This document shows positions 1-64,000 of a stretch of DNA of 64,000 nucleotides, piece by piece (the first letter of the stretch is position 1; each line of letters begins with the position of its first letter). Location: NCBI RefSeq assembly GCF_002234535.1, contig NZ_CP022521.1:4898001-4962000 (forward strand), read 5' to 3'. The translations under genes and the position numbers were made by a program. The notes beneath the pieces were generated by a model that made no database searches, was not told the DNA's origin, and saw only the letters and a list, made by a program, of their open reading frames with translations. The DNA is from Actinoalloteichus hoggarensis. Lineage in GTDB: Bacteria > Actinomycetota > Actinomycetes > Mycobacteriales > Pseudonocardiaceae.

Positions 1-162
1 GTGCCGGTCTGCCCGGGATCAACGATGGGAACGTTCATGATGTGCCCGACCGCCGCCCGCCGAGTACGCGGCGCCGGCCGGAGTCCTCCCTGGAACCGTG
101 GTGGGTCGACGTCCCCACGGTGCCGTCCCGGGCGGCGGCGGTCATTCGACGATCGACCGGAA

Positions 163-1155
163 TCAGTGTCCGATCGTCCGGGCGGCCGTCCCCGCCGCGA
201 CGCGGGAGCGCAGCCGGTACTCGCCGGGCGTGGTGCCGAAGTGCCGCCGGAACGCACGGTGGAATCCGACGGCGCTCTGGTATCCGACCCGCCCCGGCAC
301 GGCGCTCTGCGGCACATCGGTGTCGACCAGCAGCCGGGCCGCCGCTCGCATCCGGCAGGCGGTCAGGTGGGTGGCCGGTCCTTCGCCGACGAGTTCCCGA
401 AAGAGCCCGGCGAAGGTGGATCGGGACAGATTCGCCTCGGCCGCCAGCGATCGCAGCGTCCACGGCTCGGCGTACCTGGTGTGCATGGCGGTCAGCGCAC
501 GGCTGACGGCCGGGTTCGCCAGCGCGGCGAGCATCTCGGGGCGCTCGGTCATCGCGGTCAGCAGCGGCCGCAGGGCCAGGACGAAGACCATCTCGAAGAC
601 GCGCAGGGTGACCGCCGCCGCACCAGGGCCGTCGCCCGCGCCGAGATCGCGCCGGGCGTCGAGCGTGTCGACGGCGGCGCGCAGCAGCGGTTCGGCTTCG
701 AGCTGCGCGCGGCGCAGGACCGTCATCCTCGGCAGCGCGTGATACAGGGGCGAGGATCCGCCCGCGTCGTGGTGCAGGCCCGCGCAGAGGATGCGGCTGC
801 GGGACCCGTCGCCGCCGAACTCGATGCTGTCGGTGGTGCCCGGGAGTCGGTCGGCCAGCAGGGTGCGCAGTGCGACGCCCGGCCGGTCCGGCCGGTCGGC
901 GAAGCGATGAGCCGTGCCGGTCGGGAACACGGCCAGGTCCCCCGCGGTCAGCAGGGTGGGCTCGATGCCGTCGGCGCTGATCCAGCAGGATCCCTCCGCG
1001 ACGTAGTGCAGCACCGCGCAGTGCGGTTCGGCGTCGCCTTCGATGGACCACGGCTCCGTCAGCGACCATCGACTGGAGAAGACGCCGGTCAGGCGGATGG
1101 GTTGGAGCAGCGTGCTCAGGAGGTCCGTCTGTTGACTTCCGGCCGGTGCGGACAC
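163..1155 (-). CDS. AraC-family transcriptional regulator
   Basis: A 330-residue regulator with an N-terminal cupin-type sensing half and a C-terminal AraC/XylS DNA-binding half. The last ~100 residues carry two helix-turn-helix units, around TLRSLAAEANLSRSTFAGLF and the second near VGYQSAVGFHRAFRRHFG followed by TPGEYR, the usual family ending. The N-terminal part (LTAGDLAVFPTGTAHRF) looks like the cupin_6 domain. An ATG lies at 1170, but the sequence just after it reads AGGAAGG and sits about 6 nt before an in-frame GTG at 1155, so I chose the GTG. It probably controls the LysE exporter gene upstream on the same strand or a gene outside the window; no ligand can be inferred. One alanine/valine-rich helix (PQSAVPGRVGY) has Pro and Gly where the family usually has an I-A-x-x-x-G pattern. 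Confidence 0.85.
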   Translation of the reverse strand: MSAPAGSQQTDLLSTLLQPIRLTGVFSSRWSLTEPWSIEGDAEPHCAVLHYVAEGSCWISADGIEPTLLTAGDLAVFPTGTAHRFADRPDRPGVALRTLLADRLPGTTDSIEFGGDGSRSRILCAGLHHDAGGSSPLYHALPRMTVLRRAQLEAEPLLRAAVDTLDARRDLGAGDGPGAAAVTLRVFEMVFVLALRPLLTAMTERPEMLAALANPAVSRALTAMHTRYAEPWTLRSLAAEANLSRSTFAGLFRELVGEGPATHLTACRMRAAARLLVDTDVPQSAVPGRVGYQSAVGFHRAFRRHFGTTPGEYRLRSRVAAGTAARTIGH

Positions 1156-1376
1156 GGTCGCCTTCCTCATGCTCGGCGGCGGTCGTTCAGGATCGACGAT
1201 AGTCGCAGGCGGTGGACGCCCCGGCAGTTCGTCCGCACGATCGCCGCGCCTGCGAGGCGCTCCTCGCCCCGTCTCCTCCGCACCTGTGTGCGGCCGACTC
1301 CGCCGGCCGGTGGAGCTCCTTCGTGTAGGCGGCCTTCGTCCCGGTGCCCGCCCCGGACGACGACGTCGACGCTCGC

Positions 1377-1994
1377 TCAGCGCAGCGCCGTCCAGACTCC
1401 CAGCGCTATCAGCACCACCGCCGCGGTCCGGTTCAGCGAGACGAGCACCCGAGGGGAGCGGAACACACGGCCGCCGCCGCCGAGGATCAGCGTCCAGGCG
1501 AGGAGCCAGCAGGCCGTCAGCAGGACATGGGTGGTGGCCAGGACGGCGAGCTGCGCGGCGACGGACCCCGTCGGGTCGAGGAACTGCGGGGCCAGGGTGA
1601 GCGGGATCAGAGCCGCCTTGGGGTTGAGCACGTTGGCGAGCACGGCCGTGAGGTAGGCCGAGCGCGTCGGCGTCTCCCTCGCCGTGCCCGGGGCGGGCTG
1701 CCGGGTACGTCCGGCCTGCCGCCAGCTCCAGAGGCCCAGGCCGGTCAGGTAGAACGCGCCGAGCAGCGTGATCAGGTCGAAGAGGCGGTCGGAGTTCATG
1801 ACGATCGCCGACAGCCCGAGCAGGGCGCAGCAGGCATGCAGGTAGATGCCGGTCGCCGTCCCCAGGATCACCGCCCACCCTGCCCTGCGGCCCGCGGTGG
1901 TGACCTGGCGCGTGAGCAGCGCGAGGCTCGCGCCGGGTGTCACGACCAACGGCAGCAGGGCCAGGGCGAAGCCGCCGACGAGGTGCGGCGTCAT
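1377..1994 (-). CDS. LysE/RhtB-family amino-acid exporter
   Basis: A 205-residue integral membrane protein of the LysE/RhtB translocator family, which exports amino acids or similar small metabolites. Visible family features are the N-terminal motif VVTPGASLALLTRQ, the central NPKAALIPLTLAPQF motif and about six hydrophobic segments. The length is normal for the family. An upstream in-frame start would add 17 arginine-rich residues; the ATG at 1994 (MTPHLVGG) places the first membrane helix at the N terminus as is usual, so it was chosen. It lies between the AraC regulator and a metallophosphoesterase, all on the minus strand; the 221-bp gap to the AraC gene argues against strict co-transcription. 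Substrate unknown. Confidence 0.85.
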   Translation of the reverse strand: MTPHLVGGFALALLPLVVTPGASLALLTRQVTTAGRRAGWAVILGTATGIYLHACCALLGLSAIVMNSDRLFDLITLLGAFYLTGLGLWSWRQAGRTRQPAPGTARETPTRSAYLTAVLANVLNPKAALIPLTLAPQFLDPTGSVAAQLAVLATTHVLLTACWLLAWTLILGGGGRVFRSPRVLVSLNRTAAVVLIALGVWTALR

Positions 1995-2073
1995 CGCCGT
2001 CGCCCGGCGGAGACGCCCGACGGCGTGGCCTCGCGCGGAGGGCACGGCCGCCGAGCGTGGAATCCGGCGTCGG

Positions 2074-2868
2074 TCACGGGACGACGCGGAAGTGCGTGGT
2101 CAGCCGCGCGTTCTCGTCGAGGATGTGGAAGGCCAGCGCGGGCGGGGCCGTCCGGTCGGCCGGATCGTCGCCCTCCCAGGGCATGCGCAGCGTCCAGGTC
2201 ACCGCGGGGGCGAGCAGCACGGGTCTGTCGACGAAGGTCGACACCGCGGCGGTGTGCGCGTGTCCCCCGAGGACACCGACGATCTCCGGGTGTCGGATGA
2301 GGAGGCGGGCGAGCGCGCCGCGCTCGCGCAGCGGGTATCGGTCGGGCAGCGGGTGATGCAGGTCGACCGGCGGGTGGTGGAGGGCCAGGAGCACGGGAGT
2401 GGTCCGTCCGAGGTCCGCGAGGGTCGTGTCGAGCCAGTCGAGTGTCTCGGGCGTGAGCACTCCCTCGCCGCTGCCGGGGATGGTCGAGTCGAGCAGCACG
2501 ATCGCGCTGTGCCCGATTCGATGCACCTGGTTGATCGGTCCGACCGTCTCGGTCGCGGCATGCGCCTGTTCGCGGCCCGTGTCGCCGCAGGTCGCGCGGC
2601 CCGCCCGGCCGTCGAGCAGGAAGCGGCGGAACGCGGACCGCTCGTCATGGTTGCCCGGGCAGAGCAGCACCGGCACGGCGGCGTGGAGCAGCTCGGCCGC
2701 CCGCGCGTACTCCGCCTCCGTGCCGCGCTCGGTCACGTCGCCGGTGACCAGCACCGCGTCGACCGGTCGAGGCAGGCTGCGGAGGTGGTCCATCACGCGC
2801 CGCACTCGTCGCGCGGCGCGGTCGGTCTCGTCGACGTGCAGGTCGCTGAGGTGGGCCAGTAACACCAT
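2074..2868 (-). CDS. Calcineurin-like metallophosphoesterase, CpdA type
   Basis: A 264-residue cytoplasmic phosphoesterase. All five metal-binding motifs of the calcineurin-like fold are present: D9-x-H11 (SDLHVD), GD at 43-44, GNHD at 72-75, H164/H165 (LHHPP) and GHAH at 202-205. Length and motif spacing match class III cyclic-nucleotide phosphodiesterases such as CpdA/Rv0805, which hydrolyse 3',5'-cyclic nucleotides with a dinuclear metal centre. The exact substrate is not provable from sequence. The ATG at 2868 is preceded by GAAGGACG at suitable spacing. The gene ends 79 bp before the LysE exporter start. Confidence 0.85.
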   Translation of the reverse strand: MVLLAHLSDLHVDETDRAARRVRRVMDHLRSLPRPVDAVLVTGDVTERGTEAEYARAAELLHAAVPVLLCPGNHDERSAFRRFLLDGRAGRATCGDTGREQAHAATETVGPINQVHRIGHSAIVLLDSTIPGSGEGVLTPETLDWLDTTLADLGRTTPVLLALHHPPVDLHHPLPDRYPLRERGALARLLIRHPEIVGVLGGHAHTAAVSTFVDRPVLLAPAVTWTLRMPWEGDDPADRTAPPALAFHILDENARLTTHFRVVP

Positions 2869-3104
2869 GGCGGGTCGTCCTTCGCTCGTGGCCGGTGGGA
2901 GCACGCCGACGCGACGCCCACCGACCGCCCTTCTAACGCTTAATTTCGAATTTGACGTTAGGGACCGTAGACTAGGCGGTAGGACGTCGGCAAGACCACG
3001 CCGGATCGACGCAGCCACGTCACGCCGCGGTCGGGCCCGCCGAGACGCGGACGTCGACGGAGCCGGATGATGAGGCGTCGACCATGCGAGGAGGGAGCGG
3101 AACG

Positions 3105-3707
3105 GTGCCGAACGGACGGCTCGCACTACGGCTCGCCGCCACCATTCGCCACGACGGCGCGGGAGGGGTGGCCGACGACCTTGCCGATCCCGCGGGCCTG
3201 GCAGCCTGGCTCGTCGAACACCGGGACCTGCTGCCCGACGGCGTCGACGCGGCGAGCGTCCCCACCGACGAGCAGGCACGAGCGGCGGTCGTCGCCCTGC
3301 GTGCCGCGACGAGATCGCTGCTCGCCCGCTGCGTCCCCGCGCCCTCCCGCGCCGACGCCCACCGGCTGCTTCCGGTGGCCGAGGCGGTCGAGCGAGTCAA
3401 CGCCGCGGCGGCACTCGCGCCCGTCGCACCGGTCCTGGCCTGGCCCGACGACGGGCCGCCCGCGGTGAGGTCTCGCTCGATCGAACCCGACGCCGTGAGC
3501 GGGCTGACGGCGGCGCTCGCGCGATCCGCGATCGACTTCCTCACCGGGCCCGACCGGGAGAGGCTGCGTGCCTGCACGGCGCCGCGCTGCGTCCGCTACT
3601 TCCTCCAGTCCCACGGACGGCAGGAGTTCTGCAAGCCCTCGTGCAGTAATCGCGCACGCGCGGCCCGGCACTACCAGCGCAGGCACGCCACCGACACGAC
3701 GTCCTGA
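3105..3707 (+). CDS. CGNR zinc-finger domain protein
   Basis: A 200-residue protein with an N-terminal helical stress-response domain of the ABATE type and a C-terminal CGNR zinc finger. The finger reads C-x4-C then FC-x3-C followed by SNRARAARHYQR; here the name-giving CGNR is CSNR, a common variant. Members are thought to be DNA-binding regulators. The GTG at 3105 is preceded by GAGGAGGG at good spacing, better than the ATG at 3084, which would place this Shine-Dalgarno inside the coding region. It is divergent from the phosphoesterase and convergent with the sugar porter. Confidence 0.8.
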   Translation: MPNGRLALRLAATIRHDGAGGVADDLADPAGLAAWLVEHRDLLPDGVDAASVPTDEQARAAVVALRAATRSLLARCVPAPSRADAHRLLPVAEAVERVNAAAALAPVAPVLAWPDDGPPAVRSRSIEPDAVSGLTAALARSAIDFLTGPDRERLRACTAPRCVRYFLQSHGRQEFCKPSCSNRARAARHYQRRHATDTTS

Positions 3708-3753
3708 CGGCGGCCGGGCAGCCGACCCTCCCCGGCCGCGCCGGGACGTCGCC

Positions 3754-5175
3754 TCAGCGCCGGTCGCCCCGCCGGAATCGCGCGCGCAGTGCCGTGTCGA
3801 CCTCGTCGAACTCCCGCCCCGACGTCTCGGGGACGCGCCGCGCGACGAACCAGAGACCGAGGGCGCAGACCACGGCGAAGATCCAGAACGCCTGCCCCTG
3901 CCCGATCGCGTCCACCAGCGGCAGGAAGGTCAGCCCCACGATGAAGTTCGACAGCCAGTTGACCATCGTCGACGCGCTCGACCCCACCGCCCGTACCGAC
4001 GGCGGGAAGATCTCGCCGATCAACACCCAGAAGACCGGCCCCATGCCGCAGGCGAACGCGGCGATGTAGAGCACCATGAACACCAGCGACAGCACCGGGC
4101 TCAGGCCCAGGGCGAAACTCAGCCCGAGCAGGATGAGCGAGACGAACATGACCGCCAGGGACACCAGCAGCAGCACGCGACGTCCGGTCCGATCGATCAA
4201 CCGCAGTGCGACCAGGGTCATCACGAAGTTGATCAAGCCGATGAACACCGAGTAGAAGATGGAGTTCGACGCGGTCAGGCCGGTCTGCTCGATGATCGTC
4301 GGCGCGTAGTAGATGATCGTGTTGATGCCGCCGAACTGCTGGACGGCGGCCAGCGTCAGACCGACGAGCAGCGCGGGCCGCACCGAGGCGTCCAACAGGA
4401 GCCGCCAGCCCTGTCGGCCGTGCGTGCTCTCCGGATGCTCCTCGGCCTGGTCGTGGTGTTCGACGCGATCGATCAGCCGGTCCGCGCTCTCCTCGTCGGC
4501 GATCGAGATGATCAGCTTTCTGGCCTTGTCCGCCCGGCCGTGCCGGATCAGCCACTGCGGCGACTCGGGCAGCAGCAGTGCGCCCAGCATCAGCGCCACC
4601 GCCGGGACCAGTCCGGTGCCGAACATCGCCCGCCAGTTCTCCGTGGAGGAGAAGGCGAGATCGACCAGGTAGGACGTCAGGATGCCCGTGGTGATCATGA
4701 CCTGGTTGAGACTGAGGATGCGCCCCCTGATCTCGGCGGGCGAGACCTCGGAGAGGTAGACCGGCACGGTCGCCGACGCCGCGCCGACGGCGACGCCGAG
4801 CACGAGCCTGGCGATCAGCAGCATCTCGTAGTCGACGGCGAGGGTCGCGATCAGGGTTCCGACCACGAAGATGAGCCCTTCGAGGCCGAGCGTCAACCGA
4901 CGCCCCAGGCGGTCGGCGGTGCGCCCGGCACCCAACGCGCCCACGATCGCCCCGATGAGCAGGATGCTGACCACGCTGCCCTGCTCGAAGGAGCTCAGAT
5001 CGAACTCCGGTCGGATGAACAACAACGCACCGGAGACGACTCCGGTGTCATACCCGAAGAGGAATCCGCCGATGGCGATCATGAATCCCCATCGCCAGAC
5101 CTTACGGTGCCCTTCGGGAGAGATCCCCGACAGCGGCCCCTCGGTGCCCGGTTCACGGGAGAAACCCTGTGCCAT
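3754..5175 (-). CDS. Sugar porter, MFS superfamily
   Basis: A 473-residue, 12-helix proton-sugar symporter of the SP (XylE/GLUT-like) family. Diagnostic motifs are all present: GYDTGVVSGALLF in helix 1, DRLGRR between helices 2 and 3, PESPQWLIRHGR before the central loop, QQFGGINTIIYYAP in helix 7, DRTGRR after helix 8 and the closing PETSGREFDEVD. Q-Q-x-G-x-N in helix 7 is a sugar-contacting element in the family; the exact sugar cannot be read from the sequence. ATG at 5175 follows AGGAGA by 7 nt. It stands alone, convergent with the CGNR gene. Confidence 0.92.
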   Translation of the reverse strand: MAQGFSREPGTEGPLSGISPEGHRKVWRWGFMIAIGGFLFGYDTGVVSGALLFIRPEFDLSSFEQGSVVSILLIGAIVGALGAGRTADRLGRRLTLGLEGLIFVVGTLIATLAVDYEMLLIARLVLGVAVGAASATVPVYLSEVSPAEIRGRILSLNQVMITTGILTSYLVDLAFSSTENWRAMFGTGLVPAVALMLGALLLPESPQWLIRHGRADKARKLIISIADEESADRLIDRVEHHDQAEEHPESTHGRQGWRLLLDASVRPALLVGLTLAAVQQFGGINTIIYYAPTIIEQTGLTASNSIFYSVFIGLINFVMTLVALRLIDRTGRRVLLLVSLAVMFVSLILLGLSFALGLSPVLSLVFMVLYIAAFACGMGPVFWVLIGEIFPPSVRAVGSSASTMVNWLSNFIVGLTFLPLVDAIGQGQAFWIFAVVCALGLWFVARRVPETSGREFDEVDTALRARFRRGDRR

Positions 5176-5859
5176 TCAACGTCTCCTGAAAGTCGATCCG
5201 GCGCGGTCCGACCCCGACGACCCCGCCGCCGCGGCACTGAGCAGCGGTCCGTCGCTCATCGTCACCGAGCGCGCTGCGGGCGGCAACAGAAGGGAGCCCG
5301 CGTGACAGCGGGGTACGACGAAGATCGGCGGCCGTGGAGTGCCCATTCGAGAAGGCGCCGCAGGCCGCATTCATCAGATAGGTGGACACGTCCATCGATC
5401 CGCACGAAAAAGCGACACGAAATGGTCAAAGACGTGACTCGAGTCGACCGACGATCGAATCATTCGGGTGGGTCATCGCCTGGAAGTGCAATGCTTCGCC
5501 AACGCCCGTGGAACCTGCGGTCGTCCTGCTCGCTCAGCTCGTGCCCTCGCTCGGCGTAGCTCGCCCTCCGATCACGCCCGGTTCCCCGGCGGCAGGCGCT
5601 CGAACGCATCCCACGCCGTGTCCCCGGCGGGGCACGGCGTCCGCCGCCGGCGCGGCGTCGCCGGCAACACGGCGTCCCCCGGCGACGGACGGACGCCGAC
5701 CGGGGCGAAGGCCGCGCGGGCGGACGGGCTGACCGATGGAGCGATCCGACGGACAGGGCTCGCCGAGACCGGCGGCGACCGCCTCGGTCCGGCGGCGGTC
5801 GCCCGCCGATCGTCGCGTATCGGGCGGCCCGTCCGGCCCCCCGTGTCAACCGGCGAGGA
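5176..5859. other. Gene-free stretch
   Basis: About 680 bp between the divergent-side start of the sugar porter and the end of the SGNH hydrolase gene. Open frames here on both strands are arginine/proline/serine-rich and lack codon bias or recognisable domains. I see no convincing gene, RNA or repeat. The part next to 5175 must hold the sugar porter promoter. Confidence 0.5.
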
Positions 5860-7662
5860 TCAGCTCAGGCTGCGGCCGGAGTGGTCGAGGCGGTAGCGGC
5901 GAGCCAGCCAGGCGAACGCCCGCTCGACCTCCGTCGTCGTCAGCGCCCGACCGATGACGACGACCTCGGCGACGTCGACGTCGTGGCAGTGGGCGCTTCC
6001 GCCCGTCGAGCTGTTCGCCAGCGTGAACCCCGGCAGTCCGGTGATCGTGCCGCCCACGAACGCCTCCGGCGGCAGTCCGTAGACGTGGTGTCGCGAGGCG
6101 GTGCCGTCGTGGACCTGCGCCATGAGCTGCCAGCCGGGTGACCCGCCGGTCCAGACCGGCGCCGCGGCGGGCGGGCTCGTGCCGCCCGCCCCCGTGGTCT
6201 GGTGGCCGTCGGCGTCCTGGCCGGTGATGTGACCGAGCCACACATACCGGCCGGCCCGGCCGCTGTAGACGTTGCCCAGGAAGTCCGTCGGCTGCCGCAC
6301 GACCGTGAGCACGGTGATCGGCAGCGGCTGGTCGGCCGTCCAGTCCTCGGTGCGCAGCCATCGGCCGGGCGTCCGAGCGCACTCGACATAGGGCTGTCGG
6401 CCCGGCCCGTTCGTGCGCAGCAGGGGCCGCGAGGCCGCCGACTCCTGCACCAGGGCGGCTCGTTCACGGCCCGCATGCGGCGCCCAGCGGGTGATCGGCG
6501 TTCCCGCGCCGCCCGTCACAGTGCTCGCCCGCCAGGCCGAGATCACGTCGGGCAGGGTCGCCGGGTCGACACCGGGCATGGGCTCCTCCGGAAGGACAGG
6601 GGCCGAGGCAGCGGTGATCGACGCGCTGAGCGCCGTGCTGACCAGCTCGGCCAGCCAGCGATGTCCGGCGGGACCGATGTGGACGCGGTCGGGCATCAGC
6701 AGTCCCAGCCCGTCGGCGTCGAGTCCGATCGGCCAGTGCGGCGAGACGTCGAGGAAGTCGACGTCGTCGACCAGCTCGGCGATCTGCCGCAGCTGATCGC
6801 GATACGCCGACCACGGATACAGCGGGTTCTGAGTGTCGGATCGACGCGCCGCCTGGACCAGCAGGATCGACGGCCTGCGGGGACAGGCCGTCCGCAGCCG
6901 GGCGGCGAGGTCGACGACCTGGGCCCGGTAGTCGGCGGGCGGCACGCCGACGGAATAGTCGTTGCTGCCGACGACGATCACGATCAGCGCGGGATCGAGC
7001 CGTCCGATCCGGTGGCACATCTGGCCCAGCTCCGGCGACCGGGCGTAGGACGACGCGCGGGTGCCGCCCCGGCCCGCGTTGTAGGACTCGATGCCGCGAT
7101 CGTGGGTGCCGCGATGCGCGTAGGCGCCGTTGACGATGACCGCGCCCCGCGTGTTGATCCGGACGGCGTGGTCGCCGCGCGGCAGGGGCGGCGAGACCCA
7201 GCTGCCGTCGGCCCGTCGGGACGAGCCCGCGACGTCCGGGCGGACCGGGTAGGCGCTGTCGTCGATCCACACCGTGAACTCGGTGGCGCCGACGCCCTGC
7301 ATGAAGTGCACCGTGATCCGATCGCAGTCCGGCAGCATCCGGCGGATCTCGTCGCCCGCGACCAGCTTCACCGACCGCATCGCGAGGTCGGCGAAGACGA
7401 CCTCGGGATGGCCGAGCATCGCCCATCCGCCGATGCCGGTGACCGGATAGTGCGTGCCCGCCTCGCCGAGGGCCCGGCCGACCAGGGCCGCCGCCGTGCC
7501 CTCCTGGGTCCGGGCGCCCTCTCCACCCGCGGTGGAGGAGCCGATCCAGACGATGCGCACCGGTTCGTCGGCGGCGAGCATCCGTCTGCGCCGCCATTCC
7601 CACAGGCCCGGTCGCAGCACGCCGCCCGCGATGTCGAGTTCCTGCTCGGCAGGGGTGCTCAT
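5860..7662 (-). CDS. SGNH/GDSL hydrolase with LamG-like C-terminal domain
   Basis: A 600-residue protein. Residues ~35-335 form an SGNH esterase fold: block I is WIGSSTAGGEG (the GDSL aspartate is replaced by serine, catalytic Ser near 43), block III is VVGSNDYS and block V is PDRVHIGPAGH with the Asp/His pair. Residues ~365-600 look like a concanavalin/LamG-type module with WVAR-like repeats ending in AFAWLARRYRL, as found on phage tail and surface proteins. ATG at 7662 overlaps the stop of the upstream small membrane gene by ATGA, so the two are translationally coupled. No signal peptide is visible. Likely acts on an ester in a cell-surface polymer; this is inference. Confidence 0.75.
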   Translation of the reverse strand: MSTPAEQELDIAGGVLRPGLWEWRRRRMLAADEPVRIVWIGSSTAGGEGARTQEGTAAALVGRALGEAGTHYPVTGIGGWAMLGHPEVVFADLAMRSVKLVAGDEIRRMLPDCDRITVHFMQGVGATEFTVWIDDSAYPVRPDVAGSSRRADGSWVSPPLPRGDHAVRINTRGAVIVNGAYAHRGTHDRGIESYNAGRGGTRASSYARSPELGQMCHRIGRLDPALIVIVVGSNDYSVGVPPADYRAQVVDLAARLRTACPRRPSILLVQAARRSDTQNPLYPWSAYRDQLRQIAELVDDVDFLDVSPHWPIGLDADGLGLLMPDRVHIGPAGHRWLAELVSTALSASITAASAPVLPEEPMPGVDPATLPDVISAWRASTVTGGAGTPITRWAPHAGRERAALVQESAASRPLLRTNGPGRQPYVECARTPGRWLRTEDWTADQPLPITVLTVVRQPTDFLGNVYSGRAGRYVWLGHITGQDADGHQTTGAGGTSPPAAAPVWTGGSPGWQLMAQVHDGTASRHHVYGLPPEAFVGGTITGLPGFTLANSSTGGSAHCHDVDVAEVVVIGRALTTTEVERAFAWLARRYRLDHSGRSLS

Positions 7663-8030
7663 GCCGCACCGCCGTCTCCGCCGCGCCCGTCGCGCGCCTG
7701 CTCCGCGGCAGGATCGGGAGCGGCCGGTGTCGCCGAGCCCGCCGAAGGCGCGGGACTCGCCGGTGTCGCCGAGCCCGCCGAGGGCGCGGCGTAGGACGGG
7801 GTGCTGCTCGAACCGAAGAGCAGCCGCACCAGCCAGCGCGGCAGTCGGGACTCCAGCCAGCGGGCGACGGCGTACCAGCCCGCGATGGTGAGGCCGACGA
7901 GTAACGGGCCCAGGTCGGCTGCGACCTCGGCGACGCCGTCGGGCAGGCCGAGGCCGACGAGCCAGGCGAGGAGCGATCCCCACCACACCGGGATCACGGT
8001 CCGGATCAGCGACACGATTCGATCGGACAT
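7659..8030 (-). CDS. Small holin-like membrane protein
   Basis: A 123-residue protein with two hydrophobic helices near the N terminus (around VWWGSLLAWLVGLGL and LGPLLVGLTIAGWYAVARWLE) and a low-complexity tail rich in Ala, Pro, Ser with two copies of APSAGSATPA. This layout resembles small membrane proteins encoded next to hydrolases in actinophages. ATG at 8030 has GGGGAG upstream; a GTG at 8036 would overlap that site. The stop overlaps the start of the SGNH hydrolase gene by 4 nt. Function as a holin is not shown; a membrane anchor or export partner for the hydrolase is equally possible. Confidence 0.55.
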   Translation of the reverse strand: MSDRIVSLIRTVIPVWWGSLLAWLVGLGLPDGVAEVAADLGPLLVGLTIAGWYAVARWLESRLPRWLVRLLFGSSSTPSYAAPSAGSATPASPAPSAGSATPAAPDPAAEQARDGRGGDGGAA

Positions 8031-8222
8031 CGGCACTCCCCTCGACGGCGCTGCGCGAGATCAAGTCTTCTCGCGCGGTCGATCGACCGACAAGGTCATG
8101 CACCTGTTTGCGCGGCGTCGCAAGCCGATGAGACGAACCGGGTGGACGCCCGGAGCATCCGCCGTACTCCGATCGCGTGCCCGAGGTCCGGCACTCGCCG
8201 CCGGACGCGCTGCCGTGCCTGC

Positions 8223-8900
8223 TCAGCCGTCCGCGACGGCCCGGCTCCGCGCCTCGATCCCGTCCAGGATCAGTTCGAGACCGGACTCGAACCACGACCT
8301 GCCCGCGCCGACCCGCTGGAGGGTCGCGAGTTCGCGCAGCCGGGGATGGTCCGTCAGGTCCACGCTCGTCAGCCGCTCCTGCCATCGGGAGCCGGGGTCG
8401 GCGTCGGCACGCCCCGCATCGGCCCGCTCGCTCAGTTCGGACCGCGCGCTGCCCTGGAGGAACTTGTTGACGGTCATGATGGCGCGCGCGGACTCCTCAA
8501 GGGAGAGTCCCAGCGGCTCCAGCGCCGCCAGCGCCCATTCCATCGCCCGGAGCCCGGCCGGGCCGAACGGCGGCGTCGCGGTCATGTCGGCGAACAGCAG
8601 CCAGGGATGGGCCTCGTACATGTCCCAGTCGTGGCGGGCCAGCAGGTGCATCCGACTCCGCCAGTCGAGCCCGTCGGCGTCCGGGTAGGCGTACGCGCTG
8701 GTCACGGCGTCGGTCATGGCCACGGTCAGGTCGTCCTTGCCGGAGACGTGGCGATACAGCGACATCGTGCCGGAGCCGAGGTGATCGGCGATGCGCCGCA
8801 TCGACACCGCGTCCAGGCCCTCGGCATCGGCGATCTCGATGGCCGCCGCGACGATCCGTCCTCTGCTGAGCCCCTGCCGGTCTCGCGCCGTCCTGCCCAT
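8223..8900 (-). CDS. TetR-family repressor (with TetR_C_1-like domain)
   Basis: A 225-residue TetR regulator. The N-terminal helix-turn-helix spans IVAAAIEIADAEGLDAVSMR to GTMSLYRHVSGKDDL, a clear TetR pattern; the C-terminal half (residues ~75-220) resembles the ligand-binding domain of tetracycline-type repressors. ATG at 8900 was chosen because homology starts there; a second ATG at 8933 with GAGGAGGG between them leaves the start uncertain. It is divergent from the DHA2 exporter at 8993, and the shared 60-92 bp gap contains two copies of an 11-bp motif. It most likely represses the exporter and itself until a drug-like ligand binds. Confidence 0.88.
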   Translation of the reverse strand: MGRTARDRQGLSRGRIVAAAIEIADAEGLDAVSMRRIADHLGSGTMSLYRHVSGKDDLTVAMTDAVTSAYAYPDADGLDWRSRMHLLARHDWDMYEAHPWLLFADMTATPPFGPAGLRAMEWALAALEPLGLSLEESARAIMTVNKFLQGSARSELSERADAGRADADPGSRWQERLTSVDLTDHPRLRELATLQRVGAGRSWFESGLELILDGIEARSRAVADG

Positions 8901-8945
8901 CGTGCGTGCACCGCCCTCCTCATTGCGGGCCATCCTAACGCCGGC

Positions 8946-8978
8946 GTACGGTGTACCCATCCGATGAGTACGGTGTAC
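8946..8978. promoter_or_regulatory. Twin operator for the TetR regulator
   Basis: GTACGGTGTAC occurs at 8946-8956 and again at 8968-8978, a 22-bp period that is two helical turns. Each copy is a near-palindrome with GTAC at both ends. It lies in the divergent promoter between the TetR gene and the exporter, the expected place for operators. Binding is inference. Confidence 0.6.
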
Positions 8979-8992
8979 GCACGAGGAGCCCG

Positions 8993-10630
8993 ATGCACCA
9001 GAACACCCCGACGACCGCCCCCAGACGCAGGCTGGGGCTCGCCGTCCTGATCCTGCCCGTCCTGCTGACCTCGATGGACATCTCGATCCTGTACATGGCG
9101 ATCCCCGCCATCGCCGAGGATCTGGCACCCACCTCCGGCGAGCTGCTGTGGATCCTGGACGTCTACGGCTTCCTGCTCGCCGGCCTGCTGATCCTGATGG
9201 GCGGCATCGGCGATCGGATGGGCCGCAGGCGACTGCTGCTGATCGGCGCCGCCGCCTTCGCCGCCGCGTCACTGCTGGCCGCCTTCGCCACGACGCCTGC
9301 CCTGCTGATCCTGGGACGCGCGCTGATGGGAGTGGGCGGCGCCACCCTGATGCCCTCCACGCTCTCGCTGATCCGGAACATGTTCGAGGACCCTCGCGAA
9401 CGCACCCGCGCGATCGCCGTCTGGACCACCGCGCTGGCCGGGGGTGTGGCGGCGGGGCCCATCGTCGGCGGCGCCCTGCTGGAGTTCTTCCCCTGGGGGT
9501 CGGTCTTCCTCATCAACGTGCCGGTGATCCTGGTGCTGCTCACCGTGGCGCCGCTGGTGATCCCGGAGTATCGACACGCGCGCCCCGAGCCGATGGACCT
9601 GCCCAGCGTCGTGCTCTCCTTCGCCGCGATCCTGCCCGTCGTCTGGGCGGTCAAGTCGGCCGCCGAGGCGCTCGCGATCACGACGGGCAGCGTCGTCGCC
9701 GCCGCCGTCGGCATCCTGGCGGCGGTGGTGTTCCTGCGTCGTCAGCGCGGGATCGCGAGCCCGCTCATGGACGTCTCCCTCTTCCGCGACCGCCGGTTCA
9801 GCGGCGCCGTGGTCGCGGGCATGCTGGCGATGCTGTCACTGGCCGGGCTCACGATGTTCCTCAGTCAGCATCTCCAGCTCGTGCTGGGCTTCACCCCGCT
9901 GACCTCGGCGCTGTGGCTGCTGCCGATCGCCGTCGCCATCACGGCGGGCGCGGCGACCACCTCCGTGCTGGCGAGCCGGATCGGTCCCGGCCCGATCTTC
10001 GGCGTCGGCGCCCTGCTGGCCGCCGCCGGGATGGTCGTGGTCGCTCTGCTCCCCGACGAGGGCAGCCTGCCGCAGCTCATCGTCGGCGCCGTCCTGGCCG
10101 CGGGCGGCATCAGCCCCATCACGACGCTGGCCACCGACGTCGTCGTGGCCTCGGTCAGTCCCGAGCGATCCGGCGCGGCCTCCGCCCTCGCCGAGACGGC
10201 CAACGAGCTGGGCGCCGCCGTCGGCATCGCCGTGCTCGGCTCCGTCGGCGCGCTGGTCTATCGGGCGGGCGTCCAGGACGGACTGCCCGAGGGGCTGCCC
10301 TCGGAGGCCGCGTCGGTCGTCGAATCCGGCCTCGGCGCCGCCGTCGGCGTGATCGAGCAGCTGCCCTCGGAGGTCGGACCGCCGCTGCTCGAACTGGCCC
10401 GGCAGGCCTTCACCGACGGCATGGCCGCGGCCACGACGACGTCGGCTGCCGTTCTCGGCGTGCTCGCCGTCCTCGTGTCCATGCTGCTCCGAGGTCAGCC
10501 GCCCGCGGGCGCCGCGCCCTCGGCGGACTCCGACGACACAGCGGACTCCGACGACACAGCGGACTCCGCCGGCGCAGGGGACTCCGACGACACAGCGGCG
10601 GGCGACCGGGGCCGGGCGGCCCGCGGCTGA
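8993..10630 (+). CDS. DHA2-family MFS drug exporter
   Basis: A 545-residue, 14-helix drug:proton antiporter of the EmrB/QacA type. Features: LTSMDISILYMAIPAI in helix 1 (with the membrane Asp seen in this family), DRMGRRRLLLIG motif A, and the antiporter stretch AGGVAAGPIVGGALLE in helix 5. ATG at 8993 follows GAGGAG by 4-5 nt. The C terminus ends in an acidic repeat of the type DSDDTA (four copies, around residues 505-535) that is unusual for exporters. It is regulated by the divergent TetR gene and is a paralogue of the convergent exporter at 10786-12375 (same order of motifs and very similar helix 1-5 sequence). Confidence 0.9.
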   Translation: MHQNTPTTAPRRRLGLAVLILPVLLTSMDISILYMAIPAIAEDLAPTSGELLWILDVYGFLLAGLLILMGGIGDRMGRRRLLLIGAAAFAAASLLAAFATTPALLILGRALMGVGGATLMPSTLSLIRNMFEDPRERTRAIAVWTTALAGGVAAGPIVGGALLEFFPWGSVFLINVPVILVLLTVAPLVIPEYRHARPEPMDLPSVVLSFAAILPVVWAVKSAAEALAITTGSVVAAAVGILAAVVFLRRQRGIASPLMDVSLFRDRRFSGAVVAGMLAMLSLAGLTMFLSQHLQLVLGFTPLTSALWLLPIAVAITAGAATTSVLASRIGPGPIFGVGALLAAAGMVVVALLPDEGSLPQLIVGAVLAAGGISPITTLATDVVVASVSPERSGAASALAETANELGAAVGIAVLGSVGALVYRAGVQDGLPEGLPSEAASVVESGLGAAVGVIEQLPSEVGPPLLELARQAFTDGMAAATTTSAAVLGVLAVLVSMLLRGQPPAGAAPSADSDDTADSDDTADSAGAGDSDDTAAGDRGRAARG

Positions 10631-10717
10631 CACCGCCGCGGCGGGAGCGACGGCTGGGCAGCCGGCCGGATGGCGCCGCGGCCGGAGGACGGGCGCAGGC
10701 GGCACGGCAGCACCGCC

Positions 10718-10733
10718 GACGGGCGCGCCCGTC
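10718..10733. terminator. Palindrome between convergent exporters
   Basis: A perfect 16-bp palindrome (GACGGGCGCGCCCGTC) in the 155-bp gap between two convergent genes. As RNA it gives a 6-bp stem with a CGCG loop on either strand, so it may stop both transcripts. No U-run follows, which is normal for actinomycetes. Confidence 0.35.
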
Positions 10734-10785
10734 TCCTACACCGTCGAACAGCGCAGCCCGGGCCGCCCGGCCGCGCCGGCCACGG

Positions 10786-12375
10786 TCATCGACGCGGGAT
10801 CGGCGCCTCGACGTCGGCGGCCGGGCCCGCCGCGGTCGGCGACTCGGGCTCGGTCGCCGTGTCGCCGCTCGCGGCGGGAACACGGCGCAGCGCGACGACG
10901 ACGAAGACCGCCATCAGCGCGAGCAGCACGGCACCGCTGAGGCCCGCCGCGTTGATGCCCTCGGTGTAGGCGCCGAAGGCGAGGTCGCGCAGCACGGTGG
11001 CGGCGGCGTCGTCCCTGGCGGCGGCCTCGGCGACGGCTCCGGCGACGGTCTCCCCGGCCGCGGGCGTCATCTCGACGGCCGCGCCGTCCATCGTGGCCCG
11101 ATAGACGGCGGTGGACACGGTGCCGAAGGCCGCGATGCCCAGGGCCGCGCCGAGTTCGTTGCTCGTCTCGGAGATGCCCGCGGCGGCTCCGGCGCGTTCC
11201 GGCGGCGCGGTGCTCAGGACCAGCGAGTTCGCCAGCGTTCCCACCATGCCGAGCCCGGCGGTGAGGACGGTGTAGCCGCCGATGAACACCGCCAGGCTCG
11301 TCCCCGGTTCCACGACGCCGACCACCCCGAAGCCGCAGGCCGCGACGAGGAGACCGCAGGCGAGCAGGATCGCGGGCCGGACACGAGAAGCGAGGACGGT
11401 CGCCAGGGTCGCGCCCGCCAGGGTGCCGACGAAGGTGGGCAGTGTCCAGAGTGCCGCCCGCAACGGGCTCAGGCCGTGGACGGTCTGCAGGAATGTGAAG
11501 GCGAGCAGTCCCAGGCCGGCCGCGGCGAGGGAGACGAGGGCGTTGGAGCCCGCGGCGGCGCTGAATCGCGCGCTGCGGAACAGATTCAGGTCGATCAACG
11601 GGTGGGCCGCCCGCCGCTGCCGCCGGACGAAGAACGCGAAGAAGACCAGGCCCAGGGCCAGCGCCGAGCCCGCGAGCGGGTCCATCCCGTACTCGACGAA
11701 CTGCTTGACCGCGAAGACCAGGCTGACGATCGCGATCAGCGAGGTGAGGGCACCGGGGATGTCGAAGCCCGTCGCGTCGGGATCGCGTGACTCCGGGATG
11801 AGGAAGGGCCCGGTCAGCAGGAGCACGAGCATCACCGGGATGTTGATCAGGAAGACCGAGCCCCACCAGAAGTACTCCAGCAGGAATCCCCCGACGATCG
11901 GCCCCGCGACGGCACCGCCCGTGAAGGCCACCGTCCAGGCGCCGACCGCGGCCTGCCGCTGCCGTGGGTCGTGGAACATGCTCCTGATCAGCGACAGGGT
12001 CGAGGGGGCCAGGGTCGCGGCGCCGATGCCGAGCAGCGCGCGGGCGACGATGAGCTGTTCCGGCGTGGCGGAGAACACGATCCCGGCGGAGGCGGCGCCG
12101 AAGAGCAGCGAACCGATGAGCAGGAGCCGCTTGCGGCCGATGCGGTCGCCGAGGCTGCCCATCGTGATGAGCAGGCCGGCCATGACGAAGCCGTAGACGT
12201 CCATCATCCAGAGCCACTGGGTGGCCGTGGGATTGAGCGCCTCGGTGATCGCGGGAGAGGCGACGAAGAGGATCGAGATGTCCATCGAGGTCAGCAGCGC
12301 GGGAAGCAGCAGGAAGGGCAGCGTCCACCAGGTCCGGGCGGACGCACGGGGTGGAGTCGTCGTCGAAGCGGGCAT
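10786..12375 (-). CDS. DHA2-family MFS drug exporter, paralogue of 8993-10630
   Basis: A 529-residue 14-helix antiporter. Helix 1 reads LLPALLTSMDISILFVASPAI, motif A is DRIGRKRLLLIG, and helix 5 has TGGAVAGPIVGGFLLEYF. These parallel the neighbouring exporter almost word for word, so the two are paralogues in inverted order. ATG at 12375 has no strong Shine-Dalgarno, and the upstream sequence is short before the operator; leaderless or weak initiation is possible. The divergent TetR gene at 12445 and a duplicated operator between them indicate drug-inducible expression. Confidence 0.9.
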   Translation of the reverse strand: MPASTTTPPRASARTWWTLPFLLLPALLTSMDISILFVASPAITEALNPTATQWLWMMDVYGFVMAGLLITMGSLGDRIGRKRLLLIGSLLFGAASAGIVFSATPEQLIVARALLGIGAATLAPSTLSLIRSMFHDPRQRQAAVGAWTVAFTGGAVAGPIVGGFLLEYFWWGSVFLINIPVMLVLLLTGPFLIPESRDPDATGFDIPGALTSLIAIVSLVFAVKQFVEYGMDPLAGSALALGLVFFAFFVRRQRRAAHPLIDLNLFRSARFSAAAGSNALVSLAAAGLGLLAFTFLQTVHGLSPLRAALWTLPTFVGTLAGATLATVLASRVRPAILLACGLLVAACGFGVVGVVEPGTSLAVFIGGYTVLTAGLGMVGTLANSLVLSTAPPERAGAAAGISETSNELGAALGIAAFGTVSTAVYRATMDGAAVEMTPAAGETVAGAVAEAAARDDAAATVLRDLAFGAYTEGINAAGLSGAVLLALMAVFVVVALRRVPAASGDTATEPESPTAAGPAADVEAPIPRR

Positions 12376-12383
12376 AGTTTGAT

Positions 12384-12427
12384 CGTACGTGCGTTCAAAT
12401 TTGTGTCAATACGTACGTCCGTTCAAA
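12384..12427. promoter_or_regulatory. Duplicated operator between exporter and TetR gene
   Basis: The 16-bp motif CGTACGTNCGTTCAAA occurs at 12384-12399 and 12412-12427 in direct orientation, 28 bp apart. CGTACG is itself a palindrome. The 69-bp divergent intergenic region contains little else, so these are the probable binding sites of the TetR protein encoded at 12445. Confidence 0.65.
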
Positions 12428-12444
12428 CGGGTTAGGATGGCGGC

Positions 12445-13047
12445 ATGAGCCAGCGAGACGATCTCTTGGCGGGCGCGAAGAAGTGCCTCGCCGAGAAGGG
12501 CTACAGCGCCACCACGGCACGGGACATCGCGGCGGCCTCCGGCGCCCACCTCGGGTCGATCGGCTACCACTTCGGTTCCAAGGACGCGCTGATGAACGCC
12601 GCCGTGCTGTCGGCCAGCAGCGAATGGGGCGACCGGGTGGAGGCGGCGGTCCGGGCCGCGGACGCCGAGGAGCCCGCGCACCGCTTCGCCACCCTCATGG
12701 CGCAGGTGTTCGCCGCGATCCCCGGCGAGCGCGACCTGCTCGTGGCGAGCGTGCAGGCCTTCGCCCAGGCCGACTTCGACGAATCCCTGCGTGCCGCCCT
12801 CGCCGAGGGCTTTCGCGAGGGACGGGCCGCCTTCGCTTCGATGACGCTCGGGAAGGCGGCGGACGAGATCGACGACCGCCTCGGCGCCGGACTGGGCTCC
12901 GTCGTCTACTCGCTGGTCACCGGCTACATCGTGCAGAGCCTGATCGACCCGGACTCGATGCCGCCGGTCGAGGACGTCGTCGCGGGCATCCGCGCGCTGC
13001 TGCCGGAGCCCGCAGGCGGGGACGCAGGCGGGACGGACGAGCCCTGA
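12445..13047 (+). CDS. TetR/AcrR-family repressor
   Basis: A 200-residue TetR regulator: helix-turn-helix at residues ~5-50 (AKKCLAEKGYSATTARDIA then GSIGYHFGSKDALMNAAV), followed by an all-helical ligand domain ending in VEDVVAGIRALLPEP. ATG at 12445 has only a weak GGATGG upstream. It is divergent from the DHA2 exporter whose expression it probably represses. It belongs to a different TetR subgroup from the one at 8223-8900, so the two modules are not simple copies. Confidence 0.9.
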   Translation: MSQRDDLLAGAKKCLAEKGYSATTARDIAAASGAHLGSIGYHFGSKDALMNAAVLSASSEWGDRVEAAVRAADAEEPAHRFATLMAQVFAAIPGERDLLVASVQAFAQADFDESLRAALAEGFREGRAAFASMTLGKAADEIDDRLGAGLGSVVYSLVTGYIVQSLIDPDSMPPVEDVVAGIRALLPEPAGGDAGGTDEP

Positions 13048-13178
13048 TGCCTTGACCATGGAACGATCGCATGACGTCGGCTACGTCATCTCGTGGCAGG
13101 CGGAAGTCATACCCCTGGGCGTCTGAGCCGGGCCCGATCAGGACGAGAAGTCGCTGCACGGGGAGTCGCGGCTCGGGT

Positions 13179-13928
13179 TCAGAGCGCTGGGAATCCCTGC
13201 GGTTCTCCTCTGCAGGGGGCGAGCCAGGACAGTCGGCGTTCGCAGCCCACGTCTACCGCGCTGACGGGTGAGCGAACCTGGTAGACGACGTAGGTCTCCG
13301 CGGTCATCGGCCCCTCGACGCCTCTCTCGACGTGTGCGGCACCGGGGTCGTCAGGCGTGGGGAGTGCGCAGCGGTCCGGCTGCTCGGCCGGTGGTTCGCC
13401 GTGTGGATCCGTCCACCACAACGCGGTCGCATACTCGCTGGACGCGCTGGCACCGTAGTCCGGTGTGAGCACGTCGAAGAGGATCCTGAAGCAGGCGGGC
13501 GTGCCCGCGAAGCGCCCGCCGAGAATCTCCGCGACGTCTGCCGCGCCACCGGCATCGGGCGGCAGCGCGTAGATCTCGTAGGCCACCAGCGAGCAGCCCT
13601 GCCGATAGAACATCACCACACCCTGCTCGCCGTCACCATCGCTATAACGCGGAGACAGCCGGCAGGACACCTGAGTCCACGAGCGGGCCGGGGAGCCCAG
13701 GCTCGCGATCGGGGAACGGAACTCGTCCTGCATGGAAAGCAGTTCCGCACGCCCAGTGGAGACTTCATCGACAAGTTGGCGAGCGTTGTCGAAGTGGATG
13801 AGCCGGAAGACCGGGCCGGGAACGAACACGATGAGTGCCAGCACCACCAGGACGCTGAGCACGCCGATGGTCCGGCGGCGAAGCGGGGACCACGACTCCG
13901 CTGCCGCTGATTCCCGCGCATCGCTCAT
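13179..13928 (-). CDS. Single-pass membrane protein, unknown function
   Basis: A 249-residue protein with one clear membrane helix at residues ~23-43 (IGVLSVLVVLALIVFVPGPVF) after a short Arg-rich N terminus, so the C-terminal ~200 residues should lie outside the membrane. That domain has several cysteines (QVSCRLS, RQGCSLVAY, TPACFRI, PDRCALP, VGCERR, LAPCRGE), consistent with disulfides in an extracytoplasmic domain. No family recognised. ATG at 13928 was chosen over a TTG at 13937. It is convergent with the TetR gene. Confidence 0.65.
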   Translation of the reverse strand: MSDARESAAAESWSPLRRRTIGVLSVLVVLALIVFVPGPVFRLIHFDNARQLVDEVSTGRAELLSMQDEFRSPIASLGSPARSWTQVSCRLSPRYSDGDGEQGVVMFYRQGCSLVAYEIYALPPDAGGAADVAEILGGRFAGTPACFRILFDVLTPDYGASASSEYATALWWTDPHGEPPAEQPDRCALPTPDDPGAAHVERGVEGPMTAETYVVYQVRSPVSAVDVGCERRLSWLAPCRGEPQGFPAL

Positions 13929-13970
13929 GCTCGTCAAGATATCGAGACGGAGGCGCCCGGCCCTCGTGGT

Positions 13971-14992
13971 TCAGACGATCCGCATTCCGCATGGGGATCG
14001 CCGTCCATACCGCGGCGACGGCGCCCGTGCACGGGGTCCGGTGCGGCGGATGCTCCCGGCCGGCGTCGCCGAGACCGTTTGCGGGAGGTGATCCTCGCTC
14101 GCTTGTTCTCGGACTCGCCTCGCGCTCTCGGTCCGTGCCTCGTGCCGAGACCGCCGTGCTGCCTTCCGCCGGAGCGTCGCGCGGATCCTCGTCAGCTTCT
14201 TCGGCACCGGAACCGGCGTCACGATGACGTCGCCTTCGCCATCGCGCGGCGCGGTGACGAGCATCCACCGGTGCTCCGTGGTGTCGCCGGCGATCGTGGA
14301 GACCGGGAGGCGGACGAGGAAGTAGCCGCCCGCGGCCTGCGGGCCGAACAGCGTGGCCGAAGAGAGGGGACCCGACCCCGAGGGCGGCATCCGCGCCGGT
14401 GAGAGCCACTGCTCGAACGCGTCGTGGATCCTCGCCGCATGATGGTCGTCCAGTCGGTGGTCGAGGGCGATGTACGTCGCCCAGCCGGCTTCGCCGTCGT
14501 CGTGGTCGACGGACGCCCGGTGGATCGAGTGCGCGACGCCGTGCTCGTAGATCCACGCGTTCTCGGAGTGCAGGTCCCGGAGGACGCTCAGTCGTAGGAG
14601 GAGGACGCCGACGGCGATGAGCAGCCAGACGCTGACGCCGATCCACGCGAGCCACGGCACCCAGGTCGGCCAGGAGTCGTGGCTCTCCCCGTCGATCGTG
14701 ATGTTCCAGCTCGTCCCCGTGGGGTCCGTGATCGTCTGGTGGATCAGGAAGGCCGTCCCAGCAAGCAGAACACCGGCGCGTGGACGAGCTCGGTGCGGCG
14801 GAGGTCCTCGCTGCCCGCCCACCTCGCGACCTCCTCGACCGACTCTGGTCGCGGCACGTCGCGGGGCCGGTCGAGACGGGTCGGCGTCGATGCGAGAACA
14901 CCTGCCCAGATCTCGGACAGCTGCGCGGGCTCCGGGCTCGTCGAGGCGCGGTTCTCCACGTCGACCCCTTCCTGTCGGGTCGGGATCGCCAC
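13971..14992 (-). pseudogene. Frameshifted two-helix membrane protein
   Basis: One coding sequence seems to run in two frames. The first part (14992 to about 14770) starts with a GTG and reads MAIPTRQEGVDVENRA to RRTELVHAP; the continuation is in another frame from about 14768, VLLAGTAFLIHQTITDP, then a second helix WLAWIGVSVWLLIAVGVLLL, a soluble domain (WIYEHGVAHSIHRAS; GYFLVRLPVSTIAGD) and a basic tail. Both parts show actinomycete codon bias, and joining them with one restored base makes a sensible protein of about 340 residues. The GTG start has no Shine-Dalgarno and a stop lies 15 codons upstream, so the N terminus is uncertain. Function unknown. Confidence 0.5.
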
Positions 14993-15568
14993 GGTGCGGT
15001 TGACGATGACGACGAAGGTGTGGGCATCCCTTCTGTCCCACCGATCGTTTCATGGAACCGCTCAGGTTCATAGACCGACGATCAAAGGCACGACATGCCT
15101 CCATGAGGGAGTCGAGAATGGGACGGGAGAACCACGTCGAGTGGGAGGGGACGGTTCCTTTGCCGCCGGAGGGGCACGGACGACCGGGAGCACGCTGATC
15201 GAGGTCGCCGTCTTTATCGGAGGAGACCGCCACCGCACCCTAGGAAAGACCTCCCCCTTTCGATGCGGACTTCACGGCGTGAAAGGGACAGGCCCACACG
15301 GTCATGGTCGTCACGGCGAGCTGAAGGAGACCGGCGGATCAGCCGCGCGACCCAGAGCACCCCGGCGAGATCCACTGAGATCAACCCCCACGAATCGACG
15401 GCGTTCGGATCCGGCGCTCAGCGAGCGTGCATTACTCGGCTGTCGTCTACTGAAGGTCGCACTCGTGGGCGGGCGTTCCGTGTGCGGTCCTGGTCGTACC
15501 CATACGGAGCAGTAGCGTTGAGTGCGAAGAACGCATCCATCGGAGGCTGTGTGCGAGAAGAAGTGAAC
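14993..15568. other. Gene-free stretch upstream of the HhH-GPD gene
   Basis: About 575 bp with no convincing frame on either strand. It must hold the promoter of the HhH-GPD gene. I see only a minor inverted repeat (GAACC/GGTTC near 15055-15070) and no RNA gene. Confidence 0.45.
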
Positions 15569-16156
15569 ATGGGTGAGTCCGCGTCACCACAGGTGGCCGT
15601 CACAGGCGATCCTGAGGTCGACCACCTGAATTCGACCAACGCTCTTTCCCTGGTCCTCGGCATGATGCTCGATCAACAGTACGGCGTCGAGCATGCCTTC
15701 CGAGGCGGCTGGAAGGTGTTGAACCGCTTCGGAACGCTTGATCCGGCCGCGATCGCGGCGGCCGACCCGGACGAGTTCGCAGCCCTGTGTAGCGAGACTC
15801 CTGCCATCCACCGGTTCCCGGTCTCTATGGCCGGCCGCCTGCAGGAGCTGGCGGCGCACGTGGCGGCACACTACGACGGTGACGTCGCACGTCTGTGGAA
15901 CGAGGCGGACTCGGGCAAGGAACTGCTGAAACGGGTCCAGGCGTTGCCCGGCTTCGGGAAGCAGAAGAGCCGGATCTTCGTCGCGCTGCTCGCGAAGCAG
16001 CTCGGGGTTCGCCCTGCGGGGTGGGAGGCCGTCGCCGGGGATTACGCACTGGACGGGTACCGGTCGGTTGCCGACATCGTCGACCCTGACAGCTTCCAGA
16101 AGGTGCGCGACTACAAGCGGCAGAAGAAGGCCGCGGCCAAGCCGTCCGAGGCCTGA
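15569..16156 (+). CDS. HhH-GPD-type base-excision repair protein
   Basis: A 195-residue protein of the HhH-GPD superfamily seen across actinobacteria. The helix-hairpin-helix region is KELLKRVQALPGFGKQKSRI (~123-142), where LPGFGKQK is the hairpin; it begins with SLVLGMMLDQQYGVEHAFRG, the helical start common to DNA glycosylases. ATG at 15569 follows GAGAAG by a few bases. Family members are annotated as DNA glycosylases; the substrate lesion is not known, and the usual catalytic Lys/Asp pair was not assigned here. Confidence 0.85.
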   Translation: MGESASPQVAVTGDPEVDHLNSTNALSLVLGMMLDQQYGVEHAFRGGWKVLNRFGTLDPAAIAAADPDEFAALCSETPAIHRFPVSMAGRLQELAAHVAAHYDGDVARLWNEADSGKELLKRVQALPGFGKQKSRIFVALLAKQLGVRPAGWEAVAGDYALDGYRSVADIVDPDSFQKVRDYKRQKKAAAKPSEA

Positions 16157-16161
16157 TCGGC

Positions 16162-16334
16162 ATGGTGCGCTCGGCGTGCAGGGCGACGTCCGGCCCGCCG
16201 TCCGGCGTGAGGCGGCGGGCGCCTACGGCGAGGAAGGCTTCCGCCGCGGCCTCGCCGACGTCGACGCCGTGTCCCTCGGCGAGGCGTGGGCCGCCGAACG
16301 GGCCGCCCAGCAGGCGGCGAAGGGCGGTTCGTGA
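16162..16334 (+). pseudogene. Orphan C-terminal gene fragment
   Basis: The frame ending with the TGA at 16332-16334 carries about 56 codons with near-perfect actinomycete third-position G/C bias and protein-like sequence (YGEEGFRRGLADVDAVSLGE, then AWAAERAAQQAAKGGS). There is no start codon or 5' half: directly before it lies the end of the HhH-GPD gene. It looks like the remaining tail of a deleted gene. Family not recognised. Confidence 0.35.
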
Positions 16335-16707
16335 CCGCCGGGCCGCTCGCAGGCGGACAGGACGTGCGTGCGGCCCGCCCGCCCTGGACATGCCGCTCCT
16401 CGATGCCCGTGTCGAGGTGCCCGGCGGCGCCCCGCGCACTCACGATCCCCGAGGCAGGCGCAGCCCGTGAGGAGTGCCGCTCGGCCGGGCCGGCCCCGCT
16501 TCGGCGTGGACGTGCCTGCTTCCCGCAGGGTCCGCAGGCGCGGGGCCGGAACGACGACGGCGATCCGAGCCCGCGCGGACAGCGGCGCGCACCACGCACT
16601 CCGCAGCCCGGTCAGGCCCGCAGCCCGATCAGGCCGGGCCCGACCGTGCGCCGGGGCAGCCCGCACCGCACGCCTCGGGCAACGCGGGCTGCCCGATCGG
16701 GCCGACG
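16335..16707. other. Gene-free stretch
   Basis: About 370 bp between the orphan fragment and the end of the SorC-type regulator gene. No frame with coding character. GC-rich inverted stretches are present but none is clean enough to call a terminator. Confidence 0.4.
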
Positions 16708-17706
16708 TCACCGCCCGACAGGGCAGTCCTTCTCCTCCAGCAGCTCCCCGGCCAGCGCCGCGTCGGTGACCAGCGTCGTGATCAGGCCGCCCCGCAGCGC
16801 CGAGCGGACCGCGGCGGCCTTGCCCGCGCCGTAGGCGAGCGCGACGACGTCCGGCGTCCGATGGAGCTGCTCGTAGGTCACGCCGACCGCCCTGGACTGC
16901 AACCCGTCGTCGATCGGGCGGCCGTGGACGTCCAACAGGATTCCGCAGATCTCGGCGACCGCGCCGCGATCGGCGAAGACCGTCCGTTCGGCGGGTTCCA
17001 GGACGTCGTAGACGGTGGAGGTGCCGGGAGCCCAGCCGCCCACCGAGACGACCGCCGAGGTCAGCTCGCCGCACCGGTCCATCGCCTTGGCGACGTCGGA
17101 GTGACTGCGCAGCGCGGCGGCGCTGGAGGCGTCGGGCATCACCAGCGGCGCGTAGAAGGTCACCGCCGTCCCACCGCCCGCCTGCGCCGCGCGACGGGTG
17201 AGCTCCAGCGAGTGATCCTCCACGTCGGGCTGGGGCACGGCGCCGCAGAGCTGAACGACGGTGCAGCGCGGCAGGACGGTCAAGCGCGCGCTCATCCGTT
17301 GCAGCGACCGGCCCCACGCCACGCCGAGCACGTCGCCCTCCTCGACGACCTCGCCGAGCAGTCGGGCCGCCAGCGCGCCGACGTGTTCCCGTAGTTCCTG
17401 ATCGGTCTGTCCCGAGACGTCCGAGACGACGGCGGTCCGCAGCCCGAACGCGGTGCGCAGCCGGTCCGACAGCTCCACGTCCACCCCGGCGGGTCTGCCG
17501 ATCTCGATGCGGACCAGGCCGGCGGCCCTGGCCGAGTCCAGCAGGCGGGCCACCTTGAAGCGGCTGATGCCGAACTCCTCGGCGATCTGCACCTTCGAAC
17601 GCGACTCCAGGTAGAAGCGCCGCGCCACCGAGGTCGTGAGCAGCAGTTCCACGGGACCGATGTCACCAGGCTCGACGGTCACAGGACGCTCGGTCATCGG
17701 CGTCAT
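16708..17706 (-). CDS. SorC/DeoR-type sugar-responsive regulator
   Basis: A 332-residue regulator: an N-terminal helix-turn-helix (VARRFYLESRSKVQIAEEFG then ISRFKVARLLDSARAAGLV, ~20-60) and a SorC-type sugar-phosphate-binding domain (LGVAWGRSLQRM; VQLCGAV; VGGWAP; ALAYGAGKAAAVRSAL). Such proteins sense a phosphorylated sugar or polyol and switch nearby catabolic operons. Start at 17706 or the second ATG at 17697 (AGGA 8 nt upstream) cannot be separated. It is divergent from a dehydrogenase/ABC transporter operon with a palindrome between them, so that operon is the likely target. Confidence 0.9.
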   Translation of the reverse strand: MTPMTERPVTVEPGDIGPVELLLTTSVARRFYLESRSKVQIAEEFGISRFKVARLLDSARAAGLVRIEIGRPAGVDVELSDRLRTAFGLRTAVVSDVSGQTDQELREHVGALAARLLGEVVEEGDVLGVAWGRSLQRMSARLTVLPRCTVVQLCGAVPQPDVEDHSLELTRRAAQAGGGTAVTFYAPLVMPDASSAAALRSHSDVAKAMDRCGELTSAVVSVGGWAPGTSTVYDVLEPAERTVFADRGAVAEICGILLDVHGRPIDDGLQSRAVGVTYEQLHRTPDVVALAYGAGKAAAVRSALRGGLITTLVTDAALAGELLEEKDCPVGR

Positions 17707-17752
17707 CCTACGCAGCCTCTCTCTTCGCTCCGGTCCATCGACCCTCCCGTCG

Positions 17753-17788
17753 GTCAACTGTTGACATGCGCATACGCCAGGGTATTCA
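17753..17788 (+). promoter_or_regulatory. Palindromic operator and -35/-10 of the polyol operon
   Basis: GTCAAC-T-GTTGAC at 17753-17765 is a perfect palindrome. It overlaps a consensus -35 TTGACA (17761-17766), with a plausible -10 TATTCA at 17783-17788 (16-nt spacer). A repressor on the palindrome would block this promoter. A second inverted repeat, GCTCA-AA-TGAGC, lies at 17815-17826 downstream of the predicted start. Confidence 0.6.
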
Positions 17789-17843
17789 CTCCCCTAACAA
17801 ACGAGCAGATCCATGCTCAAATGAGCGATACGAGGAAGTGGTC

Positions 17844-18833
17844 ATGCGGGCAGCGATCATCGACGAGCCGGGCAAGCTGAGGGTGGGCGAGGCTCCCGAT
17901 CCCACTCCGGGCGCCGCGGACGTGGTGATCAAGGTCGGAGCCTGCGGCATCTGCGGAACCGACCTGCACATCGCCGACGGCGAGTTCCCGCCCGCGCCGT
18001 TCCCGCTGGTACCGGGGCACGAGTTCGCGGGCGAGGTGGTGGAGATCGGCTCCGACGTCCGCACCGGCATCGCCGTCGGCGACCGGGTGGCCGTCGACCC
18101 CTCCCTCTTCTGCGGCTACTGCACGCCCTGCCGAACCGGCCGCGGCAACCTCTGCGCGAACTGGGGCGCCACCGGCGACACCGTCAACGGCGCCTTCGCC
18201 GAGTACGTGGCCGTGCCCGCCGTCAACGCCTACCGGCTGCCCGACTCGCTGAGCATGGGCCAGGGCGCGCTGGTGGAGCCGCTCTCCTGCGCGGTGCACG
18301 GCCTCGACGTCTTCGGCGCCCAGATCGGCGAGCGGATCCTCGTCGTCGGCGCCGGGACGATGGGCCTGCTGCTCACCCAGCTGCTGGCGGGCAGCGGCGC
18401 GCGGGTGTCGGTGGTGGACCGCAACGCGGCGCGGCTGCCGCTGGCCACGACGTTCGGCGCCGAGCACGTCGCCACGAGCGTCGCCGAGCTGGACGCCGCT
18501 CCCTTCGACGCCTCGGTGGACGTGACCGGCGCGCCGAAGGCCATCGAGGATGCCTTCGACGCGCTGCGGCGCGGCGGCAGACTCCAGATCTTCGGCGTGG
18601 CCGCCGACACCGCGCGGATCAGCCTGTCCCCCTTCCGCATCTACAACGACGAGATCAGGATCGTGGGCTCGATGGCCGTCCTGGACAGCTTCGAACCCGC
18701 CCTGCGACTGCTGGAGTCCGGGCGAGTCAGCAGCGAGGGGCTCATCAGCCACACCCTGCCCCTTGAGGAGTTTCCCGAGGCCGTGGGGATGGTTCGCGCG
18801 GGCACGGGAGTCAAGATCCAGATCGCTCCCTGA
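17844..18833 (+). CDS. Zinc-dependent alcohol/polyol dehydrogenase
   Basis: A 329-residue medium-chain dehydrogenase. Catalytic zinc ligands are C-G-I-C-G-T-D (Cys near residue 37), GHEFAGEVVE (His-Glu near 59-60) and the E in VEPLSCAVHG; the structural zinc site is C-x2-C-x2-C-x7-C (FCGYCTPCRTGRGNLC). The NAD(P) fold has VVGAGTMGLLL. It resembles sorbitol/threonine dehydrogenases and would oxidise the sugar alcohol or sugar imported by the following ABC transporter. ATG at 17844 has GAGGAAG upstream. First gene of the operon controlled by the divergent SorC regulator. Confidence 0.9.
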   Translation: MRAAIIDEPGKLRVGEAPDPTPGAADVVIKVGACGICGTDLHIADGEFPPAPFPLVPGHEFAGEVVEIGSDVRTGIAVGDRVAVDPSLFCGYCTPCRTGRGNLCANWGATGDTVNGAFAEYVAVPAVNAYRLPDSLSMGQGALVEPLSCAVHGLDVFGAQIGERILVVGAGTMGLLLTQLLAGSGARVSVVDRNAARLPLATTFGAEHVATSVAELDAAPFDASVDVTGAPKAIEDAFDALRRGGRLQIFGVAADTARISLSPFRIYNDEIRIVGSMAVLDSFEPALRLLESGRVSSEGLISHTLPLEEFPEAVGMVRAGTGVKIQIAP

Positions 18834-18889
18834 TCCGGGGGCGACGTAGCCAGGCATCCGCGAGAGACCTTCCGCGAAGGAGGACATCG

Positions 18890-20260
18890 GTGTCCACCGC
18901 CGGTTCACCGCGATATCCCCGCCGCCGAGCCAGAACAGCGGCCCTGCTCACCGCGACGACCCTGCTGGCGGGCTGCGCAGGCGCAGGCGACCTGGCGGGC
19001 GGCGACGGCCGCACCAGGCTCACCGTCGCCATCGTGTCCAACCCGCAGATGCAGGACGCCATCGCGCTCTCTCCCCGCTTCGAGGAGGAGTTCCCCGACG
19101 TCGACCTGGAGTTCGTCAGTCTCGCCGAGAACGAGGCACGGGCCAAGATCACCGCGTCGGTGGCCACCGGCGGCGGCGAGTACGACGTCGTGATGGTCAG
19201 CAACTACGAGACGAAGATGTGGGCGGAGAACGGCTGGCTGACCAACCTTCAGCCCTCCATCGACGCCTCCCCCGAGTACGACCACGACGACTTCATCCCC
19301 ACGGTGCGCGAGTCGCTGTCTTATCAGGACGACATGTACTCGGTGCCCTTCTACGGCGAGTCCTCATTCCTGGCCTACCGTGCCGACCTCTTCGAGGAGG
19401 CCGGGCTGGAGATGCCCGCCCGACCGACGTGGCACGAGATCGCCGAGTTCGCCGAGATCCTCAAGGCCCCGGAGGAGGGGCGGGTCGGGATCTGTCTGCG
19501 CGGCCTGGCGGGCTGGGGCGAGAACCTGGCCCCGCTCAACTCGGTGATCAACACCTTCGGCGGCCGGTGGTACGACGAGGAGTGGAACGCGCAGCTCACC
19601 TCCCCCGAGGTGCGCGAGGCCGTCCAGTTCTACGTCGACCTCGTGCGCGAGCACGGCCAGCCGGGCGCGGCGACGAGCGGCTACTCGGACTGCATCACGC
19701 GCTACAGCCAGGGTCAGGCCGCGATGTGGTACGACGCCTCGGCCATGGTGGCCTCGGTGGAGAACCCCGCCGACAGCCTCATCGTCGGCGAGAGCGGCTA
19801 CGCCCCGGCGCCCGTGGTGGACACCGACACCTCGGGCTGGCTGTTCACCTGGGCGCTGGCGATCCCCGAGACCTCCGAGCACAAGGACCTCGCCTGGGAG
19901 TTCGTGTCCTGGATGACCGACAAGGACTACCAGCGGATGGTCGGCGAGGAGTTCGGCTGGCCTCGGGTCCCGCCGGGTGCCCGCGAGTCGACGTATGAGA
20001 TCCCGGAGTACGCGGCCGAGGCCGAGGCCTACGCGGAGCCGACGCTCAACGCGCTGGCCAGCGCCGACGAACTCGATCCCAGTGTGTCGCCCGTGCCGTA
20101 CGAGGGCGTGCAGTTCCTGCGGATTCCGGAGTTCCAGGATCTCGGGACCCGCGTCGGTCAGCAGATCTCGGCGGCCATCGCGGGATCGGTGACCGTGGAC
20201 GAGGCGCTGGAGCAGGCGCAGCGCTATGCCGAGACCGTCGGCCAGACCTACCAGAAGTGA
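18890..20260 (+). CDS. ABC transporter sugar-binding lipoprotein
   Basis: A 456-residue extracellular solute-binding protein (family 1). The N terminus is an Arg-rich signal peptide with lipobox LLAGC (Cys ~26), so it is lipid-anchored outside the membrane. The binding fold continues with SVATGGGEYDVVMVSNYETK, VPFYGESSFLAYRADLFEEA and GWLFTWALAIPET. Similarity is to sorbitol/mannitol-type (SmoE-like) binding proteins, fitting the dehydrogenase next to it. The GTG at 18890 lies after a strong GAAGGAGG. 13 bp separates it from the first permease gene. Confidence 0.92.
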   Translation: MSTAGSPRYPRRRARTAALLTATTLLAGCAGAGDLAGGDGRTRLTVAIVSNPQMQDAIALSPRFEEEFPDVDLEFVSLAENEARAKITASVATGGGEYDVVMVSNYETKMWAENGWLTNLQPSIDASPEYDHDDFIPTVRESLSYQDDMYSVPFYGESSFLAYRADLFEEAGLEMPARPTWHEIAEFAEILKAPEEGRVGICLRGLAGWGENLAPLNSVINTFGGRWYDEEWNAQLTSPEVREAVQFYVDLVREHGQPGAATSGYSDCITRYSQGQAAMWYDASAMVASVENPADSLIVGESGYAPAPVVDTDTSGWLFTWALAIPETSEHKDLAWEFVSWMTDKDYQRMVGEEFGWPRVPPGARESTYEIPEYAAEAEAYAEPTLNALASADELDPSVSPVPYEGVQFLRIPEFQDLGTRVGQQISAAIAGSVTVDEALEQAQRYAETVGQTYQK

Positions 20261-20273
20261 GGGCCGTCCCGAG

Positions 20274-21218
20274 ATGACCACTCTCGACGCCACGACGGCG
20301 ACCGGACCGAGACCACCGACCTCGAAGCAGCGCCGCGCCGCCACCCGGAAGCAGGGGTGGGCCCGGCGGGCACCGCTGCTGCCTGCGTTGATCTTCGCGA
20401 TCATCGTCACCCAGCTGCCCTTCCTGTTGACGATCTTCTATTCGCTCCAGTCCTGGAACCTGGTCCGACCGGGCTCGCAGGAGTTCGTCGGGCTGGCGAA
20501 CTACGTCGCGGTGTTCACCGACAGCACCTTCCGCACCGCGGCGTTGAACACCGTGCTGATCACGGCAGGCTGCGTCGTCATCGCGATGCTGCTGGGCATC
20601 GGCCTCGCGATGCTGCTGGACCGGCCGTTCCGGGGCCGCGGCGTGGTGCGGACCCTGCTGATCACGCCGTTTCTGATCATGCCGGTGGCCGGGGCGCTGC
20701 TGTGGGAGACGACGATCTTCCACCCGCTGTTCGGGCTGCTCAACTTCGTCCTGAGCCCCTTCGGCGTGGACAGCGTCGCCTGGGTGAGCCAGTTCCCGAT
20801 GGCCTCGATCATCGTGGCGCTGGTCTGGCAGTGGACGCCGTTCATGATGCTGCTCGTGCTGGCGGGTCTGCAGAGCCAGGCCAAGGACCAGCTGGAGGCC
20901 TCGGCGACCGACGGCGCGACCGCCTGGCAGACGTTCCGGCTGATCACCATCCCGCACCTGCGCCGCTACATCGAGCTGGGTCTGCTGCTCGGCTCGATCT
21001 ACGTGGTCAACACCTTCGACACGATCTACATGATGACCCAGGGCGGCCCTGGCACCGACACCACGAACCTGCCGTTCTATCTGTACCAGCGGGCGTTCCT
21101 CGGCTTCGACGTCGGCCAGGCCGCCGCGCTCGGCGTCGTCGTGGTGGCCGGAACGATCATCGTCGCGACCGTGGCGCTGCGGATGATCTTCCGCACCTTC
21201 GGCAGGGAGGAAGCATGA
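20274..21218 (+). CDS. ABC sugar permease, MalF/SmoF type
   Basis: A 314-residue inner-membrane permease with six helices and the EAA loop (LEASATDGATAWQTFRLITI) that docks the ATPase. N-terminal residues are a basic cytoplasmic segment. ATG at 20274 lies 13 bp after the binding-protein gene; a longer frame overlapping that gene is not needed. The stop overlaps the next start (ATGA). Confidence 0.92.
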   Translation: MTTLDATTATGPRPPTSKQRRAATRKQGWARRAPLLPALIFAIIVTQLPFLLTIFYSLQSWNLVRPGSQEFVGLANYVAVFTDSTFRTAALNTVLITAGCVVIAMLLGIGLAMLLDRPFRGRGVVRTLLITPFLIMPVAGALLWETTIFHPLFGLLNFVLSPFGVDSVAWVSQFPMASIIVALVWQWTPFMMLLVLAGLQSQAKDQLEASATDGATAWQTFRLITIPHLRRYIELGLLLGSIYVVNTFDTIYMMTQGGPGTDTTNLPFYLYQRAFLGFDVGQAAALGVVVVAGTIIVATVALRMIFRTFGREEA

Positions 21219-22114
21219 CCGTCACAGCCGGTGAGTCCCCACAGCGCGCCGGATCGGCGGCCCGCTCGGCGTCCTCCTCCGACGGCCCGCCCCGGCACAC
21301 CGGCCGCGCGGTACGCGGGGTGCTGCTGACCACGCTGGCCTGGGTGTTAGGTCTGGCGTTCTTCTTCCCGGTGCTGTGGATGGTGCTCACCGGGTTCAAG
21401 ACCGAGGCCGAGGCCTTCCAGTCGCCGCCGACGCTGTTCTTCGTGCCGACCCTGGAGCAGTACGCGGGCGTCTTCGAGCGGGGCGTCGGCCCGTACCTGG
21501 TGAACTCGCTCTGGGCGACGACGGCGTCGACGCTGCTGGTGATCGTGCTGGCCGTCCCGGCGGCCTACGCCCTGTCGATCCGGCCGGTGCGCAAGACCAG
21601 CGACGTGCTGTTCTTCTTCATCTCCACCAAGATGCTGCCCGCGGCGGCGGTGATCGTGCCCCTGTACGTCACCACGCAGACCTTCGGCATCGCGGACAAC
21701 ATCTGGACGTTGACCGTCCTCTACACGGCGATGAACCTGCCGATCGCGGTGTGGATGATGCGGTCCTTCCTGATGGAGGTGCCGGTCGAGATCCTGGAGG
21801 CCGCGCACGTGGACGGGGCGACGCTGCCGCAGACGCTGCGGCGGGTGCTGCTCCCCGTGGTCGCGCCCGGCATCGCCGCGACGGCGTTGATCTGCGTGAT
21901 CTTCTCCTGGAACGAGTTCTTCTTCGCGGTGAACCTGACGGCGGCCAAGGCGGCGACCGTGCCGGTGTTCCTGGTGGGCTTCATGACCAGTGAGGGCCTG
22001 TACTGGGCGCAGCTCTCCGCGGCGGCCACGCTGGCCTCGCTGCCGGTGGTGCTCGCGGGCTGGATCGCACAGAAGCAGCTGGTCCGGGGTCTGTCGATGG
22101 GCGCGGTCAAGTAG
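21215..22114 (+). CDS. ABC sugar permease, MalG/SmoG type
   Basis: A 299-residue partner permease: first helix VLLTTLAWVLGLAFFFPVLW, EAA loop EILEAAHVDGATLPQTLRRV followed by LLPVVAPGIAATAL. Start ATG 21215 overlaps the upstream stop by 4 nt, so the two permeases are made in equal amounts. No ATP-binding gene follows; actinomycetes often use a shared MsiK-type ATPase encoded elsewhere, which is inferred here. A strong terminator follows at 22139. Confidence 0.92.
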   Translation: MTVTAGESPQRAGSAARSASSSDGPPRHTGRAVRGVLLTTLAWVLGLAFFFPVLWMVLTGFKTEAEAFQSPPTLFFVPTLEQYAGVFERGVGPYLVNSLWATTASTLLVIVLAVPAAYALSIRPVRKTSDVLFFFISTKMLPAAAVIVPLYVTTQTFGIADNIWTLTVLYTAMNLPIAVWMMRSFLMEVPVEILEAAHVDGATLPQTLRRVLLPVVAPGIAATALICVIFSWNEFFFAVNLTAAKAATVPVFLVGFMTSEGLYWAQLSAAATLASLPVVLAGWIAQKQLVRGLSMGAVK

Positions 22115-22138
22115 GTCGACGCCTTCGACGACAGATCG

Positions 22139-22174
22139 GAGAGGCCCGGCGCGGTGGGCGGCGCCGGGCCTCTC
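22139..22174 (+). terminator. Terminator of the polyol operon
   Basis: A perfect 14-bp stem (22139-22152 with 22161-22174) around an 8-nt loop, starting 25 nt after the last permease stop. No U-run, as usual for high-GC actinomycetes. Confidence 0.85.
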
Positions 22175-22536
22175 GCCTGCCCGGGGCGGTGCTGGTCGGG
22201 CCGATTCGGACGGCCGGGGCCGTCGATCGCCCTCGACCTCGCGGGCACGCCCTCGGGTTCGCCGCCGTCCGCGGGCACGATCCGCCGCCGCCCACGAGGA
22301 GGAGTCCACGTCGGCTTCTCGACGAGAGCCCGCAGGCGGTGACACGACGTCCGCGCGCCGGGCCGTGCGGCGCGGGCGGCTTGTCCGGAACGGCACCGGT
22401 GAGCGGGGCGTGCTGTCGCCGCTCGGCCGCAGGCGCGGTGGGATCGCCACCGGATTCCTCGATGCCTGCTGACACTGCCCGGACACGGCTTCGACCGGTT
22501 TCACATCCTGCCGAGAATCCAGGATGGTGAGCAGCG
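22175..22536. other. Gene-free stretch before the maltokinase
   Basis: About 360 bp after the operon terminator. No convincing gene on either strand; presumably contains the promoter of the decayed maltokinase gene. Confidence 0.4.
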
Positions 22537-23966
22537 ATGACGGTCCCCGACGCACCGCGCTGCGCCGCCGCGGCCGCCCCGGCTCTTCCCGCCTGGCTCG
22601 CGGCTCGTCGCTGGATCCCCGGCGGCGAACCGCCCGCGCTGCGGATCAGCGCGGCGACCGCGATCCCTTCGCCGACGCCGCGACGCGGCCTGGTCCACCT
22701 GGTCGTGACCACCGGATCGGGCGGGGCGGAGGCCGACTTCCCGGTCCTGCTCGACGTCACCAGGACGCCCCGCGATCCGAGCACGACCGCGCCGCCGCCG
22801 GCCGAGGTGGACGGCTGGTCGATCCGACCCGCGGTCGACGATCCGGCCGCGACGGCCGGTCTGCTGAACCTGATCGCGGACGGCGTCGACCTCGGCGGCC
22901 TTCGTGGCGAGGCGGAGCCGACCGTCGTCCTCCCCCCGCGATCTGCCGGGAACGGCGATCTCCGGTGAGCAGAGGCAACACCTCGCTGGTCTTCGGGGAC
23001 CGCGTGATCCTGAAGCTGTTCCGCAGGCTGCGACCCGGCGTGAATCCGGATCTGGACGGTCCACCGTGCCCTCGGCCGGGTCGGCTGCGCGCACATCGCC
23101 GCCCCGCTCGGCTCGATCGAGGGCCGTGTCCGGGGGCGCGCGGCGACGATCGGCCTGCTTCAGGAGTACCTTCCGGGGTCCGTCGACGGCTGGACCCTGG
23201 TCACCGGCCGGGCCGAGAACGCGAGCGGCGGCAGGCGGAATCCGGACGACCGGCGACGGCGGCGCCACGTCGAGGACTTCGTGGCCGAGGCGCACGTCGT
23301 CGGTCGAGCGGTGGCCGCCGTCCACGCCGACCTCCGGCGGGCCTTCGGCTCACGCCTGGTGAGCGGCACGGACGCCGACGCGGTCTTCGACTCGCTGCAC
23401 CACCGGTGGGACACCGTGCTCGCCGAGACGCCGGAGCTGCGGGAACACGCGGCCGACGTCCGCGCCGTGTTCGAGCGGGCCCGCGCGGAGAATCCGACGC
23501 TGCGGGTGCAGCGCACCCACGGAGACCTCCATCTGGGCCAGCCGCTGCGCACGGCGCGGGGCTGGGTGGTCATCGATTTGGAGGGCGAGCCGATGGCGCC
23601 GTTCGAGGAGCGAGAGCGGCTCCGGCCCACGCACCGCGACGTCGCGGGGATGCTCCGGTCGTTCGACTACGCCGCCGGACATCGCCTGCTCGCCGTCGAG
23701 CGGGAGTCGGGCGACGACGAGCCGTCGACGAGCGGGGCCGGGCCCGTCGCCGATGCGGCCGGTCGGGAGCTCGCCGTCGCGGCGGCCCGGCAGGACGCCT
23801 TCTGCGCGGGATACGCCCGAGTGCTGGACGGTCCACGCGGGCGACCCGCCCTGCTGCGGGCGCTGCGACTGGAGAAGGCCGTGTACGAGGTCGCCTACGA
23901 ACTGGCGAATCGGCCGTCCTGTCTCGGATCCCCCTCGCGGCTCTGCGCCGCCTCGTCCGGGGCTGA
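22537..23966 (+). pseudogene. Maltokinase-like gene with four apparent indels
   Basis: A trehalose/maltose-pathway maltokinase (Mak/Pep2 family; makes maltose-1-phosphate for GlgE) read in several frames. From 22537: PAWLAARRWIPGGE, then LLNLIADGVDL; after a C6 run at 22932-22937 the frame changes to PRDLPGTAISGEQ; an extra G near 22974 shifts to NTSLVFGDRVILKLFRRL, NPDL; an extra C near 23057 returns to VHRALGRVGCAHIAAPLGSI; the catalytic block HGDLHLGQ and VIDLEGEP is intact; a missing base near 23922 moves to SRIPLAALRRLVRG, stop 23966. Undoing each indel restores family motifs (EQSNTS, LEVHRAL, RPSW). Either a pseudogene or a badly called region. No glgE or treS is nearby. Confidence 0.75.
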
Positions 23967-24059
23967 GCCCCTCCCGACGCCGTCCGTGTGCTGACCTCAT
24001 CGGAAAGACGGAGTCGTGCTGCCCGCCGAGGGTGGGCGACGCCGGATGCGCGATCTGGT

Positions 24060-24083
24060 CCCGCCGACGACGCCGTCGGCGGG
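24060..24083. terminator. Hairpin between convergent genes
   Basis: A perfect 10-bp stem (CCCGCCGACG with CGTCGGCGGG) around ACGC, lying between the maltokinase remnant and the convergent gene ending at 24096. Could terminate either transcript. Confidence 0.6.
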
Positions 24084-24095
24084 TCTTCGACGACG

Positions 24096-25082
24096 TCAGC
24101 GCCTTCGGGCGCGGTAGGCCCGGCCGGCCGCGCCACCCGTCGGGCGTGGCCGCCACGATGCCGAGCTTCGACGACGAAGACGTCGCAGCCGCTCCAGGAG
24201 CCGCACCAGCACGGGACGTCGGTCGACGAGGCCGAGTGCGATCAGCGGCCGTGACCGGTGTCGCGGCTGCCAGGCCACCGGGATCGCCAGCCGGGGTGCG
24301 AGCACCAGCCACCAGCGGGCGGCGGGCCGGGCGGGCGCCCAGGCAGGCCGATGCCAGACCAGCCGCGCGCCGGACGCGCCGCCCCGCTCGATGCACGCCC
24401 GCCCGGCGCTGCGGGCGGGGACCGTGTCCGCGCCGAGCAGGCACCGTGCGAGCAGCCGATCGCCTTCGAGGTCGAACAGGTCTCTGGAACGGTGGATGCA
24501 GGTGGTGGCGTCGAAGGGCCGCCTGCCGCCGCCGACCCGACACGGCAGCACGTACTCCCCGTCGTCCCCCGCCACCAGGTAGAAGTCGGCGGGCCTCGTG
24601 CCGGACCAGCGTGGCGGCCTGCTGGTCGCCCTGACGGTGGGTGCGAGGACGTCGTACAACTCCCGGCGGGCCAGCGCCGGATCGGCGGAGCCGCCGCAGT
24701 ACTGCTGAAAGCGCTCGACCGCGTGCGGCAGGAGTTCGACCTCGTCCAGCAGCCGCCTGCCGCGCAGGGACGACGGCGTCACGGCCGCCGCGCGCCTGCC
24801 GGGGAAGAGCACGCAGTAGGTCGCGATCCACTGCGGGGCGCCGTCGCGGTCCTCGGCCAGCGGTAGCAGCACCTCGTCTTCGATGACCACGAAGTAGCCG
24901 GACCGGCTTCGGCGCCCCGCCACCGAGGCGGGCAGTCGGTCGGTGACGGTTCCCCTGACGCGGATCTGCTCGTGCAGCCAGGCTCTGGCCTCGGTCGGAT
25001 CGGCGAACCCCATGGCCTCCGCGCAGCTGTGCGCGCAGCGGTCGGTCACCACCACCGGCCAGTCGCCCCGGTTCACTCGCAT
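24096..25082 (-). CDS. Hypothetical protein, 328 residues
   Basis: A cytoplasmic protein with good codon bias and no recognised domain. The N-terminal third has a CAHSCAEAMGF segment and ordered hydrophobic strands (SGYFVVIEDEVLLPLAE; APQWIATYCVLFPGRR); the middle reads ADFYLVAGDDGEYVLPCRVG; the last ~90 residues are very rich in Arg, Pro and Ala with a RLLERLRRLRRR cluster, possibly nucleic-acid binding or poorly conserved. ATG at 25082 (an adjoining GTG at 25085 is equivalent). Convergent with the maltokinase remnant. Confidence 0.6.
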   Translation of the reverse strand: MRVNRGDWPVVVTDRCAHSCAEAMGFADPTEARAWLHEQIRVRGTVTDRLPASVAGRRSRSGYFVVIEDEVLLPLAEDRDGAPQWIATYCVLFPGRRAAAVTPSSLRGRRLLDEVELLPHAVERFQQYCGGSADPALARRELYDVLAPTVRATSRPPRWSGTRPADFYLVAGDDGEYVLPCRVGGGRRPFDATTCIHRSRDLFDLEGDRLLARCLLGADTVPARSAGRACIERGGASGARLVWHRPAWAPARPAARWWLVLAPRLAIPVAWQPRHRSRPLIALGLVDRRPVLVRLLERLRRLRRRSSASWRPRPTGGAAGRAYRARRR

Positions 25083-25656
25083 CACCTCACCGTTCTCGGC
25101 TGCCGGGCGACGAACGCGGTGCCGAACCGGCGACGAACCTGCTTCGCGAGGATGGCTGCCATCCGCGAGAGATCACCTTGACGGCGCAGGCGCGGGCGGG
25201 CAAGAGGCCATCTCGGGGATCATGAGCGTCGGCGGGCGGCGGGCGGCGGGCGGGGCACGGGGCGCGGAAGGCAGGCGGCGCCGAGCCGTCGCCGTCGAGA
25301 TCCCCTCCGCCCCTGGCGACTGGCGTCCGGGGAACTCGGGCCAGACGACTCGGACCCAGTCACTCAACCCCTGGCCGCTCGAAGCTCGGCGATCCGAGCC
25401 CCGGCAGACCGGTCCGGTGATCATGCCGATGCGCGCCCCTCGAGCGTCCGCGGCGGTTCCGAGGGCGGCCGGTGTCCATCCGGTCCGAGCCTGGTGTCCA
25501 TCCGGTCCGAGCCCGCCGTGATGGCGGTCGAGACGGGAGCCCGCGTGCATACGCTGTCGGCCGACGGCTCGCGTCACCATCCCTTTTCGGCATGATCGGC
25601 GGCAGACGACCTCCACCACGGAGACCAGGATCCGGCTCGGCGACTCCGACCTTCGG
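25083..25656. other. Gene-free stretch with tandem repeat
   Basis: About 570 bp between the hypothetical gene and the aldo/keto reductase. Besides the 22-bp tandem repeat at 25471-25513, the last ~60 bp before 25657 clearly encode the start of the reductase fold but have no in-frame start codon. Confidence 0.45.
25471..25513. repeat. 22-bp tandem direct repeat
   Basis: GGTGTCCATCCGGTCCGAGC followed by C is present at 25471-25491 and repeated exactly at 25493-25513, a 22-bp period. It lies in non-coding sequence upstream of the reductase gene; two-turn spacing would suit a dimeric regulator. Confidence 0.7.
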
Positions 25657-26562
25657 GTGTTCCCGCTCAATCTGGGTGGCAACGTCTTCGACTGGACCGC
25701 CGACGAGCAGCAGTCCTTCGCCGTGCTCGACGCCTGCGCCGCCGCGGGCGGCGACTTCGTGGACACCGCCGACGCCTATTCGGTCTGGGCGCCCGGCAAC
25801 CCCGGCGGAGTGTCCGAGGAGATCATCGGCCGGTGGAGGGCGGCCAGAGGCAACCGCGACGAGATCGTGCCGGCGACGAAGGTCGGCTGGCACCCCGAGG
25901 CGAAGGGGCCGGCGGCGGGGACGCTCCGCGCCGCTGCCGAGGCGTCGCCGCGCAGGCTCGCCACCGATCACCTGGATCCGTTCTCCACCCACTTCGACGA
26001 CCCGTCCGTGCCGGTCGAGGAGTTCCTCGGCGAGTTGGACGCGCTCGCCCGGGAGGGCAAGGTGCGCCACATCGCCGCCTCCGACATCACCGCGGAGCGG
26101 TTGGAGGAGGCACTGCCGGCCTCCGACCGTGCCGGTCTGGCTCGTTACGTGGCGATCCAGCCGCATGACAACCTCGTCTCCCGTGACACCTATGAGGGAC
26201 CGCCGGCGGAGACCGCGGCCCGGCACGGCCTCGTCGCACTGCCCTGCTTCTCCCCGGCCGCGGGCTTCCTGACTGGCGAGTACCGTCCCGGCGTCGAGGT
26301 GGACAGTCCTCGCAGCGACGGCGCGATGCGGCACCTGGACTCGAACCGGGGACGGTCCGTGCCGGCCGCGCTGGACAAGGTGGCCGAGCAGCGCGGGACC
26401 TCGGTGACGGCAGTGGCGTTGGCGTGGCTGCGCGCGCAGCCCACGGTGGTCGCCCCGGTCGTCAGCGCCCGCAACCCCCAGCAGCTGTCGACGCTGCTCG
26501 CCTCGGTGCCGCTGGCCTTGGACGAGGACGAGGTCGCCGTGCTCACCGCGGCGAGCGCCTGA
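25657..26562 (+). CDS. Aldo/keto reductase, N terminus in doubt
   Basis: A 301-residue NADPH-dependent oxidoreductase with a TIM-barrel aldo/keto reductase fold. Tetrad residues are visible: Asp and Tyr in FVDTADAYSVW, Lys in VPATKVGW and His in FSTHFDD; the C-terminal NADP loop is VVAPVVSARNPQQL. The only canonical in-frame start is the GTG at 25657, but coding similarity (RIRLGDSDLRVFPLNLGG) begins about 10 codons earlier. An ATG at 25592 in another frame would join with one restored base. So this gene may be truncated or frameshifted at its N terminus. Confidence 0.7.
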   Translation: MFPLNLGGNVFDWTADEQQSFAVLDACAAAGGDFVDTADAYSVWAPGNPGGVSEEIIGRWRAARGNRDEIVPATKVGWHPEAKGPAAGTLRAAAEASPRRLATDHLDPFSTHFDDPSVPVEEFLGELDALAREGKVRHIAASDITAERLEEALPASDRAGLARYVAIQPHDNLVSRDTYEGPPAETAARHGLVALPCFSPAAGFLTGEYRPGVEVDSPRSDGAMRHLDSNRGRSVPAALDKVAEQRGTSVTAVALAWLRAQPTVVAPVVSARNPQQLSTLLASVPLALDEDEVAVLTAASA

Positions 26563-26673
26563 GTCGATCGGGGCGCCGGGCACGGCGTCGCGGGCGGATC
26601 GCGCGGCCTGCCGTCGTCCTCGGCCGGACGCGGGCGGGTCGTGCTTTCGGTCCGCGCCGGAGAGGACACGCTC

Positions 26674-27679
26674 ATGACCGGCGATGCCGCGGTCCCGACG
26701 TTCGACTCCGACGGGCTCGGCGGGCTGCGACGGTTCCCCCTCGCCCTCGGCGGCGCGGCGTTCGGGCGCGGCGCGACCGAGGCGGAGTCCTTCGCCCTGC
26801 TCGACGCCTTCGTCGGTGCGGTCGGCACCATGCTCGACACCCGCTCTCACTACGGCGCGGCGGTCGGGGGCTCGGATTCGATCATCGGCCGTCGGCTCCA
26901 TGCCCGCGGCCGGCGTGCCGACGTCGTGCTCACGGCGAAGGTCGGCGACCTTCCCGGCGGCGGCGCGGCCTCCGCCGCGCCCCTGCGCGCCTCGGTGGAG
27001 GCCGAGTTGGGCGGCTGCGCACCGATCACGTGGACCTGCTCTGCCTCGAAGACTTCGGGAACCCCGTGCATCCGCCGAATCCGGAGCACTCCGAGGGCCG
27101 GGCGGACCTCGAGAACCGGCGTGTCCCGCTGGAGGAACTGCTGGGCGCGGACGACGGACTCGTCCGTGCAGGCAAGGCGGGCCGGTTCGCGGTCGCCTTC
27201 ATGGCGGCCGACCGGGCGGCCTCGGCGATGAGGATCTCCGCTCGCGACGGCCTGGCCGCCTGCGTCGCGGTCCAGCCGTACGGGTACAGCCTTGTTCGGC
27301 GTCGGGTCGACGAGGTGGCCCTCGCCGAGGTGGTCGCCCGCCATGGGCTCGCCGTGCTGCCCTTCGATCCGATCCGGTCTCTCGGCTTCTGGACCGCCGA
27401 TCGACGCTTCGACGGAGTGAGTCCGAACGCACTGGTCGCGCGGGCCTGCCGACTCGCGACGGGTGGGGAGGGGAGGCGGTCGAGGCGTCGGCCGCCGTCG
27501 CGCGGGAACGCGGCGCGGACCTCGCCGCGGTGGCCCTGGCCTGGGTGCGTGCGTGGCCCGGCGTCGTCGCGCCGGTGGTGAACGCCCGCACCCGCGAGCG
27601 GCGTGGCGCGCTCCTGACCTCGGTCGACGTGACGCTGAGCAGCGACGAGACCGACCGCCTCGCCGCTGTCGGCGGCTGA
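26674..27679 (+). pseudogene. Aldo/keto reductase with two frameshifts
   Basis: A second reductase, clearly related to its neighbour (FPLALGGAAFGRGATEAESF, MLDTRSHYGAA, LTAKVGDLPGG). At about 27011 the frame shifts to LRTDHVDLLCLEDFGNP, AGKAGRFAVAFMAAD, CVAVQPYGYSLV, VLPFDPIRSLGFW; in a G-rich run at about 27465 it shifts again to EAVEASAAVARERGADLAA, VVAPVVNARTRERR and ends at 27679. ATG at 26674 has GGAGAGG upstream. The reading frames add up to a full ~330-residue reductase with two single-base losses. The usual tetrad Tyr is in SHYGAA and Lys in TAKVGD. Confidence 0.7.
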
Positions 27680-28281
27680 CCGGACCGGCGCGCGACCGAG
27701 TGTTCCGGGAACAGGCACCCGCGACGCGGCGGGCCCCACGTCTCTCTCGATCGACCGCCGATCGATGTCCGCAGGCACCCGCGCGCCGGGCGGGCTGGTT
27801 GTCATTCGGCCGTGTTCGTCTCGCACGCACTCGTTCGTCGGAGTGGGTACGGAACCGTCCCTCGGCACCGCGCGGCGAGAGGTGCGGGACTCACCGGGAT
27901 CGGCGGTGGAGGAATTCTTCGTCCCGGTCGCTCCCGGAACGTCCGACCCCGGTTCGCCGTGGGCACGGACCAGTCGTCGACCGCTCTGACCGGCGGCGAC
28001 GAGCCGGGACCGGAACCGAGGAGCCGCGCTGACGCCCGACGCCGAAACGGCATCGACAGTCCGCGAGGGAGGGCTTTCTCGTCCTCATCGGCCATCGGTA
28101 TAGCGCGGGCCGTCGACACGAGTCCTGTTCGGCCGGACAAAAGCCACCACTTCACACGGTTACTGGTGTTCACCCTTGCGGCGTAATGCAGAATGGGCAG
28201 CCGGGCGAGGCTGTCACAGGAGAGTGACCACGCTCCCCCAGGGTCCGTAGCCGTCCAACGAAGCGCAGCCGGAGTTGATCA
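27680..28281. other. Conservon upstream region
   Basis: About 600 bp without a convincing gene. It should carry the promoter of the conservon; GGAG lies 9 nt before the ATG at 28282. No RNA gene or clear operator found. Confidence 0.45.
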
Positions 28282-30951
28282 ATGACGCGAATTCCGACGC
28301 GGCTGGGCAGAGGCCGAACGATCCGGTCCCGAGTTCTGACGATCGCGCTCATTCCCAGCATCGCACTGCTCGTCCTGGGATTCGGCGCCGCCGGCTATCT
28401 GCTGCTGCAAGGCGACTCCGAGCGCCAGTGGTCGAACCTCGTCGAAGAGGCGATCGAACCGGAACTGCGCTTCATCACGACGTTGGAGGAGGAGCGCAGG
28501 CTGAGCCTGTTGCGGCTCGCGGGCGACGACGACTTCAGCGGCCTCGAACGACAGCGCCGGCAGGTCGACGACGTTCTCAATGAACGCCCCGAGCTCGAGG
28601 CACGACTCATCCGCGCGAATCCGGAGGCCATCGGCGCTGCGAGCGAGCGGTACAACGAGTCGTTGGAGCAGCTGCCCAGCATCCGGCAGGGCGTCGACGA
28701 CGGGACGATCCCGCAGCGGGAGGCCTACGCCTTCTACAACCAGCTGATCGACGTCAGCGGGCTCGTGCTCGACGGCATCGCGCAGACCGCGCGGGACCCC
28801 GAGGCGGCCAGCGCGAAGGCGACCGCGGCCGATCTGTTCGACCTGCTGGAGGGCATGTCGCGGTCCAACGCCCTCGGCGTCGGCGGGGTCGCCTCCGGCG
28901 GTATGTCGGTCCTGGACAGCCAGGAGTACCGCAGACAGGTCGACGCCTATCACGTCGGCGTCGACCAGGTGCTGCCCACGCTGACCCCCGAAGGCCAGGC
29001 CGCGCACGCCGAGCTGCTCGCGAGCGAGGCGTGGCATCGGCTCACCTCCGTCGAGAACGCCATCATCGATCGAGGCGCCTTCGCGGCGGACCCGCGGGAC
29101 GCCGGACTGCCGCTGAACGTCGACGCCTGGCAGGAGTCGGCCCGGGTGGTGTCCGAGTCGCTGTTGGACATCTGGATCGGACAGCATCAGCACGCGCAGG
29201 AGCTCGCCGCCGCGAGCAGTGAGCGCACCTTCGCGAACTCGCTCATCGCGGGCGTGCTGGTGCTCGCCGCCGCGATCGGCGCCATGCTGGTGGCCGCGCG
29301 GATGTCCAACCGGTTGATCAACAGGCTGCACCGACTGCGCGACGAGACCCTGAAGTCCGCCGAGGTCCGGCTGCCCGCGGTGATGGAACGGGTGCGCAAG
29401 GGCGAGGACATCTCCCCGGAGACCGATCTCCCGGCGACCGACCCCAGTTCGGACGAGATCGGCGAGGTCGCCGAGGCCTTCGACTCCGCTCAGCGCGCCG
29501 CCGTCGCGGCGGCCGTCCAGGAGGCCAGGACCCGGACCGGGATGAACGCGGTGTTCCTCAACATCGCCCACCGCAGCCAGGTCGTGGTGCGCCGCCAGCT
29601 GGAGGTGCTGGACGAGGCCGAGAGCAAGCAGGAGGACCCGCGTCACCTGGAACTGCTGTTCAAGCTCGACCACCTGGCGACTCGTGCCCGCCGCAACGCC
29701 GAGAACCTGGTGATCCTCGGCGGCGAGCGGCCGGGACGCCGCTGGCGCAACCCGGTGCCGCTCGATGAGATCGTCCGCAGTGCCGTGTCGGAGACCGAGG
29801 GCTACGCACGGGTGCACGCGCTCCGGCTGCCCGACGTGTCGATGCAGGGCGCCGTGGTGGCCGACCTCATCCACCTGCTCGCCGAGCTGGTGGACAACGC
29901 CACGTCGTTCTCGCCGCCGGACTCGCGGGTCGAGGTGCGCGGCAACCTCGTCGGCAAGGGCGTGGTGGTCGAGGTCGAGGATCAGGGCCTCGGCATTCCC
30001 GAGGAGGAACGCGAGCGGATCAACGCGACGCTGCACGATCCGCCGGACTTCGAGGTCATGACGCTGTCGGAACGGATGCGGCTCGGCCTGTTCGTGGTGG
30101 CCCAGCTGGCGCATCGCCACGGCGTCACCGTGACCCTCGCGGAGTCCGCGTACGGCGGGGTCCACGCGATCGTCCTGTTGCCGTCGACGCTGATGGCGGC
30201 GCGGCCGGCGGAGGACGACGGGGACGAGCGCGGCGAGCTGCCCCGGCGTCGAGTGCTGCCGGGCGGCGTGCCTCGGCAACGGCCCGATCGGCGGCCGAGG
30301 TACGAGCCGGACGACACCGAGACCATCGTGTCCACCGCGGCCGTCGTGTCGGACCCGGACCGCGCGGGCTCGGACCGGCCGGAGGCGGGCGGGGCGACCG
30401 AGGACGATCCCGCCGCGCGAACGCGATCGTCGGACCGGGTCGCGCCAGGACGTCGCGCGGCCGACGGGCCGCCGACCGGCCTATCCGCCGCGCCCGCCGC
30501 GCACGACGGATCGACGGGTACAAAGGAGACCGGGTCCCCACAGGCCTCGCCAGACCGGCCTGTGCCAGCAGTGTCCTCGGCCGAGCAGGGCGAGGCCCCG
30601 ACATCGGCCGTGCACTGGCCCGAGGAGGACATGTCGTCCGAGAAGCCGAATCCGCCGAGCCACTCACCCGATCCGCGACGTGCGGATCCCCTGCCGGTAC
30701 GCGGACCCGCGCCTGCGACGTCCCAGTCGCCGACGCCTCCGTCGCCGACGGACCGCCGAGCCCCGCTGCCGCGCAGGCGGAAGCAGCGCAACCTCGCGCC
30801 GCAGCTGAGCGGCGAGATCCGAGCCCCCGGTGCGGCCACGCCGACCGACGTGCGCCCCGCGCGGTCCCCCGAGGAGGCACGGGCCGCGATGTCGGCGTTC
30901 GTCCGAGGCAGCAAAGAGGGCCGCGACAACCAGACCAACCCCGATCTGTGA
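28282..30951 (+). CDS. cvnA: Conservon sensor histidine kinase-like protein CvnA
   Basis: An 889-residue membrane sensor. Two helices (~18-42 VLTIALIPSIALLVLGFG and ~313-335 LIAGVLVLAAAIGAMLVAA) bracket an extracytoplasmic nitrate/nitrite-sensor-like helical domain. The cytoplasmic part has a HAMP-like linker, a helical region with FLNIAHRSQVVVRRQLE and an ATPase domain: N-box ELVDNATSFSPP, G1 VEDQGLGIP, then RLGLFVVAQLAHRHGV. Residues ~640-889 are a disordered Pro/Ala/Asp-rich tail ending in SKEGRDNQTNPDL. In Streptomyces conservons CvnA with CvnB-D forms a GPCR-like membrane complex. ATG 28282 follows GGAG. First of four tightly packed genes. Confidence 0.93.
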   Translation: MTRIPTRLGRGRTIRSRVLTIALIPSIALLVLGFGAAGYLLLQGDSERQWSNLVEEAIEPELRFITTLEEERRLSLLRLAGDDDFSGLERQRRQVDDVLNERPELEARLIRANPEAIGAASERYNESLEQLPSIRQGVDDGTIPQREAYAFYNQLIDVSGLVLDGIAQTARDPEAASAKATAADLFDLLEGMSRSNALGVGGVASGGMSVLDSQEYRRQVDAYHVGVDQVLPTLTPEGQAAHAELLASEAWHRLTSVENAIIDRGAFAADPRDAGLPLNVDAWQESARVVSESLLDIWIGQHQHAQELAAASSERTFANSLIAGVLVLAAAIGAMLVAARMSNRLINRLHRLRDETLKSAEVRLPAVMERVRKGEDISPETDLPATDPSSDEIGEVAEAFDSAQRAAVAAAVQEARTRTGMNAVFLNIAHRSQVVVRRQLEVLDEAESKQEDPRHLELLFKLDHLATRARRNAENLVILGGERPGRRWRNPVPLDEIVRSAVSETEGYARVHALRLPDVSMQGAVVADLIHLLAELVDNATSFSPPDSRVEVRGNLVGKGVVVEVEDQGLGIPEEERERINATLHDPPDFEVMTLSERMRLGLFVVAQLAHRHGVTVTLAESAYGGVHAIVLLPSTLMAARPAEDDGDERGELPRRRVLPGGVPRQRPDRRPRYEPDDTETIVSTAAVVSDPDRAGSDRPEAGGATEDDPAARTRSSDRVAPGRRAADGPPTGLSAAPAAHDGSTGTKETGSPQASPDRPVPAVSSAEQGEAPTSAVHWPEEDMSSEKPNPPSHSPDPRRADPLPVRGPAPATSQSPTPPSPTDRRAPLPRRRKQRNLAPQLSGEIRAPGAATPTDVRPARSPEEARAAMSAFVRGSKEGRDNQTNPDL

Positions 30952-30983
30952 ACGGGCCGATGAAGAAAGCGGACGAGGACACG

Positions 30984-31412
30984 ATGGTCAAACCCGAGAC
31001 GAACGATCTGGACTGGCTGCTGGACGACCTGGTCAAGCGGCTGGTGGGCGCCGAGCAGGCGGTGGTGCTGTCCGCCGACGGACTGCTCATCGGACGCTCG
31101 CAGAACCTGTCGCGCGAGGACGGCGAGCATCTCTCGGCGATGGCGTCGGCCTTCCAGAGCCTGGCACGCGGGGTGGGCAGCCACTTCGACAAGGGGCAGG
31201 TCCGGCAGACCGTCGTCGAGCTCGACCGCGCCTACCTGGTCGTGACCGCCGCGGGCGACGGCGCCTGCCTTGCCCTGCTCGCCGCCGACACCGCGGACAT
31301 GGGCATGGTGGCCTACGAGATGAACGTGATGGTGCAGCAGGTCGGCACGAATCTCACGGCGAGTCCACGCCGCGACGCCCTGGAGGATCTACAGCCTGAC
31401 CCGACGCCGTGA
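30984..31412 (+). CDS. cvnB: Conservon roadblock/LC7 protein CvnB
   Basis: A 142-residue roadblock/LC7 domain protein: DLDWLLDDLVKRLVGAEQAV, LSADGLLIGRSQNL, LDRAYLVVTAAGDGACLALLA. In conservons it acts with the CvnD GTPase, probably as a regulator of its nucleotide state. ATG at 30984 is preceded by GACGAGGAC; an ATG at 30960 and a GTG at 30948 that overlaps the cvnA stop are alternatives. The stop overlaps the cvnC start. Confidence 0.9.
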   Translation: MVKPETNDLDWLLDDLVKRLVGAEQAVVLSADGLLIGRSQNLSREDGEHLSAMASAFQSLARGVGSHFDKGQVRQTVVELDRAYLVVTAAGDGACLALLAADTADMGMVAYEMNVMVQQVGTNLTASPRRDALEDLQPDPTP

Positions 31413-31786
31413 TCATGGACGGGAGCGAGTCCTGGTTCGACGAGGAGGCCGGTCCGTTGGTCCGGCCCTTCGCGATGACCCGCGGCCGTGCGCCGAGCGG
31501 TCGCCACGAGCTGAATATGATCACCTTGGTGGTCGCGATCAAGCCGGACTCCGATGCCGTCACCCTCGATCGGGAGTCCGCCGAGATCGTGCGGATGTGC
31601 CAACGACGTCCGCTGTCGATCGCCGAGATCGCCGCCAGGCTCGACGTGCTCCTGGCGGTGGCGAAGGTGTTGATCGGCGATCTGATCGACCATGACTTCC
31701 TGATCTTCCAGGACCCTCCGCCCCCGGTGGAGACCCCCGACATGGACCTACTCCAGGCGGTACTGAATGGCCTCCGTGACCTCTGA
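31409..31786 (+). CDS. cvnC: Conservon DUF742 protein CvnC
   Basis: A 125-residue DUF742 protein with a winged-helix-like core: ESWFDEEAGPLVRPFAMTRG, then IVRMCQRRPLSIAEIAARLD and VAKVLIGDLIDHDFLIFQ. GTG at 31409 overlaps the cvnB stop (GTGA); ATG at 31415 is a close alternative. Conserved third gene of conservons; likely an adaptor between kinase-like and GTPase parts. It overlaps cvnD by 20 nt. Confidence 0.9.
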   Translation: MIMDGSESWFDEEAGPLVRPFAMTRGRAPSGRHELNMITLVVAIKPDSDAVTLDRESAEIVRMCQRRPLSIAEIAARLDVLLAVAKVLIGDLIDHDFLIFQDPPPPVETPDMDLLQAVLNGLRDL

Positions 31787-32369
31787 CAGACCTCCATCCT
31801 CGACCATCGGCGTGACCTCGGCGAAACTCCTGATCGCCGGCGGCTTCGGGGTCGGCAAGACGACGATGGTCGGCTCGGTCAGCGAGATCTCACCGCTGCG
31901 TACCGAGGAGAACCTCACCGAGATGAGCGTCGGCACCGACGACCTGTCCGGTGTGGAGGGCAAGTCCACCACCACCGTGGCTCTCGACTTCGGTCGCATC
32001 ACCATCAACCCGTCACTGATCCTCTACCTGTTCGGCACCCCGGGCCAGGATCGGTTCTGGTTCATGTGGAAGGAGCTGGCCATGGGCGCCCTGGGCGCCG
32101 TGGTGCTCGCCGACACGCGACGGCTGGACACCTGCTTCCCGGCGGTGGACTTCTTCGAGCGCAACCGCATTCCCTTCATCATCGGCGTCAACTGCTTCGA
32201 CGACGCCGACGTCTACACCGACGAGGAGGTTCGGGACGCGTTGGACCTCGATCCCGGCATCCCCGTCCAGCTGTGCGACGCCCGCGAGCGCGAATCCGGC
32301 AAGCAGGTGCTCACCACGCTCATGGAGCACGTCGTGGACACCGCCAGGCGGTCCATCGCCGTCCGCTGA
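31767..32369 (+). CDS. cvnD: Conservon GTPase CvnD
   Basis: A 200-residue small GTP-binding protein. P-loop GGFGVGKTT (~25-33), switch region SVGTDDL, G3 LFGTPGQDRF (Gln-Asp retained) and G4 GVNCFDD in place of NKxD. Such GTPases resemble MglA/Ras-type switches and associate with the inner membrane through CvnA-C. The start overlaps cvnC by 20 nt, an unusually long coupling in this operon. No clear terminator directly follows. Confidence 0.92.
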   Translation: MASVTSDRPPSSTIGVTSAKLLIAGGFGVGKTTMVGSVSEISPLRTEENLTEMSVGTDDLSGVEGKSTTTVALDFGRITINPSLILYLFGTPGQDRFWFMWKELAMGALGAVVLADTRRLDTCFPAVDFFERNRIPFIIGVNCFDDADVYTDEEVRDALDLDPGIPVQLCDARERESGKQVLTTLMEHVVDTARRSIAVR

Positions 32370-32931
32370 GGCGGGGGCGCCTGCCGCCGCGGCATGCGGG
32401 CCGCCGATTCGATCCGCTGACGACGACCGTGCGGCTCCTCGATCTCGCGGCCCCGAACGGGGTCGAGGAGTCGGCCATCGGACACGGCACGCCTGGCCCG
32501 ATGGGCCGCCGATCAGCGCCGACGGGGTCGCCGCCTGCGCGAAGCCGGGGTGACGCAGTGCCGTCGACCACACTCGCCACCACGCCGGCGACCGAGGAGC
32601 GTCCGACCGAGACGGCGTCGGGAGCAGGCCGCGGCGAGGAATGTGACGAGTTGGCCGCCGGGGCCGTCGTCAGCGGGTCGAATCGGTCGGCGACGTGGCC
32701 CGCGGCGGCGCTCGACGCTGTGACTCACCGACATCGTCGGCGCGACAGGGGTCCAGCCGCGCCGCGACGCCGGTGGTCTGACAGGCACAGAGGACGAACC
32801 GGAGCGCGTCCGACCGCCCCGGGCCGAGCACGGCGGCCGTCCCAGGGCCCGGCGCTCTCGGGCGGCCGACCACGGCGAGCGGCGTCGGCGTGAACACGCC
32901 GGCGGCCTCGATCGCGTGCCGTCGGGGGGGA
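32370..32931. other. Gene-free stretch after the conservon
   Basis: About 560 bp. Frames on both strands lack codon bias or domains. Nothing recognisable; no cytochrome P450 follows directly, in contrast to some conservons. Confidence 0.45.
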
Positions 32932-33933
32932 TCAGGCGTCGGTTCCGTACTCGGCCACCAGCTCGGCCTCCCGTTCCGGGCTGAGGCCGAGGAGGAGCGG
33001 CACCTCGGCGTTCCGCCCCCGAAGCCAGGTCAGCGTGTCCCGGGCCGTCTCGCCGATCGGGCGGTGTCGCAGCCCTGCCTCGGCCGCCGCCGAGGAGTCG
33101 ATCCCGAAGAAGCCGCGCATGGTCGCCTCGGCGGGCGGCAGCCACAGCGGCAGGTCGAACCAGGGGCGCACCTCCTCGGCGGCCAGCTGCTCCTCGGTCA
33201 ACTGGACGGGCCGTAGCGGAGTGTCGACCGCCTCCGCGACGGCGTCGAGGAGGTCGGCGAACCGCACGGGTGCCGCGGCGGCGTTGAAGACGCCACGCAC
33301 CCGGGTGGCGCCGAGCACGACCAGCCATCGGGCGAGGTCACGGGCGTCGATGTACTGGACGGGCGTGTCCAGGACCGGCGGCACGAGGTGCGGTCCGGGC
33401 GTGCTCAGTCGCGACACCCAGTACGTGAACCGGTCGCTGGGATCGTGCGGGCCGGCGATGATCGCCGGACGGACGATCGTGTGGCTCTCGAACAGCGCGG
33501 CGACTCGCCGCTCACACAGTGCTTTGAGCGCCCCGTAGGAGTCGCCGTCGACTTCGGCGGGAACCGGCCCCTCGATCGTCGCGAGCGGGGCGTCCTCGGT
33601 GATGCCCGGCTCGGGGAAGCCGTCGTAGACCGAGATCGTGGAGATGAAGACGTAGTGGCCGCAGTGGCCCGCGAGGTGCTCGGCGCTGCGGGTGATCTGC
33701 TCGGGGTGCGACGCCGTCAGGTCGTAGACCACGTCCCACTCGTGCCCCGCGAGCGCGGTGACGTCGGAGTCCCGGTCACCACGCAGTCGGGCCGATGACG
33801 CGAACAGATCCGGATTGGTGACGCCGCGATTGAACAGCGTCACCTCCCAGCCGTCGTCGATCAGTTCCGTCACCAGGTGAATTCCCAGGAATTCCGTTCC
33901 GCCCAGGACCAAAGCCTTCGATCGCCCGCCCAT
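32932..33933 (-). CDS. NAD-dependent epimerase/dehydratase-like protein
   Basis: A 333-residue extended short-chain dehydrogenase. The Rossmann motif is VLGGTEFLGIHLV (~9-21) with GGTEFLG in place of GxxGxxG, as in the mRNA-binding-like/isoflavone-reductase group. Strand 4 reads DVVYDLTAS and the active-site region is FISTISVYD, giving Ser-Thr and Tyr; the downstream Lys lies in YGALKALCE, an intact YxxxK. Substrate unknown. ATG at 33933 lacks a strong Shine-Dalgarno. Confidence 0.82.
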   Translation of the reverse strand: MGGRSKALVLGGTEFLGIHLVTELIDDGWEVTLFNRGVTNPDLFASSARLRGDRDSDVTALAGHEWDVVYDLTASHPEQITRSAEHLAGHCGHYVFISTISVYDGFPEPGITEDAPLATIEGPVPAEVDGDSYGALKALCERRVAALFESHTIVRPAIIAGPHDPSDRFTYWVSRLSTPGPHLVPPVLDTPVQYIDARDLARWLVVLGATRVRGVFNAAAAPVRFADLLDAVAEAVDTPLRPVQLTEEQLAAEEVRPWFDLPLWLPPAEATMRGFFGIDSSAAAEAGLRHRPIGETARDTLTWLRGRNAEVPLLLGLSPEREAELVAEYGTDA

Positions 33934-34081
33934 AAGACGATCGTGGCGGCTCCCCTCCTCATCCGCACGAGCACCGCAGACAGTGAGACGCTGGTCACCA
34001 TCCCGTCGTGACGATGGCCCGTCGGCGCGGTCCGCGGTGGAGGGAGCGGGCGGCGACCACGCCGACAGGTCCGCGCACCCG

Positions 34082-34312
34082 TCACCAGATCGTCCGGCAG
34101 GAGACGTCATCCACGATGCCGTCCCCGTCGAGATCACGACAGACCACCGCGCCCCGCTCGAGACTGTGGGTCGGACCGCTGGTCATCGCGACGAGTCCGA
34201 TGATCAACGTCCAGATCGTGAGCAGCACGACGAGGAACCGGTGCACGCACCACCATCGTCGGCACGGGTCCCGGTGCGGACAATACGGATGTCCGTTGAC
34301 GTCGTGAGCCAT
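34082..34312 (-). CDS. Small membrane protein with a Ca-loop-like tail
   Basis: A 76-residue protein. Residues ~1-26 are basic and hold CPHRDPCRRWWC; a membrane helix follows at ~27-46 (LVVLLTIWTLIIGLVAMTS). The positive N side predicts an outside C terminus, which contains CRDLDGDGIVDDVSC, an EF-hand/dockerin-like calcium loop between two cysteines. ATG 34312 has no clear Shine-Dalgarno; a longer start at 34405 would add Arg-rich residues. Function unknown. Codon use is acceptable but the gene is short, so this is a moderate call. Confidence 0.5.
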   Translation of the reverse strand: MAHDVNGHPYCPHRDPCRRWWCVHRFLVVLLTIWTLIIGLVAMTSGPTHSLERGAVVCRDLDGDGIVDDVSCRTIW

Positions 34313-35120
34313 GAGATCGCTGCTTCGCGGAATCGACGGATCATGGCGGCCCGACGCGGGCGGGTGATTCTCGCGGCGCGACGCTGCGCACCACCACCGG
34401 GTCACCTGGGAATCGCGTCAACACTAGCAGCAGGAGACCGAGCCGGACGGTCTCCGCGTCAGCACGTGACAGAACAGCTCGATCGGGGGAACCGGTCCGG
34501 CGGGCCGTCCCCGCCCGACGTCATGCCCGTCTACAAAGGACTGCAGCCGGCGGCCCGTCGCCGGGCGGCTCGTGGATCGTCGCAGGTCACCAGGTCCGAC
34601 CGGGCGGCAGGCATGACGCCGTGGCCACGGCTGTCGACGGCCCGCCGCCACGGCGCCTCGACGACGCGCGTCGGCCGGGATCCGCGCGACGACGTCGTCG
34701 AGTCCACATCGGATCGACAGGCGGGAGCGATCGCGACGCGGAATCGTCGACGGCACGAAATTCACCGCACCGGCACGATCTCCACGGTTTCCGCCGCCGA
34801 CGACGGGAATCGATCACGCGAGTCGGGTCGGATTCCCCGCCGTGCGCCCGGTCGCCCGTCATACGCCCGACCGCGATCGTCGTTCGCGTCGGAACCGCGT
34901 GCCCACGGCCCGAGATCGTGTGTGCCCCACGGCGGCGGACCGGCCGCCGCCGAACAGGTGGAGACGTCGTCGAGCGTCGTCCGACGGCCGCTCCCGAAGC
35001 AGCGGCCGGGCCTTGGGCCTGCGAGCACCGTCGCGGCCGCGTACCGAGCTCGCGATGCGTCCCCGCGGCCGCCGGGCCGACCGCCCGGCTGCGCGGTCGG
35101 CCGTCGCAGGCGGCACCAGA
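34313..35120. other. Gene-free stretch
   Basis: About 800 bp between the small membrane gene and the P450. Several open frames exist, but all are Arg/Pro/Ser-rich without domain or codon support. Nothing recognisable found. Confidence 0.45.
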
Positions 35121-36308
35121 TCACCAGGTGACGGGGAGGGCGGTGAGGCCGCCCGCGAGGATGTCGCGATCGATGCGCAGCTCTTCGACGGGAACGGCCA
35201 GCCGCAGCGTGGGGAACCGCGGGATCAGCAGGCCGAGGACGGCCTGTAGTTCGAGGCGTGCCAGCGCCGTGCCGATGCAGTAGTGGATGCCGTGCCCGAA
35301 GGCGAGGTGGGAGGCGGCCTGGCGAGTGACGTCCAGCCGGTCGGGGTCGACGAAGACCGTGTCGTCATGGTTGGCGGCGCCGGTGTCGAGCAGGACGAGT
35401 TCCCCGGCTCGGATCGTGATGTCCGCGATGTCGACGTCGGTGTGGGCGTAGCGGGCGATTCCGTCGCCGCCCTTGTCCATTCCCCGCAGGATCTCCTCCA
35501 CCGCCGCCGGGATGAGGGCGGGTTCGGCCAGCAGCAGTCCCCATTGCGCGGGGTGGGACAGCAGGGTGAGGACGCCGAGGCCGATGGCCATCACGGTGGC
35601 CTCGCCGCCGAACAGCAGGGTCATGGACAACACCGCGACGGCCTCGTCGTCGAGTTCGACGCCGTCGACCGGCTCGGCGGCGCAGAGTCGGGAGATGACG
35701 TCGTCGGCAGGCTCACGACGCTTGCGGGCGACCAGCTCCCGGCCGTAGTCGACGAGCCGTGCGAAGCCCTGCTCGGAGTGGTCGCGGTCCTTCACATAGC
35801 CGGCGGCGTGAGTCCAGGCCTGGAACCGTTCGCGGTCGGCGACCGGCACGCCGAGCACCTCGGCGATCACTCTGCCGGGCAGCGGCTGCGCCAAGGCCGT
35901 GTTGAGGTCCGCCGGTCGCCGCCGTGTGGCCAGCTCATCGAGCAGTTCGGCGGCGATCTCCTCCACTCGCGGCCGCCAGGACCGGACGCGACCGGGTGCC
36001 AGCTGTGGGCGCAGCAGCGTGCGCATCCGGAGATGGTCGGCCTTCTCGGTCTCGTGGCTGCCGCGAAGCCTGCCCAGCATGGCGGCCTCACCGGTGCGCG
36101 CGGCGTTGTCCGGGTCCGGATGCGACCTGCCCAGGCGGGGATCCTCCAGCAGCTGCCGTACCTCCCGATAGCCGGTGACCCGCCACGCGGCGCTCCCCGA
36201 GGCGGTGCGCACCCGGTGGACGGGGCTCAGGCGTTGCAGCTGCCGGAGTATCGGGTCCACGTGGAGCGGCCGAGCGTCTTCGATGGACAACTGGACAGGG
36301 GCCGTCAC
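35121..36308 (-). CDS. Cytochrome P450
   Basis: A 395-residue class I bacterial P450 mono-oxygenase. The heme loop is FGHGIHYCIG with the thiolate Cys; the K helix has EEILR (ExxR), and the I helix reads LLFGGEATVMAIG, an acid-Ala-Thr oxygen-activation motif. Substrate unknown. GTG at 36308 follows AAGGAG by ~6 nt; upstream extensions are Arg-rich and unlikely. No ferredoxin or reductase gene is adjacent. It is 2.7 kb from a conservon, and conservons often have associated P450s, but the opposite strand and intervening genes make a link uncertain. Confidence 0.92.
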   Translation of the reverse strand: MTAPVQLSIEDARPLHVDPILRQLQRLSPVHRVRTASGSAAWRVTGYREVRQLLEDPRLGRSHPDPDNAARTGEAAMLGRLRGSHETEKADHLRMRTLLRPQLAPGRVRSWRPRVEEIAAELLDELATRRRPADLNTALAQPLPGRVIAEVLGVPVADRERFQAWTHAAGYVKDRDHSEQGFARLVDYGRELVARKRREPADDVISRLCAAEPVDGVELDDEAVAVLSMTLLFGGEATVMAIGLGVLTLLSHPAQWGLLLAEPALIPAAVEEILRGMDKGGDGIARYAHTDVDIADITIRAGELVLLDTGAANHDDTVFVDPDRLDVTRQAASHLAFGHGIHYCIGTALARLELQAVLGLLIPRFPTLRLAVPVEELRIDRDILAGGLTALPVTW

Positions 36309-36832
36309 GGAAGCTCCTTCATACACGCGGGTCTCAGGCGAGAAGATGTCACTATCCGAACAGGAAGCTACACGAACGGTAATCATTTCCACGAGGGAAT
36401 TCACCCGTCCGGTCAGAATCGGCGCACACCTGACCTGCGGGGGCCGAAGGCGTGGCGCGCGGCGAGACGCCGCCGCGCGCCGAGGGCCGTCCGCGGTGAC
36501 ACGGCGAGGCGGAATCACGGCGTCGTCGCATCCGTCCAGGTCCGTCACGGCGGTGGCGCGGACTCGGACTCCCCGGAGCATGTGGTCGGCCTCCTGGACC
36601 GGGTGAGTCTCACCGTCACCGTACTCGGCAGTGCAGCCTCCGTGGCAAACCACCGACGAAAGGCCCGGAAGAAGACCGATGGCGCGACGAAGGCAACGAC
36701 AGTCGCCACCACAGTCGTCGGCTCTCCTCAGAGTCGGCCCTCGAACTCTCGAATCCACACGACCCTGCGGAGAGCCTTACGCTCGCAATCGCCTTCGCAT
36801 CGAACCTGTGGGCGCGCAATAGCGGAGCAGGA
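36309..36832. other. P450 upstream region and start of low-GC stretch
   Basis: About 520 bp with no clear gene. The first ~120 bp, AT-richer than surrounding DNA, should hold the P450 promoter. From about 36,600 the base composition falls towards that of the EspC-like island. No att-like repeats were found by eye. Confidence 0.4.
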
Positions 36833-37846
36833 TCATGCCGTCTCGGGCGACGCGGCAAGGCGGTCGCGAATCGAACCCGAACCGTAATCCTCTGCAACAG
36901 AGGAGTCGTCTTCGGCAGGGCTGGCGACAAGGGTGGACGTACTACCCGACGGCTCGCCGATCAGCCCTGACAAGATGGCCACACCATAATCGGCCTGCTG
37001 GAACTCGGGTCCGAAACCAGCGTCCGGGACACGTGGAACAGGACTCAGATCTCCGATGCTCTCAGTCATACTCTCGCGCGCAGGTTCCAGCACCTCATCC
37101 AAGGACGTCCGGATCAAGTCGGCATCGCTGAAGAATGAATCGATTATCTTATCGGGATCACCGCCAGACACCGACCCCAAAGCGCTGCTGAGCTCCCCCG
37201 TGAGAGCCACGCCGACGGCAGAGGCAGCCACACCGGCGATAGTGAAGTTCTTGGGAGCCATCAGGATCGCGGTCAGGGCACCCCCGATACCATTACCAGC
37301 GATCCGACCGGCATAGTTCACATCGGTCTGCGACCGCGTCTCTCGATATTCTTCCGCAGCTTCATAAAACGACTCCGCCAGAAGAGACAGATCCTCCCGA
37401 GCGACGTGAATGGCGTCCTGTACGGCTACGATTCCAGACATGATGTGCCCAATGCCGATCAGGCCCTGCTCATAGCTCTTCTGCAACTTGTCGATATGCC
37501 TACGGGCAGCAATACCCGCCACACCTCGCCAATCCTCGGAAATTCTCAAGGCTTCCCGGAATTCGATCTCCGCATCCTCGTAATCCCGGTAGACACCGAG
37601 CAGATGACTGCGAAATTCTCCCATTCCATCGACATCGGGACCCGAAAAAGCCCGGAATATCCGCAGTGCCTTCAGTCCATCATCTCGCACTTGCGCATCG
37701 ATGCCGGCAGCCAGCTCTCCCTCCAGGTGCTCGAATCTTCCTACCCGGTGAAGCAGATCGATAGCATTGAGAGCCGCATTCGCCGGCCCGCGCAGTTCGC
37801 GACGAATTCCGTCGAAGTCCCCATCGGTGAAGATTCCTTCGGTCAC
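36833..37846 (-). CDS. Helical protein paired with EspC-like gene
   Basis: A 337-residue, largely helical protein. GTG at 37846 has AGGGGGAG just upstream and starts 25 bp after the stop of the EspC-like gene; a longer frame would overlap it by 59 bp. Residues ~1-165 are amphipathic helices (DFDGIRRELRGPANAALNAI; YRDYEDAEIEFREALR), ~175-235 contain Gly/Ala-rich hydrophobic stretches (ILMAPKNFTIAGVAASAVGV), and the last ~80 are acidic and Ser-rich. It resembles LXG/PPE-style substrates in architecture only. Base composition is clearly lower in GC than neighbours, a sign of transfer. Possibly a secreted effector; no toxin motif was identified. Confidence 0.65.
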   Translation of the reverse strand: MTEGIFTDGDFDGIRRELRGPANAALNAIDLLHRVGRFEHLEGELAAGIDAQVRDDGLKALRIFRAFSGPDVDGMGEFRSHLLGVYRDYEDAEIEFREALRISEDWRGVAGIAARRHIDKLQKSYEQGLIGIGHIMSGIVAVQDAIHVAREDLSLLAESFYEAAEEYRETRSQTDVNYAGRIAGNGIGGALTAILMAPKNFTIAGVAASAVGVALTGELSSALGSVSGGDPDKIIDSFFSDADLIRTSLDEVLEPARESMTESIGDLSPVPRVPDAGFGPEFQQADYGVAILSGLIGEPSGSTSTLVASPAEDDSSVAEDYGSGSIRDRLAASPETA

Positions 37847-37871
37847 ACTCTCCCCCTGGATAACAGCCAGA

Positions 37872-38237
37872 TCAGACAGTACCTGCCGCCCCAGCCTCGT
37901 CGACTCGTTCGTAGGTGTTGGCGACCGCATTCAGGGCCGCAGCCGTCTCCTCCGCACACTCCACCAGCTCGTGCAAATACCCTCGAACATCAGCGACGCA
38001 CCGCTGATAAGCCCAGGCGAACGAATCATATCCAAGCGAACTTCCGAATACATGACCGGCGTCGCTAGCACCATAACCGTCCCCCAGCCCGAGATCGTCC
38101 AATCCAGGAAGGGGCACCCCGGCAGAGACGTCGACCTCCCCGACCTCCTTGGCCGCCGCCGACGACTTTTCCGCGAATTCTTCGATACACCTACCCGCGT
38201 AAGCCACGTCTTCGGGGACCACGTCAAATCCCGACAT
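37872..38237 (-). CDS. EspC-like type VII secretion-associated protein
   Basis: A 121-residue helical hairpin protein like the EspC/DUF2580 family: helix 1 ends in EFAEKSSAAAKEVGEVDV, an unusual Gly-rich middle (LPGLDDLGLGDGYGASDAG), then FGSSLGYDSFAWAYQRCVAD and a closing helix. The C terminus has YERVDE, which fits the YxxxD/E signal of ESX substrates. ATG 38237 follows AAGGAAGGG. It is the first gene of a two-gene low-GC operon and probably forms a heterodimer with, or escorts, the following 337-residue protein. No EccC or other secretion-channel gene is in the window. Confidence 0.7.
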   Translation of the reverse strand: MSGFDVVPEDVAYAGRCIEEFAEKSSAAAKEVGEVDVSAGVPLPGLDDLGLGDGYGASDAGHVFGSSLGYDSFAWAYQRCVADVRGYLHELVECAEETAAALNAVANTYERVDEAGAAGTV

Positions 38238-38512
38238 CGAACCCTTCCTTTTCTCCTTTACATCCTGGCCACGAGACCACTGTACGACGATCAGACGGCC
38301 GCAGGCGGGGAGATTCGTCGACCACGGCAGGTCACCTCTAGAGTTCATCCACATGCCCGTTCGACACAGGGCCGTTCAGCGGGTTCGATTAACCTTGACA
38401 GGCTAATCTGCAATCCACCTGCATAAGCGGGTACATGCCAGGGGGTGCGTACTGGCGGCTGAGAACGATCGGGCGCCACGTGACCGCCTTACGGAGTTGT
38501 CCACCGAGTCGG

Positions 38513-39478
38513 TCATCGTGGAGACGCGGGCGGTCGACACCGGTGAGGGCCGAATCGTGCGGCGTCGGCGGGCAGACTCGCATAGGCGACGTCGAAGATC
38601 GTCTGCACCGACACCGACTCCACCGACAGCCGACTCAGTCTGCTGTCGTGCGCGTCGAGTTCGTCGACCACGCGGCTGACCGGGAGCCGGGGGCGGGCGG
38701 CCAACCGCGCACCGGCCACCGACAACGCCACGGGCAGGCCCCCGCACTGCCGGGCGAGCTTCGCCGTGGCCTCTCGTTCCGCCGAAGCGCGTTCCTCGCC
38801 GACGAAGCGTGTCAGCAGCTCCACGGCGCCGGTGTCGTCCAACGGCGACAGATCGACGAAACGAGCACCGTCCATGCCGAGCCCGATGAGCCGCACCCTG
38901 CTCGTCACCACCACCACGGACCGGTCGGAGGACGGCAGCAGCGGTCGGACCTGGGCCGCGGTGGCGGCGTCGTCCAGCAGCACGGCGACGGCCTTGTCGG
39001 CGCTCATCGTGCGGAACAGGCTCGCACGCTCCGACAGATCGTCCGGAATCCGTTCGTCGGCGACGCCCAGCGCCCGGAGGAAGCCCGCGAGCACTCGGGC
39101 CGGTGGGACCGGCTCGCCGCCGCCGGACCCGCCGAGGTCGGCGTAGAGCTGCCCGTCCGGTGTCTCGTCGGCGAGCTGTCGCAGCCAGTGGGCGGCCAGC
39201 GTCGTCTTCCCGACTCCACCCAGGCCGGAGACGACGGTCATGAATCGACCGGCGCTGTCGGATCGCATTCCGTCGAGTAGTCGAAGTTCCTCGACCCGGC
39301 CCGTGAAGCGACTCGATCCGAACGGCATCTGCCGGGGAATCGTGATCTGATCCGGCCTTTCAGCGGTGTGCAGATGAAATCCACCGTGTATCGGACCTGC
39401 CTGCACCGCACTGCCGAAGACCGTGCCGGCGAGGGCATTCACCACGCCGATGCTCTGCTGCTCGGAATCCTCCTCCAT
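38513..39478 (-). CDS. NB-ARC/STAND ATPase, C-terminally truncated
   Basis: A 321-residue protein starting MEEDSEQQSIGVVNALAGTV, with GSSRFTGRVEELRLLD before the nucleotide fold. P-loop GLGGVGKTTLA (~82-92), Walker B-like VAVLLDDAATAAQV, sensor VVVTSRVRL and ARQCGGLPVALSVAGARL (GLPxA box). NB-ARC proteins of actinomycetes normally continue with a winged helix and TPR repeats; here the frame becomes unrelated sequence after AYASLPADAAR and ends at 38513. That junction is next to the lower-GC EspC-like island, suggesting the gene lost its 3' half by insertion or deletion. ATG 39478 is preceded by GGAGGA-like sequence. Confidence 0.75.
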   Translation of the reverse strand: MEEDSEQQSIGVVNALAGTVFGSAVQAGPIHGGFHLHTAERPDQITIPRQMPFGSSRFTGRVEELRLLDGMRSDSAGRFMTVVSGLGGVGKTTLAAHWLRQLADETPDGQLYADLGGSGGGEPVPPARVLAGFLRALGVADERIPDDLSERASLFRTMSADKAVAVLLDDAATAAQVRPLLPSSDRSVVVVTSRVRLIGLGMDGARFVDLSPLDDTGAVELLTRFVGEERASAEREATAKLARQCGGLPVALSVAGARLAARPRLPVSRVVDELDAHDSRLSRLSVESVSVQTIFDVAYASLPADAARFGPHRCRPPASPR

Positions 39479-39744
39479 GATCCCCCCACCGCTACCCGCG
39501 GACACGCCGGAAGCCGTCCGCCCACCATGCCGCACCCACCGACACGCTGACGATCGATCATAGTGGTGAAATCCACGATGTCCTCGATACACGCGGGCCG
39601 AGGCCGAATTCGTCGGCTGTCCCGGAAATCGAATACCCATTCGATGGTGATTCGACAATGCCAAGCACGGCGGATCGTGGTCGGTCACGCACCAGCCGGT
39701 GCCGCCGTCACGTGTAGCCCGGCGGCACCGGCGGTGGCCTCACC

Positions 39745-40425
39745 TCATCCCGCCTCCCGCGCGGGCCCCAGGCTGATCAGGCCGCACCCGTAGGCCTTGG
39801 CCCGCCCGATCCCGCCGAGGACCGCCGCACGCAAGGCCTCGACGTCGGTGGGCACGAGATGCCCGTCGAAGCGGACGGGCTCGATGGTGATCTTGTTCCC
39901 GTCTGTTCGGCCGTGCAGGCTCGGCCGAGGCGCGGGCGCGACGTCCGCCTGACCGTCGCGGCCCACCGGCAACACGAAGCCGTGCTGCTCGCCCTTCCGC
40001 GCCAGCCACTCCACCTGCTTGGCGGGCAGCCGCTGCGGCACGGGCTTGCCGCGCCCCCTGTTCCCCGACACGGAGTCCGGTGGATGAATCGCCCGAGTGG
40101 GATTGCCGACCAGTCGGAAACCGATCTTGCGACCAGGAGCGATCAGCCGTAGGAACGGATCGAGCGAACGGACGTCCGGCGGGGCGGCCAGGTAATCGGC
40201 GGGCAGCGCCGCCCACTTCGGTTCCAGCCTGCTCTGCACGAGCAGGACGAAGCCGCGCTCGTGCTCGTCGAGTCGCCACAGCGCCCCGCAGTGCTGGCGG
40301 GCGGTCCGCTGGACATCGAGGTCGGGGAAGGCCGACATCACGGTGCGGTGCATCTGATGGACGTCGGCGTAGTCCAGGCGGAAGTTCCGCGAGGTCACGT
40401 CGACGGTGAGTCGACTCAGGAACAC
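39745..40425 (-). CDS. cas6e: Cas6e crRNA endoribonuclease
   Basis: A 226-residue Cas6e/CasE, which cuts pre-crRNA in the repeat and stays on the 3' hairpin in Cascade. N-terminal FLSRLTVDV then HQMHRTVMSAFPD, where a His/Tyr site is usual; C-terminal Gly-rich loop GIGRAKAYGCGLISLGP, the family hallmark. GTG at 40425 has GGGAGA upstream and overlaps the cas5e stop by 10 nt. It is the last cas gene: no cas1 or cas2 follows, and the next gene downstream is an NB-ARC ATPase. Slightly longer than E. coli CasE. Confidence 0.93.
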   Translation of the reverse strand: MFLSRLTVDVTSRNFRLDYADVHQMHRTVMSAFPDLDVQRTARQHCGALWRLDEHERGFVLLVQSRLEPKWAALPADYLAAPPDVRSLDPFLRLIAPGRKIGFRLVGNPTRAIHPPDSVSGNRGRGKPVPQRLPAKQVEWLARKGEQHGFVLPVGRDGQADVAPAPRPSLHGRTDGNKITIEPVRFDGHLVPTDVEALRAAVLGGIGRAKAYGCGLISLGPAREAG

Positions 40426-41186
40426 GGGCGGTCTCCCGGCGAGATCATGGCTGGCGTGAGCGGGATGTGAAGCGTCGTGAAGGATCGGCTGGCGAAACGG
40501 CGATCGCCCCGGGCGAAGGACAGTGGATGGTCGGAGCGGATCTCGGCGTTCTTGTCGGTGGCGTCGCAGTCGATCACGGCTCGAAGCGGGGGCGGCGGAT
40601 CCGGATCGCCTGCACCGTGAAGGCGAGCGCTGATCCGGGCGCGGTTGACGCCGGTCTCCAGCCACGGGTGCTCGTGGAGGACCGCAGCCGGCGATCGCTC
40701 CGACAGGCCCCAGCCGGACGGAGCCTCCGCCGAACCTTCGCCCAGCAGCGGCCGGGACGGGACGAAGGCCTTACGGCCGAAGAACAGCGGCCACGCCGGA
40801 GACCGAAGCGCCGCCTCGGCCCGCAGCAACAGCGCCTCCTGTTCGGGCCCCTCCCCCGCCAGAACCACCAGGAACAGTGCATCGGACAGGTGATAGCGGT
40901 GGCTGACCACCGTGCGATGCCCGCCGCCCTCGGTGTTCGGAACGTTCTGTGCGGTGTGAAAGTCGACTTCCAGTAGTCCTTCCCGATCGACGCGAACGCC
41001 GAGCCTCAACTCCGCCAGTGCGGCGATCGACGCTCGGTCGTCCCGGTCGATCCCCATCGCGGACGCAACGACGCCGACCACCCCGGACTTCGTCGGTTCC
41101 CGGGCGGTGTCCCGCTTGATATACGCGGATCTCGTGCCCCAGGACTGCATCGGCGCGTCGAAGCACACCGCAAGCGAGAGCGTCAC
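40416..41186 (-). CDS. cas5e: Cas5e, Cascade subunit
   Basis: A 256-residue Cas5e/CasD that binds the 5' handle of the crRNA. N terminus SLAVCFDAPMQSWGTRSAY, then REPTKSGVVGVVASAMG with the basic and Gly features of the family; FHTAQNVPNTEGGGHRTVV and SHRYHLSDALFLVVLAG follow. ATG 41186 overlaps the cas7e stop by 4 nt. Confidence 0.94.
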   Translation of the reverse strand: MTLSLAVCFDAPMQSWGTRSAYIKRDTAREPTKSGVVGVVASAMGIDRDDRASIAALAELRLGVRVDREGLLEVDFHTAQNVPNTEGGGHRTVVSHRYHLSDALFLVVLAGEGPEQEALLLRAEAALRSPAWPLFFGRKAFVPSRPLLGEGSAEAPSGWGLSERSPAAVLHEHPWLETGVNRARISARLHGAGDPDPPPPLRAVIDCDATDKNAEIRSDHPLSFARGDRRFASRSFTTLHIPLTPAMISPGDRPCS

Positions 41187-42415
41187 GGCGCCGGAACCAA
41201 GGTCTCGGGCTGCTCCCGAGGCGAGACGCCCGCCGTGGTCAGCACCCGGCTCGCGAAGTCGTCGAGGCTCGGTGCGACGTCGTCGACGGCGACGTGCGGC
41301 AGGTCGCCGGAGACCGTGGCCGCGGTGACCGAACGAATCGCGGTGTCGCCGTAGAAGCGGCGCAGCGAGCCGAAATGGTGCAGCATCCGCTCAGTGGAGT
41401 CGGTCATCAGATCGAGGCTGTCCACCGGCTTGAGGAAGGCGTTGGCCAGGTTCCACGTCCCGCTGTCCCGCACCACGCCGAGGAACGCGTGCGGCATGGT
41501 CAGCGCGGCCATCGAGTTCTGCTTGCCGCTGGGCCGAGCCTGCACGAAGGCATACAGCCAGGCCCGGGCGGTGCGGGCCAGCAGATCACCGTCGCCCCCC
41601 AGGTTCGTGCCGAGCTGGCCCAGGTCGACGTTGGCGTACCGGTAGTAGCAGGCCGAGTTGAAATCGACCGTGCCGATCATGTCGGCGCCGGAGGCGTCCC
41701 CGGGCTTCTCGTCGTCGACGGCCGTGTAGTAGTCGAACTCCGAGGCCACCGCGTGGGTGGAGATGGCGTGTGCGACCTGGGAGGCGGCATCGACGTTGAA
41801 ACCCTTGTTGTCGGCGATCATCCGCCCGAAGAGGGCGACGTCGGCGACCCGACGCGCGTCCAGGACCCTGGCCGCCGCTTCGAGCTGTTCCTTCGACGGC
41901 TTGATCTTCGCGGCCTTGGCGGCGGGCTTCGCGGGGGGCTGTGTGCCGTCCTTGGCGGCCGACTTCTTCTGCTCGGCCTTGGCCGCGGCGGCGGCCTTCT
42001 CCTCGACCTTGGCGATCAACTCCGCTTGTTTGTCGATGCAGTACTGCGCCAGGAACTCCGAGGCCTGCCGCCCGACGAAGAGCAGGTATTCGGTGAGCTG
42101 GGTGCTGCGGTCGATGCCGAAGCCCAGCGTCGCCAGGCCTTCCGCCACGATCAGCCTGGTGTGTTCCTCGGGGCCGAGGTTCTTCTCCGTCAACCGGGCC
42201 GCCGCCTGGTGCAGGAGGCGCTTGGTCCGAACACCGGTCTCCTCCTCGGCCAGCCCGTTCTGGGTGAAGTACTGCCGGGCGGAACGTTTCAGACTCTGGC
42301 TGGAGATCCGGCCCCGAACGGCTCCGCCGAAGGTGGCCGTCTTGGGCTGGCCCATGTCGTCGCGGTTGAGGTTGCTCACCGGAAACGACTGGAGCAGGTG
42401 CAGTTCGATGATCAT
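41183..42415 (-). CDS. cas7e: Cas7e backbone subunit with Ala/Lys-rich insert
   Basis: A 410-residue Cas7e/CasC, the six-copy backbone that coats the crRNA. N terminus ELHLLQSFPVSNLNRDD then PKTATFGGAVRGRISSQSLKRS; the conserved region HAVASEFDYYTAVDD and FNSACYYRYA follows. The protein is about 50 residues longer than usual because of a low-complexity Ala/Lys/Pro insert at ~135-178 (AKVEEKAAAAAKAEQKK, PPAKPAAKAAKIKPSKEQ). The start directly abuts the cas11 stop (TGAATG), so translation is coupled. Confidence 0.94.
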   Translation of the reverse strand: MIIELHLLQSFPVSNLNRDDMGQPKTATFGGAVRGRISSQSLKRSARQYFTQNGLAEEETGVRTKRLLHQAAARLTEKNLGPEEHTRLIVAEGLATLGFGIDRSTQLTEYLLFVGRQASEFLAQYCIDKQAELIAKVEEKAAAAAKAEQKKSAAKDGTQPPAKPAAKAAKIKPSKEQLEAAARVLDARRVADVALFGRMIADNKGFNVDAASQVAHAISTHAVASEFDYYTAVDDEKPGDASGADMIGTVDFNSACYYRYANVDLGQLGTNLGGDGDLLARTARAWLYAFVQARPSGKQNSMAALTMPHAFLGVVRDSGTWNLANAFLKPVDSLDLMTDSTERMLHHFGSLRRFYGDTAIRSVTAATVSGDLPHVAVDDVAPSLDDFASRVLTTAGVSPREQPETLVPAP

Positions 42416-43078
42416 TCAGTTCTCCGTGTCGATGGTGGAGCCTGCGGAATCGGCGGGGCTGTCGGCGGGCTCGCCTGCTGGATCGACGTCACCGTCCGGT
42501 TCCGGATCGGCTGGCTGGAGTCGGGGCCGGTGGTAGTCCCGCGCCCAGGCGAGGCGGACCCGCCGCTTCGTCGCCTCCTCGGTGCGCTCGCCGAGGAGAA
42601 CGATCACGTCGTCGAGCAGCAGCCCGTAGTCGAGGGCGATCTTCTTGCTGCGCAGCAACTGGACCATGTGACGCAGGTAGTGCGGGAGGTTTCGCCGGTC
42701 GACCCCGAGCAGCTGCTCGAACCGGCGGTCGATGGTGTTCTCCCCATCCCCTTTGAGGTCGCGCATGGCGATCCCCAGCGTGCGGCTGCTGTCGCGCCCC
42801 CGCGCCTGCCGCGGCTGCGGATGGATGCCGAACAGGCCGCCGACCAGGAGCCAGGCCTCCTGCTCCCCTTCCGCGGGCAGCGCGTCGAAGACCAGTCGGT
42901 AGGCGTGCGACGCCTGATGTGTGCCGGACAGGCTCCGGCGCAGCGAGGCCAGCGCCCGACGCGCCTCCGACACCAGATAAGGGTTCTCGGAGTTCAGCTT
43001 CGAGTGCAGCAGGTACAGCGAGTCGGTGAATACATCGCGATTCCTGGCACGCCGGGTGGCCTGCGTCTCCGTCGTCAC
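42416..43078 (-). CDS. cas11e: Cas11e/Cse2 small subunit
   Basis: A 220-residue Cse2/CasB. Recognisable parts are ARRALASLRRSLSGTHQ, LLVGGLFGIHPQ, DLKGDGENTIDRRFEQLLGV and LPHYLRHMVQLLRSKKIALD, all typical of the helical small subunit dimer that stabilises the displaced DNA strand. A disordered acidic tail of ~40 residues (PDGDVDPAGEPADSPADSAG) is extra. GTG 43078 overlaps the cas8e stop (GTGA). Confidence 0.92.
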   Translation of the reverse strand: MTTETQATRRARNRDVFTDSLYLLHSKLNSENPYLVSEARRALASLRRSLSGTHQASHAYRLVFDALPAEGEQEAWLLVGGLFGIHPQPRQARGRDSSRTLGIAMRDLKGDGENTIDRRFEQLLGVDRRNLPHYLRHMVQLLRSKKIALDYGLLLDDVIVLLGERTEEATKRRVRLAWARDYHRPRLQPADPEPDGDVDPAGEPADSPADSAGSTIDTEN

Positions 43079-44754
43079 GTGGGCTCTCCCTCGTCGGGGC
43101 GGTGATCAGTGCGCTGCTCGCGCCGATCATCGGAATAGAGGAACGCGCCGACCTCTCGTCGGTAGAGCACGAGCCGCGTCCCCAACTCGGCGCGGAAGCG
43201 GCCGTCGTGTTTTCCTGCCAGGGAAAGCTCTCGGGCACCCCGTCGGGCCGCGCCGTACACCCAGCGGTCGGCCGCGGCGTTGGCGACGCGGGCCACCGCG
43301 CGACGCCATGCTTCGACGGCGGCATGCTCCTGGGAACCGTTCCGGTCGGACCGCATCGCCGCACCCAGGTCGAGGATGAAGGTGTGAAACGGCGCGGTCA
43401 GCTGCGGCCAGTAGGACACCTCCAACGCGGGCGGGGATTTCACGGCGAAGTCCTCGCGGTATCCCTTGTCCAGCCGCCGAAGCAGGAATCCCACGTCGTC
43501 GGCGAGGCGGCAGGAATGGCCGACCACCGCACCGAGCCGTTCCCGCTCCGATTCCGTGCGCAGCAGGGCGACCGGTGCGGGCACCGACTCCTCCAGCCAG
43601 GTCTGCACCACGGCCTGCTTGCTGTCGAGCTGTTGGCCGAAGACACGCAGGGTGAAGACGGCATCCTCGGGCAGCAGGCCGTATTCGGTCCGCCGGGCGA
43701 TCGCGTCCAGTGCGGCGGGCCGTCGCCGATCGCTCTGCTCGATGTTCCGACGTTGCTCGGCGGCCAGCAACAGCTCCTCGGCATGGCGCCAGACTCCCCG
43801 TTGTTCTTCCAGCCGAACGGGATACCGCTTGGAGTTCCCCCGCGCCGTGCCCCGCACTATGGGCCTGCGCAACGCCGCCATCCATTCGTGTTCCTGGTCC
43901 TCGGCGACCGGACGCAGCCTGGTTCCCGGGGTGATCACGACGCCGTCGACCACCGGATCGTCCGGGTCGCCGTCGGTGGTCAGCAGTACCCGCCGCGAGG
44001 GCCACGTCAGCAGGTCGGTCCAGCCGAGCGGCGTCCGTTCGACGGGCTCCGGACCGCCGACCTCGGTGTCCTCCCAGCTCGGGCGGTCTTGTACTCCAGT
44101 CCCGGGAGGCTGGTCGATCAGGGGATCGTAGGAGAGGAGATTGAGGAGCAGCGTCTCCTTGAGGGTGCCGCCCTCCACCACCACACAGCCGAAGTTGTTG
44201 GCGGGCGCCCGTTCCGAGGATCTCGGTGCCTTCGGATAGGCGCCCGACTTCAGCCCGCCCGGGTCGTAGCACTGCAGAGTCACCAGCCATCGGGCTGCCT
44301 CGGCCGGGCTCAGCGTCAGTCTGTCGGCCGAGGTGGTGTGGTCGAAGAGCGTGGCATTACTGCCGCTCGCCCGAAAGGGCACCAACCGAGCAATACCCGA
44401 CGGGGCGACGGAGGAGAGACTTCGGCTTTGCAGGAACGGCCGCTCGGGGTGGAAGAGATCGAATGAATTCCGATCGCGTGCCAGAAAGTCCTCCCATTGC
44501 CTGGTACGCAGGTCATCACGTTCCCACAGCTGCGCCCAGTCTTCATCCGTCGCAGGCCGGAAGACTCGATGTGTCACGGCCAGGACCAGTCGATACAGGG
44601 CGGCCGTCATCGTCGGCGACGCCCCGACCAGCCTGCACAGCGAACCGGACCGACCGAACAGATCGGCGAGGCCGACTTCGACGGAGGCTCCCTCCAGCGT
44701 CACGACGGGAATCCACGGCTCGTCAAGAAGGTTGAATCGCATCTCACCCCACAT
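43075..44754 (-). CDS. cas8e: Cas8e/Cse1 large subunit
   Basis: A 559-residue Cse1/CasA that reads the PAM and recruits Cas3. N terminus FNLLDEPWIPVVTLEGA then VEVGLADLFGRS, ALYRLVLAVTHRVF and FLARDRNSFDLFHPERPFLQ; later PANNFGCVVVEGGTLKETLL and LLNLLSYDP match the family. Start ATG 44754 or an internal ATG at 44742 (GGGGTGAG just before) cannot be separated; the latter would give MRFNLLDEPW, the usual beginning. A 133-bp gap separates it from the Cas3 tail ORF. Confidence 0.94.
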   Translation of the reverse strand: MWGEMRFNLLDEPWIPVVTLEGASVEVGLADLFGRSGSLCRLVGASPTMTAALYRLVLAVTHRVFRPATDEDWAQLWERDDLRTRQWEDFLARDRNSFDLFHPERPFLQSRSLSSVAPSGIARLVPFRASGSNATLFDHTTSADRLTLSPAEAARWLVTLQCYDPGGLKSGAYPKAPRSSERAPANNFGCVVVEGGTLKETLLLNLLSYDPLIDQPPGTGVQDRPSWEDTEVGGPEPVERTPLGWTDLLTWPSRRVLLTTDGDPDDPVVDGVVITPGTRLRPVAEDQEHEWMAALRRPIVRGTARGNSKRYPVRLEEQRGVWRHAEELLLAAEQRRNIEQSDRRRPAALDAIARRTEYGLLPEDAVFTLRVFGQQLDSKQAVVQTWLEESVPAPVALLRTESERERLGAVVGHSCRLADDVGFLLRRLDKGYREDFAVKSPPALEVSYWPQLTAPFHTFILDLGAAMRSDRNGSQEHAAVEAWRRAVARVANAAADRWVYGAARRGARELSLAGKHDGRFRAELGTRLVLYRREVGAFLYSDDRREQRTDHRPDEGEPT

Positions 44755-44887
44755 GTGAAGACTGTCGATCGATCAAGGAGCAGATTCGGACGGAAGGAAT
44801 TCGTGCGTCCGCGGGCAGACTCCGCACCCAGGAGGGCCGCAGGACTCGCAGACCCGGTCGAGCTGCTGAGCCGCCTGCGGTGATCAC

Positions 44888-45292
44888 CTAATACTCCCGG
44901 ACGAGCAGCCCCAGGCCTTTCTCGTACCGCACGCGCGCACCACCGATGGCGACGCCGTCAGGGGGCAGGACCAGAGCCCGGTATCCACCCAGCCAACCGG
45001 AGTCCACGAAGGCGGCAGGCGTCGGCAGCTCGGCCAGTGCGTCGACGACCGCCGCCGAGAACTCATACGGTGGGGTCAGGCGGAGGGAGGAGTTCCACAG
45101 GGCGGTCTCCATCTCCTCGGTCAGCTCGCCGAACCGGTGGAGGACCAGCGGCGTGTCTCCCGCCAGTGGGGTCGCGGACTGCTCCCCTATGCGGGTGGCC
45201 GGTTCGGTGACGTCGTCCGCGAGCAGGATCACGAGACGCAGCTCGGCAGGCTCCACACGATCCGCGGCACGGCCCCGGTCATCCTGCGTCAT
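44888..45292 (-). CDS. Separate ORF for the Cas3 C-terminal domain
   Basis: A 134-residue protein. Its last part (PPYEFSAAVVDALAELPTPA, AAFVDSGWLGGYRALVLPPD, GGARVRYEKGLGLLV) matches the C-terminal domain that closes type I-E Cas3 proteins. It begins with an ATG 14 nt before the cas3 stop, with AAGGGG upstream at proper spacing, so it can be translated by coupling. A G4 run at 45300-45303 (as C4 on the plus strand) is where a one-base change would fuse the two frames into a Cas3 of about 1,030 residues. So this is either a genuine split subunit, a slippage site, or a base-call error. Previously it might be annotated as a hypothetical protein. Confidence 0.65.
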   Translation of the reverse strand: MTQDDRGRAADRVEPAELRLVILLADDVTEPATRIGEQSATPLAGDTPLVLHRFGELTEEMETALWNSSLRLTPPYEFSAAVVDALAELPTPAAFVDSGWLGGYRALVLPPDGVAIGGARVRYEKGLGLLVREY

Positions 45293-47969
45293 CCGGACGC
45301 CCCTTCTTGCGAGTCTGATTCGCCGACGTCGGATTACCCGTCAACCCGCCGAAGACGAGTTGGCCGACGGGCTGCGGCACACGGACCTTGTCAGCGCGAT
45401 GGGCGTCGTCCCGCGCCAGAGCCGCGGCAGCCGTGGCCTTCTTCCAGGCCGCCGCGAGTTCCGGCGGCACCGGCTGGTCGAACTCCTCGGCGTAGAGCCC
45501 GTCGACCAGGCCGCGCAGATCGGCTGGGCAGTGGATGAGTCGATCTCCCTCCGACGGCCCGAGGCCGCTGCGGTCCCTGTGTTCGCTCTGCTCGCCGTGC
45601 GCACGCGGCAGGGCGGCGAGTAACAACCAGGTGCGAAGCAGGAGCAGCGCGGGATAGATCCGCACGGTGTGCGACGGGAACTCCACGCCCTTCGACGTCC
45701 GGGTAGCGCCCATCACCACCAGCCGCACGAACAGCGGCTCGGTGCCCCGGTCCTCGTGCCTGCGAATCCGTCCCGCACGCTGGATCAGGCTGTCGATCGG
45801 CGCGAGATCACTCGCCATCAGGTCGAAGCTGAGGTCGAGGCCCTGTTCGAGGACCTGCGTGCCGATCACGATGGTGGGGCCGGTCTCGGTGGCTGCCCGG
45901 CCGAACCGGGCCGTCAGTCTCTCTTCCGCCGCGGCGCGCTCGGCCGCCGTCAGATGGCTGGTGATGGTGATCCGTTCGAGCCCGCCGAAACCGTGTCGAC
46001 CGCCGCGTCGGGACAACGCCCGGTGAAGCGCCTCGTCTGTCGCCTTCACTCGCCGCACCAGGTTGTGCACCACGGCGATCCCGATGTCCTGCCCCGCGTC
46101 CAGCGCGGCCTTGACCTCGTCGAGCAGCCAGTCCGCCCGCGCGTCGACATCGTCGTCGTCGGGGAGCGTGTCGAGATCGACCGCGATGACGCGATTGCCG
46201 TTGCGCTGCGAAACCCTCGCCGCCCCGGACGCGGGCTCGATGTCCCTCCAGGTGCGCACCCCGCCTGCATCCGCCCAGGTCAGTTCCGGGTAGGAGGACG
46301 CAACCTGCACCAGGTCGACCTTCGCGACAGGCAGTCCGAGCCGTCCCGCTCGCCAGACTCGGATCAGCTCGTTCTTCCGGTTCGTGGGCAGCGTCGCCGA
46401 CATCAGGATCACGGGCACGCCCAGCCTGCCCGCCCAATGGAGCAACCGGTCGATCAGGATGGACATGTAGAGGTCGTAGCCGTGCACCTCATCGAGGATC
46501 AATACCTTGTTGGACAGTCCGGTCAGCCGAACGAAGACGTGCTTCGAGCGGATCACGCCCATCAACATCTGGTCGATCGTGCCGGTGCCGACGGGGGCGA
46601 TGATGCCTCGGTTGCGCACGAACCATTCCGGGACCGCCCCCTGCGGCTCGTCCTCGTGATCCCGGTCGACGTCCGCGACCACGACGGGACGGCGACGCCT
46701 TTTCGGGCCGCCTGCCGCCGCGATTCGCGCCTGAATCCTCGGATGCTGATCGGCGGCGCCGTGTAAGAGACGCACCCGCATGGCGGGCTGGTGATTCGTG
46801 ACCAGGTCGTCGAGTTCGGTGAAGACCTGATCGCCGGTGGCCCGGGTGGGCATGCCCTGGTACATGCCGGCCAAGCCAAGCCTGCGTACCAGGACGGCCG
46901 CAGCCTGGATGCCCAGCCTGGTCTTCCCTTCGCCGGTGGGTGCCTCCACCACGAGCAGGCCCGGCTCCGTCACGCCGTCGAGCAGCCGCTCCGCTGCCAC
47001 CTGCACCGGGCGAGGAACGGTCGGCTCGGTCTCGGTGCCGGGAAACAGCGTCGTGAAGCCCGTGTTCTCGGGTGGTCGCCATGGCGTCCAGTCCAGCCTC
47101 GTCACTGCCCTGACCGCCTGCGGGTCGGTGCCCTGCGCGTACTCGACCAGCTCGATGTCAGGGCCGACCCACGGGAAGTTGTCTCGATCCGAGGCGATCC
47201 AGTCACTGACCGAGGTGAGTCCGGCCAGCCCGACCGCGCCCGCCAGGCCGATCTCCGCCGTGGAGTTCTCAGTGCGCCAGGGAAGCGAATCCCACGCGGG
47301 CAGCTTCCAGAGTTCGAGCAGTCGCCCGACCAGGTTCCGGGCCCGCTGCTCCTCGTCCCTTCCTCCGTTGTCCCGAATCATGGCGCCGGTCTCGGCGCGA
47401 CGGGCGGCATCCGGAATGTATCCATGATGTCCGCCGAGTCCCCAGGCGATCGCCTCGATCATCGACCGATGCGCCTTCACCTCCCTCAACATCCGAGACA
47501 GGTGCAGTTGGGTGACCCAGCCGTGCGGCGGGTCGACTCGGACGGCGCCTTTCGGCTGCGCCGCCCGTCGCAGGGCAGGCTCCGTCGGTGCATCGGCATG
47601 CGACCGGAGCGCTAGATCGATCCGCAGGGCCTGGAACGCTGGAGCGATCTTGCCGAGGTCATGAAGCCCACTGAGGACGGCCGCCCAGCAGCGAGCGTTC
47701 TCCTCCGCGCCGCCCGGGCCGCCGAACCGGCCGAAGGCCGCCGTCATCTCGGCTTGGACCGTGGGTCCGAGCAGCAGCGGATACAGTCGATAGGCGACCG
47801 CCGCCGTATCGAGGGCATGGCAGATCAGCGGGTGGGGTACCGACTCGTTCGCCGACTTGGCCCAGGCCCGCAACAGATCGCGATCACCGTCCCGGGCAAC
47901 GGACGATCGCGGTGGCGATGCTGAATGATCCTCGATCACGCCGAGGAAGCTAGAGGAGCGACCCGACAA
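45279..47969 (-). CDS. cas3: Cas3 nuclease-helicase (HD and helicase parts)
   Basis: An 896-residue type I-E Cas3 that nicks and degrades DNA bound by Cascade. HD nuclease: HPLICHALDTAAV, SGLHDLGKIAPAF, then GGHHGYIPDA. Helicase SF2: Walker A EAPTGEGKTRLG, DEVH box ILDEVHGYD, SAT motif ILMSATLPTNRK, and VIGTQVLEQGLDLSFD plus QRAGRIRRH. It lacks the C-terminal domain, which lies in the overlapping ORF. The TTG at 47969 is the first start; no Shine-Dalgarno precedes it and a GTG at 47939 is an alternative. Head of the minus-strand cas operon. Confidence 0.95.
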   Translation of the reverse strand: MSGRSSSFLGVIEDHSASPPRSSVARDGDRDLLRAWAKSANESVPHPLICHALDTAAVAYRLYPLLLGPTVQAEMTAAFGRFGGPGGAEENARCWAAVLSGLHDLGKIAPAFQALRIDLALRSHADAPTEPALRRAAQPKGAVRVDPPHGWVTQLHLSRMLREVKAHRSMIEAIAWGLGGHHGYIPDAARRAETGAMIRDNGGRDEEQRARNLVGRLLELWKLPAWDSLPWRTENSTAEIGLAGAVGLAGLTSVSDWIASDRDNFPWVGPDIELVEYAQGTDPQAVRAVTRLDWTPWRPPENTGFTTLFPGTETEPTVPRPVQVAAERLLDGVTEPGLLVVEAPTGEGKTRLGIQAAAVLVRRLGLAGMYQGMPTRATGDQVFTELDDLVTNHQPAMRVRLLHGAADQHPRIQARIAAAGGPKRRRRPVVVADVDRDHEDEPQGAVPEWFVRNRGIIAPVGTGTIDQMLMGVIRSKHVFVRLTGLSNKVLILDEVHGYDLYMSILIDRLLHWAGRLGVPVILMSATLPTNRKNELIRVWRAGRLGLPVAKVDLVQVASSYPELTWADAGGVRTWRDIEPASGAARVSQRNGNRVIAVDLDTLPDDDDVDARADWLLDEVKAALDAGQDIGIAVVHNLVRRVKATDEALHRALSRRGGRHGFGGLERITITSHLTAAERAAAEERLTARFGRAATETGPTIVIGTQVLEQGLDLSFDLMASDLAPIDSLIQRAGRIRRHEDRGTEPLFVRLVVMGATRTSKGVEFPSHTVRIYPALLLLRTWLLLAALPRAHGEQSEHRDRSGLGPSEGDRLIHCPADLRGLVDGLYAEEFDQPVPPELAAAWKKATAAAALARDDAHRADKVRVPQPVGQLVFGGLTGNPTSANQTRKKGRPDDAG

Positions 47970-48092
47970 TTCGGGTGGATTCCAGGAGAATTCGGCCCAC
48001 GACGGAGAAATTAACTCTAAAGAGTGAACTGCACCGAATTAGGTCATTGCGCTCACAATTATTCTCGCCATCGCGCACGACGGAGCAGGACC
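47970..48092 (-). promoter_or_regulatory. AT-rich promoter region of the cas operon
   Basis: The 120 bp upstream of cas3 is much richer in A/T than anything nearby and must contain the cas promoter. It has an inverted repeat ACTCT-AA-AGAGT at 48014-48025, and on the minus strand the stretch AATTGTGAGCGCAATG (about 48043-48058), which looks like a half-site of the lac-type operator. No promoter hexamers are certain. Confidence 0.45.
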
Positions 48093-48311
48093 TCACGCCC
48101 CCGGCGCGAACACCCGCACCCTGTCCTCGCCGACCATGACGACGTCGCCGGGAAGGAGCTGTCGGCCGCGTCGGGACTCGGGCTCGCCGTTCACCGTCAC
48201 CTCGCCCGCGCCGAGCAGCTCGCGCGCGTCGCCGCCGTCGGCAGCGAGGTCGGCCAACTTGAGGAACTGGCCCAGCCGGATGCCGTCGTCCTGGATCTCC
48301 ACGTCGCGCAT
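48093..48311 (-). CDS. S4-domain RNA-binding protein
   Basis: A 72-residue S4-fold protein of the YbcJ/RqcP-like type: DDGIRLGQFLKLADLAADGG (~8-27), ELLGAGEVTVNGEPESRRGR, and LLPGDVVMVG. The S4 fold binds RNA; small members act in ribosome quality control or tRNA modification. ATG at 48311 has only a weak upstream GATGAG. It precedes the cas operon on the same strand but is separated from it by the AT-rich promoter region. Confidence 0.8.
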   Translation of the reverse strand: MRDVEIQDDGIRLGQFLKLADLAADGGDARELLGAGEVTVNGEPESRRGRQLLPGDVVMVGEDRVRVFAPGA

Positions 48312-48545
48312 GGGCTCATCATGCCCTTCACCGCCCGGGCCCCGCCGACACGGCCCCCGCCCCACCGGCTCGTCCCCGCGCTCGACCCGGCCGCCACGGC
48401 CCTGCCCCGAGCACAGCACCCGCGCAAGCAGGCAGCCGGTGGTGGTGCCCGCGACGAGCGGCGTCGCCTTCCGACGACAGCCCGACCGAGGGCGGCCTGG
48501 CGGTATCGGCTCGCCTGCCGGCCGTGTGGGGTGCACAGTGGCGGG

Positions 48546-49238
48546 ATGGAGTGGTGGGGACTCGATCCGGCGGCCGTCGTCGATCGGCTCGGGACGACGG
48601 TGACCAGGACGGCGAGCCTGGCCGTAGGCTCGGCGGTCGCCGTCGTCGCGCTGCCCGGCCGGGTGTTCCGGCTGGTGGAGGCCGTTGAAGCCCTGGTCGT
48701 GCGGATCGACGCCGTCGTGGAGTCCGCCGACGATCTGCTCGCGCGCACCCGTCTGGTCGTCGCGGAGGCCGAGGCCCTCGTCGGCCGTGCCGACGACATC
48801 GTCACGGCGGCGTCGGGGACGGTCGGCGACGCAGGTCGGGTGGCAGGCACGGCGGGGGCGGTCGTCACCGAGGCTGCGCGGACATCCCGGGCGGCAGCCG
48901 AGGTCCTCGCGCTCTATCAGCCGCTTGCCCAGCGTCTCGCGCCGATGGCGACCCGGTTCGTCGACGGGCTCTCTCCGCAGGAGGTCACGGCGGCCATCCG
49001 ACTGGTCGACAAGCTGCCGGTGCTGACCGAGCACCTGCTCGAGGACATCCTGCCGATTCTGTCGACCCTGGACCGCGTCGGCCCGGACATCCACGATCTG
49101 CTCGGGGTGGCGGACGAGGTCAGAAAGGCGGTGCTGGGCATTCCCGGCTTCGCCTTCTTCCGTCGACGCGGCGACGAGAAGACCGCCGACGACGAATCGG
49201 AGTCCGCAGAGTCGGCCGGGTCGACCTCGGCGGGATGA
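48546..49238 (+). CDS. Coiled-coil helical protein, unknown function
   Basis: A 230-residue protein with an N-terminal amphipathic/hydrophobic segment (SLAVGSAVAVVALPGRVF, ~24-41) followed by long heptad-like helices (VEAVEALVVRIDAVVESADD; LVVAEAEALVGRADDIV). A region PQEVTAAIRLVDKLPVLTEH follows and a disordered acidic tail closes. Length and helix content resemble actinomycete proteins often annotated only as hypothetical. ATG at 48546 has a weak upstream purine run. It is divergent from the S4 gene. Confidence 0.7.
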   Translation: MEWWGLDPAAVVDRLGTTVTRTASLAVGSAVAVVALPGRVFRLVEAVEALVVRIDAVVESADDLLARTRLVVAEAEALVGRADDIVTAASGTVGDAGRVAGTAGAVVTEAARTSRAAAEVLALYQPLAQRLAPMATRFVDGLSPQEVTAAIRLVDKLPVLTEHLLEDILPILSTLDRVGPDIHDLLGVADEVRKAVLGIPGFAFFRRRGDEKTADDESESAESAGSTSAG

Positions 49239-49703
49239 ATACTGCTCCACCACTCAGCCGAATCCGCCGAGAGCCCCGACGGCCGCCCGTCGAATGTGAC
49301 CTCGATATTCGACGAGGGAATCGAGGAAGTTCCACTTCATCGAACGAAGAAACGTCGTGTCTCTTCGCGGTCGGACCCCGTCGCGATCCGATCGGACCAG
49401 CTCCCACCTGCACGGACAGCACGGCACTTGACGACAGAGAGCGCCGTCGAACAACCAGGGCGAGGGGAGGTCATCGCCGATTCCGGCCACGATCCGTCGG
49501 CGGGTACCACTGTCGGGGAGCGTCGTGGTAATCATTCTTAGGGTCGACATCGCACAATAGGTGACAGTGCAGCGCAGGGAGCGGCGCGCGATACCGCGAT
49601 AGGTGCCGGGTCGACCTGGCGGTCCTCATTCTGCCCGTGCGATCGGCGTCGCCGGGGCGCGGCGGGCCGCCGTCAGCCACTGGAGATCAAAGGAGATCTT
49701 TGC
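49239..49703. other. Upstream region of the rhamnogalacturonan lyase
   Basis: About 465 bp without a gene. It should hold the lyase promoter. A short hairpin around the ribosome binding site is listed separately; no other repeat or operator stands out. Confidence 0.45.
49684..49702 (+). promoter_or_regulatory. Hairpin enclosing the lyase ribosome binding site
   Basis: CAAAG-GAGAT-CTTTG (49688-49702) places the Shine-Dalgarno GGAG in a 5-nt loop; an overlapping alternative, AGATC-AAAGGA-GATCT (49684-49699), puts AAAGGA in the loop. The GTG start is at 49704, directly after. Both are short and may be by chance, but mutually exclusive folds at the start site could influence translation. Confidence 0.4.
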
Positions 49704-51593
49704 GTGAGATCACGACGATTACGCCGTAGCACCCTCCCCGCGCTTGCCGTGCTGGCCTCGCTTTCGCTGGCCGTCCCGACCGCCAACGCCTACCAGCCCT
49801 CCCCCGTGGACTCGTCCCGAACCGACACGATCGCAGACGACCCGACCCCGTCGCAGACGGCGCGCCAGGTGGAGGCCCTCGATCGCGGGGTGGTGAGCGT
49901 CCGCTCCGGAAACGGCAATCTGGTCAGCTGGCGCTGGCTGGCCACCGACCCGGACTCGGTGGGCTTCAACGTCTATCGGGGCTCCACACGACTCAACTCC
50001 TCCCCCATCACGAACTCGACCAACTATCTGGACGCCGGTGCGGCGGCGGGCAGCACCTACACCGTCCGAGCCGTGGTCGACGGATCCGAGCAGGCCGCAT
50101 CGCCGCCCGCACTGCGGTTCGGCGCCGGCTATCTGGACGTGCCGATCCAGCAGCCCGCAGGCGGCAGCGGCTATACCTACGTCGCCAACGACGCCAGCGT
50201 GGGCGACCTGGACGGCGACGGGCAGTACGAGATCGTGCTGAAGTGGGACCCGACCAACGCCAAGGACAACGCCCAATCCGGGACCACCGGCAACGTCTAT
50301 CTCGACGCCTACAAGCTGAACGGGACACGCCTGTGGCGGATCGACCTCGGACGCAACATCCGGGCCGGAGCGCACTACACCCAGTTCCAGGTCTACGACT
50401 ATGACGGCGACGGCCGCGCCGAGGTGGCGGCCAAGACCGCCGACGCGACCCGTGACGGGGTGGGCACCGTGATCGGCAACGCCAATGCCGATCATCGCAA
50501 CTCCTCCGGCTATGTACTGGCAGGCCCCGAGTACCTGACGATGTTCGAGGGCACCACGGGACGAGCTCTGTCGACTGTGGACTATGTGCCGCTCCGGGGC
50601 AACGTCAGCAGTTGGGGCGACGACTACGGCAACCGCGTGGACCGGTTCCTGGCGGGCACCGCCTATCTCGACGGCGTCCGGCCGAGTCTGATCATGGCTC
50701 GCGGCTACTACACGCGGTCGGTCATCGTCGCCTGGGACTTCCGCAACGGCTCGCTGACCCGACGGTGGACCTTCGACAGCAACAGCTCCACCAACGGCCC
50801 GCGGTGGGCCGGCCAGGGCAACCACAGTCTGTCGATCGCCGACGTCGACGGCGACGGCAGGGACGAGATCCTCTACGGCGCGATGGCCGTCGACGACAAC
50901 GGACACGGCCTGTGGGCCAACGGCACCGGCCACGGCGACGCCGGACACGTCGGTGATCTCGATCCGAGCAGGCCCGGCCTGGAGTACTTCAAGGTCAACG
51001 AGGCTTCCAACCAGCCGGGTTCCTGGCTCGCCGACGCCCGCACCGGCGAGACGTTGTGGCGGACGGCCTCCGGTGGAGACAACGGGCGGGGCGTCTCCGG
51101 CGACATCTGGGCGGGCAGTCCCGGCGCCGAGTCGTGGTCGTCACGTGACGGTCAGATCCGCAATCCACAGGGCCAGAACGTGGGCCGCAAGCCCTCGTCG
51201 ACCAACTTCCTCATCTGGTGGGACGCCGACCCGGTGCGTGAGCTGCTCGACGGCACCCGTATCGACAAGTACGGGCCGTCCGGCGACACGAGGCTGCTCA
51301 CCGGCAGCGGTGTCACCTCGAACAACGGCACGAAGGCGACGCCGTCGCTGTCCGGGGACCTGTTCGGAGACTGGCGCGAGGAGGTCATCTGGCCGACGAC
51401 CGACCATCGCGCGCTGCGGATCTACAGCACGCCGCACCAGACCGACCGCCGGATCACCACCCTGATGCACGACACCCAGTACCGGGTCGCCATCGCCTGG
51501 CAGAACACGGCCTACAACCAGCCGCCGCACCCGAGCTTCTTCCTCGGCGACGGCATGGCCACCGCGCCCAGGCCTGCGGTGTACACGCCGTGA
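49704..51593 (+). CDS. Secreted rhamnogalacturonan lyase, PL11 family
   Basis: A 629-residue secreted enzyme like Bacillus YesW/YesX that cleaves the pectin rhamnogalacturonan I backbone by beta-elimination. Signal peptide ~1-29 (LPALAVLASLSLAVPTANA then YQPSP). The eight-bladed propeller core has calcium-binding loops GDLDGDGQYEIV, YDYDGDGRAEVA and VDGDGRDEIL, and typical stretches DRGVVSVRSGNGNLVSWRWL and GDLFGDWREEVIW. GTG at 49704 follows AAAGGAGAT, the best Shine-Dalgarno in the window. No carbohydrate-binding module is attached. It stands alone; other pectin genes are not in the window. Confidence 0.93.
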   Translation: MRSRRLRRSTLPALAVLASLSLAVPTANAYQPSPVDSSRTDTIADDPTPSQTARQVEALDRGVVSVRSGNGNLVSWRWLATDPDSVGFNVYRGSTRLNSSPITNSTNYLDAGAAAGSTYTVRAVVDGSEQAASPPALRFGAGYLDVPIQQPAGGSGYTYVANDASVGDLDGDGQYEIVLKWDPTNAKDNAQSGTTGNVYLDAYKLNGTRLWRIDLGRNIRAGAHYTQFQVYDYDGDGRAEVAAKTADATRDGVGTVIGNANADHRNSSGYVLAGPEYLTMFEGTTGRALSTVDYVPLRGNVSSWGDDYGNRVDRFLAGTAYLDGVRPSLIMARGYYTRSVIVAWDFRNGSLTRRWTFDSNSSTNGPRWAGQGNHSLSIADVDGDGRDEILYGAMAVDDNGHGLWANGTGHGDAGHVGDLDPSRPGLEYFKVNEASNQPGSWLADARTGETLWRTASGGDNGRGVSGDIWAGSPGAESWSSRDGQIRNPQGQNVGRKPSSTNFLIWWDADPVRELLDGTRIDKYGPSGDTRLLTGSGVTSNNGTKATPSLSGDLFGDWREEVIWPTTDHRALRIYSTPHQTDRRITTLMHDTQYRVAIAWQNTAYNQPPHPSFFLGDGMATAPRPAVYTP

Positions 51594-51604
51594 CCTGACA
51601 GGAC

Positions 51605-51659
51605 GGAACGGGTGGGACGGCACGGGCGGGGCGGCCGGGCGGCCTGCTCCGCCCGTTCC
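51605..51659 (+). terminator. Terminator after the lyase gene
   Basis: A 12-bp stem with two G-T pairs (51605-51616 with 51648-51659), 11 nt after the lyase stop; a GC-rich inner arm lies between. Consistent with a factor-independent terminator. Confidence 0.6.
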
Positions 51660-52106
51660 AGTTCCGTTGATCGGCGTTCGTCTGGTCGGGGGCCACCGGG
51701 GCGGATCGGGATCTGCGAGCGGGTGAGCACGATCCACGGCCGTGGGAGAGGCCGCGACACCGGCGGGGCGATCCCCTGCCGACCTGGATCCGCCGGGTCT
51801 CCGACGCCTCGATCACGCCGTCCGTGCGACCGACCGCGGCGACGTCACCGGATACAGCGCGTCGTCCCGTCGTACGCACCGCCCGACCTCACGCCTTCTG
51901 GTCGTCTCGCGGCTGTTCCGTCCGGTCTCCGCGGGACGCCGCGACGCCGACCATCGCGATGTCATTGCTCAGTCAACGAATTTCGCGATAGTTGCCATCT
52001 TGTTATAAGATCCAGTTCACCTGGATCGGCGAACGGCGTCCCCTCTCGCGTGTGATGTCGCGACCTCACAGGGAGGCCGCATCATCGGGTTCGAGAGGGG
52101 GTGTCC
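51660..52106. other. Region upstream of the small ORF
   Basis: About 445 bp. The first 280 bp hold nothing convincing. From about 51,955 the DNA becomes AT-richer and includes TTGTTATAAGA and a strong palindrome at 52009-52027, consistent with a promoter reading towards the small ORF at 52107. Confidence 0.45.
52009..52027 (+). promoter_or_regulatory. Palindrome next to a likely -10
   Basis: GATCCAG-TTCAC-CTGGATC is a perfect 7-bp inverted repeat with a 5-nt loop. It begins immediately after the AT-rich TATAAG (52004-52009), so it could be an operator at the transcription start or a 5' hairpin of the transcript leading to the small ORF. Confidence 0.5.
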
Positions 52107-52238
52107 GTGTGTAATCGTCCAGCGAGGAGAGACCAGCCACGATTCGGTGCTTCGGTCGGAACGTGGCTGGTCCTCTGCATCGTGCTGACGCAGGCGACTG
52201 AATTCCTGGCGGAAGTCTCGCGTCTGTTCGGTCGGTGA
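52107..52238 (+). CDS. Small protein of 43 residues (or 45)
   Basis: A short frame below usual length cutoffs. GTG at 52107 lies 6 nt after GAGAGGGG; a GTG at 52101 would add two residues. The product has a basic N terminus (CNRPARRDQPRFG) and a hydrophobic, helical C half (WLVLCIVLTQATEFLAEVS) ending RLFGR, so it may sit in the membrane or be an amphipathic peptide. A perfect palindrome/promoter lies ~80 bp upstream and a strong hairpin terminator starts 4 nt after the stop, so it forms a complete small transcription unit. No family recognised; a small RNA with an incidental ORF is the alternative. Confidence 0.5.
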   Translation: MCNRPARRDQPRFGASVGTWLVLCIVLTQATEFLAEVSRLFGR

Positions 52239-52241
52239 GAA

Positions 52242-52274
52242 GGGTGTGGCAGGACTGTCCCTCCTGTCACACCC
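52242..52274 (+). terminator. Terminator of the small-protein unit
   Basis: A 13-bp stem with one G-T pair (52242-52254 with 52262-52274) and a 7-nt loop, beginning 4 nt after the stop codon of the small ORF. Confidence 0.75.
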
Positions 52275-52334
52275 ACTACCGAAGTGGACCCGATCTCACA
52301 TCGTCACGATCTGAGGCTCGGGCACTCGACATTA

Positions 52335-52445
52335 TGACGTCGCGTCGTCACATCTGACAACTCGTCGTTCTCACGCCTGACAAGTCGCCGTTCTTCCTTC
52401 TGACGCCCGTCATCGTTCTCACGCCTGACGGGCCGTCGTCCTCTC
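52335..52445. repeat. Degenerate ~23-bp tandem repeat with TGAC starts
   Basis: TGAC occurs at 52335, 52355, 52378, 52401 and 52426, giving units of 20, 23, 23 and 25 bp that share a loose CGTCGTTCTCACGCC body. It is non-coding and lies between the small-ORF terminator and the end of the XRE regulator gene. Confidence 0.5.
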
Positions 52446-52527
52446 TCGATTCCCGCTCGCCCGTCGGACCGGGCGACAACCCCGAGGACGTCGAATGCGC
52501 ACCGCGAGAGGCGTCACGCGTCCCCCG

Positions 52528-53373
52528 TCAGGCGCCTGAGCCGAGGCGCTGGGCGCCGAGCACGGAGAGCAGCCGCAACTTCTCGTAGCTGTCGGTGCCG
52601 GGGGTGGCGGTGAGCACCAGCAGGGACTGACCCTGCCCGAGATCGTGCAGAAGTTGGCACTGCATCTCCAGAATTCCCACCTCCGGATGCCGCAATCGCT
52701 TCTCCTGAGCGTGCGTGGTGCGCACCTCGTGTGCCTGCCAGAGTCGGGCGAACTCGGTGCTCTGGGCGAGCAGCGCGTCGACGACCGCGGCTGCACGGGA
52801 GCCGGCCCCGTGCTTGGCGTAGACGGTGCGGGCGTCGGCGGTGAAGGCCCGCGAGAGCGCCGCGTGGTCCTCGGCGGGATAGACCGCGCGGGACTCGGGG
52901 TGCAGGAACCAGCGGTAGACGATGCTGCGCATGAGCCCCTGGAATCGGGTCTCGTCGCCGAACAGCGCCGTCGCCGGCGGGGTCTGCACCAGCGTCTCGC
53001 CGATCTCCGTCATCACCTGGGCGGGCGTGTCGGCGAGCCGGTCCAGGACGCGCATGAGGCCCGGCGAGACGTGGTCACCGCGCAGTGCCCGAAGCGGCGC
53101 GTTGTGGCCCGCGAGCCGGAACAGGTGGTCGCGTTCGTCCAGGGTGAGTCGCAGGCCTCGCGCCATCGCCGTGAGCATCTGTTCGGACGGCTGCGGTCCT
53201 CGGCGCTGTTCGAGGCGGCCGTAGTAGTCGACCGACATGTCGCACAGCGCGGCGACCTCCTCGCGGCGGAGGCCCTGCGTGCGTCGGCGTGAGCCGCGGC
53301 CGAGTCCGACGTCCTCGGGCTGCAACGCCTCGCGCCTGCGGCGGAGGAAGTCGGCCAGCTGATCTCTGTCCAT
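52528..53373 (-). CDS. XRE-family regulator with MmyB-like domain
   Basis: A 281-residue regulator: an N-terminal helix-turn-helix (LGRGSRRRTQGLRREEVAAL then SVDYYGRLEQRRG, ~22-58) and a C-terminal MmyB-type ligand-binding PAS-like domain (RFQGLMRSIVYRWFLHPESR; LLHDLGQGQSLLVLTATPGT). Such proteins commonly sit next to and control SDR oxidoreductases, as here. ATG at 53373. It reads in the same direction as the upstream SDR gene with 125 bp between them. Confidence 0.9.
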   Translation of the reverse strand: MDRDQLADFLRRRREALQPEDVGLGRGSRRRTQGLRREEVAALCDMSVDYYGRLEQRRGPQPSEQMLTAMARGLRLTLDERDHLFRLAGHNAPLRALRGDHVSPGLMRVLDRLADTPAQVMTEIGETLVQTPPATALFGDETRFQGLMRSIVYRWFLHPESRAVYPAEDHAALSRAFTADARTVYAKHGAGSRAAAVVDALLAQSTEFARLWQAHEVRTTHAQEKRLRHPEVGILEMQCQLLHDLGQGQSLLVLTATPGTDSYEKLRLLSVLGAQRLGSGA

Positions 53374-53498
53374 CAGGCGGGTCTCCGAACGGGGGCGGGT
53401 GGTGTACGGGGGTCGCCGTCCCATGGTCGCCGGGTTTCGGCGGTCTGTGCGGGGATCGACGATCCCCGGCTCGGGCGCGATCGACTCGGCGGACGGGA

Positions 53499-54437
53499 TC
53501 AGGCCGGAAAGCGTACGCCGGTCAGCCGCTCCGACAGCTCCCAGATGCGTCTGCCGTCCTCCTCGCTCGCCAGGCGGGAGTACAGCGGCTGTTCGGCGGG
53601 CAGGCCGCTCAGCCGTAGGAATCCGCTCGGACCGTACAGGTGACCGCCCTGGGCCGCCGGGCTGGTCGCGGCGTACACGGCCGACAACGCGGCCGACTCC
53701 GCCGTGCCCGCCAGGATGCCCCGGCGGGAGAGGGCTCGAATCACCTTCACCCCGGTGGTGTCTCGCGCCCTGCCCATGCTCGGCTGCGCGGCCAGCAGGT
53801 TCGTGGGCGAGATTCCCGGCTGCGCCAACGTGCTTCGGATGCCCCAGCCGTGCCGGGCGCTGCGCCGGTGGAGTTCCACCGCGAACAGGCCGACCGCGAT
53901 CTTCGACGAGCTGTACGCCCCGCTCGCGTTGTATCCGCGCTCCCAGTTGAGGTCGTCCCAGTTCACCGAGCGCTCGTCGGCGGCGATGCTCACCTGGGTC
54001 GTCACGTGTGCCCTGGCGGCCCGCAGCAGGGGCGACAGCCGCGCGGTCAGGGCGAAATGACCGAGGTGATTGGTGACGAGCTGCAGTTCGAAGCCGTCGT
54101 CGGTGACCCGTCGACCGGGCGGCCTCATGACGCCCGCGTTGTTGATCTGGATGTCGAGCGGACGTCCGTCGCGAAGCAGCTCGTCGGCGAGCGCGGCCAC
54201 CGACGCGGGCGAGGAGAGATCGAGGCCGCGCACCTCCAGCCGCGCGCCCGGTGTGCGTTCCCTGATGCGCTGTGCGGCGGCGTCCCCCTTGGCCTGGTCG
54301 CGGACCGGCATCACGACCTCGGCTCCCGCCCTGGCGAGCCGGGCGGCGATGTTGAGGCCGATCCCGTCGCTCGCACCCGTGACGAGGGCGCGCTTCCCGG
54401 TGAGGTCCGGTACGGGGATGTCCATGGTCTTCGGCAA
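53499..54437 (-). CDS. Short-chain dehydrogenase/reductase
   Basis: A 312-residue classical-type SDR: cofactor motif TGASDGIG (~20-27), [10 protein letters not shown], and active site YSSSK with a Ser in the preceding strand (TQVSIAADE). The NADP-type Arg is suggested by [11 protein letters not shown]. Resembles retinol-dehydrogenase/WW-domain-like oxidoreductases; substrate unknown. The TTG at 54437 is chosen because AGGAGA lies ~7 nt upstream; an ATG at 54425 is too far from it. The XRE regulator follows on the same strand. Confidence 0.88.
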
Positions 54438-55169
54438 TGGGATCTCTCCTGGAGTCGCACGAGCCGGTGGTTCGGCGCGATGTCACCCATGCTCGGCCGC
54501 CGCGGCGCGGTTGTTCAGGACTCGTCGAACCAGGGATCGCCGATCCCTGGCGGCCGTAGTGGGTACGACGGGGAGCCGGCGAGCCCGGCGGCGGAGCGAC
54601 CGCGCCGGCCGCCGGGGCCGTCTCGCCGGAAGCCGCGGCCGTCTTCCGCCGGGCCCTGCCCCGGCCCCGCGCGAGGCGATGACGATGAGCCGGCCCGCGC
54701 TTCCCGCCTGCCGCTGCCCGGGCGACCGGGCGACCGGGCGACCGGGCGACCGCCGGGCGGCGGCCGATTTCCACGACCCGTGCGGTTCGTGGGCGCTCAC
54801 CGTGTCCGCCTCGGCGTCGGAGGTGCCGAGGCAGGCATCCCGGCCTGGCCGTCGTCCGTGCGCTCGGGCGGCGGTCGCCGGCAGTACGGGCGCGGTCGAT
54901 CCGCCGCAGGCACGGCCGCGCGGACACGACCAGCCCATCACCGACAAGACCGGCCCATCCCGGACACGGTCGATCCGTCTCGGACGCGATCGACCCACCC
55001 GCACCCGACCAGCTCGCCGCGGACGAGGCCGCCGTCGTCGAATCAGACTCACCACAGAGGACGGCCCGGCCACCGCCGGCTCGGCCGGTTCACCGCAGGT
55101 CGTCCCGTCGTCCGTCGAGGCCCGGTGCCGCCCGAGCTCGGGCGGCATCGGGAGGGGGCCGTCACGTCC
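54438..55169. other. Gene-free stretch
   Basis: About 730 bp. No frame with domain or codon support. Contains the 8-bp tandem repeat at 54720-54751; otherwise nothing recognised. Confidence 0.4.
54720..54751. repeat. Four tandem copies of an 8-bp unit
   Basis: GGGCGACC is repeated four times without interruption. It lies in non-coding DNA and probably reflects slippage; copy number may vary between isolates. Confidence 0.6.
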
Positions 55170-56078
55170 TCAGGCGCGTCGCCGGATCAGCTCGGCCAAG
55201 GCCGTCCGTGTGGCCAGGGTGAGCGGATGCCGGGGCCCGAGTCGTCGACGGCGGGCGGTGAGCGCCCGGACGAAGAGCCGTTCCGCCTCCGCGTCGTCAC
55301 CGCGGGCCGCCACGATGACCGCGAGGCCGTGCCGGGTGCTCGCGGTCAGGGGGTCGTCGTCGCCGAGCAGGCGGGTCCTGCCGTCGAGGACGATGCGGAG
55401 ATGCGTCTCGGCCTCGTCGGATCGATCCAGGCCTGCCAGCAGTTGAGCCAGGTTGTTCCGGACGCTGAGCGTGTGGGGGTGCAGTGCGCCCAGTTCCCTC
55501 GCCCGGGACGCCAGCACCTCGGTGAAGAGCCGTGTCGCCTCGTCGGGGCGGCCTGCCGCCGCCAGGGCCGCCGCCAGGTTGTTGCGAATGCTGAGGGTGT
55601 CCGGATGCTCGTCGCCTCGGGTCCGCGCGACGGAGGGCAGCACTTCCCGCAGGATCTCGACCGCCTCGGCTGTCCTGCCGTATTCGCCGAGTGTCCGGGC
55701 GAGGTCGTTGTGGGCGAGGACCGTGTCCGGGTGATCGGGACCGAGCAGTCGGCTGTGGAGCGCGATGCGCTGCCGATGGTGCTGTTCGGCGTCGGGGCCC
55801 GACCGGTCGCGCAGGCTGCGGGCCAGCGCGCTCGTCGCCTCGAAGTCCACGTTCCCGTCGGGGTCGAGGTCGGGCGGAGAGCGGTATGCGGCCCCGCCGC
55901 GGCGGATCGGTCCCGCGAGGGCGATGAGGCCGAGCAGGCCCAGCCACCAGGCGAAGACCTGCGGCGCGGCGGTGAACACCGCGACGACGAGGGCGAGCAC
56001 CGTGGCGAGGGCCGCGAGGACGACGTCGCGGCCGATCACGCGTCGCCGTCCCGCGGTCGCCGCCCAGGGCGGTGTCAT
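55170..56078 (-). CDS. Membrane-anchored TPR protein
   Basis: A 302-residue protein with two hydrophobic stretches near the N terminus (VVLAALATVLALVVAVFTAA and FAWWLGLLGLIALAGPI) followed by about four to five kinesin-light-chain-type tetratricopeptide repeats (residues ~100-290; LGPDHPDTVLAHNDLARTLG, HPDTLSIRNNLAAALAAAGR, HPHTLSVRNNLAQLL, LGPRHPLTLATRTALAEL). Such repeats bind peptides, here on one side of the membrane. ATG 56078 has AGGAC upstream. A longer N terminus from GTG ~56108 is possible. Partner unknown. Confidence 0.8.
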   Translation of the reverse strand: MTPPWAATAGRRRVIGRDVVLAALATVLALVVAVFTAAPQVFAWWLGLLGLIALAGPIRRGGAAYRSPPDLDPDGNVDFEATSALARSLRDRSGPDAEQHHRQRIALHSRLLGPDHPDTVLAHNDLARTLGEYGRTAEAVEILREVLPSVARTRGDEHPDTLSIRNNLAAALAAAGRPDEATRLFTEVLASRARELGALHPHTLSVRNNLAQLLAGLDRSDEAETHLRIVLDGRTRLLGDDDPLTASTRHGLAVIVAARGDDAEAERLFVRALTARRRRLGPRHPLTLATRTALAELIRRRA

Positions 56079-56879
56079 GACGTCCTGGGCGGCACCAGAA
56101 TGAGTCACCCGTCGACTATGGCACGGGCTGACACTCCATTGAGGACACAAGTCGGTCGCGGTCGCCGCGGGCCGGATGCCCTCGGCACGGCGGTCTGGTG
56201 CGCTCACGGCGACGCCCCAGCGCTTCGGCAGCAGCGGCCGGACGCTCCGGAGACAGTCGTCGGACACCCGACAGCTCCACGATCGAACGCCCCGGACGGC
56301 AACCGCCACCCCCTTCCGGAGACGGCCGTCCGACACCGACACCACCACCGATCCCGATCGGCAGTGGTCGGGTGCCTTCGCGGTGGCGGTGCGCGGCAGG
56401 CATCTCGGGGTTCGCCCGCGGTGTCGACGTCGTCGGCACCGCCGATCCGCGCACGGCCGACACCACACCGCATCGCACCACACCGCGCCCCGCGCGCCCG
56501 GCCGCGCCTCGCCGCACCGCAACGCAACGCCCCGTTCCGCCCCGCACCCCGCATCAGGCCGCGCCAGATCTCGTCGCACCGCGCTCGCCGCTCCTCGACG
56601 GTGCGACGGCACCGATCGCGGGCCGGCCCGCCGCACGACGGACCGCCGTGTGACGGCCGGCCCACCGGTTCGGGGCCGGTCGACCACCCGTTGTGGTGAT
56701 CTTGGGTCGAGAAGACTGCTGTCCCTCAGCCCGGCACTCCACGATTCCGGTGGCAGGAGAAGCGCAAGCGGCGGCTTCGGTGCTGCCAGGGCCTCTCCTC
56801 GCCGGGACGCGCGTCGATCGATTCGGCGTGTCCCTTTTCATCGCGCGTCGCGCACGTCGGGCGCGCCGAGGTAACGGGA
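56079..56879. other. Gene-free stretch
   Basis: About 800 bp between divergent TPR and NHL-repeat genes. Several long frames are open but all are compositional shadows (Arg/Pro/Thr-rich). It must hold both promoters; nothing else recognised. Confidence 0.4.
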
Positions 56880-58238
56880 GTGTCAGTCATGACAGGCTCG
56901 ATGACATCCAGGCCGGGATCGACGGGCGGGACGGACGCGGTGGTCACCACCGTCGCCGGTGTCGGCACCGGCGGATCCGATGAGGACAGGGACGGGCGGG
57001 CCGTCCGCACGCAACTACGGCGTCCGACCGGGATCGCGGTCGACGCGGCACGCAAGATCGTCTACATCGCCGACGCGGGAAACCATCGGGTGCGCCGCAT
57101 CCAGCACGGCGTGATCACCACGGTGGCGGGCACCGGCGAGGCGGGCTCGGGCGGTGACGGCGGCGCCGCCGTGGCGGCGAGGCTGGCCTCGCCTACCGGG
57201 GTCGCCGTCGACGACAACGGAATCCTCTACATCGCCGACCGAGACAACCACCGCGTCCGCCGCGTCGACCACACCGGACACATCACCACCGTCGCGGGCA
57301 CCGGCGAGCCGGGGCCGGGCGGTGACGGCGGCGCCGCCGTGGCGGCGAGGCTGGCCTCGCCTACCGGGGTCGCCGTCGACGACAACGGAATCCTCTACAT
57401 CGCCGACCGAGACAACCACCGCGTCCGCCGCGTCGACCACACCGGACACATCACCACCGTCGCGGGCGGCGGCGCGGCCGTGCGGGATCGGCTCGTGGAG
57501 CCGACGGCGATCGCGGTGGATCGGGCGGGCGTGGTCTACGTCGCCGAGTACGGGGCGGATCGGGTCAGCCGGATCGAGCCCGGCGGCACGGTCACGACGA
57601 TCGCGGGTCGGGGAGTCGACGACGACCGCGCCGGTTCGCGGCTGTGCGGGCCGTGCGGGGTGGCGGTGGGCGGCGACGGCGACGTCTACATCGCCGACAC
57701 CGGCGGTCACCGCGTCCGCAAGCTCGCGGCGGGCGTCCTGCGCACCGTCGCGGGCACCGGGCTTCCGGGGCGCGGCGAGCTGGGCGGCCGGGCAGTCACG
57801 ACGCCGTTCGATTCGCCGCGCGGTGTCGCGGTCGACGAGTTCGGCAACGTCTTCGTGGCCGACACGGGCAGCCATCGGATTCGCAAGATCACGCTCGTGG
57901 ACCGCGTCGCGACGGTCGGCGGCGACGGGCAGCGGCCCGCACCGGGCTCGATCTTCCCCCGGCCGCTCACGGTGCGGATCACCAGGGAGGGCAGGCCGGT
58001 GATCGCCGTGCCGGTCACGTTCACCATCACCGGCGACACCACGTCGGGCGCTCGGTTCAGCGAGTCGACGCCGACGCGGTGGGTGGCGAGGACGAACCTG
58101 GCCGGGGAGGCCGCCGCGGAGCTGACGGCGGGTCCCACGCCCGGCACGGTGCGCATCGAGGCGGCCGTCGGCATCCGGGTCGCCGCCTTCACCGCCGCCG
58201 TGGAGTCGCCGCGGGCGGCGGCGAGCCCGGCCCGATGA
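56880..58238 (+). CDS. NHL-repeat protein with Ig-like tail
   Basis: A 452-residue protein: about six NHL propeller units (residues ~20-345), each with a GVAVD then YIADRDNHRVRRV-like core and TTVAGTG close, then a region ~360-440 (PRPLTVRITREGRPVIAVPV, GEAAAELTAGPTPGTVRIEA) resembling an invasin/Big_1-type Ig domain. NHL propellers bind proteins or nucleic acid. There is no clear signal peptide, so its location is uncertain. Units 2 and 3 are identical at DNA level over 152 bp. GTG 56880 follows GAGG; an ATG at 56889 is an alternative. Convergent with the exporter downstream. Confidence 0.8.
   Translation: MSVMTGSMTSRPGSTGGTDAVVTTVAGVGTGGSDEDRDGRAVRTQLRRPTGIAVDAARKIVYIADAGNHRVRRIQHGVITTVAGTGEAGSGGDGGAAVAARLASPTGVAVDDNGILYIADRDNHRVRRVDHTGHITTVAGTGEPGPGGDGGAAVAARLASPTGVAVDDNGILYIADRDNHRVRRVDHTGHITTVAGGGAAVRDRLVEPTAIAVDRAGVVYVAEYGADRVSRIEPGGTVTTIAGRGVDDDRAGSRLCGPCGVAVGGDGDVYIADTGGHRVRKLAAGVLRTVAGTGLPGRGELGGRAVTTPFDSPRGVAVDEFGNVFVADTGSHRIRKITLVDRVATVGGDGQRPAPGSIFPRPLTVRITREGRPVIAVPVTFTITGDTTSGARFSESTPTRWVARTNLAGEAAAELTAGPTPGTVRIEAAVGIRVAAFTAAVESPRAAASPAR
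57148..57467 (+). repeat. Exact 152-bp direct repeat inside the NHL gene
   Basis: 57148-57299 and 57316-57467 are identical with a period of 168 bp (56 codons), so one NHL unit was duplicated in frame. Third positions are also identical, which implies a recent event or gene conversion. Confidence 0.9.
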
Positions 58239-58360
58239 GCGGCGGCGTCAGAACACCGAGCACCGCACGACGGCGCTGATCGCGAAGCGGCACCCCGATC
58301 TCCGCCGACGTCCCGCGGACTCGACGTCGACCCCTGCCCGACGTCGCGTCGGTCTTCACC

Positions 58361-58400
58361 GGCACGCACGCCTGCGGCTCATGCCGCAGGCGTGCGTGTC
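58361..58400. terminator. Bidirectional terminator
   Basis: A perfect 16-bp stem (58363-58378 with 58383-58398) around TCAT, extendable by two pairs to 58361/58400. It lies between the convergent NHL gene and the exporter whose stop is at 58404, so it serves either strand. Confidence 0.85.
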
Positions 58401-58403
58401 GCC

Positions 58404-59975
58404 TCAGACGTGCACCACCGGCCCGCTCTCCGCCTCGCCCCTGCTGAGGAAGAGCGCCAGGCCCGCCGCGACCAGTGCCACGGCCGCGCCGACGGTGAAG
58501 GCGAAGCCCATCCCGTCGAGGAAGGCGGCGTGGCTGGCGGAGGCCGTCGCGGCGGCGACCTCGGCGCTCGCCCCGTCGGGGATCACCGGCACCGCCTGCG
58601 ACACCTGGCTGCGCATGCCTTCGATCTCGCCCGCGCCGGGCGCGGGGAGTCCGGCCTCGACGAACCGGTCCGGCAGCGACGCCGCCACCCGGCCGCCGAG
58701 CAGCGCGCCGAGCACCGCGGTGCCCAGGGAGCCGCCGAGCTGCATGGCGGCCTGCTGCATCCCGCCTGCGACGCCGGAGAGCCGCATCGGCGCGTTGCCC
58801 ACGATCGCGTCGGTCGCCGCGACCATCACCACGCCGAGGCCGCCGCCGAGCAGCAGGAACAGCGATCCGGTCGTGACGGGTCCGGTGTCACCGTCCACCA
58901 GCGACATCCCGAACAGCGCGACGGCGGTGGCGAGGAGGCCGAGGGCGGCGGGCAGCCGGATGCCGAACCGTTCGATGATCCGACCTGCCACGGGCGGGCC
59001 GAAGGCGAGCATCACCGACAGCGGCATGACCCGCAGCCCGGTCTCCAGCGCGGTGAGGCCCTGGACGCCCTGGAAGTAGAAGGTCAGGAAGAACATCGAG
59101 CCGAACATCGCCAACGCCATGAGCAGGGTGAGGACCGTGCCGATCGACAGCGAGGCGGAGCGGAAGATGCTCAGCGGCAGCAGCGGCTCGCGCACTCTGC
59201 TCTGCCACCAGACGAACGCGCAGGCGATGACCAGGCCCGTGGCGGCGGAGCCGAGGGTCACCGGGTGCGTCCAGCCCTCTTCCGGTGCACTCACCAGGGC
59301 GAAGACGACGCCGAACATCGCCACCGAGAGCAGCAGGATGCCCACGACGTCGAAGCGGGAGTCCGGGTCGACGGCGTGGTTGGCGGGCAGCAGGCGCAGG
59401 CCGAGGACCACGGCGATCACCGCGATGGGGACGTTGACGAAGAACACGGCCTGCCAGCTCACGGCGGAGACGAGGACGCCGCCGGCGATCGGACCGGCTG
59501 CGGTGGAGGCGCCGATCAGGCCGGAGAACACGCCGATCGCCCGGTTGAGCTTCTCCTTCGGGAAGCTCAGGCGGAGTAGTCCGAGCGCCGACGGGATGAT
59601 GGCGGAGCCGAAGGCGCCTTGCAGGATGCGCAGTCCGATGAGCGCCGGGATGCCCTGGGAGAGGCCGATCGCCAGGGAGGTGGCGCCGAAACCGATCACT
59701 CCGATGAAGTAGACGCGGCGATGGCCGAAGCGGTCGCCGAACTTCCCCGAGGTGATCAGGAAGACGGCGAGGCCGAGCAGGTAACCGTGGGTGACCCACT
59801 GGAGCTCGGCGAGCGTCGTGCCGAGGTCGGCGCCGATCGCGGGGTTGGCCACGGCGACGATGGTGCCGTCGACGGCCACCATCATCACCCCGAAGCTGAT
59901 CGCGACGAGGGTCGCCCAGGGGTTGACCTTGGACGCCTTCGGCGGCGCGTGAGCATCGGCGGTGGGCAGGCTCAT
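58404..59975 (-). CDS. DHA2-family MFS drug exporter
   Basis: A 523-residue 14-helix antiporter: helix 1 FGVMMVAVDGTIVAVANPAI, GKFGDRFGHRRVYFIGVIG motif A, AAGPIAGGVLVSAVSWQAVF in helix 5. It belongs to a different branch from the pair at 9-12 kb. ATG 59975 follows AGGAC. It is divergent from the TetR gene at 60090 with an inverted repeat between, so expression is probably drug-inducible. Specific substrate unknown. Confidence 0.92.
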   Translation of the reverse strand: MSLPTADAHAPPKASKVNPWATLVAISFGVMMVAVDGTIVAVANPAIGADLGTTLAELQWVTHGYLLGLAVFLITSGKFGDRFGHRRVYFIGVIGFGATSLAIGLSQGIPALIGLRILQGAFGSAIIPSALGLLRLSFPKEKLNRAIGVFSGLIGASTAAGPIAGGVLVSAVSWQAVFFVNVPIAVIAVVLGLRLLPANHAVDPDSRFDVVGILLLSVAMFGVVFALVSAPEEGWTHPVTLGSAATGLVIACAFVWWQSRVREPLLPLSIFRSASLSIGTVLTLLMALAMFGSMFFLTFYFQGVQGLTALETGLRVMPLSVMLAFGPPVAGRIIERFGIRLPAALGLLATAVALFGMSLVDGDTGPVTTGSLFLLLGGGLGVVMVAATDAIVGNAPMRLSGVAGGMQQAAMQLGGSLGTAVLGALLGGRVAASLPDRFVEAGLPAPGAGEIEGMRSQVSQAVPVIPDGASAEVAAATASASHAAFLDGMGFAFTVGAAVALVAAGLALFLSRGEAESGPVVHV

Positions 59976-60011
59976 GAACGTCCTCACTTTCGGTGAGCCG
60001 TCGGACACGAA

Positions 60012-60045
60012 ATGGCAATCGCTGACTCTTGACATAGAATGCCAT
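60012..60045. promoter_or_regulatory. Inverted repeat in the exporter/TetR gap
   Basis: ATGGCA at 60012-60017 and TGCCAT at 60040-60045 form a spaced inverted repeat (22-bp spacer); a consensus -35 TTGACA lies between at 60029-60034. This is the expected position of the TetR operator. Confidence 0.5.
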
Positions 60046-60089
60046 AACTTGCCCGACCCGATACCCTCCTTTTCAGGAGGCGATGTCCC

Positions 60090-60734
60090 ATGGAGGATTC
60101 GGCCGCGGTCCTGAGCCTTCGGGAACGCAAGAAGGCGCGGACTCATGAGGCGCTGATCGACACGGCCCTGCGGCTGTTCGCCCAGCGCGGGTTCGCCACG
60201 ACCACCACCGAGGAGATCGCGGCCGCCTGCGAGGTGTCGCAGCGCACGTTCTTCCGCTACTTCAACAGCAAGGAGGACGTCGTCACCGCCGTCGAGGACA
60301 CGGTGGACGACGACTTCCTCCAGCGGTTCCGGGAGCGCCCGGTGGAGGAACACCCGCTCGTCTCGCTGCGGACGGCCGCGTTGGCCACCTGGGGAAGCCT
60401 GGACGAGGCCGTCTCGCGACGGCAGACGCTGGCGGCACGGCTCTGCGAGGAGAATCCGGCGCTGCTCGCGGCGCAGCTGCGGCGTCGAGACGAACGGCAG
60501 GCGATGATCGTCGACGAGATCGTCCGACGCAGCGGCCGGTCGAGCCGGGAGGTGGTGCTGCGGGCCTGGCTGGCGGTGGGCGCCTTCACCACGGCGATCC
60601 GGGTGGCGCACGGCATGCTGTGCGGCCGGGCCGGGCCTGCGCCCGCCGACCTGTGTGAGGCGATCGAGCTGACCCTCGATCTGCTGCCGTCCTCGCTGAC
60701 CACGGAGTGGCACCTGCCCGGCTCCGCCGACTGA
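60090..60734 (+). CDS. TetR-family repressor
   Basis: A 214-residue TetR regulator: ALIDTALRLFAQRGFATTTT, EEIAAACEVSQRTFFRYFNS then KEDVVTAVED is a textbook TetR helix-turn-helix (~19-63), followed by a helical ligand domain. ATG at 60090 is preceded by AGGAGG at 9 nt. Divergent from the DHA2 exporter, its likely target. Confidence 0.92.
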   Translation: MEDSAAVLSLRERKKARTHEALIDTALRLFAQRGFATTTTEEIAAACEVSQRTFFRYFNSKEDVVTAVEDTVDDDFLQRFRERPVEEHPLVSLRTAALATWGSLDEAVSRRQTLAARLCEENPALLAAQLRRRDERQAMIVDEIVRRSGRSSREVVLRAWLAVGAFTTAIRVAHGMLCGRAGPAPADLCEAIELTLDLLPSSLTTEWHLPGSAD

Positions 60735-60757
60735 GGCCGAGGCCCCGCGGCGGCCTC
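60733..60757 (+). terminator. Hairpin at the TetR stop
   Basis: GAGGCCG (60733-60739) pairs with CGGCCTC (60751-60757) around an 11-nt loop and overlaps the TGA stop. Short; may or may not terminate. Confidence 0.35.
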
Positions 60758-60942
60758 CGCGTCCCGCCGGTCGGCGACCCCTCCCGCAGGCGGCGCCCGC
60801 CACGGGTTCGAGGCCGCCGTCGGCATGGCGCCGCCGATCATCACCGGCGCGAGCCGGGTGCCGCCGAACACGGCACGGCCCCGCCGAGTACGGCGCCGGG
60901 ACACGCCGCGATCAGCGGAAACGCGGGCACCCGGCGGGCGTC

Positions 60943-61599
60943 TCAGCCGCCCCCGCCGCCGCCGCTGCCGGCCACCACGACCTGACGTTCCTCGACGGCC
61001 TTGCGCACCGCGAGGGCGGTGGGGCCGACGTGGGCACGCAGCTCCGCGAGCCGGGCACGGTGCCGCCGCCGTTCTCCCCCGGAGAGGACCGTGGGCAGCT
61101 GCCCTTCCGCGGCCAGCGACACCATCGCCGCGTCCTGCCGGTCGACCCGCTCCACCGGCACGTCCTCCCGCAGGACCTCGGTCACCCGGCGACGCAGCTC
61201 CTCGACGATCTCCGGCCGCAGCACCTCGACGCGCCTGGCAGGCAGGATGACCAGTGTCCGGCCCTGCGACTCCCGGATGAGGCCTGCGTCGGCCAACTGC
61301 TCGCCGACCCCGTCGACGGCGGCCCTGCCGTGGCGCCGCACCCACCACTTCCAGGCGCGCGGCTTCTCCTCGGCGACGGCGGCGAGCAGATCTCCCTGGA
61401 GCCGGTCGGTCGGGGTGACGCCGGAGTCGACCGTGGCGGGCCTGCCGTTCTCGTCGGTCAGGAGCCCGGCGGTGAGAAGCTGATCGAGGGCGGCGGCACG
61501 CAGCACCAGCCCGAGGTAATCGCGGTTCACGAGCCGCTGCCGCCGGAGGTCGCAGGCGAGCAGGTAGAGCCGGGGCGCGAGAGTCTCTGGAACATCCAC
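60943..61599 (-). CDS. GPP34-family phospholipid-binding protein
   Basis: A 218-residue GPP34/GOLPH3-like protein: LAPRLYLLACDLRRQRLVNR, LVLRAAALDQLLTAGLLTDE, and later RDDVPVERVDRQDAAMVSLA-type helices. Actinomycetes carry many such proteins, presumed to bind anionic phospholipids at the membrane; the role is not established. The C terminus ends in six glycines. GTG 61599 (GGAAG upstream) was chosen; the frame is open 63 codons further but that part is Arg/Gly-rich. Confidence 0.82.
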   Translation of the reverse strand: MDVPETLAPRLYLLACDLRRQRLVNRDYLGLVLRAAALDQLLTAGLLTDENGRPATVDSGVTPTDRLQGDLLAAVAEEKPRAWKWWVRRHGRAAVDGVGEQLADAGLIRESQGRTLVILPARRVEVLRPEIVEELRRRVTEVLREDVPVERVDRQDAAMVSLAAEGQLPTVLSGGERRRHRARLAELRAHVGPTALAVRKAVEERQVVVAGSGGGGGG

Positions 61600-62093
61600 G
61601 GCACCAATCTTCCGGTGTCCGCCCCGCCGAGCGCCGAAGAGTCCGTGAATCGGTTCGTGCCGCGTGGTCGGGGCTGCCGAGAGCGCCGCGCTCCGGCCGC
61701 CTCGTCCGCGCCGTCCCCGCCTGCCCTGCCCGTCCATACTGTCTGTCCGCGTCGCCGTCTGTCCGCACTGCCCGTCCGCGCTGCCCACCGGTACCGCCCC
61801 GTCTCAAACCGGCACGCCCGGCGGTGCATCTCGGCGCAGGCAGGCGCGGTCCGGAGGACCGTCGACGCAGGCACGGCTGCTCCCGGGCCGACGGGACAGG
61901 CGAGCCGTCACGGCCGACCGCGGCGGCCGAGCGGATCGGCATCGCCGCGAAGTGCCCGGAATATCCCTGGTCATTACACTCGAACAGATCACACCATCAC
62001 CCGATACGGTGATCCCTCCGCCATGCGGAACCGGTGCAGCCGGTCGAGCAGGCGGCGTACCCATGAACGAGCGTGCCAGCCAGGAGGCCGAAG
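61600..62093. other. Gene-free stretch
   Basis: About 490 bp between divergent GPP34 and methyltransferase genes; must hold both promoters. No recognised motif. Confidence 0.4.
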
Positions 62094-62909
62094 ATGTCCG
62101 ACCAGGAAGAGCCGCTGCTCGGGATCGATCTGGACTGGCCCAACCCGGCGAGGATGTACGACTACGCGCTGGGCGGGGCACACAACTTCGCCGTCGATCG
62201 CGAAGCATTCGACAAGCTGCTGACCATCGACGCCGACGCCGCGCTGGTCGGCCAGACCAACCGGGCGTTCCTGCGTCGGGCGGTGCGGTACTGCGTCGAT
62301 CAGGGCATCCGGCAGTTCCTCGATCTCGGCTCGGGAATCCCCACCCAGGGCCATGCCCACGAGATCGCCCGGTCGGTGGACCCGACCGTGCGGGTGGTCT
62401 ACGTGGACAACGAGCCGGTCGCGGTCGCGCACTCGCGGCGGCTGCTCAACGCGATCGACGGCGTCGAGATGGTCGCCGCCGACATCCGGGACCCGGAGTC
62501 GGTGCTCGGTGCGCCCGAGACGGCGATGCTCGATCTCTCGCAGCCCGTCGGCCTGCTCGCGGTGGCCGTCCTGCACTACGTCTCGCCCGACGACGACCCG
62601 GCCGGGCTGCTCGCGCGGTATCTGGGCCCGCTCGCGCCGGGCAGCCTGCTGGCCGTCTCCCACACCACCGTGGACGCCGTCGATCCGGTGCAGGCCGCCG
62701 AGATGCGGAAGCTCTTCGATTCGACGTCCAGCCCGGTGACCCACCGCAGCCGGGCGGAACTGACCTCGCTGCTGTCGGAGCAGGTGGACCTGGTCGAGCC
62801 GGGCATCGTCTGGACGCCGCAGTGGCGCCCGGACGGCCCGGAGGAGCTGCTCAGCGACGAACCGGAACGGTCCGGCACCTATGCCGCCCTGGGACGCAAG
62901 CGCGACTGA
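62094..62909 (+). CDS. SAM-dependent methyltransferase, PF04672 type
   Basis: A 271-residue S-adenosylmethionine methyltransferase of the actinomycete-specific PF04672/DUF574 group. NPARMYDYALGGAHNFAVDR is the family signature near the N terminus; the SAM fold has FLDLGSGIPT (motif I), VVYVDNEPVA (motif II) and VAVLHYVSPDDDPA. Substrate unknown. ATG at 62094 follows AGGAGG at 7 nt; an upstream in-frame ATG at 62073 lacks this. A hairpin terminator follows. Confidence 0.92.
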   Translation: MSDQEEPLLGIDLDWPNPARMYDYALGGAHNFAVDREAFDKLLTIDADAALVGQTNRAFLRRAVRYCVDQGIRQFLDLGSGIPTQGHAHEIARSVDPTVRVVYVDNEPVAVAHSRRLLNAIDGVEMVAADIRDPESVLGAPETAMLDLSQPVGLLAVAVLHYVSPDDDPAGLLARYLGPLAPGSLLAVSHTTVDAVDPVQAAEMRKLFDSTSSPVTHRSRAELTSLLSEQVDLVEPGIVWTPQWRPDGPEELLSDEPERSGTYAALGRKRD

Positions 62910-62962
62910 CTCGACCGGCCCGCCTCGGATGCCGATCGGGGCGGGCCGCCCGCCGGAGGACA

Positions 62963-62983
62963 CGCCGCCACCTCGTGGCGGCG
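62963..62983 (+). terminator. Terminator after the methyltransferase
   Basis: Perfect 9-bp stem CGCCGCCAC / GTGGCGGCG with CTC loop, 54 nt after the stop. Confidence 0.65.
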
Positions 62984-63029
62984 GATCACCGACGTCGGGA
63001 GGTGCGACGGGGATCTCCGAGAAAGAGCA

Positions 63030-63062
63030 CGGCCCCGACACGAATGGACAGTGCCGGGGCCG
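63030..63062. terminator. Second hairpin
   Basis: 8-bp stem CGGCCCCG / CGGGGCCG around a 17-nt loop. It is followed by TAAGGAGGT at about 63063-63071, a Shine-Dalgarno-like sequence with no start codon nearby. Confidence 0.4.
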
Positions 63063-63416
63063 GTAAGGAGGTACCCAGTAGATCGGCGCGCCTTTCCGTC
63101 ACCTGACTACGCCGTTAGGGTGAGGTTCGACGCCGACGACGGAGCGACGCCGAGCGCTCCGCGTGGGCACCTGCCAAGGCCGTCGCGACAGGACCATCGC
63201 GGCAGGACGTCGCCCCCGGCAGCGGCGCCGCGACGGAGACGCCCCCGACGGAGACACCCCAGGACGACCCGCGAGCACGGTTCGCCTGTCGCGCCGTCGA
63301 CGGCCCGGGGCAGCGGATCAACGTGCGGAGGAACTCCCGGACCCCGACGCGGCGCCGTCGGGGATCACGCCACGCCCCGAAACAGGCAGAGCGACGGAAT
63401 CTCACCTAATCGGGTG
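63063..63416. other. Gene-free stretch
   Basis: About 350 bp with no gene. It contains the orphan Shine-Dalgarno-like site at its left end and an inverted repeat TCACC...GGTGA at about 63402-63416 just before the open frame at 63417. Confidence 0.35.
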
Positions 63417-64000
63417 ATGTCTGCCGAAGCTGCTGCATCTTGTGAGCACAGTGAACAAGCTGTGTGCGGGGAGATGGATGAGCAGGGTGGAGTCACCGTG
63501 AGTCTGGAGACAGAGGCAGCCCTCTGGTCGCGAGCGAGAGTGTCCGAGTCGGCCGGTCTCCTTCGCGCCCCACTGGGGCCGGGCCGAGTCATGGTCGCCG
63601 TCGAGCCGACATCCGTCGACGGGTCTCGGCCGATCGTGACGCCGTCGAACCACATGCGCCGACCTGCCGCCGTCCTCGAACCCGTCCCCCGCCGTCCCCC
63701 CACCTCGGCGGGGAACGTCGGAACCGCGGCCGGTGCCGCGGCGAGGCTGCCTCGGCTCCATCGGGGACCGAGCGGCAGGCGCTCCCGGCCCGACGTCCTC
63801 GCCCGCGTCGTCGAGCCCGCGGCCGACTCGCGCTCGGCGCCCCGCCACTCCTCGGTGAACGGCGACGTCGACCGCGCCGGGTCCGCGGGCACTCGGCCGT
63901 CGAACGATCGGCGGGGCGCGGCCGGGCCGGACGCAGGCACGAAGCGTCGCGGCGTCCCGACGCACTCGGAGCCCGACCCGGTCGACCACGTTCGCGGCCC
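63417..64000 (+). CDS. Partial open frame leaving the window
   Basis: A frame of at least 194 residues from the ATG at 63417 (MSAEAAASCEHSEQAVC) that is open to the window end. Alternative starts with better Shine-Dalgarno context are ATG 63474 and GTG 63498 (GGTGGAG upstream). The first ~60 residues look protein-like (VSLETEAALWSRARVSESAG); the rest is Arg/Pro/Ser-rich and may be disordered. No family recognised, and the remainder lies outside the window, so this is a weak call. Confidence 0.3.
   Translation, partial: MSAEAAASCEHSEQAVCGEMDEQGGVTVSLETEAALWSRARVSESAGLLRAPLGPGRVMVAVEPTSVDGSRPIVTPSNHMRRPAAVLEPVPRRPPTSAGNVGTAAGAAARLPRLHRGPSGRRSRPDVLARVVEPAADSRSAPRHSSVNGDVDRAGSAGTRPSNDRRGAAGPDAGTKRRGVPTHSEPDPVDHVRG

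Follow-up and report, generated by a model that had tools for sequence, protein, structure and literature searches.

The cas operon

The window, the stretch of 64,000 nucleotides that we analysed, is bases 4898001-4962000 of G000, a single-contig genome of 6.6 Mb. Relatives of its cas3, together with its pup-proteasome locus, mark the organism as an actinobacterium. We focused on the interval 47970-48092, which lies between a small gene for an S4-domain protein and the ORF of cas3, both on the minus strand. The minus-strand genes downstream of this interval are the effector set of a type I-E CRISPR-Cas system: cas3, an ORF with a Cas3_C domain, cas8e, cas11e, cas7e, cas5e, and cas6e.

48093..48311, minus strand: gene for an S4-domain protein (PF13275), the upstream neighbour, outside the system; also adjacent in G001 and G002 (synteny)
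45279..47939, minus strand: cas3 (type I-E); Cas3e match with E = 1.6e-148, Cas3_HD and Cas3-like_C_2 domains; start revised from TTG 47969 to GTG 47939
44888..45292, minus strand: separate ORF with a Cas3_C domain (PF18395, E = 2.8e-07)
43075..44754, minus strand: cas8e (profile match)
42416..43078, minus strand: cas11e (profile match)
41183..42415, minus strand: cas7e (profile match)
40416..41186, minus strand: cas5e (profile match)
39745..40425, minus strand: cas6e, start approximate (the Cas6 and Cas6e matches start at residue 81-82 of the ORF listed from 40665)

For comparison we used two congeners, G001 and G002, which both keep the S4-cas3 arrangement and whose cas3 is 61-62% identical to that of the window.

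The ORF with the Cas3_C domain overlaps the end of cas3. Among five relatives from Streptomyces, Micromonospora, and Allorhizocola that we compared for this feature (L110-L114), all except L113 have a match at the same place. After cas6e comes an ORF for an NB-ARC (STAND) NTPase (38513-39688, minus strand), and similar proteins follow cas6e in both congeners. The protein from G002 has 729 amino acids and includes TPRs, versus 391 amino acids in the window, where it is seemingly cut short. STAND NTPases have been mentioned beside variants without cas3 (PMC12231136), whereas the window's locus has cas3.

The pattern for type I-E repeats had no match in the window, so no such array seems to adjoin the operon. 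The nearest cluster is about 38 kb past the window's right end, and the genome has nine clusters with three or more matches. Elsewhere, in G018, a single repeat of the I-E kind lies directly before cas3 (L004, at about 1435-1460).

A putative damage-type promoter at the start of cas3

RecA-NDp promoters have the consensus TTGTCRGTG-N8-TAN3T. When the window, G001, and G002 are aligned from the cas3 side, a conserved block, CGAAnTGTCGG-N10-TAGCTT, ends 7 nt before a GTG codon, with TGTCGG at -29 in all three species. This block, a putative promoter, follows the plan of a RecA-NDp promoter. (It is the second conserved block; the other one, a palindrome, is described below.) Its parts in the window are:

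47961..47969, minus strand: -26 box of the RecA-NDp/PafBC type, TTGTCGGGT; 7 of 9 letters match TTGTCRGTG; N8 before the -10 element; occupies -30 to -22
47947..47952, minus strand: -10 element TAGCTT, identical and at -13 in three species; 7 nt before GTG 47939
47937..47939, minus strand: GTG, predicted to be both the start codon of cas3 and the +1 of a leaderless mRNA; G001 and G002 have the orthologous GTG, likewise after conserved DNA, with TAGCTT at -13 in all three

Positions are counted from the predicted leaderless start at GTG 47939. In TTGTCGGGT-N8-TAGCTT, the 8-nt spacer to the TAN3T-type -10 element is exact, and G001 and G002 have the same spacing. The box matches at 7 of 9 positions in the window and in each orthologue, and stronger copies lie at other cas operons. 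Over 12 positions, the window's copy and both orthologues have two mismatches, and such a match alone is not rare (about 2% of windows of sequence). A pattern derived from the three orthologous promoters, CGAANTGTCGG-N10-TANNTT, has no further mismatch-free match in the three genomes. Consensus scans of 47850-48200 found no sigma-70 promoters and no intrinsic terminators.

The position of the -10 element suggests where the transcript begins. We collected 524 candidate ATG or GTG starts of high-GC3 ORFs from about 430 kb of the genome, and asked how often TANNNT occurs at each offset. There are 8 cases at -13 and 6 at -12, whereas offsets from -60 to -17 have 0.64 cases each on average. This peak is the signature of leaderless mRNAs. 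(The window's cas3 is not among these 14 cases because its ORF fell below the GC3 limit.) Since TAGCTT of cas3 is also at -13 of GTG 47939, its mRNA is probably leaderless and would start at that codon. The longer ORF begins with TTG 47969, the codon that opens the conserved box. An over-long annotation around a RecA-NDp motif has been described for Rv1955 of Mycobacterium tuberculosis (PMC2897130).

The recA promoter and the other cas operons of the genome

In the same genome, recA is preceded by TTGTCGGTC-CGACCCTC-TAGCGT, 58 nt before the ATG and with an 8-nt spacer, and the identical string precedes recA in G001 and G002. Out of 23 letters, the cas3 promoters share 18 (window), 20 (G002), or 16 (G001) with this recA promoter. 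The genome also has pafA, pafB, pafC, and tatA in a row, encoding PafA, a WYL-WCX protein (PafB), an HTH_PafC-WYL-WCX protein (PafC), and TatA. PafBC, an activator that responds to DNA damage, acts on RecA-NDp promoters (PMC6789036, PMC8223512). PafBC is reported to be activated by single-stranded DNA, to contact the promoter motif at -26, and to lodge between the DNA of the promoter and the domain of sigma that is normally on the -35 element (PMC11804915).

The genome has 19 sites of the RecA-NDp type that deviate at no more than 1 of 12 positions, versus 7 for the reversed pattern. Five of the 19 belong to four other cas operons:

I-E operon at 3.70 Mb: box before cas3
I-E operon at 3.70 Mb (same operon): box 345 nt before the cas8e ORF; 351 nt in the counterpart operon of G002
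I-E operon at 4.75 Mb: box between cas3 and the Cas8e domain (Cas8e confirmed; for cas3 itself, the best match has three mismatches)
I-E operon at 5.58 Mb: box before cas3
Type I-C operon at 2.96 Mb: box before cas5 (I-C genes confirmed)

If we include the window's copy, at two mismatches, all five of the cas operons that we examined in this genome have a box. (A Cas3-like gene at 4699233-4701341 and any type III loci are outside this count.) In G001, a type I-C operon with confirmed Cas5c and Cas7c also has a box before cas5.

Two other observations concern this set of sites. At L161 (about 2.96 Mb), where the I-C operon has both the palindrome and the box, the cas8c (Csd1) match is in two pieces, so that operon may be broken in this genome. 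And a 1-mismatch site lies before a gene for a WGR-domain protein (L253, 1487-1509), which makes it a candidate damage-response gene.

Boxes at type I cas operons of the family and phylum

We searched 200 genomes of the family for Cas3e and, among the matches listed, used 83 strong ones from 63 genomes. These are 83 of the 84 listed matches with E ≤ 7.9e-148; we left out G070:C4, whose match begins at profile position 179. The locus of G149 was taken from the start of the first piece, and two of the 83 that have a stop within the first 30 residues were kept. We scanned from -330 to +30 relative to each Cas3e match.

Among the matches listed, 17 of the 83 Cas3e loci have a box with at most one mismatch, from 12 genera and 15 genomes, and 6 of these boxes are perfect. 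If two mismatches are allowed, the box is found at 34 of these 83 loci (20 genera, 30 genomes), and the other 49 have no copy. By comparison, for 300 motifs with permuted letters on the same loci, the mean was 0.13 (maximum 2) at one mismatch and 1.98 (maximum 12) at two. On the antisense strand of these loci, we found the box at 0 of 83 with one mismatch and at 1 of 83 with two. Four control spans, from gene bodies and from distal upstream DNA, had 0/83, 0/83, 0/81, and 0/82 at one mismatch and 0, 2, 0, and 1 at two. Thus a damage-type box upstream of cas operons is common in this family, and it is not universal.

The sites are also placed consistently. All 17 with at most one mismatch are between -138 and -59; among the 17 with two mismatches, four are away from the main cluster (-285, -256, -160, and -6). 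For 35 box-like words, we looked for TANNNT at spacers of 3-15 and found it at spacer 8 in 14 cases and at spacer 10 in one, and at no other spacer. A FastTree tree of the 83 Cas3e proteins requires at least 17 changes of the label (box with at most two mismatches, or none), which means that the box has been gained or lost repeatedly, instead of being one inherited promoter. The labels are nevertheless clustered on the tree (17 changes versus a mean of 26.5 for shuffled labels; 0 of 500 shuffles were as low), so the Cas3e loci are not independent.

Type I-C operons give a similar picture. We examined the DNA upstream of cas3 when it is beside a Csd1 match, which covers 18 of 22 genomes (G000, G001, G086, and G204 are not included). 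The box is present at 6 of these 18 operons with at most one mismatch and at 12 of 18 with at most two, versus 0 of 18 on the antisense strand with at most two; 5 of the 12 are near-identical sequences from one genus. An earlier scan, upstream of cas8c, had found the box with at most one mismatch in just 2 of 22 loci (G000 and G001) and none with at most two in the other 20, because cas3 comes first in most of these.

More broadly, in a draw of 296 genomes from across the phylum, 2 of the 18 Cas3e loci outside G000, which come from outside the family, have a box at one mismatch or fewer, and one of the two is perfect. (For one locus, L307, the upstream DNA is 116 nt long.) Both belong to the window's class: 6 of the 18 loci share its class or order and include both boxes, and the 12 from elsewhere in the phylum have none. 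Among six relatives of the window's cas3 from outside the family (L110-L115), one has a copy of the box with at most one mismatch. The upstream regions of L110-L114 (Micromonospora, Streptomyces prunicolor, and Allorhizocola) have neither the palindrome nor the box, for which their best matches have 3-4 mismatches. By eye, the Micromonospora and Allorhizocola regions upstream of cas3 (L111-L114) share an element that resembles TGTCA...TGACA.

The AT-rich region and its palindrome

The promoter at 47947-47969 is just outside the interval 47970-48092, which overlaps the conserved block by no more than its first four letters (47970-47973). Two features of the interval stand out:

48002..48063, no strand: AT-rich core of 62 nt; 38.7% GC, the minimum among 62-mers of the window
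48012..48027, minus strand: palindrome TCACTC-TTTA-GAGTTA, a predicted operator; at -88, -88, and -89 from the GTG in three species

Across the interval, GC content is 52.0%, versus a mean of 70.7% for the window, and just 0.1% of the window's 123-mers are as low. The orthologous promoters are AT-rich as well: from -130 to -36, GC content is 47% in the window, 53% in G001, and 51% in G002.

The palindrome has the three-species consensus TCACTC-N4-GRGTKA, and none of 20,000 shuffles of the alignment columns reached its score for conservation and symmetry, so its conservation is beyond chance. The base pair that flanks the arms differs among the three species (T-A, A-T, and G-C). Its distance to the stop codon of the S4 gene varies (65, 83, and 319 nt) while its distance to the GTG of cas3 is fixed (88, 88, and 89 nt), so the palindrome is tied to cas3 and not to the end of the S4 gene. 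In the three I-E promoters, it precedes the box by 58, 58, and 59 nt. Related palindromes, TCACTT-AAAC-GAGTGA in G000 and TCATTC-AATC-AGGTGA in G001, are 50 nt upstream of the box at the I-C operon of two species. For the other three I-E operons of the genome, we found no palindrome with at most one mismatch before cas3; at L031, one match with two mismatches lies 359 nt before the cas3 match.

The first-pass annotation had described this stretch as sharply AT-rich, had picked out ACTCT-AA-AGAGT, and had suggested that transcription of the cas operon is regulated. The AT-richness is confirmed. The repeat, at 48014-48025, turns out to be the core of the 16-nt palindrome, and its conservation in related loci, proposed as a check, is what we observe. 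A palindrome that is conserved at a fixed distance from cas3 also supports regulated transcription. So the AT-rich stretch is genuine regulatory DNA upstream of cas3, marked by a conserved palindrome, and the main element is at its edge. The first-pass annotation overlooked that element, the putative RecA-NDp-type promoter, probably because it read the ORF from TTG 47969, the codon that opens the box.

What might bind the palindrome? We predict that it is the site of a second, dimeric regulator. Because its center is at about -80 from the start, an activator or an anti-silencer suits it better than a simple roadblock does, and we infer that one of the former is more likely. As for known regulators, the sites of BldD, GlnR, PhoP, MtrA, HrcA, and WhiJ (for WhiJ9, PMC10294661) were considered and rejected for misfits in the spacing or the arms.

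We also considered, and rejected, the palindrome as the mark of a genome-wide regulon. The pattern TCACTCNNNNGRGTKA has 90 matches in the genome with at most one mismatch, versus 17 for the backwards pattern (a symmetric site is counted on both strands), and hairpins alone enrich palindromes. We inspected 17 hand-picked sites, of which 13 are outside ORFs chosen by a rough rule, and two of the inspected sites look like plain terminators. Of five other exact sites in G002 that were compared, just one is in DNA that is homologous to a site in G000. At that one (L121 at 3042 and L158 at 1501), the palindrome TCACTC-N4-GAGTGA is kept in both genomes, and it could be a further target of the palindrome's regulator.

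Predicted control by PafBC

Our best reading of these sequences is that many type I CRISPR-Cas operons of the family belong to the DNA-damage regulon of PafBC and that a second regulator would act at the window's locus. For the window, we propose that cas3-cas8e-cas11-cas7-cas5-cas6e is read from a leaderless promoter of the RecA-NDp type, that PafBC induces it upon damage, along with recA, and that the palindrome is the second regulator's site. We give this proposal a probability of roughly 0.74. Damage control by PafBC is the best-supported mechanism, as a prediction and not as a measurement, and another factor could read the same box. What the sequences show is the anatomy of the promoter, how it is conserved, that it is statistically associated with cas operons, and that pafBC is present; the action of PafBC at this promoter, the induction, and the regulator at the palindrome are inferred.

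The predicted sequence of events is as follows. DNA damage or phage replication would produce single-stranded DNA, which would activate the WYL-domain heterodimer PafBC. PafBC would then let RNA polymerase with the housekeeping sigma factor use TTGTCGGGT and TAGCTT instead of a normal -35 element (sigma adaptation), and the cas operon would be induced together with recA. The second, dimeric regulator would sit in the AT-rich DNA on the 16-nt palindrome, centered 50 nt upstream of the box. A related palindrome, which might be its site too, precedes the type I-C operon of the genus.

Alternative explanations

Among the other explanations, silencing by Lsr2 is the strongest, and we still consider it unlikely. 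The AT-rich stretch might nucleate this xenogeneic silencer, with a counter-silencer bound at the palindrome. The AT-richness upstream of cas3 is kept in three species and includes the 62-mer with the lowest GC content of the window, and the genome encodes a protein with both Lsr2 domains. (An AT-rich promoter together with an Lsr2 gene is not specific evidence.) Against this, the AT-rich part is short; the cas genes have about 61-74% GC per 200-base step, and the first 900 nt of cas3 have 68%. Also, promoters in GC-rich genomes are commonly AT-richer. Lsr2 would be compatible with control by PafBC, as a second layer.

Somewhat less probable than silencing, in our view, is that the box and -10 element form a constitutive sigma-A promoter for the cas genes, whose resemblance to RecA-NDp promoters is inherited or coincidental and has no role in the damage response. 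The window's copy does have two mismatches, and TANNNT at -13 is by itself typical of leaderless genes here. Yet N8 is the spacing in 14 of 15 pairs of box and -10 element, perfect copies are at 6 of the 83 Cas3e loci among the matches listed, on separate branches of the tree, and the promoter is like the genome's own recA promoter.

A third idea, that the palindrome is an intrinsic terminator of the upstream S4 gene instead of an operator, seems improbable. It is an inverted repeat, and in the congeners short T runs come after it. However, it keeps its distance to the GTG of cas3 and not to the S4 stop, the scan of 47850-48200 had no terminator-like site, and a related element is at a fixed place before the I-C operon in two species.

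The first-pass annotation also proposed that a LacI-type factor might control the operon, and this part of its suggestion is not supported. It was based on one more feature:

48049..48060, minus strand: lac-operator-like half-site AATTGTGAGCGC, judged coincidental; full word absent from the intergenic DNA of G001 and G002

The 12-letter word is indeed present, as in the lac operator, but it is a single half-site. AATTGTGAGCGC is followed by AATGACC instead of by a second, symmetric half-site, and neither congener has the complete word between its S4 gene and cas3. In that DNA, the best partial copies match 9/12 letters in G002, at -119, and 8/12 in G001, at -123, while the window's word is at -121; the similar distances could reflect a weak relation or a poorly conserved site. 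From base composition, we estimate that about 0.3 such 12-mers are expected per genome. With a lone half-site that is conserved at no more than 8-9 of 12 letters, LacI-type control is very improbable.

Finally, cas operons that are repressed by a guide RNA from a degenerate upstream CRISPR repeat are known, and one can sketch a weak hairpin by eye near 48070-48092, but the genome's eight forms of the I-E repeat align to this region no better than to shuffles (best 16/29, equaled by 65-66 of 300 shuffles), so we give this explanation the least credence of all.

Implications

Little is known about how actinobacterial CRISPR-Cas systems are switched on. If the proposed control by PafBC is right, a damage-inducible cas promoter would tie adaptive immunity to the state of DNA repair in the cell. 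It might account for the apparent silence of native systems in cultures without DNA damage, and it would suggest a simple route to induction, with DNA-damaging agents or with active PafBC. It also raises the question of whether incoming replicating DNA induces CRISPR in general.

A broader claim, to which we would give even odds, is that type I operons of the family (both I-E and I-C) are often standing members of the PafBC regulon, so that immunity would be wired to the RecA-independent damage response that single-stranded DNA triggers. Because Cas3 and phage replication both make single-stranded DNA, interference could raise its own expression and so amplify itself. As part of the same claim, a second dimeric regulator, with the site TCAYTY-N4-RRGTGA at 50-59 nt upstream of the box, would gate two unrelated cas operons of one genus.

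Comparison with known systems

A 2025 review of CRISPR in actinomycetes names the control of a type III-A system by CnpB and, in the portions available, nothing for type I (PMC12231136). In the passages that we consulted from open-licence texts on PafBC and RecA-NDp promoters, CRISPR appears in the form of CRISPRi tools or with other WYL or RNA-binding proteins, and not as cas targets of PafBC, so a prior report is possible.

Several known systems are similar in part. In E. coli, cas3 of the type I-E system is under CRP (PMC7019758), so a transcription factor governs a I-E cas promoter there as well; unlike in E. coli, we recognised no CRP-like site here by eye, and the core promoter is of the damage type. 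In Synechocystis 6803, the WYL-domain proteins Sll7009, Sll7062, and Sll7078 govern a CRISPR system, but they are reported as repressors that act on crRNA (PMC6789036), whereas we predict an activator of the cas promoter. WYL factors are also linked to anti-phage defence in the cases of BrxR and a CBASS-associated factor (PMC9122589, PMC9122601, PMC9122588). Those factors co-localise with the defence genes, while PafBC, the factor that we predict, is encoded on the chromosome at the proteasome locus.

The closest parallel is the RecA-NDp/PafBC regulon itself, whose members include recA, Rv1955-Rv1957, and SCO6735. The window's promoter shares the N8 spacer and the TAN3T -10 element with them and has a similar box at the predicted -26 position; the genome's own recA has such a promoter, and pafBC is present. 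Like Rv1955 (PMC2897130), the window's cas3 has its RecA-NDp motif inside an over-long ORF. It differs in that the promoter would drive a CRISPR-Cas operon, its box has two mismatches, and an additional conserved palindrome lies upstream.
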